Source: Sphingomonas sp. 28-66-16 (GTDB lineage: Bacteria > Pseudomonadota > Alphaproteobacteria > Sphingomonadales > Sphingomonadaceae). From it: a DNA stretch of 38,958 bases. Shown here piece by piece: positions 1 to 38,958 of this stretch. Under the pieces are notes generated by a model. The model made no database searches. It saw only the letters and a list, made by a program, of their open reading frames with translations, and was not told where the DNA came from. Every line of letters begins with the position of its first letter. Within the stretch, counting starts at the first letter, position 1. The position numbers were made by a program, and so were the translations under genes. The stretch is from contig NCGF01000024.1 of assembly GCA_002281485.1 (NCBI GenBank), positions 1 to 38,958 on the forward strand, read 5' to 3'.

Positions 1-927
1 CTGGAAATCGGTGTGCGGCTTGATCGAGCCGGGCTTGCACAGCACCTGGCCGCGCTCGACCTCTTCACGGCCGACGCCGCGGATCAGCGCGCCGATGTTG
101 TCGCCGGCCTGGCCCTGATCGAGCAGCTTGCGGAACATTTCGACGCCGGTCACGACGGTCTTGCGAACGGCGGGGTGGATGCCGACGATCTCGACTTCCT
201 CGCCGACCTTGACGATGCCGGTCTCGACGCGGCCGGTGACGACCGTACCGCGACCCGAGATCGAGAACACGTCCTCGATCGGCATCATGAACGGCTTGTC
301 GAGCGGACGCTCGGGCTGCGGCAGATATTCGTCGACCGCCTGCATGAGCTTCAGAACGGCGTCATGGCCGATCTCGGGCGTCTTGTCGTCGAGCGCCGCA
401 ACCGCCGAACCACGGATGATCGGAATGTTGTCGCCATCGAAATCATACTTCGAGAGCAGCTCGCGGATTTCCATCTCGACCAGCTCGAGGATTTCCTCGT
501 CGTCGACCAGATCGACCTTGTTCATGAACACCACCATCGTCGGCACGCCGACCTGGCGGGCGAGCAGGATGTGCTCGCGGGTCTGCGGCATCGGGCCGTC
601 GGTGGCCGAGACGACCAGGATCGCGCCGTCCATCTGGGCGGCACCGGTGATCATGTTCTTCACATAATCGGCGTGGCCCGGGCAATCGACGTGCGCATAG
701 TGGCGCGCGGTCGTTTCATATTCGACGTGGGCGGTCGAAATGGTGATGCCGCGCTCGCGCTCCTCGGGTGCCTTGTCGATGTTGGCATAGCTGGTGAACG
801 TGGCACCGCCGGTCTCCGCCAGCACCTTGGTGATGGCGGCCGTCAGCGACGTCTTGCCGTGGTCGACGTGCCCGATGGTGCCGATGTTGAGATGCGGCTT
901 GGTCCGCTCAAACTTTGCTTTGGCCAT
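1..927 (-). CDS. tuf: Elongation factor Tu, 3' end outside window
   Basis: GTP-dependent carrier of aminoacyl-tRNA to the ribosome A site. The first 309 codons are present; bacterial EF-Tu is about 395 residues, so most of domain 3 lies beyond base 1. The G1 loop GHVDHGKT is at residues 19-26, and DCPGHADY and NKVD follow in the expected order. The last codons in the window read HTDFQ. The ATG at 925-927 is preceded on the minus strand by AGGA with good spacing. It is the last gene of the str operon, 77 bases after fusA, with a hairpin in that gap. The truncation comes only from the window edge. Confidence 0.97.
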
Positions 928-962
928 TGTTTCCTACCTTCTAGATCAATTTTCGGGTCGCC

Positions 963-986
963 GGGGGCTGCGCGAAAGCGGCCCCC
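963..986 (-). promoter_or_regulatory. fusA-tuf intercistronic stem-loop
   Basis: GGGGGC (963-968) pairs with GCCCCC (981-986), and an inner CGC/GCG stem closes a four-base loop, with a TG bulge on one side. No T-run follows in the direction of transcription, so it is not a classical terminator. Partial attenuation, an RNA-processing site or mRNA stabilisation are the reasonable readings; function is inferred. Confidence 0.45.
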
Positions 987-1004
987 ATAGCGAGTGATTC
1001 CGGG

Positions 1005-3080
<2,076 letters not shown>

Positions 3081-3105
3081 GATCGGTTCCTTGGGGATGT
3101 GGAGA

Positions 3106-3127
3106 AGCCGGGGCGTTTACCCCGGCT
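3106..3127 (-). promoter_or_regulatory. rpsG-fusA intercistronic stem-loop
   Basis: AGCCGGGG (3106-3113) and CCCCGGCT (3120-3127) form a perfect 8-bp stem with a 6-base loop in the 69-base gap between rpsG and fusA. No U-tract follows on the transcribed strand. It may stabilise or mark processing of the polycistronic mRNA. Confidence 0.45.
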
Positions 3128-3149
3128 CGTCCGATATAGGTAGTGTCGG

Positions 3150-3620
3150 TTACCAGCGGTAGTGGCTGAACGCCCGGTTGGCTTCGGCCATGCGGTGGGT
3201 GTCTTCGCGCTTCTTGACCGCGTTGCCACGGTTGTTGGCGGCGTCCATCAGCTCGCCCGACAGGCGGCCGGCCATGGTGTGCTCGCTGCGCGACCGCGCC
3301 GCCGAGATCAGCCAGCGAATCGCCAGCGCCTGCGAGCGTTCGAAGCGCACCTCGACCGGCACCTGATAGGTCGCGCCGCCAACGCGGCGGCTGCGGACCT
3401 CGATATTGGGCTTCACGTTGTTCAGCGCTTCGTGGAACACCGCGAGCGGGTCCTTCTTGGCACGCGCCTCGACGGTTTCGAGCGCGCCATAGACGATGCC
3501 TTCGGCGACCGACTTCTTGCCGTCGAGCATCACCGAATTCATGAACTTCGACAGCACCTCATCACCAAATTTGGGATCAGGCAGGATTTCCCGCTTTTCG
3601 GGACGACGACGACGAGACAT
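3150..3620 (-). CDS. rpsG: 30S ribosomal protein S7
   Basis: Primary binder of the 16S rRNA 3' major domain, located in the 30S head beside the E site. The 156-residue length is standard. The sequence begins [20 protein letters not shown] and ends with the typical AFSHYRW tail. AAGGA lies just upstream of the ATG. The gap to rpsL is 131 bases and full of hairpins. In E. coli, S7 represses the operon by binding the rpsL-rpsG intercistronic RNA, so this gap is the place to look for a similar control here. Confidence 0.98.
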
Positions 3621-3696
3621 ATGTTGTTCCTTTACACTTCAGCCTGGTCCGGAACCTGTCCGGGGCTTACTGGAGCCTGCGTGTGAGGGCATGGAT

Positions 3697-3751
3697 CCCG
3701 GACAAAATCGCCTGGAGCGATTTTTCCGGGGTGATCATGCCCCCGGCATGA

Positions 3752-3755
<4 letters not shown>
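3697..3755 (-). promoter_or_regulatory. Tandem stem-loops in the rpsL-rpsG gap
   Basis: Two adjacent stem-loops are seen. Bases 3697-3711 pair with 3717-3730 over 14 bp with one bulged C and a 5-base loop. Bases 3731-3740 (GTGATCATGC) pair perfectly with 3746-3755 around loop CCCCG, covering the rpsL stop codon. A smaller CCGGA/TCCGG hairpin lies at 3649-3663. Candidate roles are S7 autoregulation, an mRNA processing site, or a repeated palindromic element inserted in the operon. Confidence 0.5.
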
Positions 3756-4123
<368 letters not shown>

Positions 4124-4456
4124 GAAGCCCTTCACCTTATGTTACCAGAGATCTGGCGGTTACTTTGCTGATACCCCGATGGCAAAAACAGCCCGGGGCG
4201 GAAATGCCAAAAAGGACCTCATGGAAGCCTTTCGACCTCCGCAGGCCCTGGATTGTACCAGCAATGTTCAAGCAGCCCGACGGGACCTGTCCCGCAAAGC
4301 AGGCGCGCCTATACGCGGCGGACCGGGGCAGGTCAACGGGTCTGCGGTGCGGAAAATGACGTCGCAAGCGGGAATGGGGATCACAAACGGCGCCCGGCGT
4401 CGATCAACGGCGCCGTCTTAACCGCCCCTCAACCGAGCGTGCGCCAGAAACGGCGC
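4124..4456. other. Intergenic region between rpsL and the glycosyltransferase (333 bases)
   Basis: This divergent gap holds the str promoter (4308-4336, minus) and about 177 bases of presumed rpsL leader. A second -10-like TACAAT (minus strand, 4252-4257) has no matching -35. I found no convincing small gene, RNA or repeat, and no obvious promoter for the plus-strand glycosyltransferase. Confidence 0.5.
4308..4336 (-). promoter_or_regulatory. Predicted sigma-70 promoter of the str operon
   Basis: On the minus strand TTGACC (4331-4336) is followed after exactly 17 bases by TATAGG (4308-4313), a 5/6 and 4/6 match to the housekeeping consensus with ideal spacing. Transcription would begin near 4300, giving a leader of about 177 bases before rpsL. 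Confidence 0.6.
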
Positions 4457-5698
4457 ATGGCACCCGTCCTTCCCGTTCCGTCGACCGCCCCCGCCGCGCG
4501 CGCGCTGCCGCCGGTCGCGGTGACGCTCGCGCTGGCCGCGCTGCTGCACACCGCTTTCTGGCGCCTCGTCGGCGCCGACATGACCGCCTATCTGGTGCCG
4601 TGGTTCGATCACATCGTCGCGACCGGACCGATCGCCGCCTTTGCCACACCCTTCTCCAACTATGCGCCGCCCTATCTCTATTGCCTCGCGCTGGCGTCGC
4701 TGTTCGCCGGCTGGCTGCCCGCGATCACGCTGATCAAACTGGTGTCGGTGGCCGGCACTGGCGCGCTGGCGCTGGCGATCGGCCATTTGTTGCGCCGACT
4801 CGGGGCGGCCAGTCCCGCGCGCGGGGCGGCCTTGGTCTTCCTGCTGCCCAGCGTCGCGATCAACGCGTCATTACTCGGCCAATGCGATGCCTTCTGGGCG
4901 GCGGCCTGCGTGATGGCGGTGACCGCCGCGATCGATCGTCGCCACGCGACCATGCTCGCCTGGTGCGGCGTCGCCTTCGCCTTCAAGCTGCAGGCGGTGC
5001 TGGTCGCGCCGATCTTCCTCGCGCTGCTGATTCAGCGGCGCGTGCCGATACGGCTGTGGCTCGTCGCGCCGCTCACGACGATCGCGCTGATGCTGCCCGC
5101 CGCCGCCGCCGGCTGGCCGATCGCCGATCTGGCGACGGTGTATCTGCGTCAGGGCACCTATTTCGCCGATCTGTCGCGCAACGCGCCCAATATCTGGTCG
5201 ATCGTCCAGATGCTGCCGATCGGCGACACCCCGCTGCTCGGGCTCGCCTTGGCGATGGCGATCGGCGCGACGGCCGCGTTTACGGCGCGCTTCTCGGCCC
5301 AGCCGCTGCATGGCCGCACCGTTCTTGCCGCCGCGCTGCTGGCGATGCTGGTGACGGCGGGGCTGCTGCCCAAGATGCACGACCGCTATTTCTTCCTGGC
5401 CGACATTCTCGCGCTCGCGCTGGCGGTCAGCGCCGGGGATCGCCGATCCTGGCTGATCGCGGCGCTGGTCCAGACCGGCTCGGTCCTGGCGCTGTTCGCC
5501 TATGTCAGCGGCATTGCCGGGTTCGCCGCGATCGCCGCCGTGCCGATGCTGGTCGCGACCTGGCGCCTCGCGCGGCCGCTACTGCAGCCGGCCGCCAACG
5601 ACAATCCCCTTCTGGCACGCGTCGCCGGCATGACTTCCTCTCCCGAAAAACCGTCACTTATGCTAAGTACAGCGCGATTCGCAGCCAAAGTGGATTGA
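4457..5698 (+). CDS. Polytopic glycosyltransferase, Gpi18/GT-C mannosyltransferase-like
   Basis: A 413-residue integral membrane protein with many hydrophobic segments. Near the N terminus an acidic loop (GADMTAYLVPWFDHIV) is followed by FSNYAPPYLYCL, the pattern of bacterial relatives of GPI mannosyltransferase Gpi18, which use polyprenyl-phosphate sugars on the periplasmic side. A later PKMHDRYFF segment is also typical. I use the ATG at 4457 because the upstream in-frame extension is charged and unlike the family; the ribosome site is weak. Sugar donor and acceptor cannot be read from sequence. The bactofilin follows 29 bases later, but no link is implied. Confidence 0.75.
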   Translation: MAPVLPVPSTAPAARALPPVAVTLALAALLHTAFWRLVGADMTAYLVPWFDHIVATGPIAAFATPFSNYAPPYLYCLALASLFAGWLPAITLIKLVSVAGTGALALAIGHLLRRLGAASPARGAALVFLLPSVAINASLLGQCDAFWAAACVMAVTAAIDRRHATMLAWCGVAFAFKLQAVLVAPIFLALLIQRRVPIRLWLVAPLTTIALMLPAAAAGWPIADLATVYLRQGTYFADLSRNAPNIWSIVQMLPIGDTPLLGLALAMAIGATAAFTARFSAQPLHGRTVLAAALLAMLVTAGLLPKMHDRYFFLADILALALAVSAGDRRSWLIAALVQTGSVLALFAYVSGIAGFAAIAAVPMLVATWRLARPLLQPAANDNPLLARVAGMTSSPEKPSLMLSTARFAAKVD

Positions 5699-5727
5699 TT
5701 TCGATCGAGTCGAGCGGGGAGCCAGAC

Positions 5728-6216
5728 ATGTTCAACACCAACAATAATCGCGCGCGGGACAATGCCAGCAGCCCGCTGCCGCCGGCACCGACGCCGGCCG
5801 CCGGCAAGCGCGGCATGTTCTCGGTGCTCGGTCCCGACGTCATCATCACCGGCAATATCGTGGCGACTGCCGATCTGCATATCGACGGTCGCGTCGATGG
5901 CGATGTCGATTGCGGGTCGCTGGTGCAAGGCACCGACAGCCGGGTCGCCGGCAACGTCCGCGCCGAGACCGCGCGCCTCGCGGGCAGCATCGAGGGCACC
6001 GTCTCGGTCCGTCAGCTGACCGTCGAGCGGGCCGCGCGGATCACCGGTGACGTCGAATATGAAAATATCTCGATCGAAAACGGCGCGAGCATCGATGGCC
6101 GGCTGAAGCATATCTCGCCCGATTCGGGCAAAAGCTTCAGCGGTCCCAAGCCGAGCACGCCGGCGTCGATGGCCGAGGCCGTCCACCTCGTCCCGCCGAG
6201 CGAAGCCGCCGCCTGA
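5728..6216 (+). CDS. Bactofilin (DUF583 beta-helix cytoskeletal protein)
   Basis: Self-polymerising beta-helical scaffold protein, 162 residues. A disordered Asn/Pro/Ala-rich N terminus (about 1-32) precedes the bactofilin core (about 33-130) with repeated short strands such as ITGNIVATADLHIDGRVDG and GSIEGTVSVRQLTVE; a short Pro/Ser-rich tail follows. GGGGA lies seven bases before the ATG. Bactofilins often sit beside M23 peptidases and shape the wall, but no such neighbour is present here. It converges on gmk. Confidence 0.9.
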   Translation: MFNTNNNRARDNASSPLPPAPTPAAGKRGMFSVLGPDVIITGNIVATADLHIDGRVDGDVDCGSLVQGTDSRVAGNVRAETARLAGSIEGTVSVRQLTVERAARITGDVEYENISIENGASIDGRLKHISPDSGKSFSGPKPSTPASMAEAVHLVPPSEAAA

Positions 6217-6228
6217 GCCACGGCCCTT

Positions 6229-6251
6229 CCCCGGCGGCGCCGCTGCCGGGG
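6229..6251. terminator. Possible hairpin between converging bactofilin and gmk
   Basis: CCCCGGC (6229-6235) pairs with GCCGGGG (6245-6251), extendable inward by about three pairs. It fills the gap between the two converging stop codons. No T-run is present on either side, so termination is only suggested by position. Confidence 0.35.
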
Positions 6252-6252
6252 A

Positions 6253-6900
6253 CTATTTCATCAGCGTGCGGATGAAACCGATCAGCCCGGTCTGGCGCGA
6301 TCGCTTGAGCCGTTCGGCGGCCAGGATCGTCTTGACGTCCCTGAAGCAGCGCTTGGCATCGTCGTTGACGAGGACATAATCATAGCCGTCCCAATGGCTG
6401 ACCTCGGCTGCCGCCCGCTGCATGCGCGCGGCGATCACCTCGGCGCTGTCGGTCGCGCGCCGGACGAGGCGATCGTTGAGCTCCTCCATCGACGGCGGCA
6501 GGATGAAGGTGCGCACGACATCGCCGCCGGCGATCTGGAACAGCTGCTGCGCGCCCTGCCAGTCGATATCGAACAGCACGTCCTTGCCCGCCGCCAGCAT
6601 CGTCTCGACCTGCGCGCGGGGCGTACCGTAGCGATGGCCGAAGACGTGCGCCCATTCGAGGAATTCGTTGTTCGCGACCATGTCGCGAAACGTGTCGAGC
6701 GAGACGAAATGATAATCGATGCCGTCGGTTTCGCCCGGGCGGATCGGCCGCGTCGTCGCCGAGACCGACATTGCGAGATCGGGCTCGGCTTCGAGCAGCA
6801 TCCGCGAGATCGTCGATTTGCCGGCGCCCGAAGGCGAGGACAGAACGAACAACACGCCGCGGCGGTTGAATCCGTGGAGATCGTGGTCGGCGGCTTCCAT
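6253..6900 (-). CDS. gmk: Guanylate kinase
   Basis: Phosphorylates GMP to GDP with ATP. The 215 residues include the P-loop SSPSGAGKST (21-30), the GMP-binding segment around DYHFVS and EFLEWAHVFGHRYGTP, and the DIDWQGAQQL motif. The N terminus has about 13 residues ahead of the core, which is common. It converges with the bactofilin. Confidence 0.96.
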   Translation of the reverse strand: MEAADHDLHGFNRRGVLFVLSSPSGAGKSTISRMLLEAEPDLAMSVSATTRPIRPGETDGIDYHFVSLDTFRDMVANNEFLEWAHVFGHRYGTPRAQVETMLAAGKDVLFDIDWQGAQQLFQIAGGDVVRTFILPPSMEELNDRLVRRATDSAEVIAARMQRAAAEVSHWDGYDYVLVNDDAKRCFRDVKTILAAERLKRSRQTGLIGFIRTLMK

Positions 6901-6948
6901 GCGCGCTAGTGGCGCGGGGATGCCGGGCGCGTCAAGCCATCAACGGGA

Positions 6949-7167
6949 TCAATCGGCCGCCGGCGCGCTCCCGAAGGCGCGATCCTTCAACTCGGCGGCG
7001 CCGCGCAGCACCGCCCAGCCGACCGCATAGGTCAGCGCGAGCGGCAGCACGATCTTGAGCACATTGGCCGTGACGGCACCGATCAGCGCGCCATCGGCGG
7101 CACTGTCGTCCCCGCTCATCGCATCGATTGCACCGCCCACCAGCGCCCCCACCGTTGTCGCACTCAT
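6949..7167 (-). CDS. Small glycine-zipper-like membrane protein
   Basis: A 72-residue protein of unknown function. The N-terminal half is rich in Gly/Ala with spacing like a glycine zipper (VGALVGGAIDAM, DGALIGAVTANV), followed by one clear membrane helix (about 38-57) and a short charged tail. GAGGA lies eight bases before the ATG. It lies between fumC and gmk on the same strand, with 174 bases separating it from fumC, so it probably has its own promoter. Confidence 0.6.
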   Translation of the reverse strand: MSATTVGALVGGAIDAMSGDDSAADGALIGAVTANVLKIVLPLALTYAVGWAVLRGAAELKDRAFGSAPAAD

Positions 7168-7341
7168 TGCTTCGTCCTCATCTTCGTTGCGCTGGCAGAG
7201 CGATCGAGCGGGGAAGTTGTTCCGTTTTAACGTCGCCGATTTTCCGCGGCAGCGGCTGTCATTGACGAGCTTCGCCGCGACGCGGCAGATTGCCCCGGAA
7301 GCGACCTCCTCTGCGGCACCCGCGCCTTCGCGTGGACCGAT

Positions 7342-8727
<1,386 letters not shown>

Positions 8728-8743
8728 CTGCCGGCGCGCCGAA

Positions 8744-8779
8744 GTTGCGGAAGTTGCGGGTTGCCATCGCTTCCGCAAC
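8744..8779. repeat. Inverted repeat in the fumC leader
   Basis: GTTGCGGAAG (8744-8753) and CTTCCGCAAC (8770-8779) are perfect 10-bp complements with a 16-base spacer, 17 bases upstream of the fumC start. GTTGC recurs at 8744, 8753 and 8760, so alternative pairings are possible. It could be an operator or a leader stem-loop. Confidence 0.4.
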
Positions 8780-8935
8780 GCGACTGCGATCGGGGGCGGG
8801 CAAGCGCCCGGCATGGGCGGATCGGCGACAGGGATGCGGATTGCGGCATGCCGCCAGGATATCGCAGCATCGCCGTGTAGGACAGACGCTGCAGCACTGG
8901 CCTAGAAACCGACGACAGATTGTCGCCCGGCGCGC

Positions 8936-9415
8936 CTATTTTTTCCGTTTGAAATCGACCGAGACGACGTTCGATCCATCCTCGACCGGGGTCACGACGC
9001 CGTCATTCTCGGCGATGTCGTGCGGCTCGGGGCCTTCGGGCCCCTCGGCGGCCTGGAAGCGCAGTTCGAAATTCACTGCCGGATCATGGAAACCGGTGAT
9101 CGCCGAATAGGGAATGACGAGCTTCGACGGTATCTGGTTGAAGCTCAGCCCCACCGAGAAGCGCTCGTCGTCGACGAGCAGATCCCAATAGCGATTCTGC
9201 ATCACGATCGTCATCTCGTCGGGGAAACGCTCGATCAGCCGCTGCGGGATGTCGACGCCGGGGGCCTGAGTCTTGAAGGTGATGTAGAAATGATGCTCGC
9301 CGGGCAGGCCGCCATTTTCGGCGACCGAGCCCAGCACACGGCCAACGACGGCGCGCAGCGCCTCCTGGACGATCTCGTCATAGGGAATCAGGCTATCGGG
9401 CAGGCCATCGGTCAT
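8936..9415 (-). CDS. sspB: ClpXP adaptor SspB, alphaproteobacterial type
   Basis: Delivers ssrA-tagged and other substrates to ClpXP. The ATG at 9415 has AAGGGG upstream and gives 159 residues starting MTDGLPDSLIPYDEIVQEAL. The folded domain (about 10-125) includes HHFYITFKTQAPGV and MTIVMQNRYWDL. An acidic flexible linker follows, and the C terminus VVSVDFKRKK is the expected short ClpX-docking tail. It is divergent from hisB with 71 bases between starts; linkage of sspB, fumC and the his cluster is, as I recall, common in alphaproteobacteria. Confidence 0.9.
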   Translation of the reverse strand: MTDGLPDSLIPYDEIVQEALRAVVGRVLGSVAENGGLPGEHHFYITFKTQAPGVDIPQRLIERFPDEMTIVMQNRYWDLLVDDERFSVGLSFNQIPSKLVIPYSAITGFHDPAVNFELRFQAAEGPEGPEPHDIAENDGVVTPVEDGSNVVSVDFKRKK

Positions 9416-9486
9416 GCCCCTTGGACTAGCGGTCTTTGGGGATCGGTCAAGATTGCACCGGTCCAATCAGGCGCTATGGGAGGGCA

Positions 9487-10074
9487 ATGCGCATCGCCAC
9501 CATCTCCCGCTCCACCAAGGAAACGTCGATCGACGTCACGGTGAACCTCGACGGTACCGGCGTCTATGCGATCAGCACCGGCATCGGCTTTCTCGATCAC
9601 ATGCTCGAGCAGCTTTCGCGCCATTCGCTGATCGACATGGACGTCAAGGCAGTCGGCGATCTGCACATCGATCAGCATCACACCACCGAGGACACCGGCA
9701 TCGCGATCGGCGAGGCGATCGCCAAGGCGCTCGGCGACAAGGCCGGCATCCGCCGCTACGGCGACGCGCTGTCCCCCATGGACGAGACGCTCACCCGTGT
9801 CGCGCTCGACATTTCGGGGCGGCCCTATCTCGTCTGGAACAGCAGTTTCTCGCAGACCCGGCTCGGCGAGATGGACACCGAATTGTTCAGCCACTGGTTC
9901 CACAGCTTTGCCGGATCGGCAGGGATCACGCTGCATGTCGAGACGCTTTATGGCCACAACAACCACCACATCATCGAAAGCGCGTTCAAGGGCGTCGCGC
10001 GGGCGCTGCGCACCGCGGTCGAGATCGATCCGCGCAAGGTGGGCAGCATCCCGAGCACCAAGGGGATGCTCTAG
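9487..10074 (+). CDS. hisB: Imidazoleglycerol-phosphate dehydratase
   Basis: Manganese-dependent dehydratase of histidine synthesis. The 195-residue length fits the monofunctional form. Metal-binding histidine clusters are visible: FLDHML (36-40), [14 protein letters not shown] (58-71) and [11 protein letters not shown] near the C terminus. GGGAGGG lies just upstream of the ATG. It heads the his cluster; hisH begins 11 bases after its stop. Confidence 0.97.
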
Positions 10075-10085
10075 GGTGGTGCGGC

Positions 10086-10697
10086 GTGGCTAATCGAATC
10101 GCGCTGATCGACTATGGCGCGGGCAATCTCCATTCGGTCGCCAACGCGCTGAAGGCGGCGGGGGCGGGCGCAATCGACATCACCGCGAGTGCCGCCGTCG
10201 TCGCCTGTGCCGATCGCATCGTGCTGCCCGGTGTCGGCGCGTTCGGCGCCTGCGCCCGCGCGCTGCGCGCGGTGCCGGGGCTGACCGAGGCGCTCAACGT
10301 CCGCGTGCTCGGCGGCGGGGTGCCATTTCTGGGGATTTGTGTCGGGATGCAATTGATGGCCGAGGCCGGCGAGGAATTCGGCACCCATGCCGGGCTCGGC
10401 TGGCTGCGCGGGACGGTGGTGCCGCTCGCGCCGACGCACCCGTCGGCCAAGGTGCCGCACATGGGCTGGAACGACATCGTGCCGCAGGTGGCTCACCCGC
10501 TGATCGAGCAGGGCGAGGCCTATTTCCTGCACAGCTTCGGCTTCGAAGGTGACGGCGTGATCGCGACCACCGACCATGGCGGGCCGGTGACGGCGGCGAT
10601 CGGGCGCGACAATATGCTGGGGGTGCAGTTCCACCCCGAAAAGAGCCAGCGTTACGGGCTGGCCCTGCTCGAGAGGTTTTTGGCATGGCGGCCTTAA
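10086..10697 (+). CDS. hisH: Imidazole glycerol phosphate synthase, glutaminase subunit
   Basis: Class I glutamine amidotransferase that feeds ammonia to HisF. It starts at a GTG and encodes 203 residues (ANRIALIDYGAGNL...). The nucleophile is Cys85 in FLGICVGMQ, and His183 and Glu185 lie in GVQFHPEKS. The stop is immediately followed by an inverted-repeat element that separates hisH from hisA. Confidence 0.96.
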   Translation: MANRIALIDYGAGNLHSVANALKAAGAGAIDITASAAVVACADRIVLPGVGAFGACARALRAVPGLTEALNVRVLGGGVPFLGICVGMQLMAEAGEEFGTHAGLGWLRGTVVPLAPTHPSAKVPHMGWNDIVPQVAHPLIEQGEAYFLHSFGFEGDGVIATTDHGGPVTAAIGRDNMLGVQFHPEKSQRYGLALLERFLAWRP

Positions 10698-10701
10698 ATA
10701 A

Positions 10702-10830
10702 ATCCTCCCCTGCAAGGGGAGGTGGCAGCCAAAGGCTGACGAAAGGGGGACTCCACAAACGCAACGCTTGCGGCGCGCCCCCTCCACCACTGGCTGCGCG
10801 AACGGTCCGCCTCCCCTTGCAGGAGAGGAT
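10702..10830. repeat. REP/BIME-like inverted-repeat element between hisH and hisA
   Basis: The 21-base ends (10702-10722 and 10810-10830) are inverted copies with a single mismatch. Each end is itself a small hairpin of CCTCCCC and GGGGAGG around TTGCA. Nested inside are CAGCC/GGCTG (10726-10738), AGGGGG/CCCCCT (10744-10749 with 10778-10783) and CGCAA/TTGCG (10760-10772). There is no coding capacity. The structure resembles a palindromic interspersed element; its copy number in the genome is unknown to me. Its right end supplies AGGAG eight bases before the hisA GTG. Confidence 0.75.
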
Positions 10831-10833
10831 CAA

Positions 10834-11568
10834 GTGACCCTCATCGTTTTCCCCGCGATCGACCTCAAGGGCGGCCAGGTCGTGCGTCTCGCCGAGGGCG
10901 ATATGGACCGCGCCACCGTCTACGGCGACGATCCCGCCGCGCAGGCCATGCTCTTTGCCGGGCAAGGCGCCGAATTCCTCCATGTCGTCGATCTCGACGG
11001 GGCCTTTGCCGGCGCGTCGGTCAATGGCGAGGCGGTCGCGGCGATCGTCGCGCGTTTTCCGGGGCACGTCCAATTGGGCGGCGGGATTCGCGACCGGGCC
11101 GGGATCGAGCGCTGGTTCGATCTGGGCGTGTCGCGCGTCGTGATCGGCACGGCGGCGCTCGAGAACCCCGAGCTGGTACGCGACGCCGCGCGCGATTTTC
11201 CCGGCGGGATCGTGGTCGCGGTCGACGCCAGGGACGGCATGGTCGCAACCAAGGGCTGGGCCGATGTGTCGACGGTGGAAGTGGTCGACATGGCCCGGCG
11301 GTTCGAGGATGCGGGCGTCGCTGCGCTGCTGTTCACCGATGTCGGGCGCGACGGGATGCTCAAGGGCGTCAATATCGAAGCGACGGTCGATCTCGCCCGC
11401 GCGGTGCGGATTCCGGTGATCGCGAGCGGCGGCGTGAAGGGGATCGCCGATATCCATATCCTCGCGCTCCACGCCCGCGACGGGATCGAGGGCGTGATCA
11501 CGGGCCGCGCGCTCTATGACGGGCGGCTCGATCTGGCGGCGGCGCTCAGCGTGGCGGCGGCGGCGTGA
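10834..11568 (+). CDS. hisA: ProFAR isomerase (phosphoribosylformimino-AICAR ribotide isomerase)
   Basis: TIM-barrel isomerase of histidine synthesis, 244 residues from a GTG start. [14 protein letters not shown] (6-19) carries the first catalytic Asp, [15 protein letters not shown] the second region, and a phosphate-binding ASGGVKG loop follows. The GTG is chosen for family length and because AGGAGAGG precedes it, a site that belongs to the preceding repeat element. The stop overlaps the next start as GTGA. Confidence 0.96.
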
Positions 11569-11804
11569 ACCGGCGGGTGGCAGGCGCGATCGGGCTCGCG
11601 GTCGGGCTGGGCGGCGCGGCAATGACGCTCGGCGATTTCCGCCGCCGCCAGTCGCGCTTCTGGCTATCCGGCGGTGTCAATATGTTCACCTTCGACCGCG
11701 ACCGTGATCCCATGATGTTCTGGGGTTCAACGATCGCCAACTGGCTGCTGATCGGCCTGATCACGGCAGGCGGCGCGCTCGCCGTGCTCTTGCCCGGGGC
11801 CTGA
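11565..11804 (+). CDS. Small two-helix membrane protein inside the his cluster
   Basis: A 79-residue protein of unknown function. The GTG start overlaps the hisA stop by four bases and hisF starts two bases after its stop, so it is translationally embedded in the operon. Hydrophobic helices at about 5-22 and 57-77 flank an Arg-rich middle ([10 protein letters not shown]) and an acidic/basic [12 protein letters not shown] segment. No catalytic motif is visible. Tight coupling argues for a real gene. Confidence 0.6.
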
Positions 11805-11805
11805 T

Positions 11806-12579
11806 ATGACCGTCCGCGCACGCGTGATCCCCTGTCTGGACGTCGCCAATGGCCGCGTCGTCAAGGGCGTGAATTTCGTCGATCTGCAGGACGCGGGCGA
11901 TCCGGTCGAACAGGCCCGCGCCTATGACGCGGCGGGGGCCGACGAGCTGTGTTTCCTCGATATCACCGCGAGCCACGAGGATCGGGGGACGATCCTCGAC
12001 GTGGTGCGGCGCACAGCGGAGGTATGCTTCATGCCGCTGACCGTCGGCGGCGGGGTGCGCACGGCCGAGGATGCGCGCGCGCTGTTGCTCGCTGGGGCGG
12101 ACAAGGTGGCGGTCAACAGCGCCGCCGTCGCGCGGCCCGAAGTGGTGGCCGACATCGCCGATCGCTTCGGCAGCCAATGCTGCGTCGCCTCGGTCGATGC
12201 GCGGCAGGTGGAAGCCGGCCGCTGGGAGGTGTTCACCCATGGCGGCAGGCGGGCGACGGGGATCGACGCGGTCGAACATGCGCTGCGGCTCGCCGCGCTG
12301 GGCGCGGGCGAATTGCTGGTGACGTCGATGGACCGCGACGGGACGCGGAGCGGCTATGATCTGGCGCTGATCCGGCTGATCGCCGATCAGGTGCGCGTGC
12401 CGGTGGTGGCGTCGGGCGGGGTCGGCAGGCTGGCCGATCTGGTCGAGGGCATCGTCGCGGGGCATGCGAGCGCCGTGCTCGCCGCCTCGATCTTCCATTT
12501 CGGCGAGGCGAGCATTGCCGATGCGCATGCGGCGCTGGCGGCGGCGGGGGTGGCGGTGCGACGGCCGGTCGATCGATGA
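11806..12579 (+). CDS. hisF: Imidazole glycerol phosphate synthase, cyclase subunit
   Basis: TIM-barrel cyclase that joins with HisH to make IGP and AICAR. The 257 residues include [14 protein letters not shown] with Asp12 and SVDARQV with Asp131, the two catalytic acids (Asp11 and Asp130 in the Thermotoga enzyme). Phosphate loops such as TVGGGVRT and [10 protein letters not shown] are present. It follows the small membrane protein by one base. Confidence 0.97.
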
Positions 12580-12706
12580 TCTAGTCCCGCTGAACGCGTT
12601 CGAGGGTCCGCCGCGCCAAAATCGCGCCTGGCATGAGGCGCAACGGATGCCGAAACAAGGTCAGCATGACCAGGAGTTCTTAACGCACCGATGGTATGCA
12701 GCGCCA

Positions 12707-12901
12707 ATGCGCCTCCTGCTGCTCCTGCTCGTCGCCACGCCCGCCCTCGCCGATGCCCCGCATTCGGGCATCGCCCATCCGCGCACCGCGCCCGAACTGT
12801 CGGATATCGCGCTGTTCGTGATGGCGGCGGCGGGCATCTGGATCGTCCGCCGGGCGATGCGCGCGCGCTTTGCCAAGCGCCGCGCCGCGCCGAAGGATTG
12901 A
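12707..12901 (+). CDS. Tiny secreted/anchored protein with PEP-CTERM-like tail
   Basis: A 64-residue predicted protein. Residues 1-15 are a textbook signal peptide (MRLLLLLLVATPALA). About 15 polar residues follow, then PELSD, a hydrophobic stretch (IALFVMAAAGIWIV) and a basic tail RRAMRARFAKRR. This order resembles a PEP-CTERM sorting signal, though the basic tail is longer than usual; a simple single-pass membrane protein is the alternative. The ribosome site is weak. It lies between hisF and hisE on the same strand. Confidence 0.5.
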   Translation: MRLLLLLLVATPALADAPHSGIAHPRTAPELSDIALFVMAAAGIWIVRRAMRARFAKRRAAPKD

Positions 12902-12932
12902 CGCGCGCGCGCCGCTGCGCCAGCCAGCGCGG

Positions 12933-13253
12933 ATGGCCGAAGACTTCCTCACCACGCTCGAATCGGTGATCCGCAGCCGGCAGGGCGCCGACCCGGCGAC
13001 CAGCTACACCGCCAGGCTGTTCGCCGCCGGGCGAGCCAAGATCGCCCAGAAGCTGGGGGAAGAAGCCGTCGAAACGGTGATCGCCTCGCTGGCCAGTGAC
13101 CGCGCCGCGCTGATCGGTGAGGCGACCGACCTGATGTTCCACCTGCTCGTCCTGCTCGCCGACGCCGGGCTGAGCCTCGACGACATCCGCGCCGAGATGC
13201 GCCGCCGCGAAGGCGTGTCGGGGATCGACGAGAAAGCCGCGCGAAAGGAATAA
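12933..13253 (+). CDS. hisE: Phosphoribosyl-ATP pyrophosphatase
   Basis: Hydrolyses PR-ATP to PR-AMP, the second step of histidine synthesis. The 106 residues form an all-alpha MazG-like fold with KLGEEAVETVIA and GEATDLMFHLLVLL, which carry the metal-binding acids. It is a stand-alone HisE, not fused to HisI. The HIT gene starts two bases after its stop. Confidence 0.95.
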   Translation: MAEDFLTTLESVIRSRQGADPATSYTARLFAAGRAKIAQKLGEEAVETVIASLASDRAALIGEATDLMFHLLVLLADAGLSLDDIRAEMRRREGVSGIDEKAARKE

Positions 13254-13255
13254 CG

Positions 13256-13633
13256 ATGCCCATCGACGCCACCCAGCCCTATGACGACCAGAATATCTTC
13301 GCCAGGATTCTGCGCGACGAAATCCCCTCGGCGCGCGTCTATGAGGATGACCATGCGATCGCCTTTCACGACATCAATCCGCAGGCGCCGACGCATATCC
13401 TGGTGATCCCGCGCGGCGCCTATGTCTCGTGGGACGATTTCAGCGCGCGCGGCTCGGATGCCGAGATCGCCGGCTTCGTCCGCGCGGTCGGCGAAGTGGC
13501 GCGGGCGGCGGGGCTGGTCGCGCCGGGATATCGGCTGCTCGCCAATACCGGGCAGGATGCGCATCAGGAAGTGCCGCATCTGCACGTTCATGTCTTTGCC
13601 GGGCGCCCGCTCGGGCCGATGCTCGCGCGATAG
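13256..13633 (+). CDS. HIT-family nucleotide-binding hydrolase (HinT-like)
   Basis: Histidine-triad protein of 125 residues that in this family hydrolyses nucleoside phosphoramidates and adenylates. The triad HLHVH is at 108-112 within QEVPHLHVHVFAGR, and the N-terminal FARILRDEIPSARVYED is typical. AAGGA precedes the ATG, and the gene is coupled to hisE. A stem-loop directly overlaps its stop codon. Confidence 0.92.
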   Translation: MPIDATQPYDDQNIFARILRDEIPSARVYEDDHAIAFHDINPQAPTHILVIPRGAYVSWDDFSARGSDAEIAGFVRAVGEVARAAGLVAPGYRLLANTGQDAHQEVPHLHVHVFAGRPLGPMLAR

Positions 13634-13665
13634 CCTATTGCACCGCAACGAATTGCGGTTAGGCT
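13632..13665 (+). terminator. Stem-loop at the end of the his/HIT cluster
   Basis: AGCCTA (13632-13637) pairs with TAGGCT (13660-13665) and ACCGCAA (13642-13648) with TTGCGGT (13653-13659) around a CGAA loop, leaving a TTGC bulge. The 13 base pairs begin within the HIT stop codon. No clean T-run follows, so it may be a Rho-independent-like end, a 3' stabilising hairpin, or both. Confidence 0.45.
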
Positions 13666-13720
13666 CATTGCTTTCCGAGCATATCCGCCGCCAATAACTG
13701 CGGCAAAGGGGACATTGAGA

Positions 13721-15289
13721 ATGGCGACACGTCCGAAACCGGACTTTTTCGCGCGCATGTGGGGTCGCAAGACGCTGGCGCAGGTGCAACGCGAGACCCA
13801 GACGAGCGAGCTCAAGCGAACGCTCGGGTCTTGGAACCTGCTGTTCCTCGGCGTCGGCTGCATCATCGGCGCGGGTATTTTCGTGCGGACCGGCAATGCC
13901 GCCGCGCTGCATGCCGGCCCGGCCGTGCTGCTCGCCTTCGTCGTCGCCGGAATCGTCTGCGCCTTTGCCGGCCTATGCTATGCCGAATTGTCGTCGACGC
14001 TGCCGGTGTCGGGATCGGCCTATACCTATAGCTATACCACGCTCGGCGAATTCGCCGCGTGGATCATGGGCGCGCTGCTGCTGCTCGAATATGGCCTCGC
14101 GGCATCGGTCGTCGCGGTCGGCTGGTCGGGTTATGTCGTCAGTCTGCTCAAGGATTTCGGGTTGGCGATCCCGCCCGAACTCACCGGGCCGTCAGGCTAT
14201 CCGCTGCTCAAGGACGGGGTCCAGGTGGTGATCGACGGGGTGCCGGTGTTCACCGATTTCAACCTGCCCGCCTTCCTGATCTGCACCGTGCTGTCGATCC
14301 TGCTGGTGGTCGGCGTGTCGGAAAGCGCCAAGGTCAACAACGCGATCGTCGCGATCAAGGTCAGCGTGATCGTCGCCTTCATCATCATCTGCGGCTATAC
14401 CGTGCTGATGGACCTGCCGGCGCGGATCGCCGCCAACTGGACGCCGTTCATCCCGCCCGCCGAACCCGGCGAGGGCCATTTCGGCGTCGGCGGGATCATG
14501 CGCGCCGCCTCGATCGTGTTCTTCGCCTATATCGGTTTCGAAGCCGTCTCGACCGCCGGGCAGGAGGCCAAGGATCCCAAGAAGGACATGCCGTTCGGGA
14601 TCATCGGCTCGCTGATCGTCTGCACCATCCTCTACATGCTCGTCGCGGCGGTGCTGACCCTGATGGTCAATTACAAGTCGCTCAACGTGCCCGATCCGGT
14701 GGCGGTCGCGGTCGATTCGATGGGCCCGCAATGGGCCTGGTTCGCCGGCATCATCAAGGCGGGCGCAATCATCGGCCTCACCTCGGTGGTGCTGGTGCTG
14801 ATGTACGGCCAGACCCGCATTTTCTACACGATGGCCCGCGACGGCCTGTTGCCGCGCATCTTCGCGAGGGTGCATCCGAAATACCAGACGCCATGGATCA
14901 ACACGCTGGCCGTCGGGCTGATCGTCGCGGTCGCGGCGGGCTTTTTCGACATCAACACGCTCGGCGACATGACCTCGGTCGGGACGCTCGCCGCCTTTGC
15001 GATCGTCTGCCTGACGGTAAGCTGGCTGCGCATCACCGCCCCCGAATTGCCGCGCGGCTTCCGGGTGCCGTTCGGCCCGGTCATTCCGCTCCTCGGGATC
15101 GCGTCGTGCATCTACCTGATCACCGCGATCGAGGCGCGGGTGCTGTGGTTCTTCGCTTATTACACGATCGGCGCGATCGTGCTCTATTTCGCCTATGGTA
15201 TCCACAACAGCCGGTTGCAGCAGGACCAGGACGAGATGGACGCCCCCGAAATGGGCGAAATGCCGGGCCCGGTGCACCTGCACAGCTGA
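13721..15289 (+). CDS. APC-superfamily amino-acid permease (cationic-type, YfnA-like)
   Basis: Inner-membrane amino-acid transporter of 522 residues with about 12 membrane helices. The N-terminal LGSWNLLFLGVGCIIGAGIF is the APC substrate-binding helix 1 pattern, and FAYIGFEAVSTAGQEAKDPKKDMP is the conserved loop of the cationic amino-acid transporter branch. I start at the ATG preceded by AAAGGGGA; a TTG two codons earlier sits too close to that site. The substrate is not decided by sequence. It ends at a strong bidirectional terminator. Confidence 0.9.
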   Translation: MATRPKPDFFARMWGRKTLAQVQRETQTSELKRTLGSWNLLFLGVGCIIGAGIFVRTGNAAALHAGPAVLLAFVVAGIVCAFAGLCYAELSSTLPVSGSAYTYSYTTLGEFAAWIMGALLLLEYGLAASVVAVGWSGYVVSLLKDFGLAIPPELTGPSGYPLLKDGVQVVIDGVPVFTDFNLPAFLICTVLSILLVVGVSESAKVNNAIVAIKVSVIVAFIIICGYTVLMDLPARIAANWTPFIPPAEPGEGHFGVGGIMRAASIVFFAYIGFEAVSTAGQEAKDPKKDMPFGIIGSLIVCTILYMLVAAVLTLMVNYKSLNVPDPVAVAVDSMGPQWAWFAGIIKAGAIIGLTSVVLVLMYGQTRIFYTMARDGLLPRIFARVHPKYQTPWINTLAVGLIVAVAAGFFDINTLGDMTSVGTLAAFAIVCLTVSWLRITAPELPRGFRVPFGPVIPLLGIASCIYLITAIEARVLWFFAYYTIGAIVLYFAYGIHNSRLQQDQDEMDAPEMGEMPGPVHLHS

Positions 15290-15302
15290 TCGCGCGCACC
15301 GA

Positions 15303-15341
15303 AAAAAACGAGGGGCCGGGAAGCAATTCCCGGCCCCTTTG
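15303..15341. terminator. Bidirectional intrinsic terminator
   Basis: A perfect 12-bp stem (15311-15322 with 15327-15338) closes a GCAA tetraloop. A TTT run follows on the plus strand, and an A-tract at 15302-15308 gives a T-tract for the minus strand. It lies between the converging permease and kinase genes and can serve both. Confidence 0.85.
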
Positions 15342-15379
15342 TCATGTCGGCATCGATTGCCGCCGGGGCGGCGGCGCGA

Positions 15380-16390
15380 TCAGGCCGCCGCGACGCCAAG
15401 CTTTTTGGCGACCAGCGCCTTCAGATCGACCATCGGGCGCGCGCCGACATGGCTGATGATCTCGGCGGCGCAGATCGCGCCGATGCGCAGCGACTCCGTC
15501 AGGCCCAGCCCCTGCGCCTGGCCGTGGAGGAAGCCGGCGGCGAAAAGATCGCCCGCCCCGGTGGTATCGACGACCTTGTCGATCGGCTCGGCCGCGACAT
15601 GCGCGGTCTCGCCGCCCGCCACCGCCAGCGCGCCGCGTTCGCTGCGGGTGACCACGAGCATCGGCACCTGCGGCGCGATCCGCGCGAGCGCGGCGTCGAA
15701 ATCCTCGATCTCGGCGAGCGCGACGAGTTCGTTCTCGTTGGCGAACAGGATGTCGATCAGGCCATCGGCGAGCAGCTGGCGGAAATCGCCGCCGTGGCGC
15801 GAGATACAGAAGACGTCGGACAGCGTGAAGGCGACCTTGCGCCCCGCGCCGCGCGCGGTGTCGATCGCCGCGCGCATCGCCGCCCGCGGTTCCTCGGGAT
15901 CCCAGAGATAGCCTTCGAGATAGAGGATCGCCGCATCGGCGATCAGATCGTGGCTGAGCGCGCTCGCGGGCAGGAACTGCGATGCGCCGAGAAAGGTGTT
16001 CATCGTCCGCTGGCCGTCGGGCGTCACGAAGATCAGGCAGCGCGCGGTGGTCGGCTCGCCGCTGCGCGACGGCGTGTCGAAGGTGACGCCGGTGGCGCGG
16101 ATGTCGTGCGCGAACACCTGCCCGAGCTGATCGTCGGCAACCTGGCCGATGAAACCGCATTTGCCGCCCAGCGCCGCGATGCCGGCGACGGTATTCGCCG
16201 CCGATCCGCCGCTCGCTTCGACGCCCGGGCCCATCTTGGCGTAGAGCGCGTCGGCCTCGGCGGGCGAGAACATCAATTGCATCGATCCCTTGGCCATCCC
16301 CTCCTGACTGATGAAGGCATCATCGGCGTGCGACAGGACATCGACGATCGCGTTGCCGATCGCGACAATATCATAGGCTGGACTGGACAC
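15380..16390 (-). CDS. PfkB-family carbohydrate kinase, adenosine kinase-like
   Basis: Ribokinase-fold kinase of 336 residues. The N terminus (SSPAYDIVAIGNAIVDVLSH) and GASGGSAANTV-type region match the adenosine/sugar kinase branch. The C-terminal PfkB signature DTTGAGDLFAAGFL ends with the catalytic base Asp281. The GTG start at 16388-16390 is preceded by GGGAGA. The open frame continues upstream without a stop, but that part is antisense to other genes. The exact substrate (adenosine or a sugar) is unproven. Confidence 0.88.
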   Translation of the reverse strand: MSSPAYDIVAIGNAIVDVLSHADDAFISQEGMAKGSMQLMFSPAEADALYAKMGPGVEASGGSAANTVAGIAALGGKCGFIGQVADDQLGQVFAHDIRATGVTFDTPSRSGEPTTARCLIFVTPDGQRTMNTFLGASQFLPASALSHDLIADAAILYLEGYLWDPEEPRAAMRAAIDTARGAGRKVAFTLSDVFCISRHGGDFRQLLADGLIDILFANENELVALAEIEDFDAALARIAPQVPMLVVTRSERGALAVAGGETAHVAAEPIDKVVDTTGAGDLFAAGFLHGQAQGLGLTESLRIGAICAAEIISHVGARPMVDLKALVAKKLGVAAA

Positions 16391-16543
16391 TGGTTTCTCC
16401 CGGTGGGTGGTTGGCGGCGCGGTAGATGCCCGGGCGACGATGTGCAACCGTGGCGCGTCGAATCGGGCGCGAGGGGCTTGCCCCGGCCGGCCGCTTCGTG
16501 GTTCGACAGGCGGCGGCAATCGATGCAGCGAGGCGATGGCGAC

Positions 16544-16909
16544 ATGAAGGCAATGGCGATATTGGCGCTCGGCGCGCTGCTCGGCGGGTGTACGACGACC
16601 GTCGCGTCGAGCGTCGCGCGCCCCGACCTGACCCCGGTGCCGAGCTATCGCCCGGGCGCCAATCGCCTGCTCGGGAATGATTCGGCCGGGCTGATCGCGC
16701 AGTTCGGGGCGCCCGAGGCCGATGTGCGCGAGGGCAGCGGCCGCAAGCTGCAATTCGCCGGTCCGGCGTGCGTGCTCGACGCCTATCTCTATCCCAAGGG
16801 ATCGGGGCCGGCGACGGTCACCTTCGTCGATGCCCGGCTCCCCGATGGCAGCCCCGCCGATGGCAATGCCTGCGCGGCCGCGCTCAGCCGACGCGGCGCG
16901 CCCCGCTAG
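16544..16909 (+). CDS. Putative lipoprotein
   Basis: A 121-residue protein with a signal peptide ending in lipobox LGGC (Cys16), followed by TTTVASSVARPDL. The mature part includes LIAQFGAPEADVREGSGRKL, which recalls small outer-membrane lipoproteins of the SmpA/OmlA type, but I cannot assign it firmly. GAGG lies upstream of the ATG; an in-frame ATG seven codons earlier is less good. It is divergent from the kinase and convergent with queG. Confidence 0.72.
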   Translation: MKAMAILALGALLGGCTTTVASSVARPDLTPVPSYRPGANRLLGNDSAGLIAQFGAPEADVREGSGRKLQFAGPACVLDAYLYPKGSGPATVTFVDARLPDGSPADGNACAAALSRRGAPR

Positions 16910-16962
16910 ATTCGGGTGACGGCACCTCGACCCGAACGGTGGGAGAATGAATCGAACCCATC

Positions 16963-18009
16963 TCATCCTGCTCCAAGCATCGCCAACGCCCAGCCAGCGG
17001 CTTCGGCGACCACCTCCGACGAATCGCCGAGCAATTTTTGCAGCGCGGGCGCGAGCGCCGGATCGCCGCTGTTGCCGGCGGCGATGCAGGCGTTGCGCAC
17101 CATCCGGTCGCGTCCGATCCGCTTGATCGGCGATCCCGCAAAAACCTGACGGAAGCCGGCATCGTCGAGCGCGAGCAGCCCCGACAATTCGGGCGCGACC
17201 AGCTCGGCGCGCGGCGCGAAGGCGCGGTTGGCGTGCGCCGTCACCGCGAACTTGTTCCACGGGCAGACCGCGAGACAATCGTCGCACCCATAAATCCGGT
17301 TGCCGATCGCGGCGCGGAATTCGTGCGGGATCGGCCCGGCATGCTCGATCGTCAGATAGGAAATGCAGCGCCGCGCATCGAGCCGATAGGGTGCCGGAAA
17401 CGCATCGGTCGGGCACGCGCGCTGGCACGCGTCGCACGAGCCGCAGCGGTCCGCCCCCGGCATGGCGCTGGCCAGATCGAGCGTGGTGTAGATCGCGCCG
17501 AGGAACAGCCAGCTGCCATGATCGCGGCTGACGAGATTGGTGTGCTTGCCCTGCCAGCCGATCCCGGCCGCCTCGGCGAGCGGTTTTTCCATCACCGGCG
17601 CGGTATCGACGAACACCTTCAGGTCGCCGCCTGCTTCGGCGACGATCCAGCGCGCCAACGCCTTGAGCGCGCGTTTGACGACGTCGTGATAATCGCCGCC
17701 CTGTGCGTAGACCGAGATGCGGCCGCGATCGCCCGCCCCGGCCAGCGCGAGCGGATCGATCGACGGCGCATAGCTCATGCCGAGCGCGATGATGCTCTTC
17801 ACCGCGGGCCATAGCGCCTTCGGCGCGGCACGCTGATCGGCGCGCGCCTCCATCCAGATCATGCTGCCGTGCGCGCCCTCGTCGAGCCATGCGCGCAGCC
17901 TTTCGCCCGCCAGCGGCGCGCCATCGGCGGACGCGATCCCGCATGCCGCGAACCCCAAATCGGTTGCTTTCTGTTGTAACCGGGCCGTGAATAGCTTGTT
18001 TTCGTTCAT
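16963..18009 (-). CDS. queG: Epoxyqueuosine reductase
   Basis: Cobalamin and iron-sulfur enzyme that reduces epoxyqueuosine to queuosine in tRNA anticodons. The 348 residues contain the catalytic Asp135 in VFVDTAPVMEK, then GIGWQGKHTNLV. Two ferredoxin-like clusters follow: CGSCDACQRACP (Cys189, 192, 195, 199) and CDDCLAVCP (Cys242, 245, 249). The C terminus has HEAT-like helices (VRNACIAAGNSGDPAL). It is divergent from the ABC transporter genes. Confidence 0.95.
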   Translation of the reverse strand: MNENKLFTARLQQKATDLGFAACGIASADGAPLAGERLRAWLDEGAHGSMIWMEARADQRAAPKALWPAVKSIIALGMSYAPSIDPLALAGAGDRGRISVYAQGGDYHDVVKRALKALARWIVAEAGGDLKVFVDTAPVMEKPLAEAAGIGWQGKHTNLVSRDHGSWLFLGAIYTTLDLASAMPGADRCGSCDACQRACPTDAFPAPYRLDARRCISYLTIEHAGPIPHEFRAAIGNRIYGCDDCLAVCPWNKFAVTAHANRAFAPRAELVAPELSGLLALDDAGFRQVFAGSPIKRIGRDRMVRNACIAAGNSGDPALAPALQKLLGDSSEVVAEAAGWALAMLGAG

Positions 18010-18086
18010 CCTTGCCCGCTACCAATGTTCGACGGTTTCCGGCCCCCGGCAACCCATATGCCCATGAACGGGCCGGAGAGAAGCAG

Positions 18087-19004
18087 TTGCAGGAAAGTTT
18101 GGCGATCAGCGCCACCGGGCTCGTCAAGCGGTTCGGCGATCGGCGCGTGGTCGATGGCGTCGACATCGCCGTGCCGACCGGCTCGATCTACGGCGTGCTC
18201 GGCCCCAATGGCGCCGGCAAGACGACGACGCTGCGGATGCTGCTGGGGATCATCGAGCCCGATGAGGGACGCCGGATGCTGCTCGGCTGCGCGCGACCGC
18301 GCGAGGCGAGCGACATGATCGGCTATCTGCCCGAGGAACGCGGGCTCTATCCGGCGATGAAGGCGCGCGAGGCGATCGCCTTCATGGGCGCGCTGCGCGG
18401 GCTCGACTGGCGCGAGGGGCGCAAGCGCGCCGATGCCCTGATGGAGGCCGCCGGCCTCGGCCACGCGCGCGAGGAAAAGATCCGCAAGCTCTCCAAGGGG
18501 ATGGCGCAGCTCGTCCAGCTGCTCGGCTCGGTCGTCCATCAGCCGCGGCTGCTCGTGCTCGACGAACCCTTTTCGGGGCTCGACCCGGTCAACCAGGAAC
18601 GGCTCGAGAAACTGATCCTCGCCGAGCGCGATCGCGGCGCGACGATCCTGTTTTCGACCCATATCATGAGCCATGCCGAGCGGCTGTGCGATCGGCTGGC
18701 CATCATCGCCGGCGGCAAGCGGCGCTTCGAAGGGACCGTCGCCGATGCGCGCGGGATGCTGCCGCAGCGCGTCCATTACGTCCCCCACCATCATGGCCAG
18801 GGGCTCGACAGCCTGTTGCCGGGCGATGCGGTTCGGGAAAACGGCGGTTGGGGATTCGTCATGCCCGATGCCGGGATCGAGACGCTGCTGGTGCGGCTGA
18901 TCGAGGCGGGCCACGGCATTTCGGGGCTGTCGATCGAGCGCCCCGGCCTGCACGATGCGTTCGTCAAGATCGTCGGACCCGAAGCACTGGAGGCAGCGGC
19001 ATGA
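18087..19004 (+). CDS. ABC transporter ATP-binding protein (NatA-like)
   Basis: ATPase subunit of a two-gene exporter, 305 residues. Walker A GPNGAGKTT starts at residue 39, the signature is LSKGMAQ (a variant of LSGGQ, common in NatA-type proteins), Walker B is LLVLDEPF and the H-loop FSTHIMSHAE. I start at TTG 18087, which is preceded by GGAGAG and gives QESLAISATGLVKRFG; a TTG 25 codons upstream has no such site. It overlaps the permease gene as ATGA. Confidence 0.9.
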   Translation: MQESLAISATGLVKRFGDRRVVDGVDIAVPTGSIYGVLGPNGAGKTTTLRMLLGIIEPDEGRRMLLGCARPREASDMIGYLPEERGLYPAMKAREAIAFMGALRGLDWREGRKRADALMEAAGLGHAREEKIRKLSKGMAQLVQLLGSVVHQPRLLVLDEPFSGLDPVNQERLEKLILAERDRGATILFSTHIMSHAERLCDRLAIIAGGKRRFEGTVADARGMLPQRVHYVPHHHGQGLDSLLPGDAVRENGGWGFVMPDAGIETLLVRLIEAGHGISGLSIERPGLHDAFVKIVGPEALEAAA

Positions 19005-20233
19005 CCAACCGCCAACGCATGATCCGCCAGACGCTGACGATCGCCCGGCGCGATTTCACCGCGACCGTCTTCACGCCGCTGTTCCTGCTGTTCCTGCTCT
19101 CGCCGCTGATCATGATCAGCTTCGGGCTGGTCGGCGCGCTCGGCGGCAGCACGCTGGCGCGGGGCAATGACGGCAACGACCGGATCGTCGCGATCGTCGC
19201 ACCCGAAACAGCGCGGGCGATGGCAAGCGCCGATGATCGGTTGCGCCGCGTGTTCCGCCGCAGCGACGCCCCGCCGCCGCTGGTGACCCAGGCACCCGAT
19301 GCCGATCCCGCGCGGCAGGCAAGCGCGACTTTCGACGCCAAGGACTATGAGGCGGCGGCCGTCCTGTACGGGCCGCTCGACCGGCCGACGATTCTCTACG
19401 GCGCACAGGGCGGGCGGGCGGCGAGCTATCTCGCGCAGCTCGCCGAGCAAACCCTGCGCGACCGCGCCAGCGGCGGGATCAAGGCGCTGAGCACCGCCAC
19501 GAAGGAGCCCTATGTGCGCACCACCGCATCGCGCAGCGGCCACAGCCAATCGGCCTTTTTCGCGGTCACGGGCATCTTCTTCCTGACGTTGTTCCTGTCG
19601 GGCCAGGCCGTCGGCACGATGGCCGAGGAGCGCAGCAACAAGGTGATCGAAGTGCTCGCCGCGGCGGTGCCGCTCGAGGCGGTGTTCCTTGGCAAACTGC
19701 TCGGCATGTTCGGCGTCGCGGTGCTGTTCGTCGCGTTCTGGGGATCGCTGATCAGCCAGGCCGGCACGCTGATCCCCGGGAGCGGCGCGCGGATTCTCGC
19801 CGAGATCGGCCCGGCGATCGGCCTGCCGGTGTTCGTGCTGCTGTTCTTTGCCTATTTCACCATGGCCTATATGTTGTTGGGCGCGGTGTTTCTGAGCGTC
19901 GGCGCGCAGGCATCGACGATGCGCGAAATCCAGATGCTGTCGCTGCCGATCACGATCGTCCAGATGGCGATGTTCGGGCTGGCTTCTTCGGCCGCGAGCC
20001 AGCCGGGCAGCACGCTCGCGACGGTGGCCGAGATTTTCCCGCTCAGTTCGCCCTTCGCGATGGCAGCCCACGCCGCCAACCGGCCCGAAATCTGGCCGCA
20101 TCTGGCGGCGCTCGCCTGGCAATTGCTGTGGGTGTCGATCACGATCGCGATCGGCGCGAGCGCGTTCCGGCGGGGCGTGCTCAAATCGGGTAGCGGGCGC
20201 AAGGGGCTCAAGGCGATGTTCGCCCGGCGTTGA
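19001..20233 (+). CDS. ABC transporter permease (NatB/ABC-2 type)
   Basis: Membrane subunit of the exporter, 410 residues. One N-terminal membrane helix (about 23-48) leads into a large extracytoplasmic domain (about 50-180), then a bundle of helices; GTMAEERSNKVIEVLAAAVP is the ABC-2 conserved loop, as in sodium-efflux NatB and drug exporters. GGAGG precedes the ATG, which overlaps the upstream stop, so the two proteins are co-translated. The exported substrate is unknown. Confidence 0.9.
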   Translation: MTNRQRMIRQTLTIARRDFTATVFTPLFLLFLLSPLIMISFGLVGALGGSTLARGNDGNDRIVAIVAPETARAMASADDRLRRVFRRSDAPPPLVTQAPDADPARQASATFDAKDYEAAAVLYGPLDRPTILYGAQGGRAASYLAQLAEQTLRDRASGGIKALSTATKEPYVRTTASRSGHSQSAFFAVTGIFFLTLFLSGQAVGTMAEERSNKVIEVLAAAVPLEAVFLGKLLGMFGVAVLFVAFWGSLISQAGTLIPGSGARILAEIGPAIGLPVFVLLFFAYFTMAYMLLGAVFLSVGAQASTMREIQMLSLPITIVQMAMFGLASSAASQPGSTLATVAEIFPLSSPFAMAAHAANRPEIWPHLAALAWQLLWVSITIAIGASAFRRGVLKSGSGRKGLKAMFARR

Positions 20234-20245
20234 TCGCAACCGCTA

Positions 20246-20260
20246 TTGACATAGGTGTCA
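20246..20260 (+). promoter_or_regulatory. Palindromic operator-like site before the P450 gene
   Basis: TGACA-TAGG-TGTCA (20247-20260) is a perfect inverted repeat whose left half overlaps TTGACA (20246-20251), a perfect -35 hexamer. No clear -10 is found at 16-18 bases. Position 33-47 bases before the ATG suits a repressor site, for example for a TetR-type regulator; the protein is not in the window. Confidence 0.5.
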
Positions 20261-20292
20261 GTTAGTAGTGAGCTAGGCGTCAAGGGAGAGAG

Positions 20293-21543
20293 ATGATGGC
20301 GACACTGGCACAGGAACCGGTCGATTCGACCGCCGTCGATCCGTTCGACGTGAGCCGCGCGGAGCTCTACAGCGAGGATCGCTGGCAGGCCCCGTTCCGC
20401 ACGCTGCGCGCCGAATCGCCCGTCCATTATGTCCCGCAGAGCGACTTCGGCCCCTATTGGTCGGTCTCGACCTACAAGCCGATCGTCGAGGTCGAATCGC
20501 TGCCCGATCTCTATTCGTCCGAGACGGGTGGAATCACGCTCGCCGATTTCGACGAAAATCTGCCCGGCGCGGTCAAGATGCCGATGTTCATCGCGATGGA
20601 TCGCCCGAAGCATACCGGCCAGCGCCGCACCGTCGCCCCCGCCTTCACGCCGAGCGAAATGGTGCGGATGACCGACAATATCCGCCGCCGCACCGCCGAT
20701 CTGCTCGATACGCTGCCCTGGGGCGAGCCGTTCGACTGGGTCGACACCGTGTCGATCGAACTCACCACGCAGATGCTGGCGATCCTGTTCGACTTTCCGT
20801 GGGAGGACCGCCGCAAGCTGACGCTCTGGTCCGACTGGGCGGGCGATATCGAGCTGTTCAAGCACGAGGAGCAGCGGATGATCCGGCTCCAGCATCTGCA
20901 CGACTGCGCGACCTATTTCACCGGCCTGTGGAACCAGAAGGTCGGCAAGGAAAAGACCCCCGATCTGATTTCGATGATGATCCATTCGGACGCGATGGCC
21001 GAGATGGACCAGATGGAATTTCTCGGGAATCTGATCCTGCTGATCGTCGGCGGCAACGACACGACGCGCAATTCGATGAGCGCGGCGGCCTACGGGCTCG
21101 ATCTGTTTCCCGATTCGCGCGCCAAGCTCGAGGCCGATCCCTCGCTGATCCAGAATGCCACGCAGGAAATCATCCGCTGGCAGACCCCGCTCGCGCATAT
21201 GCGCCGCACCGCGACGCGCGACACCGTGCTCGAAGGGCAGGAGATCAAGGAGGGCGACAAGCTCGCGCTCTGGTATCTCTCGGCCAATCGCGACGAGAGC
21301 GTGTTCGGCGCCGATGCCGACGCGATCGTCGTCGATCGCCCCAATGCCCGCCGTCACCTCGCCTTCGGGCACGGCATCCATCGCTGCGTCGGCGCGCGGC
21401 TCGCCGAACTCCAGATCAGTGTCCTGCTCGAGGAAATGGCAAAGCGGCGGATGCGCGTGAACGTCGTCGGCGAACCGACCCGGGTCGCCGCCTGCTTCGT
21501 CCATGGCTATCGCAAGCTGCCGGTCGAACTCACCAAATATTGA
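20293..21543 (+). CDS. Cytochrome P450, CYP153/CYP108-like
   Basis: Soluble bacterial class I P450 of 416 residues, a haem monooxygenase. The I-helix motif GGNDTT is at 253-258, the K-helix EIIRW follows, and the haem loop FGHGIHRC ends at Cys365. The GGNDTTRNSMS pattern is typical of CYP153 alkane/fatty-acid hydroxylases and of terpene P450s such as CYP108; I cannot choose between them. GGGAG precedes the ATG. No ferredoxin or reductase gene is beside it, so electron partners must be elsewhere. Confidence 0.9.
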   Translation: MMATLAQEPVDSTAVDPFDVSRAELYSEDRWQAPFRTLRAESPVHYVPQSDFGPYWSVSTYKPIVEVESLPDLYSSETGGITLADFDENLPGAVKMPMFIAMDRPKHTGQRRTVAPAFTPSEMVRMTDNIRRRTADLLDTLPWGEPFDWVDTVSIELTTQMLAILFDFPWEDRRKLTLWSDWAGDIELFKHEEQRMIRLQHLHDCATYFTGLWNQKVGKEKTPDLISMMIHSDAMAEMDQMEFLGNLILLIVGGNDTTRNSMSAAAYGLDLFPDSRAKLEADPSLIQNATQEIIRWQTPLAHMRRTATRDTVLEGQEIKEGDKLALWYLSANRDESVFGADADAIVVDRPNARRHLAFGHGIHRCVGARLAELQISVLLEEMAKRRMRVNVVGEPTRVAACFVHGYRKLPVELTKY

Positions 21544-21602
21544 GGCGCGCCGGCGACCCGATTGCATCCCCGAGGCGCCAGCGTGCGTAACTTCGGGCGT
21601 GG

Positions 21603-21622
21603 GTGCACCGAATAGGGTGCAC
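21603..21622. repeat. Inverted repeat upstream of msrB
   Basis: GTGCACC (21603-21609) and GGTGCAC (21616-21622) are perfect 7-bp arms around GAATAG, ending 23 bases before the msrB ATG. It could be an operator or a leader hairpin. Confidence 0.4.
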
Positions 21623-21645
21623 AAGCGACTGCAATGGAGTTACCG

Positions 21646-22146
21646 ATGACCGACCGCCGCCAGTTCCTGTCGATCGCAGCTGTGGGGACCGCCGCCGCCG
21701 CGCTGTTCGGCTGGCGCACCAGCCCCGCCAACGCCGCCGCCGAACGGTTCGCCTATCAGCTGAGCGACGCCGAATGGCGCAAGAAGCTGTCGCCGGCGGC
21801 CTATCGCACGCTCCGCCACGAAGCGACCGAATACCCGTTCACCAGCCCGCTCAACGACGAGCATCGCCCCGGAACCTTCGCCTGCGCCGGCTGCGCGCTG
21901 CCGCTGTTTTCGTCGCGGACCAAGTTCGACAGCGGCACCGGCTGGCCGAGCTTCTGGCAGCCGATGTCCAACGCCATCGGCACGCGGATCGACGGGGCGC
22001 TCGGCTTCAGCCGCACCGAGGTGCATTGCCGCCGCTGCGGCGGGCATCTCGGCCATGTCTTCAACGATGGCCCGCCACCGACCGGCAAGCGCTATTGCAT
22101 GAACGGTGTGGCGCTGACCTTCAAGCCGGGGCGCCCGTCAGCCTGA
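21646..22146 (+). CDS. msrB: Peptide-methionine (R)-S-oxide reductase, Tat-exported
   Basis: Repairs methionine-R-sulfoxide in proteins. Of 166 residues, 1-31 form a twin-arginine-type signal (DRRQFLS, a hydrophobic core, then SPANAAA). The zinc site is Cys80/Cys83 and Cys128/Cys131, and the catalytic Cys151 lies in RYCMNGVAL. SGTGWPSF is the substrate loop. The ATG at 21646 has GGAG upstream; an in-frame ATG four codons earlier overlaps that site. Export implies repair of periplasmic proteins. No msrA or msrPQ neighbour is present. Confidence 0.93.
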   Translation: MTDRRQFLSIAAVGTAAAALFGWRTSPANAAAERFAYQLSDAEWRKKLSPAAYRTLRHEATEYPFTSPLNDEHRPGTFACAGCALPLFSSRTKFDSGTGWPSFWQPMSNAIGTRIDGALGFSRTEVHCRRCGGHLGHVFNDGPPPTGKRYCMNGVALTFKPGRPSA

Positions 22147-22183
22147 GGCAAGGCCAAGACTCGGGTCAGGCGACAAGGATGGC

Positions 22184-22732
22184 CTAGAAGCTGGTGTCGT
22201 CGACCAGCGTGAAGATCCCGCGCGGATCGCTGGGGCCCCGGGCGATCTGGATGACGGGCAGCGGATCGGCTTCGGGGGCGCCATCGGCGTAGATGAAGCC
22301 GCGCGTCGGATAGGCGGTCAGGCCGAGCCCGCCGATCGGCGCGAACCAGACCCGGACCTTGCTCCAGTCGCCCGCCTCGGACACGTCGACCGCGCGGACG
22401 TTGCGCTCGATCCCGCCGCGCCGCGACCAGTTGGCATGCGTCAGCAGGACTTCACGGTCGCTGACGATCTGGCTGACCATCGCGACATGGCCCATTGGCA
22501 TCTTGCCGATCGCCGCAAAGGCGAGCACGGCCCCGACCTTGGGCGCCTTGCCGCGCGCATAGCGGCCTTCGGCCTGGCCCCACCAGGTCTTGGCGTTGCC
22601 GCGAATTTCGATTCCGGAGACGTCCCGGGCAAAGGGCACGCACTGCAGCGTCTTGGCGATTGCCGGGGTGCCCGTCATCAGGGCGCAGGAAAACACCAGT
22701 GCGAATCGCACTGCGATATCGTTCAGTTTCAT
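22184..22732 (-). CDS. Secreted CHAP-domain protein
   Basis: A 182-residue protein with a signal peptide (about 1-26, ending PAIA). The CHAP-like core follows: catalytic-type Cys31 in QCVPFARDVSG and His82 in MGHVAMV, fitting a cysteine amidase or endopeptidase that acts on peptidoglycan or related amides. The C-terminal 60 residues are not recognised. A G-rich site precedes the ATG. It is divergent from the SH3-like lipoprotein with a 214-base shared control region. Confidence 0.78.
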   Translation of the reverse strand: MKLNDIAVRFALVFSCALMTGTPAIAKTLQCVPFARDVSGIEIRGNAKTWWGQAEGRYARGKAPKVGAVLAFAAIGKMPMGHVAMVSQIVSDREVLLTHANWSRRGGIERNVRAVDVSEAGDWSKVRVWFAPIGGLGLTAYPTRGFIYADGAPEADPLPVIQIARGPSDPRGIFTLVDDTSF

Positions 22733-22758
22733 GGACCCCCCGAAGGTCGGTGCTCGTC

Positions 22759-22774
22759 GTTGAGCGTGTTCAAC
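22759..22774. repeat. GTTGA/TCAAC inverted repeat upstream of the CHAP gene
   Basis: GTTGAGCGTGTTCAAC is a near-perfect dyad (5 bp plus a wobble and one more pair), 27 bases before the CHAP start codon. It is a candidate operator; no regulator is visible nearby. Confidence 0.3.
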
Positions 22775-22815
22775 CATACTGATGGGCGACCGGGAACCCT
22801 TACACGGCCATCCGT

Positions 22816-22840
22816 GGAACCTTTTGGGACGAAGCGTGTT
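22816..22840 (+). promoter_or_regulatory. EcfG-type (general stress response) promoter
   Basis: GGAAC (22816-22820) and GTT (22838-22840) are separated by exactly 17 bases, the pattern of alphaproteobacterial EcfG promoters under PhyR/NepR control. A second GGAAC lies at 22793-22797, but its downstream half is imperfect. It points towards the lipoprotein gene that starts at 22947. Confidence 0.5.
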
Positions 22841-22851
22841 GAGGGGGCGGT

Positions 22852-22885
22852 GACCGGTAATGTCGACCGGTATTGTGCGGACCGG
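22852..22885. repeat. Three GACCGG direct repeats
   Basis: GACCGGT at 22852 and 22865 and GACCGG at 22880; the first two extend to GACCGGTAATGT and GACCGGTATTGT. They lie between the EcfG-like promoter and the lipoprotein start and may be protein-binding sites. Confidence 0.35.
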
Positions 22886-22946
22886 CCCGCCATCGAGGCA
22901 CGCAAATCGCTCGCTAAACGCGGCGCGCGGGCTTATTGACCAGTGC

Positions 22947-23399
22947 ATGAAGCATCTCGTCTTGGCCGCGACGCTGGCACTGGCCGGCTGCGCCCAGCAA
23001 TCCGCCCCGGGCAACGATGCAACCACCGCCCCCGACGGCAGCGTGCCGCTGTCGCCGGGCGTGTCGCCGGTGCGCATCGGCGAGGGCGGCCCGGGCTTCG
23101 ACGCGTGCGGCCGGGTGGGCGCGGTCGTCAATCTGTCGCCCTCGGGCGAAGCCTATCTGCCGCTGCGCACCGCGCCCTTTGTCGAGGCAAAGGAAATCGG
23201 CCGGCTGACCAACGGCCGGCGGCTATACGTGTGCACCCGATCGATGGACCAGAAATGGCAGGGCGTCGTCGTGCCGCCGGCCGATGCGCCCGATCTCGAT
23301 TGTCGCGTCTCGGCGCCGATCGCCGCGCCCCGTGCCTATGACGGGCCGTGCCAATCGGGCTGGGTATCGACGGCGTTCGTCAAGCCCGTCGCCGGCTGA
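22947..23399 (+). CDS. Putative lipoprotein with SH3-like domain
   Basis: A 150-residue protein with lipobox LAGC (Cys15). A Pro/Ser/Ala-rich linker (about 16-45) precedes a compact domain with VNLSPSGEAYLPLRTAPFVEA and GRRLYVCTRS, the pattern of a bacterial SH3-like (SH3_3) domain that often binds peptidoglycan. The C terminus has GWVSTAFV, as in the last strand of such domains. It is likely anchored in the envelope. The upstream EcfG-like promoter suggests stress control. Function is not assigned. Confidence 0.68.
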   Translation: MKHLVLAATLALAGCAQQSAPGNDATTAPDGSVPLSPGVSPVRIGEGGPGFDACGRVGAVVNLSPSGEAYLPLRTAPFVEAKEIGRLTNGRRLYVCTRSMDQKWQGVVVPPADAPDLDCRVSAPIAAPRAYDGPCQSGWVSTAFVKPVAG

Positions 23400-23402
23400 G
23401 CC

Positions 23403-24845
23403 TCACGCCGAACCGGTCGCGCCCAGCCGATCGAGCCGCGCCTGATGCTCGGCCCGGCCGAACGGAAAGCGCGAATAGACGAGCGCGGCCAGCCCGTAGA
23501 AGACCAGCATCAGGACGATGAAGATCAGCGTCAGTCGATCGACCGTCGCGAGCGGCACCGCCCCGGGCTTGGCCATCGCCGGAAACTGCGCGATCGCGAG
23601 GATCGTGCTCGCCATGAAGATGCCCAGCCCGCCGACCATCTTCTGGACGAAGAAGCTCCCCGAGAAGAACACACCCTCCGATCGACGCCCGGTGCGCTGC
23701 TCCGATTCCTCGACCACATCCGAGAGCATCGAGGCGCCGAGGATGAACGCGCCGACCCCGCACGCGGTGTTGGCGGTCCAGATCGCGAGCAGGATCGGCA
23801 GCGCCAGCGGCGATTCGGGCGGCGGGAACACGCCCATCAATCGCAGCACATAGGGCGTCACCACCAGCAGCGCGTTGCCGATCGACAGGATCGTCCCGAT
23901 CCGGGCTTTGTCGCCGCCCCTCGTCAGCCGTGGCGCGATCACGAAGGCGATCACCACGCCGACCAGCAACGCCAGCGACAACCACTGATATTGGGCGCCG
24001 CGCATCAGCCAGACATATTGATACATATAGTTGGACAGCGCGAACGAGATGCCTTGGGCTGTATAGGCGAAGACACCGGCGATCATCAGGATGATGAATG
24101 CCTTGTTCGACACGGTCTGCCGAAACGCGGCGACATGCTCGCCGAGCGTCTCGTCGCTGTCGGCAAGTTTCGGCAGATGCTTGATCTCGGGATGCAGCCC
24201 CCAGGCCGAGACGAGAATCGCAAAGGCCATCACCCCTGCCCCGAACAGCGCCATTCGCGCATAGCCGGGGCCGTTCTGCAGCCCGACGGCATGGCTCGCA
24301 TCGGGCACCAGAAACACCGCATAGGCGAGCGACAACATGCCGAGGCCGCCCGCCCAGCCGAACAGATAGCGGTAGGAGAACAGCTTGGTCCGCTCGTCAT
24401 AGTCCGAACTCAGCTCGGGCCCGAGCGCCGACGCCGGAATCTCGAAGGCGGAAAGCGCGATCCGCACCAGCAGCGCGCTGCCGAACAGATAGAAAAGCAG
24501 CCCCGTTTCGCTCCACCCGGTCGGCGGGTTCCACAGCAGCAGCCAGCCGACCGCGACCGGAATCGCCGAGCCATACATCCAGGGATGTCGCCGCCCCCAT
24601 TTGCTGCGAGTATGATCCGAGAGGAACCCGACGGCAGGATCGACGAAAGCCTCGACCATCATCGCCATCATGATCGCGACGCCGACCGCCCAATCGGCAA
24701 GGCCGACGACCTGATTATAGTAGAGCAGCAGGAAGGTGGCGAAGCCATTGTCCTTGATGCCGTAGGCGACCGAGCCCAGCCCGAAGGCGAGGCGGCTGCG
24801 CGCGGGCAACACCCGCGCCGGCGGGACGGCGATCGCTGCCGTCAC
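23403..24845 (-). CDS. MFS sodium/sugar symporter, GPH family
   Basis: A 480-residue, 12-helix transporter. The loop VDPAVGFLSDHTRSKWGRRH is the hallmark of the glycoside-pentoside-hexuronide family (melibiose carrier type), and EIPASALGPELSSDYDERT is the second conserved block. The GTG start overlaps the SDR stop (GTGA), with GGAGG upstream, so it is co-translated with that gene. Many relatives near lipid-oxidation genes do not carry sugars, so the substrate is open. Confidence 0.88.
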   Translation of the reverse strand: MTAAIAVPPARVLPARSRLAFGLGSVAYGIKDNGFATFLLLYYNQVVGLADWAVGVAIMMAMMVEAFVDPAVGFLSDHTRSKWGRRHPWMYGSAIPVAVGWLLLWNPPTGWSETGLLFYLFGSALLVRIALSAFEIPASALGPELSSDYDERTKLFSYRYLFGWAGGLGMLSLAYAVFLVPDASHAVGLQNGPGYARMALFGAGVMAFAILVSAWGLHPEIKHLPKLADSDETLGEHVAAFRQTVSNKAFIILMIAGVFAYTAQGISFALSNYMYQYVWLMRGAQYQWLSLALLVGVVIAFVIAPRLTRGGDKARIGTILSIGNALLVVTPYVLRLMGVFPPPESPLALPILLAIWTANTACGVGAFILGASMLSDVVEESEQRTGRRSEGVFFSGSFFVQKMVGGLGIFMASTILAIAQFPAMAKPGAVPLATVDRLTLIFIVLMLVFYGLAALVYSRFPFGRAEHQARLDRLGATGSA

Positions 24846-25669
24846 CGGAATGCCTCCAGCGCCGAAAACAGCGACGGCATCGCCGGATCCCAGCTGTGAC
24901 GCGGGCCGATCGTCATGCCGCCGTCGACGACGATGTGCGTGCCGGTGACGAAGGCGGCATCGTCGCTGGCGAGATAGGCGACCGCGGCGGCGATATCTTC
25001 GGGCCGTCCCGGCCGCTGGAGCGGCTGCGCGCCGCCCGCCATCGCGCCGATCGCAGCATTGGCGCGGTCGCGATTGTCGCCGTCGATGCCGAGCGCACTG
25101 GTGAAGATGTTGGTGGTGATGAAGCCCGGGCAGATCGCGTTGACGCGGATGCGGTGCTGGGCGAGATCGGCTGCCGCCATCTTGGTGAGATGGAGCACGC
25201 CGGCCTTGGCGACCGAATAGGCGGTCGGCGCGGCGCCGGTCTGCAGCGCGGCGATCGACGCGGTGTTGACGATCGCGCCGCCGCCGCGGGCCGCCATCAG
25301 CGGCGCGGCATAGCGAATACCGAGCGCGACCGAGCGCAGCAGCAGGGTCTGGGTCGCATCCCATTCGTCGGGCGTGATCGCATCGATCTTCGCGCGCGCA
25401 CCGCCCGCACCGGCATTGTTGAACAGCACGTCGATCCCGCCGGCCGCATCCGCCGCCACGATCAGCGCGTCGATATCCTCGGCTTTCGTAACATCGGTAC
25501 GCCGGAAGTGCATCCGGCCGTTCGAGGTCTGGGCGAGTTCTTCGCCGCCGGCTTCGTCGATGTCGCCGATCCAGACCTCGGCGCCCTCCGCCGCCAGCCG
25601 TAGCGCCGTCGCGCGGCCTATCCCCGATGCAGCGCCGGTAACCACGGCGCGCTTGCCCGCAAAGCGCAT
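24842..25669 (-). CDS. Short-chain dehydrogenase/reductase
   Basis: NAD(P)-dependent oxidoreductase of 275 residues. The cofactor motif TGAASGIG is at 11-18, NNAG at 84-87, and the catalytic set is Ser138, Tyr151 and Lys155 (YSVAK). The motif GDIDEAGGEE suggests NAD preference through Asp36. I start at MRFAGKR because AGAGG is correctly spaced for it and too close for the ATG three codons upstream. It forms an operon with the GPH transporter and is divergent from the acyl-CoA dehydrogenase. Confidence 0.9.
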   Translation of the reverse strand: MRFAGKRAVVTGAASGIGRATALRLAAEGAEVWIGDIDEAGGEELAQTSNGRMHFRRTDVTKAEDIDALIVAADAAGGIDVLFNNAGAGGARAKIDAITPDEWDATQTLLLRSVALGIRYAAPLMAARGGGAIVNTASIAALQTGAAPTAYSVAKAGVLHLTKMAAADLAQHRIRVNAICPGFITTNIFTSALGIDGDNRDRANAAIGAMAGGAQPLQRPGRPEDIAAAVAYLASDDAAFVTGTHIVVDGGMTIGPRHSWDPAMPSLFSALEAFR

Positions 25670-25803
25670 GAACGGCATTCCTCTCGTCTGTTTTGCCGTT
25701 GGTGATAGCCCTCCGCGGGGCCGCCGTCATCCGCTTTTGGAATTTCGGGTTTGCGACGCGACGCGCAGCCGATTACCAGACCCTGAAAACCCGGGAGAGA
25801 AAC

Positions 25804-26949
25804 GTGGCGCTCGACGCAGAAACCTTTGACGCGCTGATCGACACCGTCCGGCGCTTCGTGAGCGAGCGGTTGCGGCCGCTCGAGGCGCAGGTCGAGGCCG
25901 ACGACGCGATTCCCGCCGATATCGTCGGCGAGATGCGCGCGCTCGGTCTGTACGGCCTGTCGATCGACGAAGCCTATGGCGGGCTCGGCCTGACGATGAG
26001 CGAGGAATGCCGCGTCGCGATCGAACTCGGCCGGACCACCCCGGCCTTCCGCTCGACCTTCGGCACCAATGTCGGCATCGGCAGCCAGGGGCTCGTCATG
26101 GCCGGCACGTCCGAGCAAAAGGCGAAATGGCTGCCCCGGATCGCGAGCGGCGAGGTCGTCACCAGCTTTGCGCTCACCGAGCCCGATGTCGGCAGCGATT
26201 CGGGCAGCGTGAAGACGCGGGCGGTGAAGGACGGCGACGTCTATCGTCTGTCGGGCACCAAGCGTTACATCACCAATGCCGACAAGGCCGATCTCTTCAC
26301 CGTCATGGCGCGCACCGGCGAGGAAGCGGGCGCGCGCGGGGTTTCGGCCTTTCTCGTCCCGCGCGACCTGCCCGGCCTCAGCATCGGCGAGCCCGAGAAG
26401 AAGATGGGGCAGAAGGGCGCCAAGGTCGCCGACGTGATCTTCGACGATGTCGCGGTGCCCGCCGGGAACCGGCTGGGTGCCGAGGGCGAGGGCTTCAAGA
26501 TCGCGATGCGCGTGCTCGATCGCGGGCGGCTCCATATCGCGGCGGTGTGTATCGGCGTCGCGGAGCGGCTGATCGCCGATTGCGTCGCCTATGCGACCGA
26601 GCGCCGGCAGTTCGGCAAGGCGATCGCCGAGCACCAGCTGATCCAGGCGATGATCGCCGATTCGAAGACCGAAGCGCTCGCGGCGCGCGCGCTGGTGCTC
26701 GAGACCGCCGCCGCCAAGGATGCGGGCAAGGACGTGGTGATGGAATCGGCAGCGTCCAAATATTATGCCAGCGAGATGGTCGGCCGCGTCGCCGACCGCG
26801 CGGTGCAGATTTTCGGCGGGGCCGGCTATATCGCCGATTACGGGATCGAGCGGCTCTACCGCGACGTGCGGCTGTTCCGAATCTACGAGGGCACCAGCCA
26901 GATTCAGCAGCTGATCATCGCGCGCGAGACGATCAAGCGCGGGGGATGA
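25804..26949 (+). CDS. Acyl-CoA dehydrogenase
   Basis: FAD enzyme that forms the alpha-beta double bond in acyl-CoA thioesters, 381 residues, the normal length. FALTEPDVGSDSGS is the FAD/substrate signature, ERRQFGK and GGAGYIADYGIERLYRD are conserved blocks, and IYEGTSQIQ provides the catalytic base Glu362. The GTG start has GGGAGAG upstream. Chain length or branched-acyl preference cannot be read safely. It is followed by an inverted-repeat element and an SDR gene. Confidence 0.93.
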   Translation: MALDAETFDALIDTVRRFVSERLRPLEAQVEADDAIPADIVGEMRALGLYGLSIDEAYGGLGLTMSEECRVAIELGRTTPAFRSTFGTNVGIGSQGLVMAGTSEQKAKWLPRIASGEVVTSFALTEPDVGSDSGSVKTRAVKDGDVYRLSGTKRYITNADKADLFTVMARTGEEAGARGVSAFLVPRDLPGLSIGEPEKKMGQKGAKVADVIFDDVAVPAGNRLGAEGEGFKIAMRVLDRGRLHIAAVCIGVAERLIADCVAYATERRQFGKAIAEHQLIQAMIADSKTEALAARALVLETAAAKDAGKDVVMESAASKYYASEMVGRVADRAVQIFGGAGYIADYGIERLYRDVRLFRIYEGTSQIQQLIIARETIKRGG

Positions 26950-26975
26950 ACCCGCCTGCCGACCAAACAACCACC

Positions 26976-27052
26976 CCGTTCGTTTCGAGCGCAGTCGAGA
27001 AACAGGCCGCAACCGCTGCGCAGGGTTTCACGACTACGCTCGAAACGAACGG
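26976..27052. repeat. Interspersed inverted-repeat element (TTCGTTTCGAGC type)
   Basis: The 28-base arms 26976-27003 and 27025-27052 are inverted copies with 26 of 28 positions matching, separated by 21 bases. The arms contain CGTTTCGAGCG. It sits in the 120-base gap between the acyl-CoA dehydrogenase and the SDR gene and has no coding capacity. I associate this motif with repeats scattered in sphingomonad genomes (recollection, not checked). Confidence 0.75.
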
Positions 27053-27069
27053 AAGATAGGAGAATGAAT

Positions 27070-27858
27070 ATGGACACCACCAATCTCTTCCGGCTCGACG
27101 GCCGGATCGCGCTCGTCACCGGCGGCTCGCGGGGCATCGGCAAGATGATCGCAGCGGGCTTCATCGCCCAGGGCGCGACGGTCTACATCTCGTCGCGCAA
27201 GGCCGAGGCGTGCTTCGAGACCGCCAAGGAACTCGGCGACAAATGCATCGCGCTGCCGCAGGACGTCTCGACCGTCGCGGGCTGCAAGGCGCTCGCCGCG
27301 CAGCTCGCCGAGCACACCGACAAGCTCGACATCCTCGTCAACAATGCCGGCGCCGCCTGGGGTGAAAGTTTCGAGACCTTCCCCGAAAAGGGCTGGGACA
27401 AGGTGATGGACCTCAACGTCAAATCACCCTTCTTCCTGACCCAGGCGCTGCACGAAGCGCTAAAGGCCGCCGCGAGCGCGGGGCAACCGGCCAAGGTGAT
27501 CAACATCACCTCGATCGATGGCCTCCGGCTCAATCCGTGGGAGACGTACAGCTATCACGCGTCGAAATCGGCGCTGATCTATCTCACCAAGCGGATGGCG
27601 GCACGACTGGTGCAGGATCACATCAACGTCACCTCGATCGCCCCGGGCGCCTTTGCCTCGGAGATGAACAAGGCCGCGCGCGATCATGGCGACACGATCG
27701 CCAAGGGCATCCCCGCCAAGCGGATCGGCGTCGACGAGGACATGGCCGGCACCGCGATCTACCTCGCCAGCCGCGCCGGCGACTATGTCGTCGGCGAGAC
27801 GATCGCGGTCGATGGCGGGCTGGTCTACGGCGCGCTGGGGACGAGCATCGACGCTTGA
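27070..27858 (+). CDS. Short-chain dehydrogenase/reductase (RhlG/FabG-like)
   Basis: NAD(P)H-dependent SDR of 262 residues. The cofactor loop TGGSRGIG starts at residue 17 with a downstream SSRKAEAC that favours NADPH; NNAG is at 91-94 and the catalytic set is Ser148, Tyr162 and Lys166 (YHASK). The long SIDGLRLNPWETYSY stretch resembles RhlG-type ketoacyl reductases. Two ATGs are six bases apart; AGGAG is seven bases from the second (27070) and too close to the first. Together with the upstream dehydrogenase it suggests acyl-CoA or keto-acid handling. Confidence 0.9.
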   Translation: MDTTNLFRLDGRIALVTGGSRGIGKMIAAGFIAQGATVYISSRKAEACFETAKELGDKCIALPQDVSTVAGCKALAAQLAEHTDKLDILVNNAGAAWGESFETFPEKGWDKVMDLNVKSPFFLTQALHEALKAAASAGQPAKVINITSIDGLRLNPWETYSYHASKSALIYLTKRMAARLVQDHINVTSIAPGAFASEMNKAARDHGDTIAKGIPAKRIGVDEDMAGTAIYLASRAGDYVVGETIAVDGGLVYGALGTSIDA

Positions 27859-27911
27859 AATCGGCAACAAAGCCCAATCTTTGGTGGCATTTACCAAGCG
27901 ATAGGAACAGG

Positions 27912-27926
27912 GTATTTTCGAAATAC
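27912..27926. repeat. GTATTT-TCG-AAATAC palindrome
   Basis: Perfect 6-bp arms around TCG in an AT-rich stretch upstream of the small secreted protein gene. A TTGAAC -35-like hexamer follows at 27929-27934. It is a candidate operator for that gene. Confidence 0.4.
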
Positions 27927-27963
27927 TGTTGAACGTCAATATCTTAGGTGTATGGCATAGATA

Positions 27964-28015
27964 ATGCACCTCCTGTGCTGATGGCCAAGTTCGCCATCAG
28001 CACAGGAGGTTGCAT
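27964..28015 (+). promoter_or_regulatory. Hairpin that sequesters the Shine-Dalgarno of the next gene
   Basis: Bases 27968-27985 pair perfectly with 27993-28010 (18 bp) around loop CAAGTTC. Past one bulged T (28011), four more pairs (27964-27967 with 28012-28015) bring the stem to 22 bp, ending at the base before the ATG at 28016. AGGAGG, the ribosome site, is inside the 3' arm (28004-28009). There is no T-run, so termination is unlikely. If the whole hairpin is in the mRNA, translation would be shut until it is opened or cut. Confidence 0.75.
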
Positions 28016-28309
28016 ATGAGCATGATAATCGCTGGCGCACTGGCTTTATCAGTCGCGTCCCCTACCCCCGATCAGTCGATCGGTCGCCAGGACTGGCCGC
28101 ATGTCGTCGCCGCAGCGCGACGCGCGGACGTCCCGCCAATGGTGCTCTATCACGCCATGACGGAACCGACCGCAGCGCTGCGGCCTCGCCATGCCGCCCG
28201 GCTTTGCATCCGTCGCGGCGACATCGTGCCCGGCAAGGCCGGGATGGTGTGCCGCACCCGCGAGGAATGGGCGTGGCTGGGCATTGAAATCACGGCGCCC
28301 AAAGGCTGA
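28016..28309 (+). CDS. Small secreted protein with VCRTREEW motif
   Basis: A 97-residue protein. A short hydrophobic N terminus (MSMIIAGALALSVAS) looks like a signal peptide. The mature part has basic and acidic patches and ends with MVCRTREEWAWLGIEI; small secreted sphingomonad proteins with a C-R-T-x-x-E-W motif are known to me as uncharacterised. Cys68 and Cys79 could form a disulfide. The ATG is used because AGGAGG is seven bases upstream, although buried in a hairpin. It converges on maeB. Confidence 0.65.
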   Translation: MSMIIAGALALSVASPTPDQSIGRQDWPHVVAAARRADVPPMVLYHAMTEPTAALRPRHAARLCIRRGDIVPGKAGMVCRTREEWAWLGIEITAPKG

Positions 28310-28324
28310 CGACGCGGCGCCGCG

Positions 28325-30586
<2,262 letters not shown>

Positions 30587-30683
30587 GGCTGTTCCCCGGG
30601 ACTGAGACCGACCTTTACGGGTGGCCGGCTCGTTGTTCTACCCCTAGCTTGAACCGCCGGTGGGTCGCTGTATCACGATCGCG

Positions 30684-33293
30684 ATGACCGGTTCCGCTCC
30701 CACCCCGATGATGGCACAATATCTGGCGCTGAAGGCCGACGCCGCGGATTGCCTGCTGTTCTACCGGATGGGCGACTTCTTCGAGATGTTCTTCGACGAC
30801 GCCCGGATCGCCGCTGCCTGCCTCGACATCGCGCTGACCGCGCGCGGCGAGCATGACGGGGTGCCGATCCCGATGTGCGGCGTGCCGGTGCATAGCGCCG
30901 AAGCCTATCTGGCGCGGCTGATCAAGGCGGGGCACCGCGTCGCGATCGCCGAGCAGACCGAAAGCCCGGCCGAGGCCAGGAAGCGCGCCGGCAAGACATT
31001 GGTCGAACGCGCGATCGTGCGGGTGGTGACGGCGGGGACGCTGACCGAGGAAGCACTGCTCGATGCGCGCGCCGCCAATTGGTGCGTCGCGATCGGCGAG
31101 GCGGCGGGCGGCGTGGCGATCGCCGCCGCCGACATTTCGACCGGGCGGTTCGAGATCATCGAGACCGACGCCGGCACGCTGGCCGCCGATATCGCCCGGC
31201 TGGCGCCTGCCGAGACGATCGCTTCGGACGCGACCGCGTTCGAAGCGCTGGCGACCGGGCGACGCCCTCGCGCCGAATTCGACAGCGCCGGCGGCGAGGC
31301 GCGGATCAAGGCGTTGTTCGGCGTGGCGACGCTCGACGGCTTCGGCAGTTTCTCGCGCGCGGCGCTGGCGGCGGCGGGGGGGCTGGTTCGCTATCTCGAT
31401 CACACCGCCAAGGGATCCCTGCCCTTCCTGCGCCCCCCGCGCCTCGCGCGGACGTGCGAGGCAATGGCGATCGATGCGGCGACCCGGGAAAGTCTCGAGC
31501 TGACCGTCACCACCGCAGGCGCGCGCAAGGGCAGCCTGCTCGATGCGGTCGACCGGACCGTGACCGGGGCGGGCGCGCGGTTGCTCGCCGCCGATATCGG
31601 CGCGCCGCTGATGGATCGCGCACGGATCGAGGCGCGGCTCGATCTGGTGCAGTTGTTCCATGACGATGCCGGATTGCGCGACACCCTGCGCGTCACCTTG
31701 CGCGCGCTGCCCGATATCGGTCGCGCGCTCGGGCGGCTCGCGGCGGGGCGCGGAAGTCCGCGCGATCTCGGCCAGCTCCGCGACGGGCTCGATGCGGCAT
31801 GGCGGCTCGGCGATCGGCTCGACGGGATCGACCCGGCCCCGGCGCTGCTCGGCCAGCTCGCGCCGCAATTGCGCGGCCACGGGGCGTTGATCGATCTGCT
31901 GACCCGGGCGCTGGTCGCATCGCCCCCGGTCGATGCGGCGGCGGGCGGCTATATCGCGCCGGGCTTCGACGCCGCGCTCGATGATCTGCGCGATTCGGGC
32001 GCGGGCGGCAGGCGCGCCATCGCCGCGCTCGAATCCGATTATCGCCAGCGCACCGGCATCGCCGCGCTCAAGATCAAGCATAATGGCGTGCTCGGCTATC
32101 ATATCGAGGTGCCCGCGCGCGCCGCCGATCCGCTGATGCGCCCCGATAGCGGCTTCACCCACCGCCAGACGATGGCAGGGGCGGTCCGCTTCAACGCACC
32201 CGACCTTCACGAGGTCGCGCTCAAGGTGACGCAGGCGGGCGCGCATGCGCTCGCTGCCGAAGCCGCGCATCTCGAGCAACTGACCGATGCCGCGCTCGCC
32301 GCGCGCGAGGCGATCGCTGCGACCGCCGATGCGCTCGCCCGGCTCGATGTCGCGGCGGGCCTCGCCGAGCGCGCGAGCGAAGGCGGCTGGGCGCGCCCCA
32401 AACTCGTCGATCATGCCTGTTTCGAGATCGCCGGCGGACGCCACCCGGTGGTCGAGGCAGCCGTATCGAAGGCGGGCGGGCGCTTCGTCGCCAATGATTG
32501 CCGCTTGTCCGAAGACAACCGGCTCTGGCTGGTCACCGGCCCCAACATGGGCGGCAAATCGACCTTCCTGCGCCAGAACGCGCTGATCGCGGTACTCGCA
32601 CAGGCGGGCGGCTATGTCCCGGCAAATAGCGCGACCCTCGGGCTGGTCGACCGGCTGTTCAGTCGCGTCGGCGCGTCGGACAATCTCGCGCGGGGGCGAT
32701 CGACCTTCATGGTCGAGATGGTCGAGACCGCCGCCATCCTCGCGCAGGCGACGTCACAAAGCTTCGTCATCCTCGACGAGGTCGGGCGCGGCACCAGCAC
32801 CTATGACGGGCTCGCGATCGCCTGGGCGGTGGTCGAGGCCATCCATGAGGACAATCGCTGCCGCTGCCTGTTCGCGACGCATTATCACGAGCTGACCCGG
32901 CTCGCCGAACGCTGCGACGCGCTGACGCTGCACCATGTCCGCGCCCGCGAGTGGAAGGGCGATCTGGTGCTGTTGCACGAAGTCAGCGAAGGGCCGGCGG
33001 ACCGTAGTTACGGTCTCGCGGTCGCACGGCTTGCGGGGTTGCCACCGGTGACGATCGCGCGCGCGAAATCGGTGCTCGCCAAGCTCGAGGCGGGGCGCGC
33101 CAGGACCGGGGGGCTCGCGGCCGGGCTCGACGACCTGCCGCTGTTCGCCGCTGCCGCCGACGTCGCCGAAGCCCCCCGCGATCCGCTGCGCGAGGCGCTC
33201 GACGCGATCGAGGCCGATGCGCTCAGCCCGCGTGAAGCGCTCGACGCGCTTTATCGGCTCAAGGCGTTGCGCGGGAGCGAAGACGCGCGCTAA
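30684..33293 (+). CDS. mutS: DNA mismatch repair protein MutS
   Basis: Mismatch-recognition ATPase, 869 residues. The N-terminal mismatch domain has [13 protein letters not shown] (the Phe-X-Glu-type wedge), followed by connector, lever and clamp regions. Walker A GPNMGGKS is at 619-626, and [15 protein letters not shown] and FATHYHELT follow. I use the ATG at 30684, the family start ([14 protein letters not shown]); a GTG eight codons upstream lacks a better site. Its stop overlaps the stop of the converging chemoreceptor gene. Confidence 0.96.
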
Positions 33294-34903
33294 CCGCGCC
33301 GCAGCTGGGTGCTGAAATCGCGCGCGGCGACCGACAGATCGGTCGATTGGGTGGTCAGCCCCTGCGCCAGTCGTGCCAGCAATTCGGCAAGTTCGGCGGC
33401 GATCTCGGCCTGTGCGGTGACATGGTGGAGATCGGCGCCGACCGCGCGCGCGCCCGATGCCGCCTGATCGACACTGGCGCCGATATCGCTGGTCGCGGTT
33501 TCCTGCTGGACGATCGCCCGCGCGATGTCGCTGGCGCCGTGGGTGATCCGCGAGACATCGGCGCCGATCGCCAGAATCGACTTGGCCGAATCGGCGGCGC
33601 AAGCCTCCATGCTGGCGATGTTGGCGCTGATCAGCGACGCCGCCTGCTGGGTCTGCGTGGCCAGCGCCTTCACTTCGCCGGCAACCACCGCAAAGCCCTG
33701 CCCCGCCGCGCCCGATCGGGCGGCCTCGATCAGCGCGTTGAGCGCCAGCGTGTTGGTGCGGGCGGCGATCATTTCGATCGTCGCGACGATCTCGCCGACC
33801 GTCTGCGTGCGCGCGGCCAATGCAGCGGCATGCTCCTGGGCGATCCGCGCGGCGGCCTCGGCGGTTGCGGTCGCGCTGACTTGCCCATCCACCTCGCGCC
33901 CGATCTGGTTGATCGACTGGCGCATCCGCCCGGTCGCCGCCATCGCCGCCTCCATCGACGCGGCGACCGCATCGGCGCGGCGCTGGACGGCGGCGGTCCG
34001 CTGTTGCGTTGCCTCTCCCGCCTGCGCCAGCCGCGCGGTCGAGACACCGAGTTCGGCGACGACCGCGCCGAGCTGATCGACGACCGCGAGCACCGTCGTT
34101 TCGAACTGCGCGGCATGCGCCGCCATCGCGCGGCGGCGGGCGGCTTCGGCGTCGGCGCGCTCGGTCTCGCGGCGTTGCTGCTCGTGCTGGATCAGCCGAT
34201 GACGTTCCTCGGCGGCGCGCGCCTCCTCCTCGCCGCGGCGCTTTTCGAGCGCCTGAAGATCGTCCGCGACGCGCGTCCGTTCGGCAAACATTTCGGCCTG
34301 GCCCAGGAACAGCGTTGACAGGATCGTCACGAAAGCCGCGATCGCCACGGTGAAGAACCAGGGCTCGCCGGTGAGCGCCGCGAGATCGATCGCCAGCCTG
34401 ATCGCGACCACCGACATGAAGAACACCGCAGCGCCGGGCATCAGCGTGAAGATCATGCCCCCGCAACAGATCACCGCGACCGTCAGGCAGGCAATCGCCA
34501 CCCGGTCGACGCCGATCGGCAGCGCCTGGATCACCCCGATCAGCACCGACCACGCAATTCCGATCGCGACGGCATAGAGCGCGATCGCCACGCGCGCCTC
34601 GACGACCCGCACATAGCGCCCCTTTGCCAGCCGCGCGCCGGGAAGAATGGTCAGCGATGCGGCCACCACCAGCAGCAGCGGGACCGCGCCGAACATCACC
34701 AGCGGCCGGCCAAGGCGCCAGGCATAGAGCGCCGCGAGGCTGACCGCGCAGACCATATTGGGCAGCGCGATCGCATGCACCGCCGCCATGGTCGCGGCGA
34801 TCCGATCGGCCAGGCTATATTCGCCCCCCGCGATGATAGCGCGCCAACGCCGCGCCGTGCTGCGCACGATCGCCCATCCGCGAAACAGAAAAGTCCGTGC
34901 CAT
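33290..34903 (-). CDS. Methyl-accepting chemotaxis-like protein without visible HAMP
   Basis: A 537-residue sensor. The N-terminal half carries about six membrane helices (roughly residues 47-205) with no large periplasmic domain. A charged coiled coil (about 210-270, rich in Glu/Arg/Ala) leads to the MCP signalling domain; the hairpin tip reads [20 protein letters not shown] and [13 protein letters not shown], close to the canonical sequence. I see no HAMP domain. There is no che gene nearby. The start lacks a clear ribosome site and lies 15 bases from the divergent glnD start, so it may be further in. Confidence 0.85.
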
Positions 34904-34918
34904 CAGCGAAACGATGCC

Positions 34919-37729
34919 ATGAATCTGGTTAACGAATTGCGTGTGGCGGCGCGGCGGGCGGCGCCCTATCTACACTTGATGACCAGACGCATCGAAGGCC
35001 TGACCAATCGCCGCGCGATCATCGACCGGCGCGCCGTCGGCGACGCGCTGGCGGCGATCGACGTCGCCGATCCGGCGGCGATGCGGCACGCGGCGACCGC
35101 GATGCTCAAGGACGCCCTTGGCGAGGGGCGCGCCGAGATCGCCCGGCGATTGCGCGACAATCCGTCGCGCGGGCTCGATGCCGCTGCGGGCCAGGCGTTT
35201 CTGGTCGATCAGCTGCTGCGGCTGCTGTTCGATTTCACCACCCAGCGGATCTATCCCAAGACCAATCCGACCACCGCCGAACGGATCGTGCTGATCGCGG
35301 TCGGCGGCTATGGCCGCGGCGAGATGGCGCCCTTTTCCGATGTCGACATCGGCTTTCTGACGCCGTGGAAGCAGACCGGATGGAGCGAGCAGATCATCGA
35401 ATCGATGCTCTATGCGCTTTGGGATCTGGGGCTGAAGATCGGCCATTCGTCGCGCTCGCTCGACGAGATGGTCTATCAGGCGCGCAGCGACATGACGATC
35501 CGCACCGCGCTGCTCGAGGCGCGCTATGTGTGGGGCGACACCGATCTCTATGACGAGGCCGCGCGGCGTTTTCGGGCCGAGGTCCAGGCCGGCACGGCGC
35601 GCCAGTTCATCACCGACAAGCTCGCCGAGCGCAACGAACGCCATCGCCGGATGGGCGACAGCCGCTACGTCGTCGAGCCCAATGTCAAGGAGGGCAAGGG
35701 CGGCCTGCGCGATCTCCACACCCTCTTCTGGATGGGCAAATACGCCTATAACGTGCGCAGCGTGGCCGAGCTCGTCGAAGCCGGGCTGCTCACCCGGGCC
35801 GAATATCGCCAGTTCCACCGGGCCGAGAATTTCCTGTGGGCGGTCCGATGCCACCTGCACACCATCGCCGGTCGCGCCGAGGAGCGGCTGACCTTCGACG
35901 TCCAGCGCGAGATCGCCGAGCGGATGCGCTATGCCGATCGCGCCAGCGCCTCGCGGGTCGAACGCTTCATGCGGCACTATTTCCTGCAGGCGAAGATCGT
36001 CGGCGACCTGACCGGCGTGTTCATGGCGCATCTCGACGAGTCGTTCGCGGCGCGCGGGCGGCGGTTCGGGCTGCCGATGCTGCGCCGGTCGCCGCGCAAG
36101 CTCGCCGGGTTCATGCTCGATCGCGGCCGGCTCGCGCTGCCGGCGGATGATTTTTTCCGCCGCGATCCGGTGCGCTTGCTCGAGATTTTCGCGCTCGCCG
36201 ACCGCTATGGCCTCGAAATCCATCCCCAGGCGATGCGGATCGCCGCGCGCGACGCCAAGCTCGCCGACGACATTCGCACCGATCCGCGCGCCAATGCGCT
36301 GTTCCTCGACGTGCTGACCAGCCCGCGCGATCCCGAAGCGGTGCTGCGCTGGATGAACGAGGCGGGCGTGTTCGGGCGCTTCATCCCCGATTTCGGCCGT
36401 GTCGTGGCGCAGATGCAGTTCGACATGTATCACCACTATACCGTCGACGAGCATTCGATCCGCGCGATCGGATTGCTGGCGCGGATCGAGCGCGGCGAAC
36501 TTGCCGAGGATCACCCGCTCGCCGCCGGTATCCTCAAACAGGTGATCTCGCGGCGCGCGCTATACGTCGCGGTGCTGCTCCACGATATCGCCAAGGGGCG
36601 CGGCGGCGATCATTCGGTGCTCGGCGCCGAGGTCGCGCAGCGGCTGTGCCCCCGGCTGGGGCTGTCGGCGGCGGAGACCGAGACCGTCGCCTGGCTGGTG
36701 CGCTGCCACCTGCTGATGTCGGCGACGGCGTTCAAGCGCGATCTCGCCGATTTCAAGACGATCCTCGATTTCACCGCAATCGTGCAAAGCCCCGAACGGT
36801 TGCGGCTGTTGCTGGCGCTGACCGTGGTCGATATCCGCGCGGTCGGGCCGGGAGTGTGGAACAGCTGGAAGCGCCAGTTGCTCACCGATCTCTACGAATC
36901 GGCCGAGGAAGTGCTCCGGCTCGGCCACAAGCAGAAGGGCCGCAGCGAACGGATCGAGGCCAAGCAGACGGCGCTGGCGGCGGCGCTCGGCTGGGCGCCC
37001 GAACGCTTCGCAGCGCTGGTCGCGCGTCTGCCCGAACCCTATTGGATCGCCGAACCCGAAGACGTGCTCGAACGCAATGCCCGGCTCGTCGCCGACGCCG
37101 GCGATGCCCAGCTGTCGATCGCGGCGCAGGTCTATCCCGAACGCGGCGCGACGCTCGTCACCCTCTATGCCGCCGATCATCCGGGGCTGTTCTACCGCAC
37201 CGCCGGGGCGATCCATGTCGCTGGCGGCAACATCATCGACGCCCGCATCCACACGACGCGCGACGGAATGGCGCTCGACAATTTCCTCGTCCAGGATCCC
37301 TTCGGGCGCCCGTTTGATCGCCCCGATCAGCTCGACCGGCTCAAAAAGACGATCGAGGATGCGCTGGCCAATCGCGGCAAGCTCGCCGAACGGCTCAAGG
37401 CCAAGCCGCTGCCGCGTACCCGCGCCGAAGCGTTCGATATCGTCCCCAACGTGCTGATCGACAACAATGCGTCGAATCGGTTCACCGTGATCGAGGTCAA
37501 TGCCCGCGACGGGCCGGCGCTGCTCAACCGGCTCGCGCTCGCGCTCTTCCAGTCGAAGGTGACGATCCATTCGGCGCACGTCGCGACCTATGGCGAGCGC
37601 GCCGTCGACACCTTCTATCTGACCGACCTGCTCGGTGATAAGATCGCGAGTGTCCAGCGGCTCAAGTCGGTCGAGCGCCGGCTGTTGGCGGCGGCGGCGA
37701 ACGAAGAGGCCTGGGCCGAGGCGGCCTGA
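34919..37729 (+). CDS. glnD: PII uridylyltransferase/uridylyl-removing enzyme
   Basis: Nitrogen sensor that uridylylates PII proteins at low glutamine and reverses this at high glutamine. The 936 residues show the nucleotidyltransferase motif GGYGRGE (129-135) with SDVD (140-143), the HD phosphohydrolase motif LLHDIAKG (His555, Asp556), and two C-terminal ACT domains (about 742-800 and 858-915) that bind glutamine. All catalytic residues are present. The start at 34919 has a weak ribosome site; Met21 (34979) is a possible alternative. Confidence 0.95.
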
Positions 37730-37754
37730 GGCGAACAAGCGGGAGGCGACGGCG

Positions 37755-38138
37755 ATGGCGGTATTGGGGATAGGGGGCCTGTTCTTTCGCGCGCAAGACC
37801 CCGACGCGCTGAATAGCTGGTATCGTGAGTTTCTCGGCATCGGGGCGGGCTGTGCCGCGGAGGGCACCGGCGAGGTCGACGAATGGACGTGGAAGACGCA
37901 AGGCGGCCCCGTCGTCTTCGCGCCGTTCAAGGCCGACACCGATTATTTCGCCGCCGACAAGCAGTTCATGATCAACCTGCGCGTGACCGATCTCGAAGGC
38001 ATGTGCGAACAGCTCAACGCCGCCGGGATCGCCGTCGAGACGCGTCCCGAATGGGATTCGCCCGAGGCCGGAAGCTTTGCGCGCATCCACGATCCCGAAG
38101 GCAATGCGATCGAATTATGGGAGCCCCCGGCGGATTGA
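37755..38138 (+). CDS. VOC/glyoxalase-family protein
   Basis: A 127-residue protein with the paired beta-alpha-beta-beta-beta units of the vicinal oxygen chelate fold: GIGGLFFRAQDPDALNSWYR at the N terminus and FARIHDPEGNAIELWEPP at the C terminus, whose Glu is the usual metal ligand. Members are lyases, dioxygenases or resistance proteins; the function here is open. GGAGG precedes the ATG. The GNAT gene starts within its stop. Confidence 0.85.
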   Translation: MAVLGIGGLFFRAQDPDALNSWYREFLGIGAGCAAEGTGEVDEWTWKTQGGPVVFAPFKADTDYFAADKQFMINLRVTDLEGMCEQLNAAGIAVETRPEWDSPEAGSFARIHDPEGNAIELWEPPAD

Positions 38139-38677
38139 GCGCGCGACCGGTCATCCGGCTCGCCACCGTCGCCGACAGCGTGCCGCTTGGCGCGATTCAC
38201 GTCGCGGCGTGGCGTGAAGCCTATGCCGGGCTGCTGCCGGCATCGCGGCTCGCCGCGCTCGACGCGCGCGAGCGCGCGGCGATGTGGCAGGGCGCGATCG
38301 CGAGCGGCACCGCGCGCGGCGTCTATGTCGCCGAGGATCGCGGCGTGATGATCGGCTTCGGTGCCTGCGGCCACCAGCGGACGCCGTCGCTGATCGGCCT
38401 CGGCTTCAGCGGCGAAGTGACCGCGCTCTATGTGCTGCGGGCCGGCCAGCGACGGGGCGCCGGGCGCCTGCTGATGCGGGCGATGGCGCGCCGGCTGATC
38501 GCCGAGGGCGAGCGCAGCCTGGGGCTGTGGGTGTTGCGCGACAATCTGCCGGCGCGACGCTTCTACGAACGACTCGAGGGGGTGGTGATCGCCAGTCGCG
38601 GCGATTGGGCCGCGACGGGCGAGGAGGCCGAGACCGCTTATGGCTGGCGCGATCTCACCCGGCTGATGGCGACCTGA
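38135..38677 (+). CDS. GNAT-family N-acetyltransferase
   Basis: An acetyl-CoA-dependent acyltransferase of 180 residues. The acetyl-CoA site is VTALYVLRAGQRRGAGRLLM (Q-R-R-G-A-G), and SLGLWVLRDNLPARRFYERL is the usual motif B. The TTG start overlaps the VOC stop (TTGA), giving SARPVIRLATVADS, the normal GNAT opening; GGGAG lies 11 bases upstream. The substrate is unknown. It converges on infC. Confidence 0.83.
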   Translation: MSARPVIRLATVADSVPLGAIHVAAWREAYAGLLPASRLAALDARERAAMWQGAIASGTARGVYVAEDRGVMIGFGACGHQRTPSLIGLGFSGEVTALYVLRAGQRRGAGRLLMRAMARRLIAEGERSLGLWVLRDNLPARRFYERLEGVVIASRGDWAATGEEAETAYGWRDLTRLMAT

Positions 38678-38684
38678 CCCCGGC

Positions 38685-38958
38685 TTATTTTGGCGCGAGC
38701 ACCATCAGCATCTGCCGGCCTTCCATGCGCGGATACGCCTCGACCTTCGCCGTCTCGACAACGTCGGCCTGCACGCGCTGGAGCAAGGCCATGCCGAGCT
38801 GGCCGTGGCTGAGCTCGCGGCCGCGGAAGCGCAGCGTGATCTTGACCTTGTCGCCCTCGTCGATGAACTCGAGCACCTTCTTCATCTTCGTATCATAATC
38901 ATGATCGTCGATGTTCGGACGCATCTTGATCTCCTTGATCTCCTGCGTCTTCTGGCTC
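38685..38958 (-). CDS. infC: Translation initiation factor IF-3, 5' part outside window
   Basis: IF-3 binds the 30S subunit and checks the start codon. Only the C-terminal domain is in the window, about 90 codons: [15 protein letters not shown], then [27 protein letters not shown], and the tail [14 protein letters not shown]. The frame remains open to base 38958, so the apparent ATG at 38924 is internal and not the start. Confidence 0.95.

Follow-up and report, generated by a model that had tools for sequence, protein, structure and literature searches.

Long transcripts of the phage T4 lysozyme gene e, and those of soc, 49 and I-TevI, fold in a way that hides the ribosome site (PMC3014915). 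For gene e, such long transcripts are translated about 100-fold less. The 5′ strand of their stem is encoded by DNA that also contains a late promoter, and transcripts begun there lack this strand and are well translated (PMC3014915). The accessible part of PMC8450116 and the literature on read-through held no precedent for the arrangement described below; T4 gene e supplied one.

The E. coli phage-shock system comprises PspF and PspA, with enhancer sites that lie 5′ of a sigma54 promoter (PMC3709507), and its PspF regulon is given as pspABCDE and pspG (PMC2763126). Sigma54 promoters have been compiled for Salmonella, for example that of fdhF, TGGCATAAAACATGCATA (PMC3844500), and GntR/YtrA-type operators are long palindromes (PMC4494728). 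Among the open-literature matches listed for Sphingomonas combined with sigma54 or with PspF, and for the PspF regulon itself, none describes the regulon or the device proposed here.

The window analysed is a stretch of 38,958 nucleotides from Sphingomonas sp. 28-66-16 (genome G000, 86% complete). On its forward strand, a gene for a 97-residue protein with a Cys pair and a C.TR.EW motif (28016..28309) follows a co-directional short-chain dehydrogenase/reductase gene (27064..27858; Pfam adh_short_C2, E 2.2e-47). Judged from its N-terminus, the small protein is probably exported. It has no family match in Pfam or NCBIfam, a protein scan of genome contigs returned no relatives, and a protein search of 298 genomes of the family returned only the gene itself and two weak matches interrupted by stops. 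The upstream gene is a possible source of read-through: no terminator-like sites were found in 27840-28400. A sigma70 promoter scan found nothing. By reading of ORFs, a co-directional upstream gene is present in all eight orthologs, and it is a dehydrogenase in five.

Between the two genes lies a hairpin with an outer extent of 27964..28015 (+ strand). The letters confirm the architecture given in the initial annotation: 18 contiguous Watson-Crick pairs with zero mismatch between 27968-27985 (ACCTCCTGTGCTGATGGC) and 27993-28010 (GCCATCAGCACAGGAGGT), a CAAGTTC loop (27986-27992), a bulged T28011 and four outer pairs joining 27964-27967 to 28012-28015. The Shine-Dalgarno sequence AGGAGG (28004..28009, + strand, read from sequence) does lie within the 3′ arm, as had been noted. 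The stem, which had been placed one base short of the start codon, stops immediately 5′ of the ATG (28016-28018). The minimum free energy of 27950-28030 is −43.5 kcal/mol, compared with −21.0 ± 3.0 in dinucleotide shuffles (n = 200; z −7.5), none of which equalled the stability of the hairpin. A search of the window's genome with 27850-28040 returned only its own place and the reverse complement thereof.

The reading favoured here, which we hold to be somewhat likelier right than wrong, is that a PspF/sigma54 promoter lies within a seal against read-through, in the manner of phage T4 gene e. The small protein gene would be a member of a sphingomonad regulon under sigma54 RNA polymerase and, most probably, PspF. 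The end of the promoter (27964-27967) and the adjoining segment 27968..27978 (+ strand; −11 to −1), predicted to be untranscribed from the sigma54 start, would together form the outer 5′ arm of the hairpin. A start near 27979 would yield a transcript that carries only a 7-bp 5′-terminal stem-loop and leaves AGGAGG free, so that the protein would be made under stress. The hairpin would be whole only in transcripts begun upstream of it; a run-in transcript from the upstream co-directional gene would carry the entire stem, with AGGAGG sealed and no translation. The sequences and calculations show the hairpin and its co-located counterparts in orthologs, the recurring promoter block, an enhancer-like dyad also present at psp operons with matching spacings, and the opening energies; from these we infer dependence on sigma54 and PspF, the position of the start, the occurrence of read-through and its effect on translation.

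The arrangement would parallel that of T4 gene e: the predicted promoter (27953-27967) overlaps the base of the stem, and the predicted start would fall within the 5′ arm. The Sphingomonas locus differs in its predicted sigma54-type promoter with a distal enhancer, in its location on a bacterial chromosome and in the short leader hairpin that remains, and its function is a prediction only. Among the roles that the initial annotation had offered, a leader starting inside the stem is the best supported, by virtue of the sigma54-type promoter predicted at 27953-27967, with its start near 27979. The annotation had named as a refutation a start downstream of about 27985, by which the 5′ arm would be lost. 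What is predicted comes close to this, yet it explains the hairpin rather than voiding it.

The 5′ arm overlaps a conserved block, GTGTATGGCATAGATAATGCAC (27948..27969, + strand), that recurs 5′ of sphingomonad genes whose small products are probably exported. When 101 same-genus genomes were searched with the protein, eight had a match, with convincing orthologs in G000 (the window's own), G093, G078 and G061. Block and hairpin lie upstream in all four; the sequences are largely different, and in G061 the hairpin is short, with interruptions. Scanning GTDB contigs for the block at the DNA level gave seven loci: one probable chance match, five P0001-type loci (two identical in sequence, the other three already known from G078, G061 and G093) and a locus of Hephaestia mangrovi, where the block lies 5′ of a different small protein. 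The P0001-type block (2 mismatches) matched in 11 of 295 same-genus genomes and its control in none, adding orthologs in G590, G604 and G607 and a different small gene in G609. The resulting set holds eight distinct P0001 orthologs, in which G061 and G604, and likewise G590 and G607, are alike.

A looser pattern (3 mismatches) gave 30 matches against 1 for the control in 12 genomes preselected for holding a match. The class-1 pattern GTGTNTGGCAYNNNTAATGCAC (1 mismatch) gave 18 matches in 17 of 397 family genomes, and its reversed control gave none; TGGCAY is present in 17 of the 18, and a downstream small Cys-pair gene was confirmed by script in 15 of 17. Across 28 class-1 loci the ATG lies 64-93 nt beyond the first block base. 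Such a gene was script-confirmed in 22 of 24 loci (G112 and G176 being the exceptions) and recognised by eye in four more. These proteins may form a single family, and their N-termini suggest that they are probably exported. A CM search gave matches in 70 of the 397 genomes. Besides the window's own locus, 29 were read: six were taken as real (L030, L031, L037, L038, L040 and L041), and 23 were discarded as chance matches, as coding sequence or as unclear, among them four identical copies within a single gene. The Aminicenantes locus L016 was taken as chance. Left uncounted as duplicates were G489 (almost the same as G243), G534 (which shares its block and contig position with L022/G495), and G619 and G622 (identical in sequence to L017/G494), although G489 is included among the 28 sites scored by the sigma54 matrix below. 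The block was also considered as a coding peptide and rejected by inspection, as the changes seen (ATA, ACA, ACG) alter the amino acid.

Sites of a second class, of the TTGCAT type (GTGTATTGCATnnnTAAnACAC: L068, L080, L081, L073, L079, L085 and L086), lie 5′ of other genes and were kept apart from class 1. By eye, L068, L080 and L081 show −35-like TTGCAT, TTGCAC or TTGAAT followed 17 nt on by a −10-like hexamer; the genes at these three loci we take to be DUF2157-like. At L071, L072, L077 and L083, palindromes (GTGTATTATnnnnnCAATACAC) lie close 5′ of a possible reverse-strand start codon and appear repressor-operator-like, again by eye. A YtrA/GntR operator reading was considered after class-2 sites turned up, and the class-2 palindromes at other sphingomonad genes do look related to those operators (PMC4494728). 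The reading was dropped for class 1, whose sites differ in that they keep sigma54 elements, with a psp-type dyad upstream.

The sequence TGGCAT-N6-TGC at 27953..27967 (+ strand) is the predicted sigma54 −24/−12 promoter. By a matrix built from 29 published Salmonella sites (PMC3844500), it scores 11.3 and ranks fourth among 77,882 window positions. In leave-one-out scoring, no known site falls below 13.9; this value is reached by 15 of the 28 class-1 sites, and the window promoter (11.3) and that of G604 (6.0) lie beneath it. Class-2 sites mostly score poorly. All 27 loci compared carry GG at −24 and TGC at −12 at the right spacing, a result largely selected by the pattern. Class-1 sites share TGGCAY and TGC with the Salmonella promoters at identical spacing (PMC3844500). 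They differ in the additional conservation of TGT and TAA around the core, which is due in part to the procedure by which the loci were found. The rpoN gene is present in 98 of the 101 genus genomes and in all 88 of better quality; no match was obtained in the 86%-complete G000.

Two other sites in the window resemble promoters. Its top sigma54 score, 13.4, belongs to 26753-26770 on the reverse strand, which has no enhancer site at the usual spacing. At 27905-27930, GGAAC...GTT is present with its spacing off, presumably resembling an EcfG-type promoter, and the orthologs compared there lack GGAAC.

Because the sigma54 rule centres TGC at −12, transcription is predicted to start at 27979 (+ strand), 12 nt after C27967 and with an uncertainty of about 2 nt, within the 5′ arm. 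The positions of leader hairpins lend this placement separate support: in 15 of 19 loci other than the P0001 orthologs, the best leader hairpin begins no more than 2 nt from the predicted +1, where 2.1 would be expected (binomial P 8.5e-12, treating loci as independent). In the window, the short hairpin TGATGGC-CAAGTTC-GCCATCA (27979..27999, + strand) would form the 5′ terminus of the predicted sigma54 transcript. Leader hairpins also occur in the upstream regions of sphingomonad pspF (e.g. L134, L136, L137 and L138). In 31 psp-operon leaders, examined without a shuffle control, the best hairpin begins 3-5 nt past +1 in 20 and within 2 nt in two.

These leaders give some weight to an unlikely but serious alternative, in which a PspF/sigma54 promoter is accompanied by a +1 stem-loop acting as a 5′-terminal mRNA element, such as a stabiliser, and pairing into the promoter is non-regulatory. 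The frequent psp hairpins 3-5 nt past +1 fit such an element, and most paralogs show leader hairpins near +1 with no clear seal. It is also favoured by the per-base test of pairing before +1, in which no more than two of eight orthologs reach significance on their own. Nevertheless, perfect stems cross +1 in four of the five orthologs tested, with 17 (G000), 12 (G093), 16 (G078) and 12 (G494) pairs, and in each case none of 200 shuffles attained that length; the fifth, G061, lacks a long perfect stem. Furthermore, among 27 loci compared, CCTC adjacent to the block is found only in the P0001-type loci, G495 and G609, and there it is able to pair with the ribosome site or right next to it.

Sigma54-dependent promoters have an enhancer for an AAA+ activator some 70-150 bp upstream, and the sites upstream of the class-1 promoters make PspF the most likely activator. 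The top shared upstream word pair at class-1 loci is CGCC-N5-TTGG (12 of 26 loci; shuffled maxima 4-5). Within −140..−75, the dyad YGCCA-N5-TGGCR at a match of at least 9/10 is found in 18 of 27 loci and in none of the 27 in each of four control regions; at a match of at least 8/10 it is found in 24, against 6, 8, 1 and 2 in the controls. Its centres cluster near −88, −99, −108 and −120, phased by 10-10.5 bp, or about one helical turn. As these counts were made on the loci where the dyad was first found, a matrix from psp operons is the more independent test. De novo analysis of 34 regions upstream of pspF gave CCAA-N3-TTGG in 21 (shuffled maxima 3-5), and a sigma54 promoter could be recognised in 31, all but one of which have a site scoring at least 8, mostly at the same distances. 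The matrix was derived from 29 of these sites, picked with the de novo consensus once the words agreed, many of the genomes being related; the outlying site of L160 was excluded.

By this matrix, a site at p <= 0.05 is present in 26 of 27 class-1 loci (seven of eight orthologs and all 19 others), the exception being G093 (p 0.063). The best site within −400..−30 lies at −125..−85 in 25 of the 27; the window is among the two loci that depart from this. It contains a weak candidate PspF-type enhancer site, GCCCAATCTTTGGTG with core CCAATCTTTGG (27872..27886, + strand; centre −100), which scores 6.4, against a training median of 19.0 and minimum of 7.5 (p 0.021 within −140..−75), and alone ranks tenth in the window. 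A second weak candidate, TACCAAGCGATAGGA (27892..27906, + strand; centre −80), lies 20 bp away and scores 8.4, the best of the window within −400..−45; at no other locus does the best site have the −80 spacing. When promoter and enhancer are scored together at the regulon spacings, 27953 comes out top over both strands of the window, at 17.7 with the runner-up at 11.1. IHF-like sites were left out as evidence because even their best place, −57, was reached in only eight of 27 loci.

Five sigma54 activators are present in the incomplete G000. One, L134, is PspF (TIGR02974, 471.9 bits; NCBIfam equivalog cut-off 443.55) and is divergent from genes that include PspA. In a set of 52 genomes, pspF was matched in 51: all 26 with the block, one of these as a fragment below the cut-off, and 25 of 26 without it, so its presence is non-discriminating. 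PspF, PspA and enhancer sites 5′ of a sigma54 promoter are features shared with the phage-shock system of E. coli (PMC3709507). The predicted regulon differs from that of E. coli in having genes for small, probably exported proteins as members.

Folding of truncated transcripts bears on the seal. In the window, opening the Shine-Dalgarno sequence would cost 12.1 kcal/mol in a transcript begun at −100, 15.0 from −12, 4.0 from −6, 2.0 from −2 and 0.9 from +1. The corresponding values for G093 are 9.6, 11.7, 2.9, 0.9 and 1.6 kcal/mol, and those for G604 are 6.3 (−100), 1.9 (−12) and 1.7 (+1). Orthologs other than the window and G093 show a smaller gain. The mean cost from −100 versus +1 is 6.4 versus 2.1 for the eight orthologs and 5.1 versus 4.1 for 17 paralogs, and the opening energy is significant in three of eight orthologs, one of two other CACCTC loci and two of 17 paralogs. 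In G494, Shine-Dalgarno accessibility is alike in both transcripts compared (0.47 and 0.45). In G495 the Shine-Dalgarno sequence is paired in the manner of the seal despite a divergent upstream gene, and many paralogs with a same-strand upstream ORF lack a seal.

In predicted folds, each position from −9 to −1 is paired in six to eight of the eight orthologs, and eight of these nine positions show more than one type of pair, as read from separate folds rather than an alignment. In total, 64 of 72 ortholog cells are paired, where shuffling of −11..−1 gives 45.6; for the 17 paralogs the figure is 87 of 153, with 71.3 expected. Since this pairing beats shuffles individually in only two of eight orthologs, the modelled seal is graded as well supported in G000 and G093 and as plausible, with less support, in the other orthologs. 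RNAalifold, applied to six sequences, recovered the inner stem and an upstream hairpin (hairpin 1), but not the outer stem. In the comparison with related loci that the initial annotation had recommended, hairpins are co-located in the orthologs, G061 has no long perfect stem, and the covariation term of the RNAalifold fold is near zero (0.08).

The ortholog hairpins occupy the same place with largely different sequences, which argues against the sequence-specific operator in the stem that had been among the suggested roles, and for pairing itself, although per-base controls are modest. A DNA-level feature devoid of RNA function, such as a cruciform or a palindrome that template switching has made perfect, is very improbable. 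The near-perfect symmetry of stems that differ in sequence would suit it; G-U pairs in the predicted folds of six of the eight orthologs, and a 3′ arm at or beside the ribosome site, would not.

Hairpin 1 raises a further, improbable alternative: a bistable RNA leader, riboswitch- or thermometer-like, in which the transcript includes the block and CACCU has two alternative partners, upstream AGGUG (hairpin 1) and the ribosome site (hairpin 2). The segments AGGUGUAU and AUGCACCU are able to form the eight pairs that RNAalifold predicts, and in G078 and L017 the ribosome site is left open by the predicted fold. However, hairpin 1 loses its two outermost pairs in L022, and by inspection pairs are lost in L040 and L041, while TGG and TGC are kept. 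The upstream dyad and its phasing fit a DNA promoter, and an Rfam search returned 11 matches, none over the gathering score.

More broadly, and tentatively, with chances a little short of even, the phage-shock regulon of sphingomonads may have been expanded by small exported Cys-pair proteins, all of them led by a PspF/sigma54 promoter and most by a 5′-terminal hairpin, and one lineage may have turned the DNA downstream of the promoter into an anti-Shine-Dalgarno strand that silences read-through. If so, the T4 lysozyme trick of placing a promoter in one strand of a translational lock would also operate on bacterial chromosomes, and a sigma54 stress promoter would have an off-state that is tight at transcription and translation alike. 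The PspF regulon would be widened to unnamed small, probably exported proteins, with a testable role in envelope stress.

The window's genome contains a second class-1 promoter (L074, G000:C33:94345-94366, − strand), which has a strong psp-type site at −99 and precedes a gene for another small, probably exported protein.
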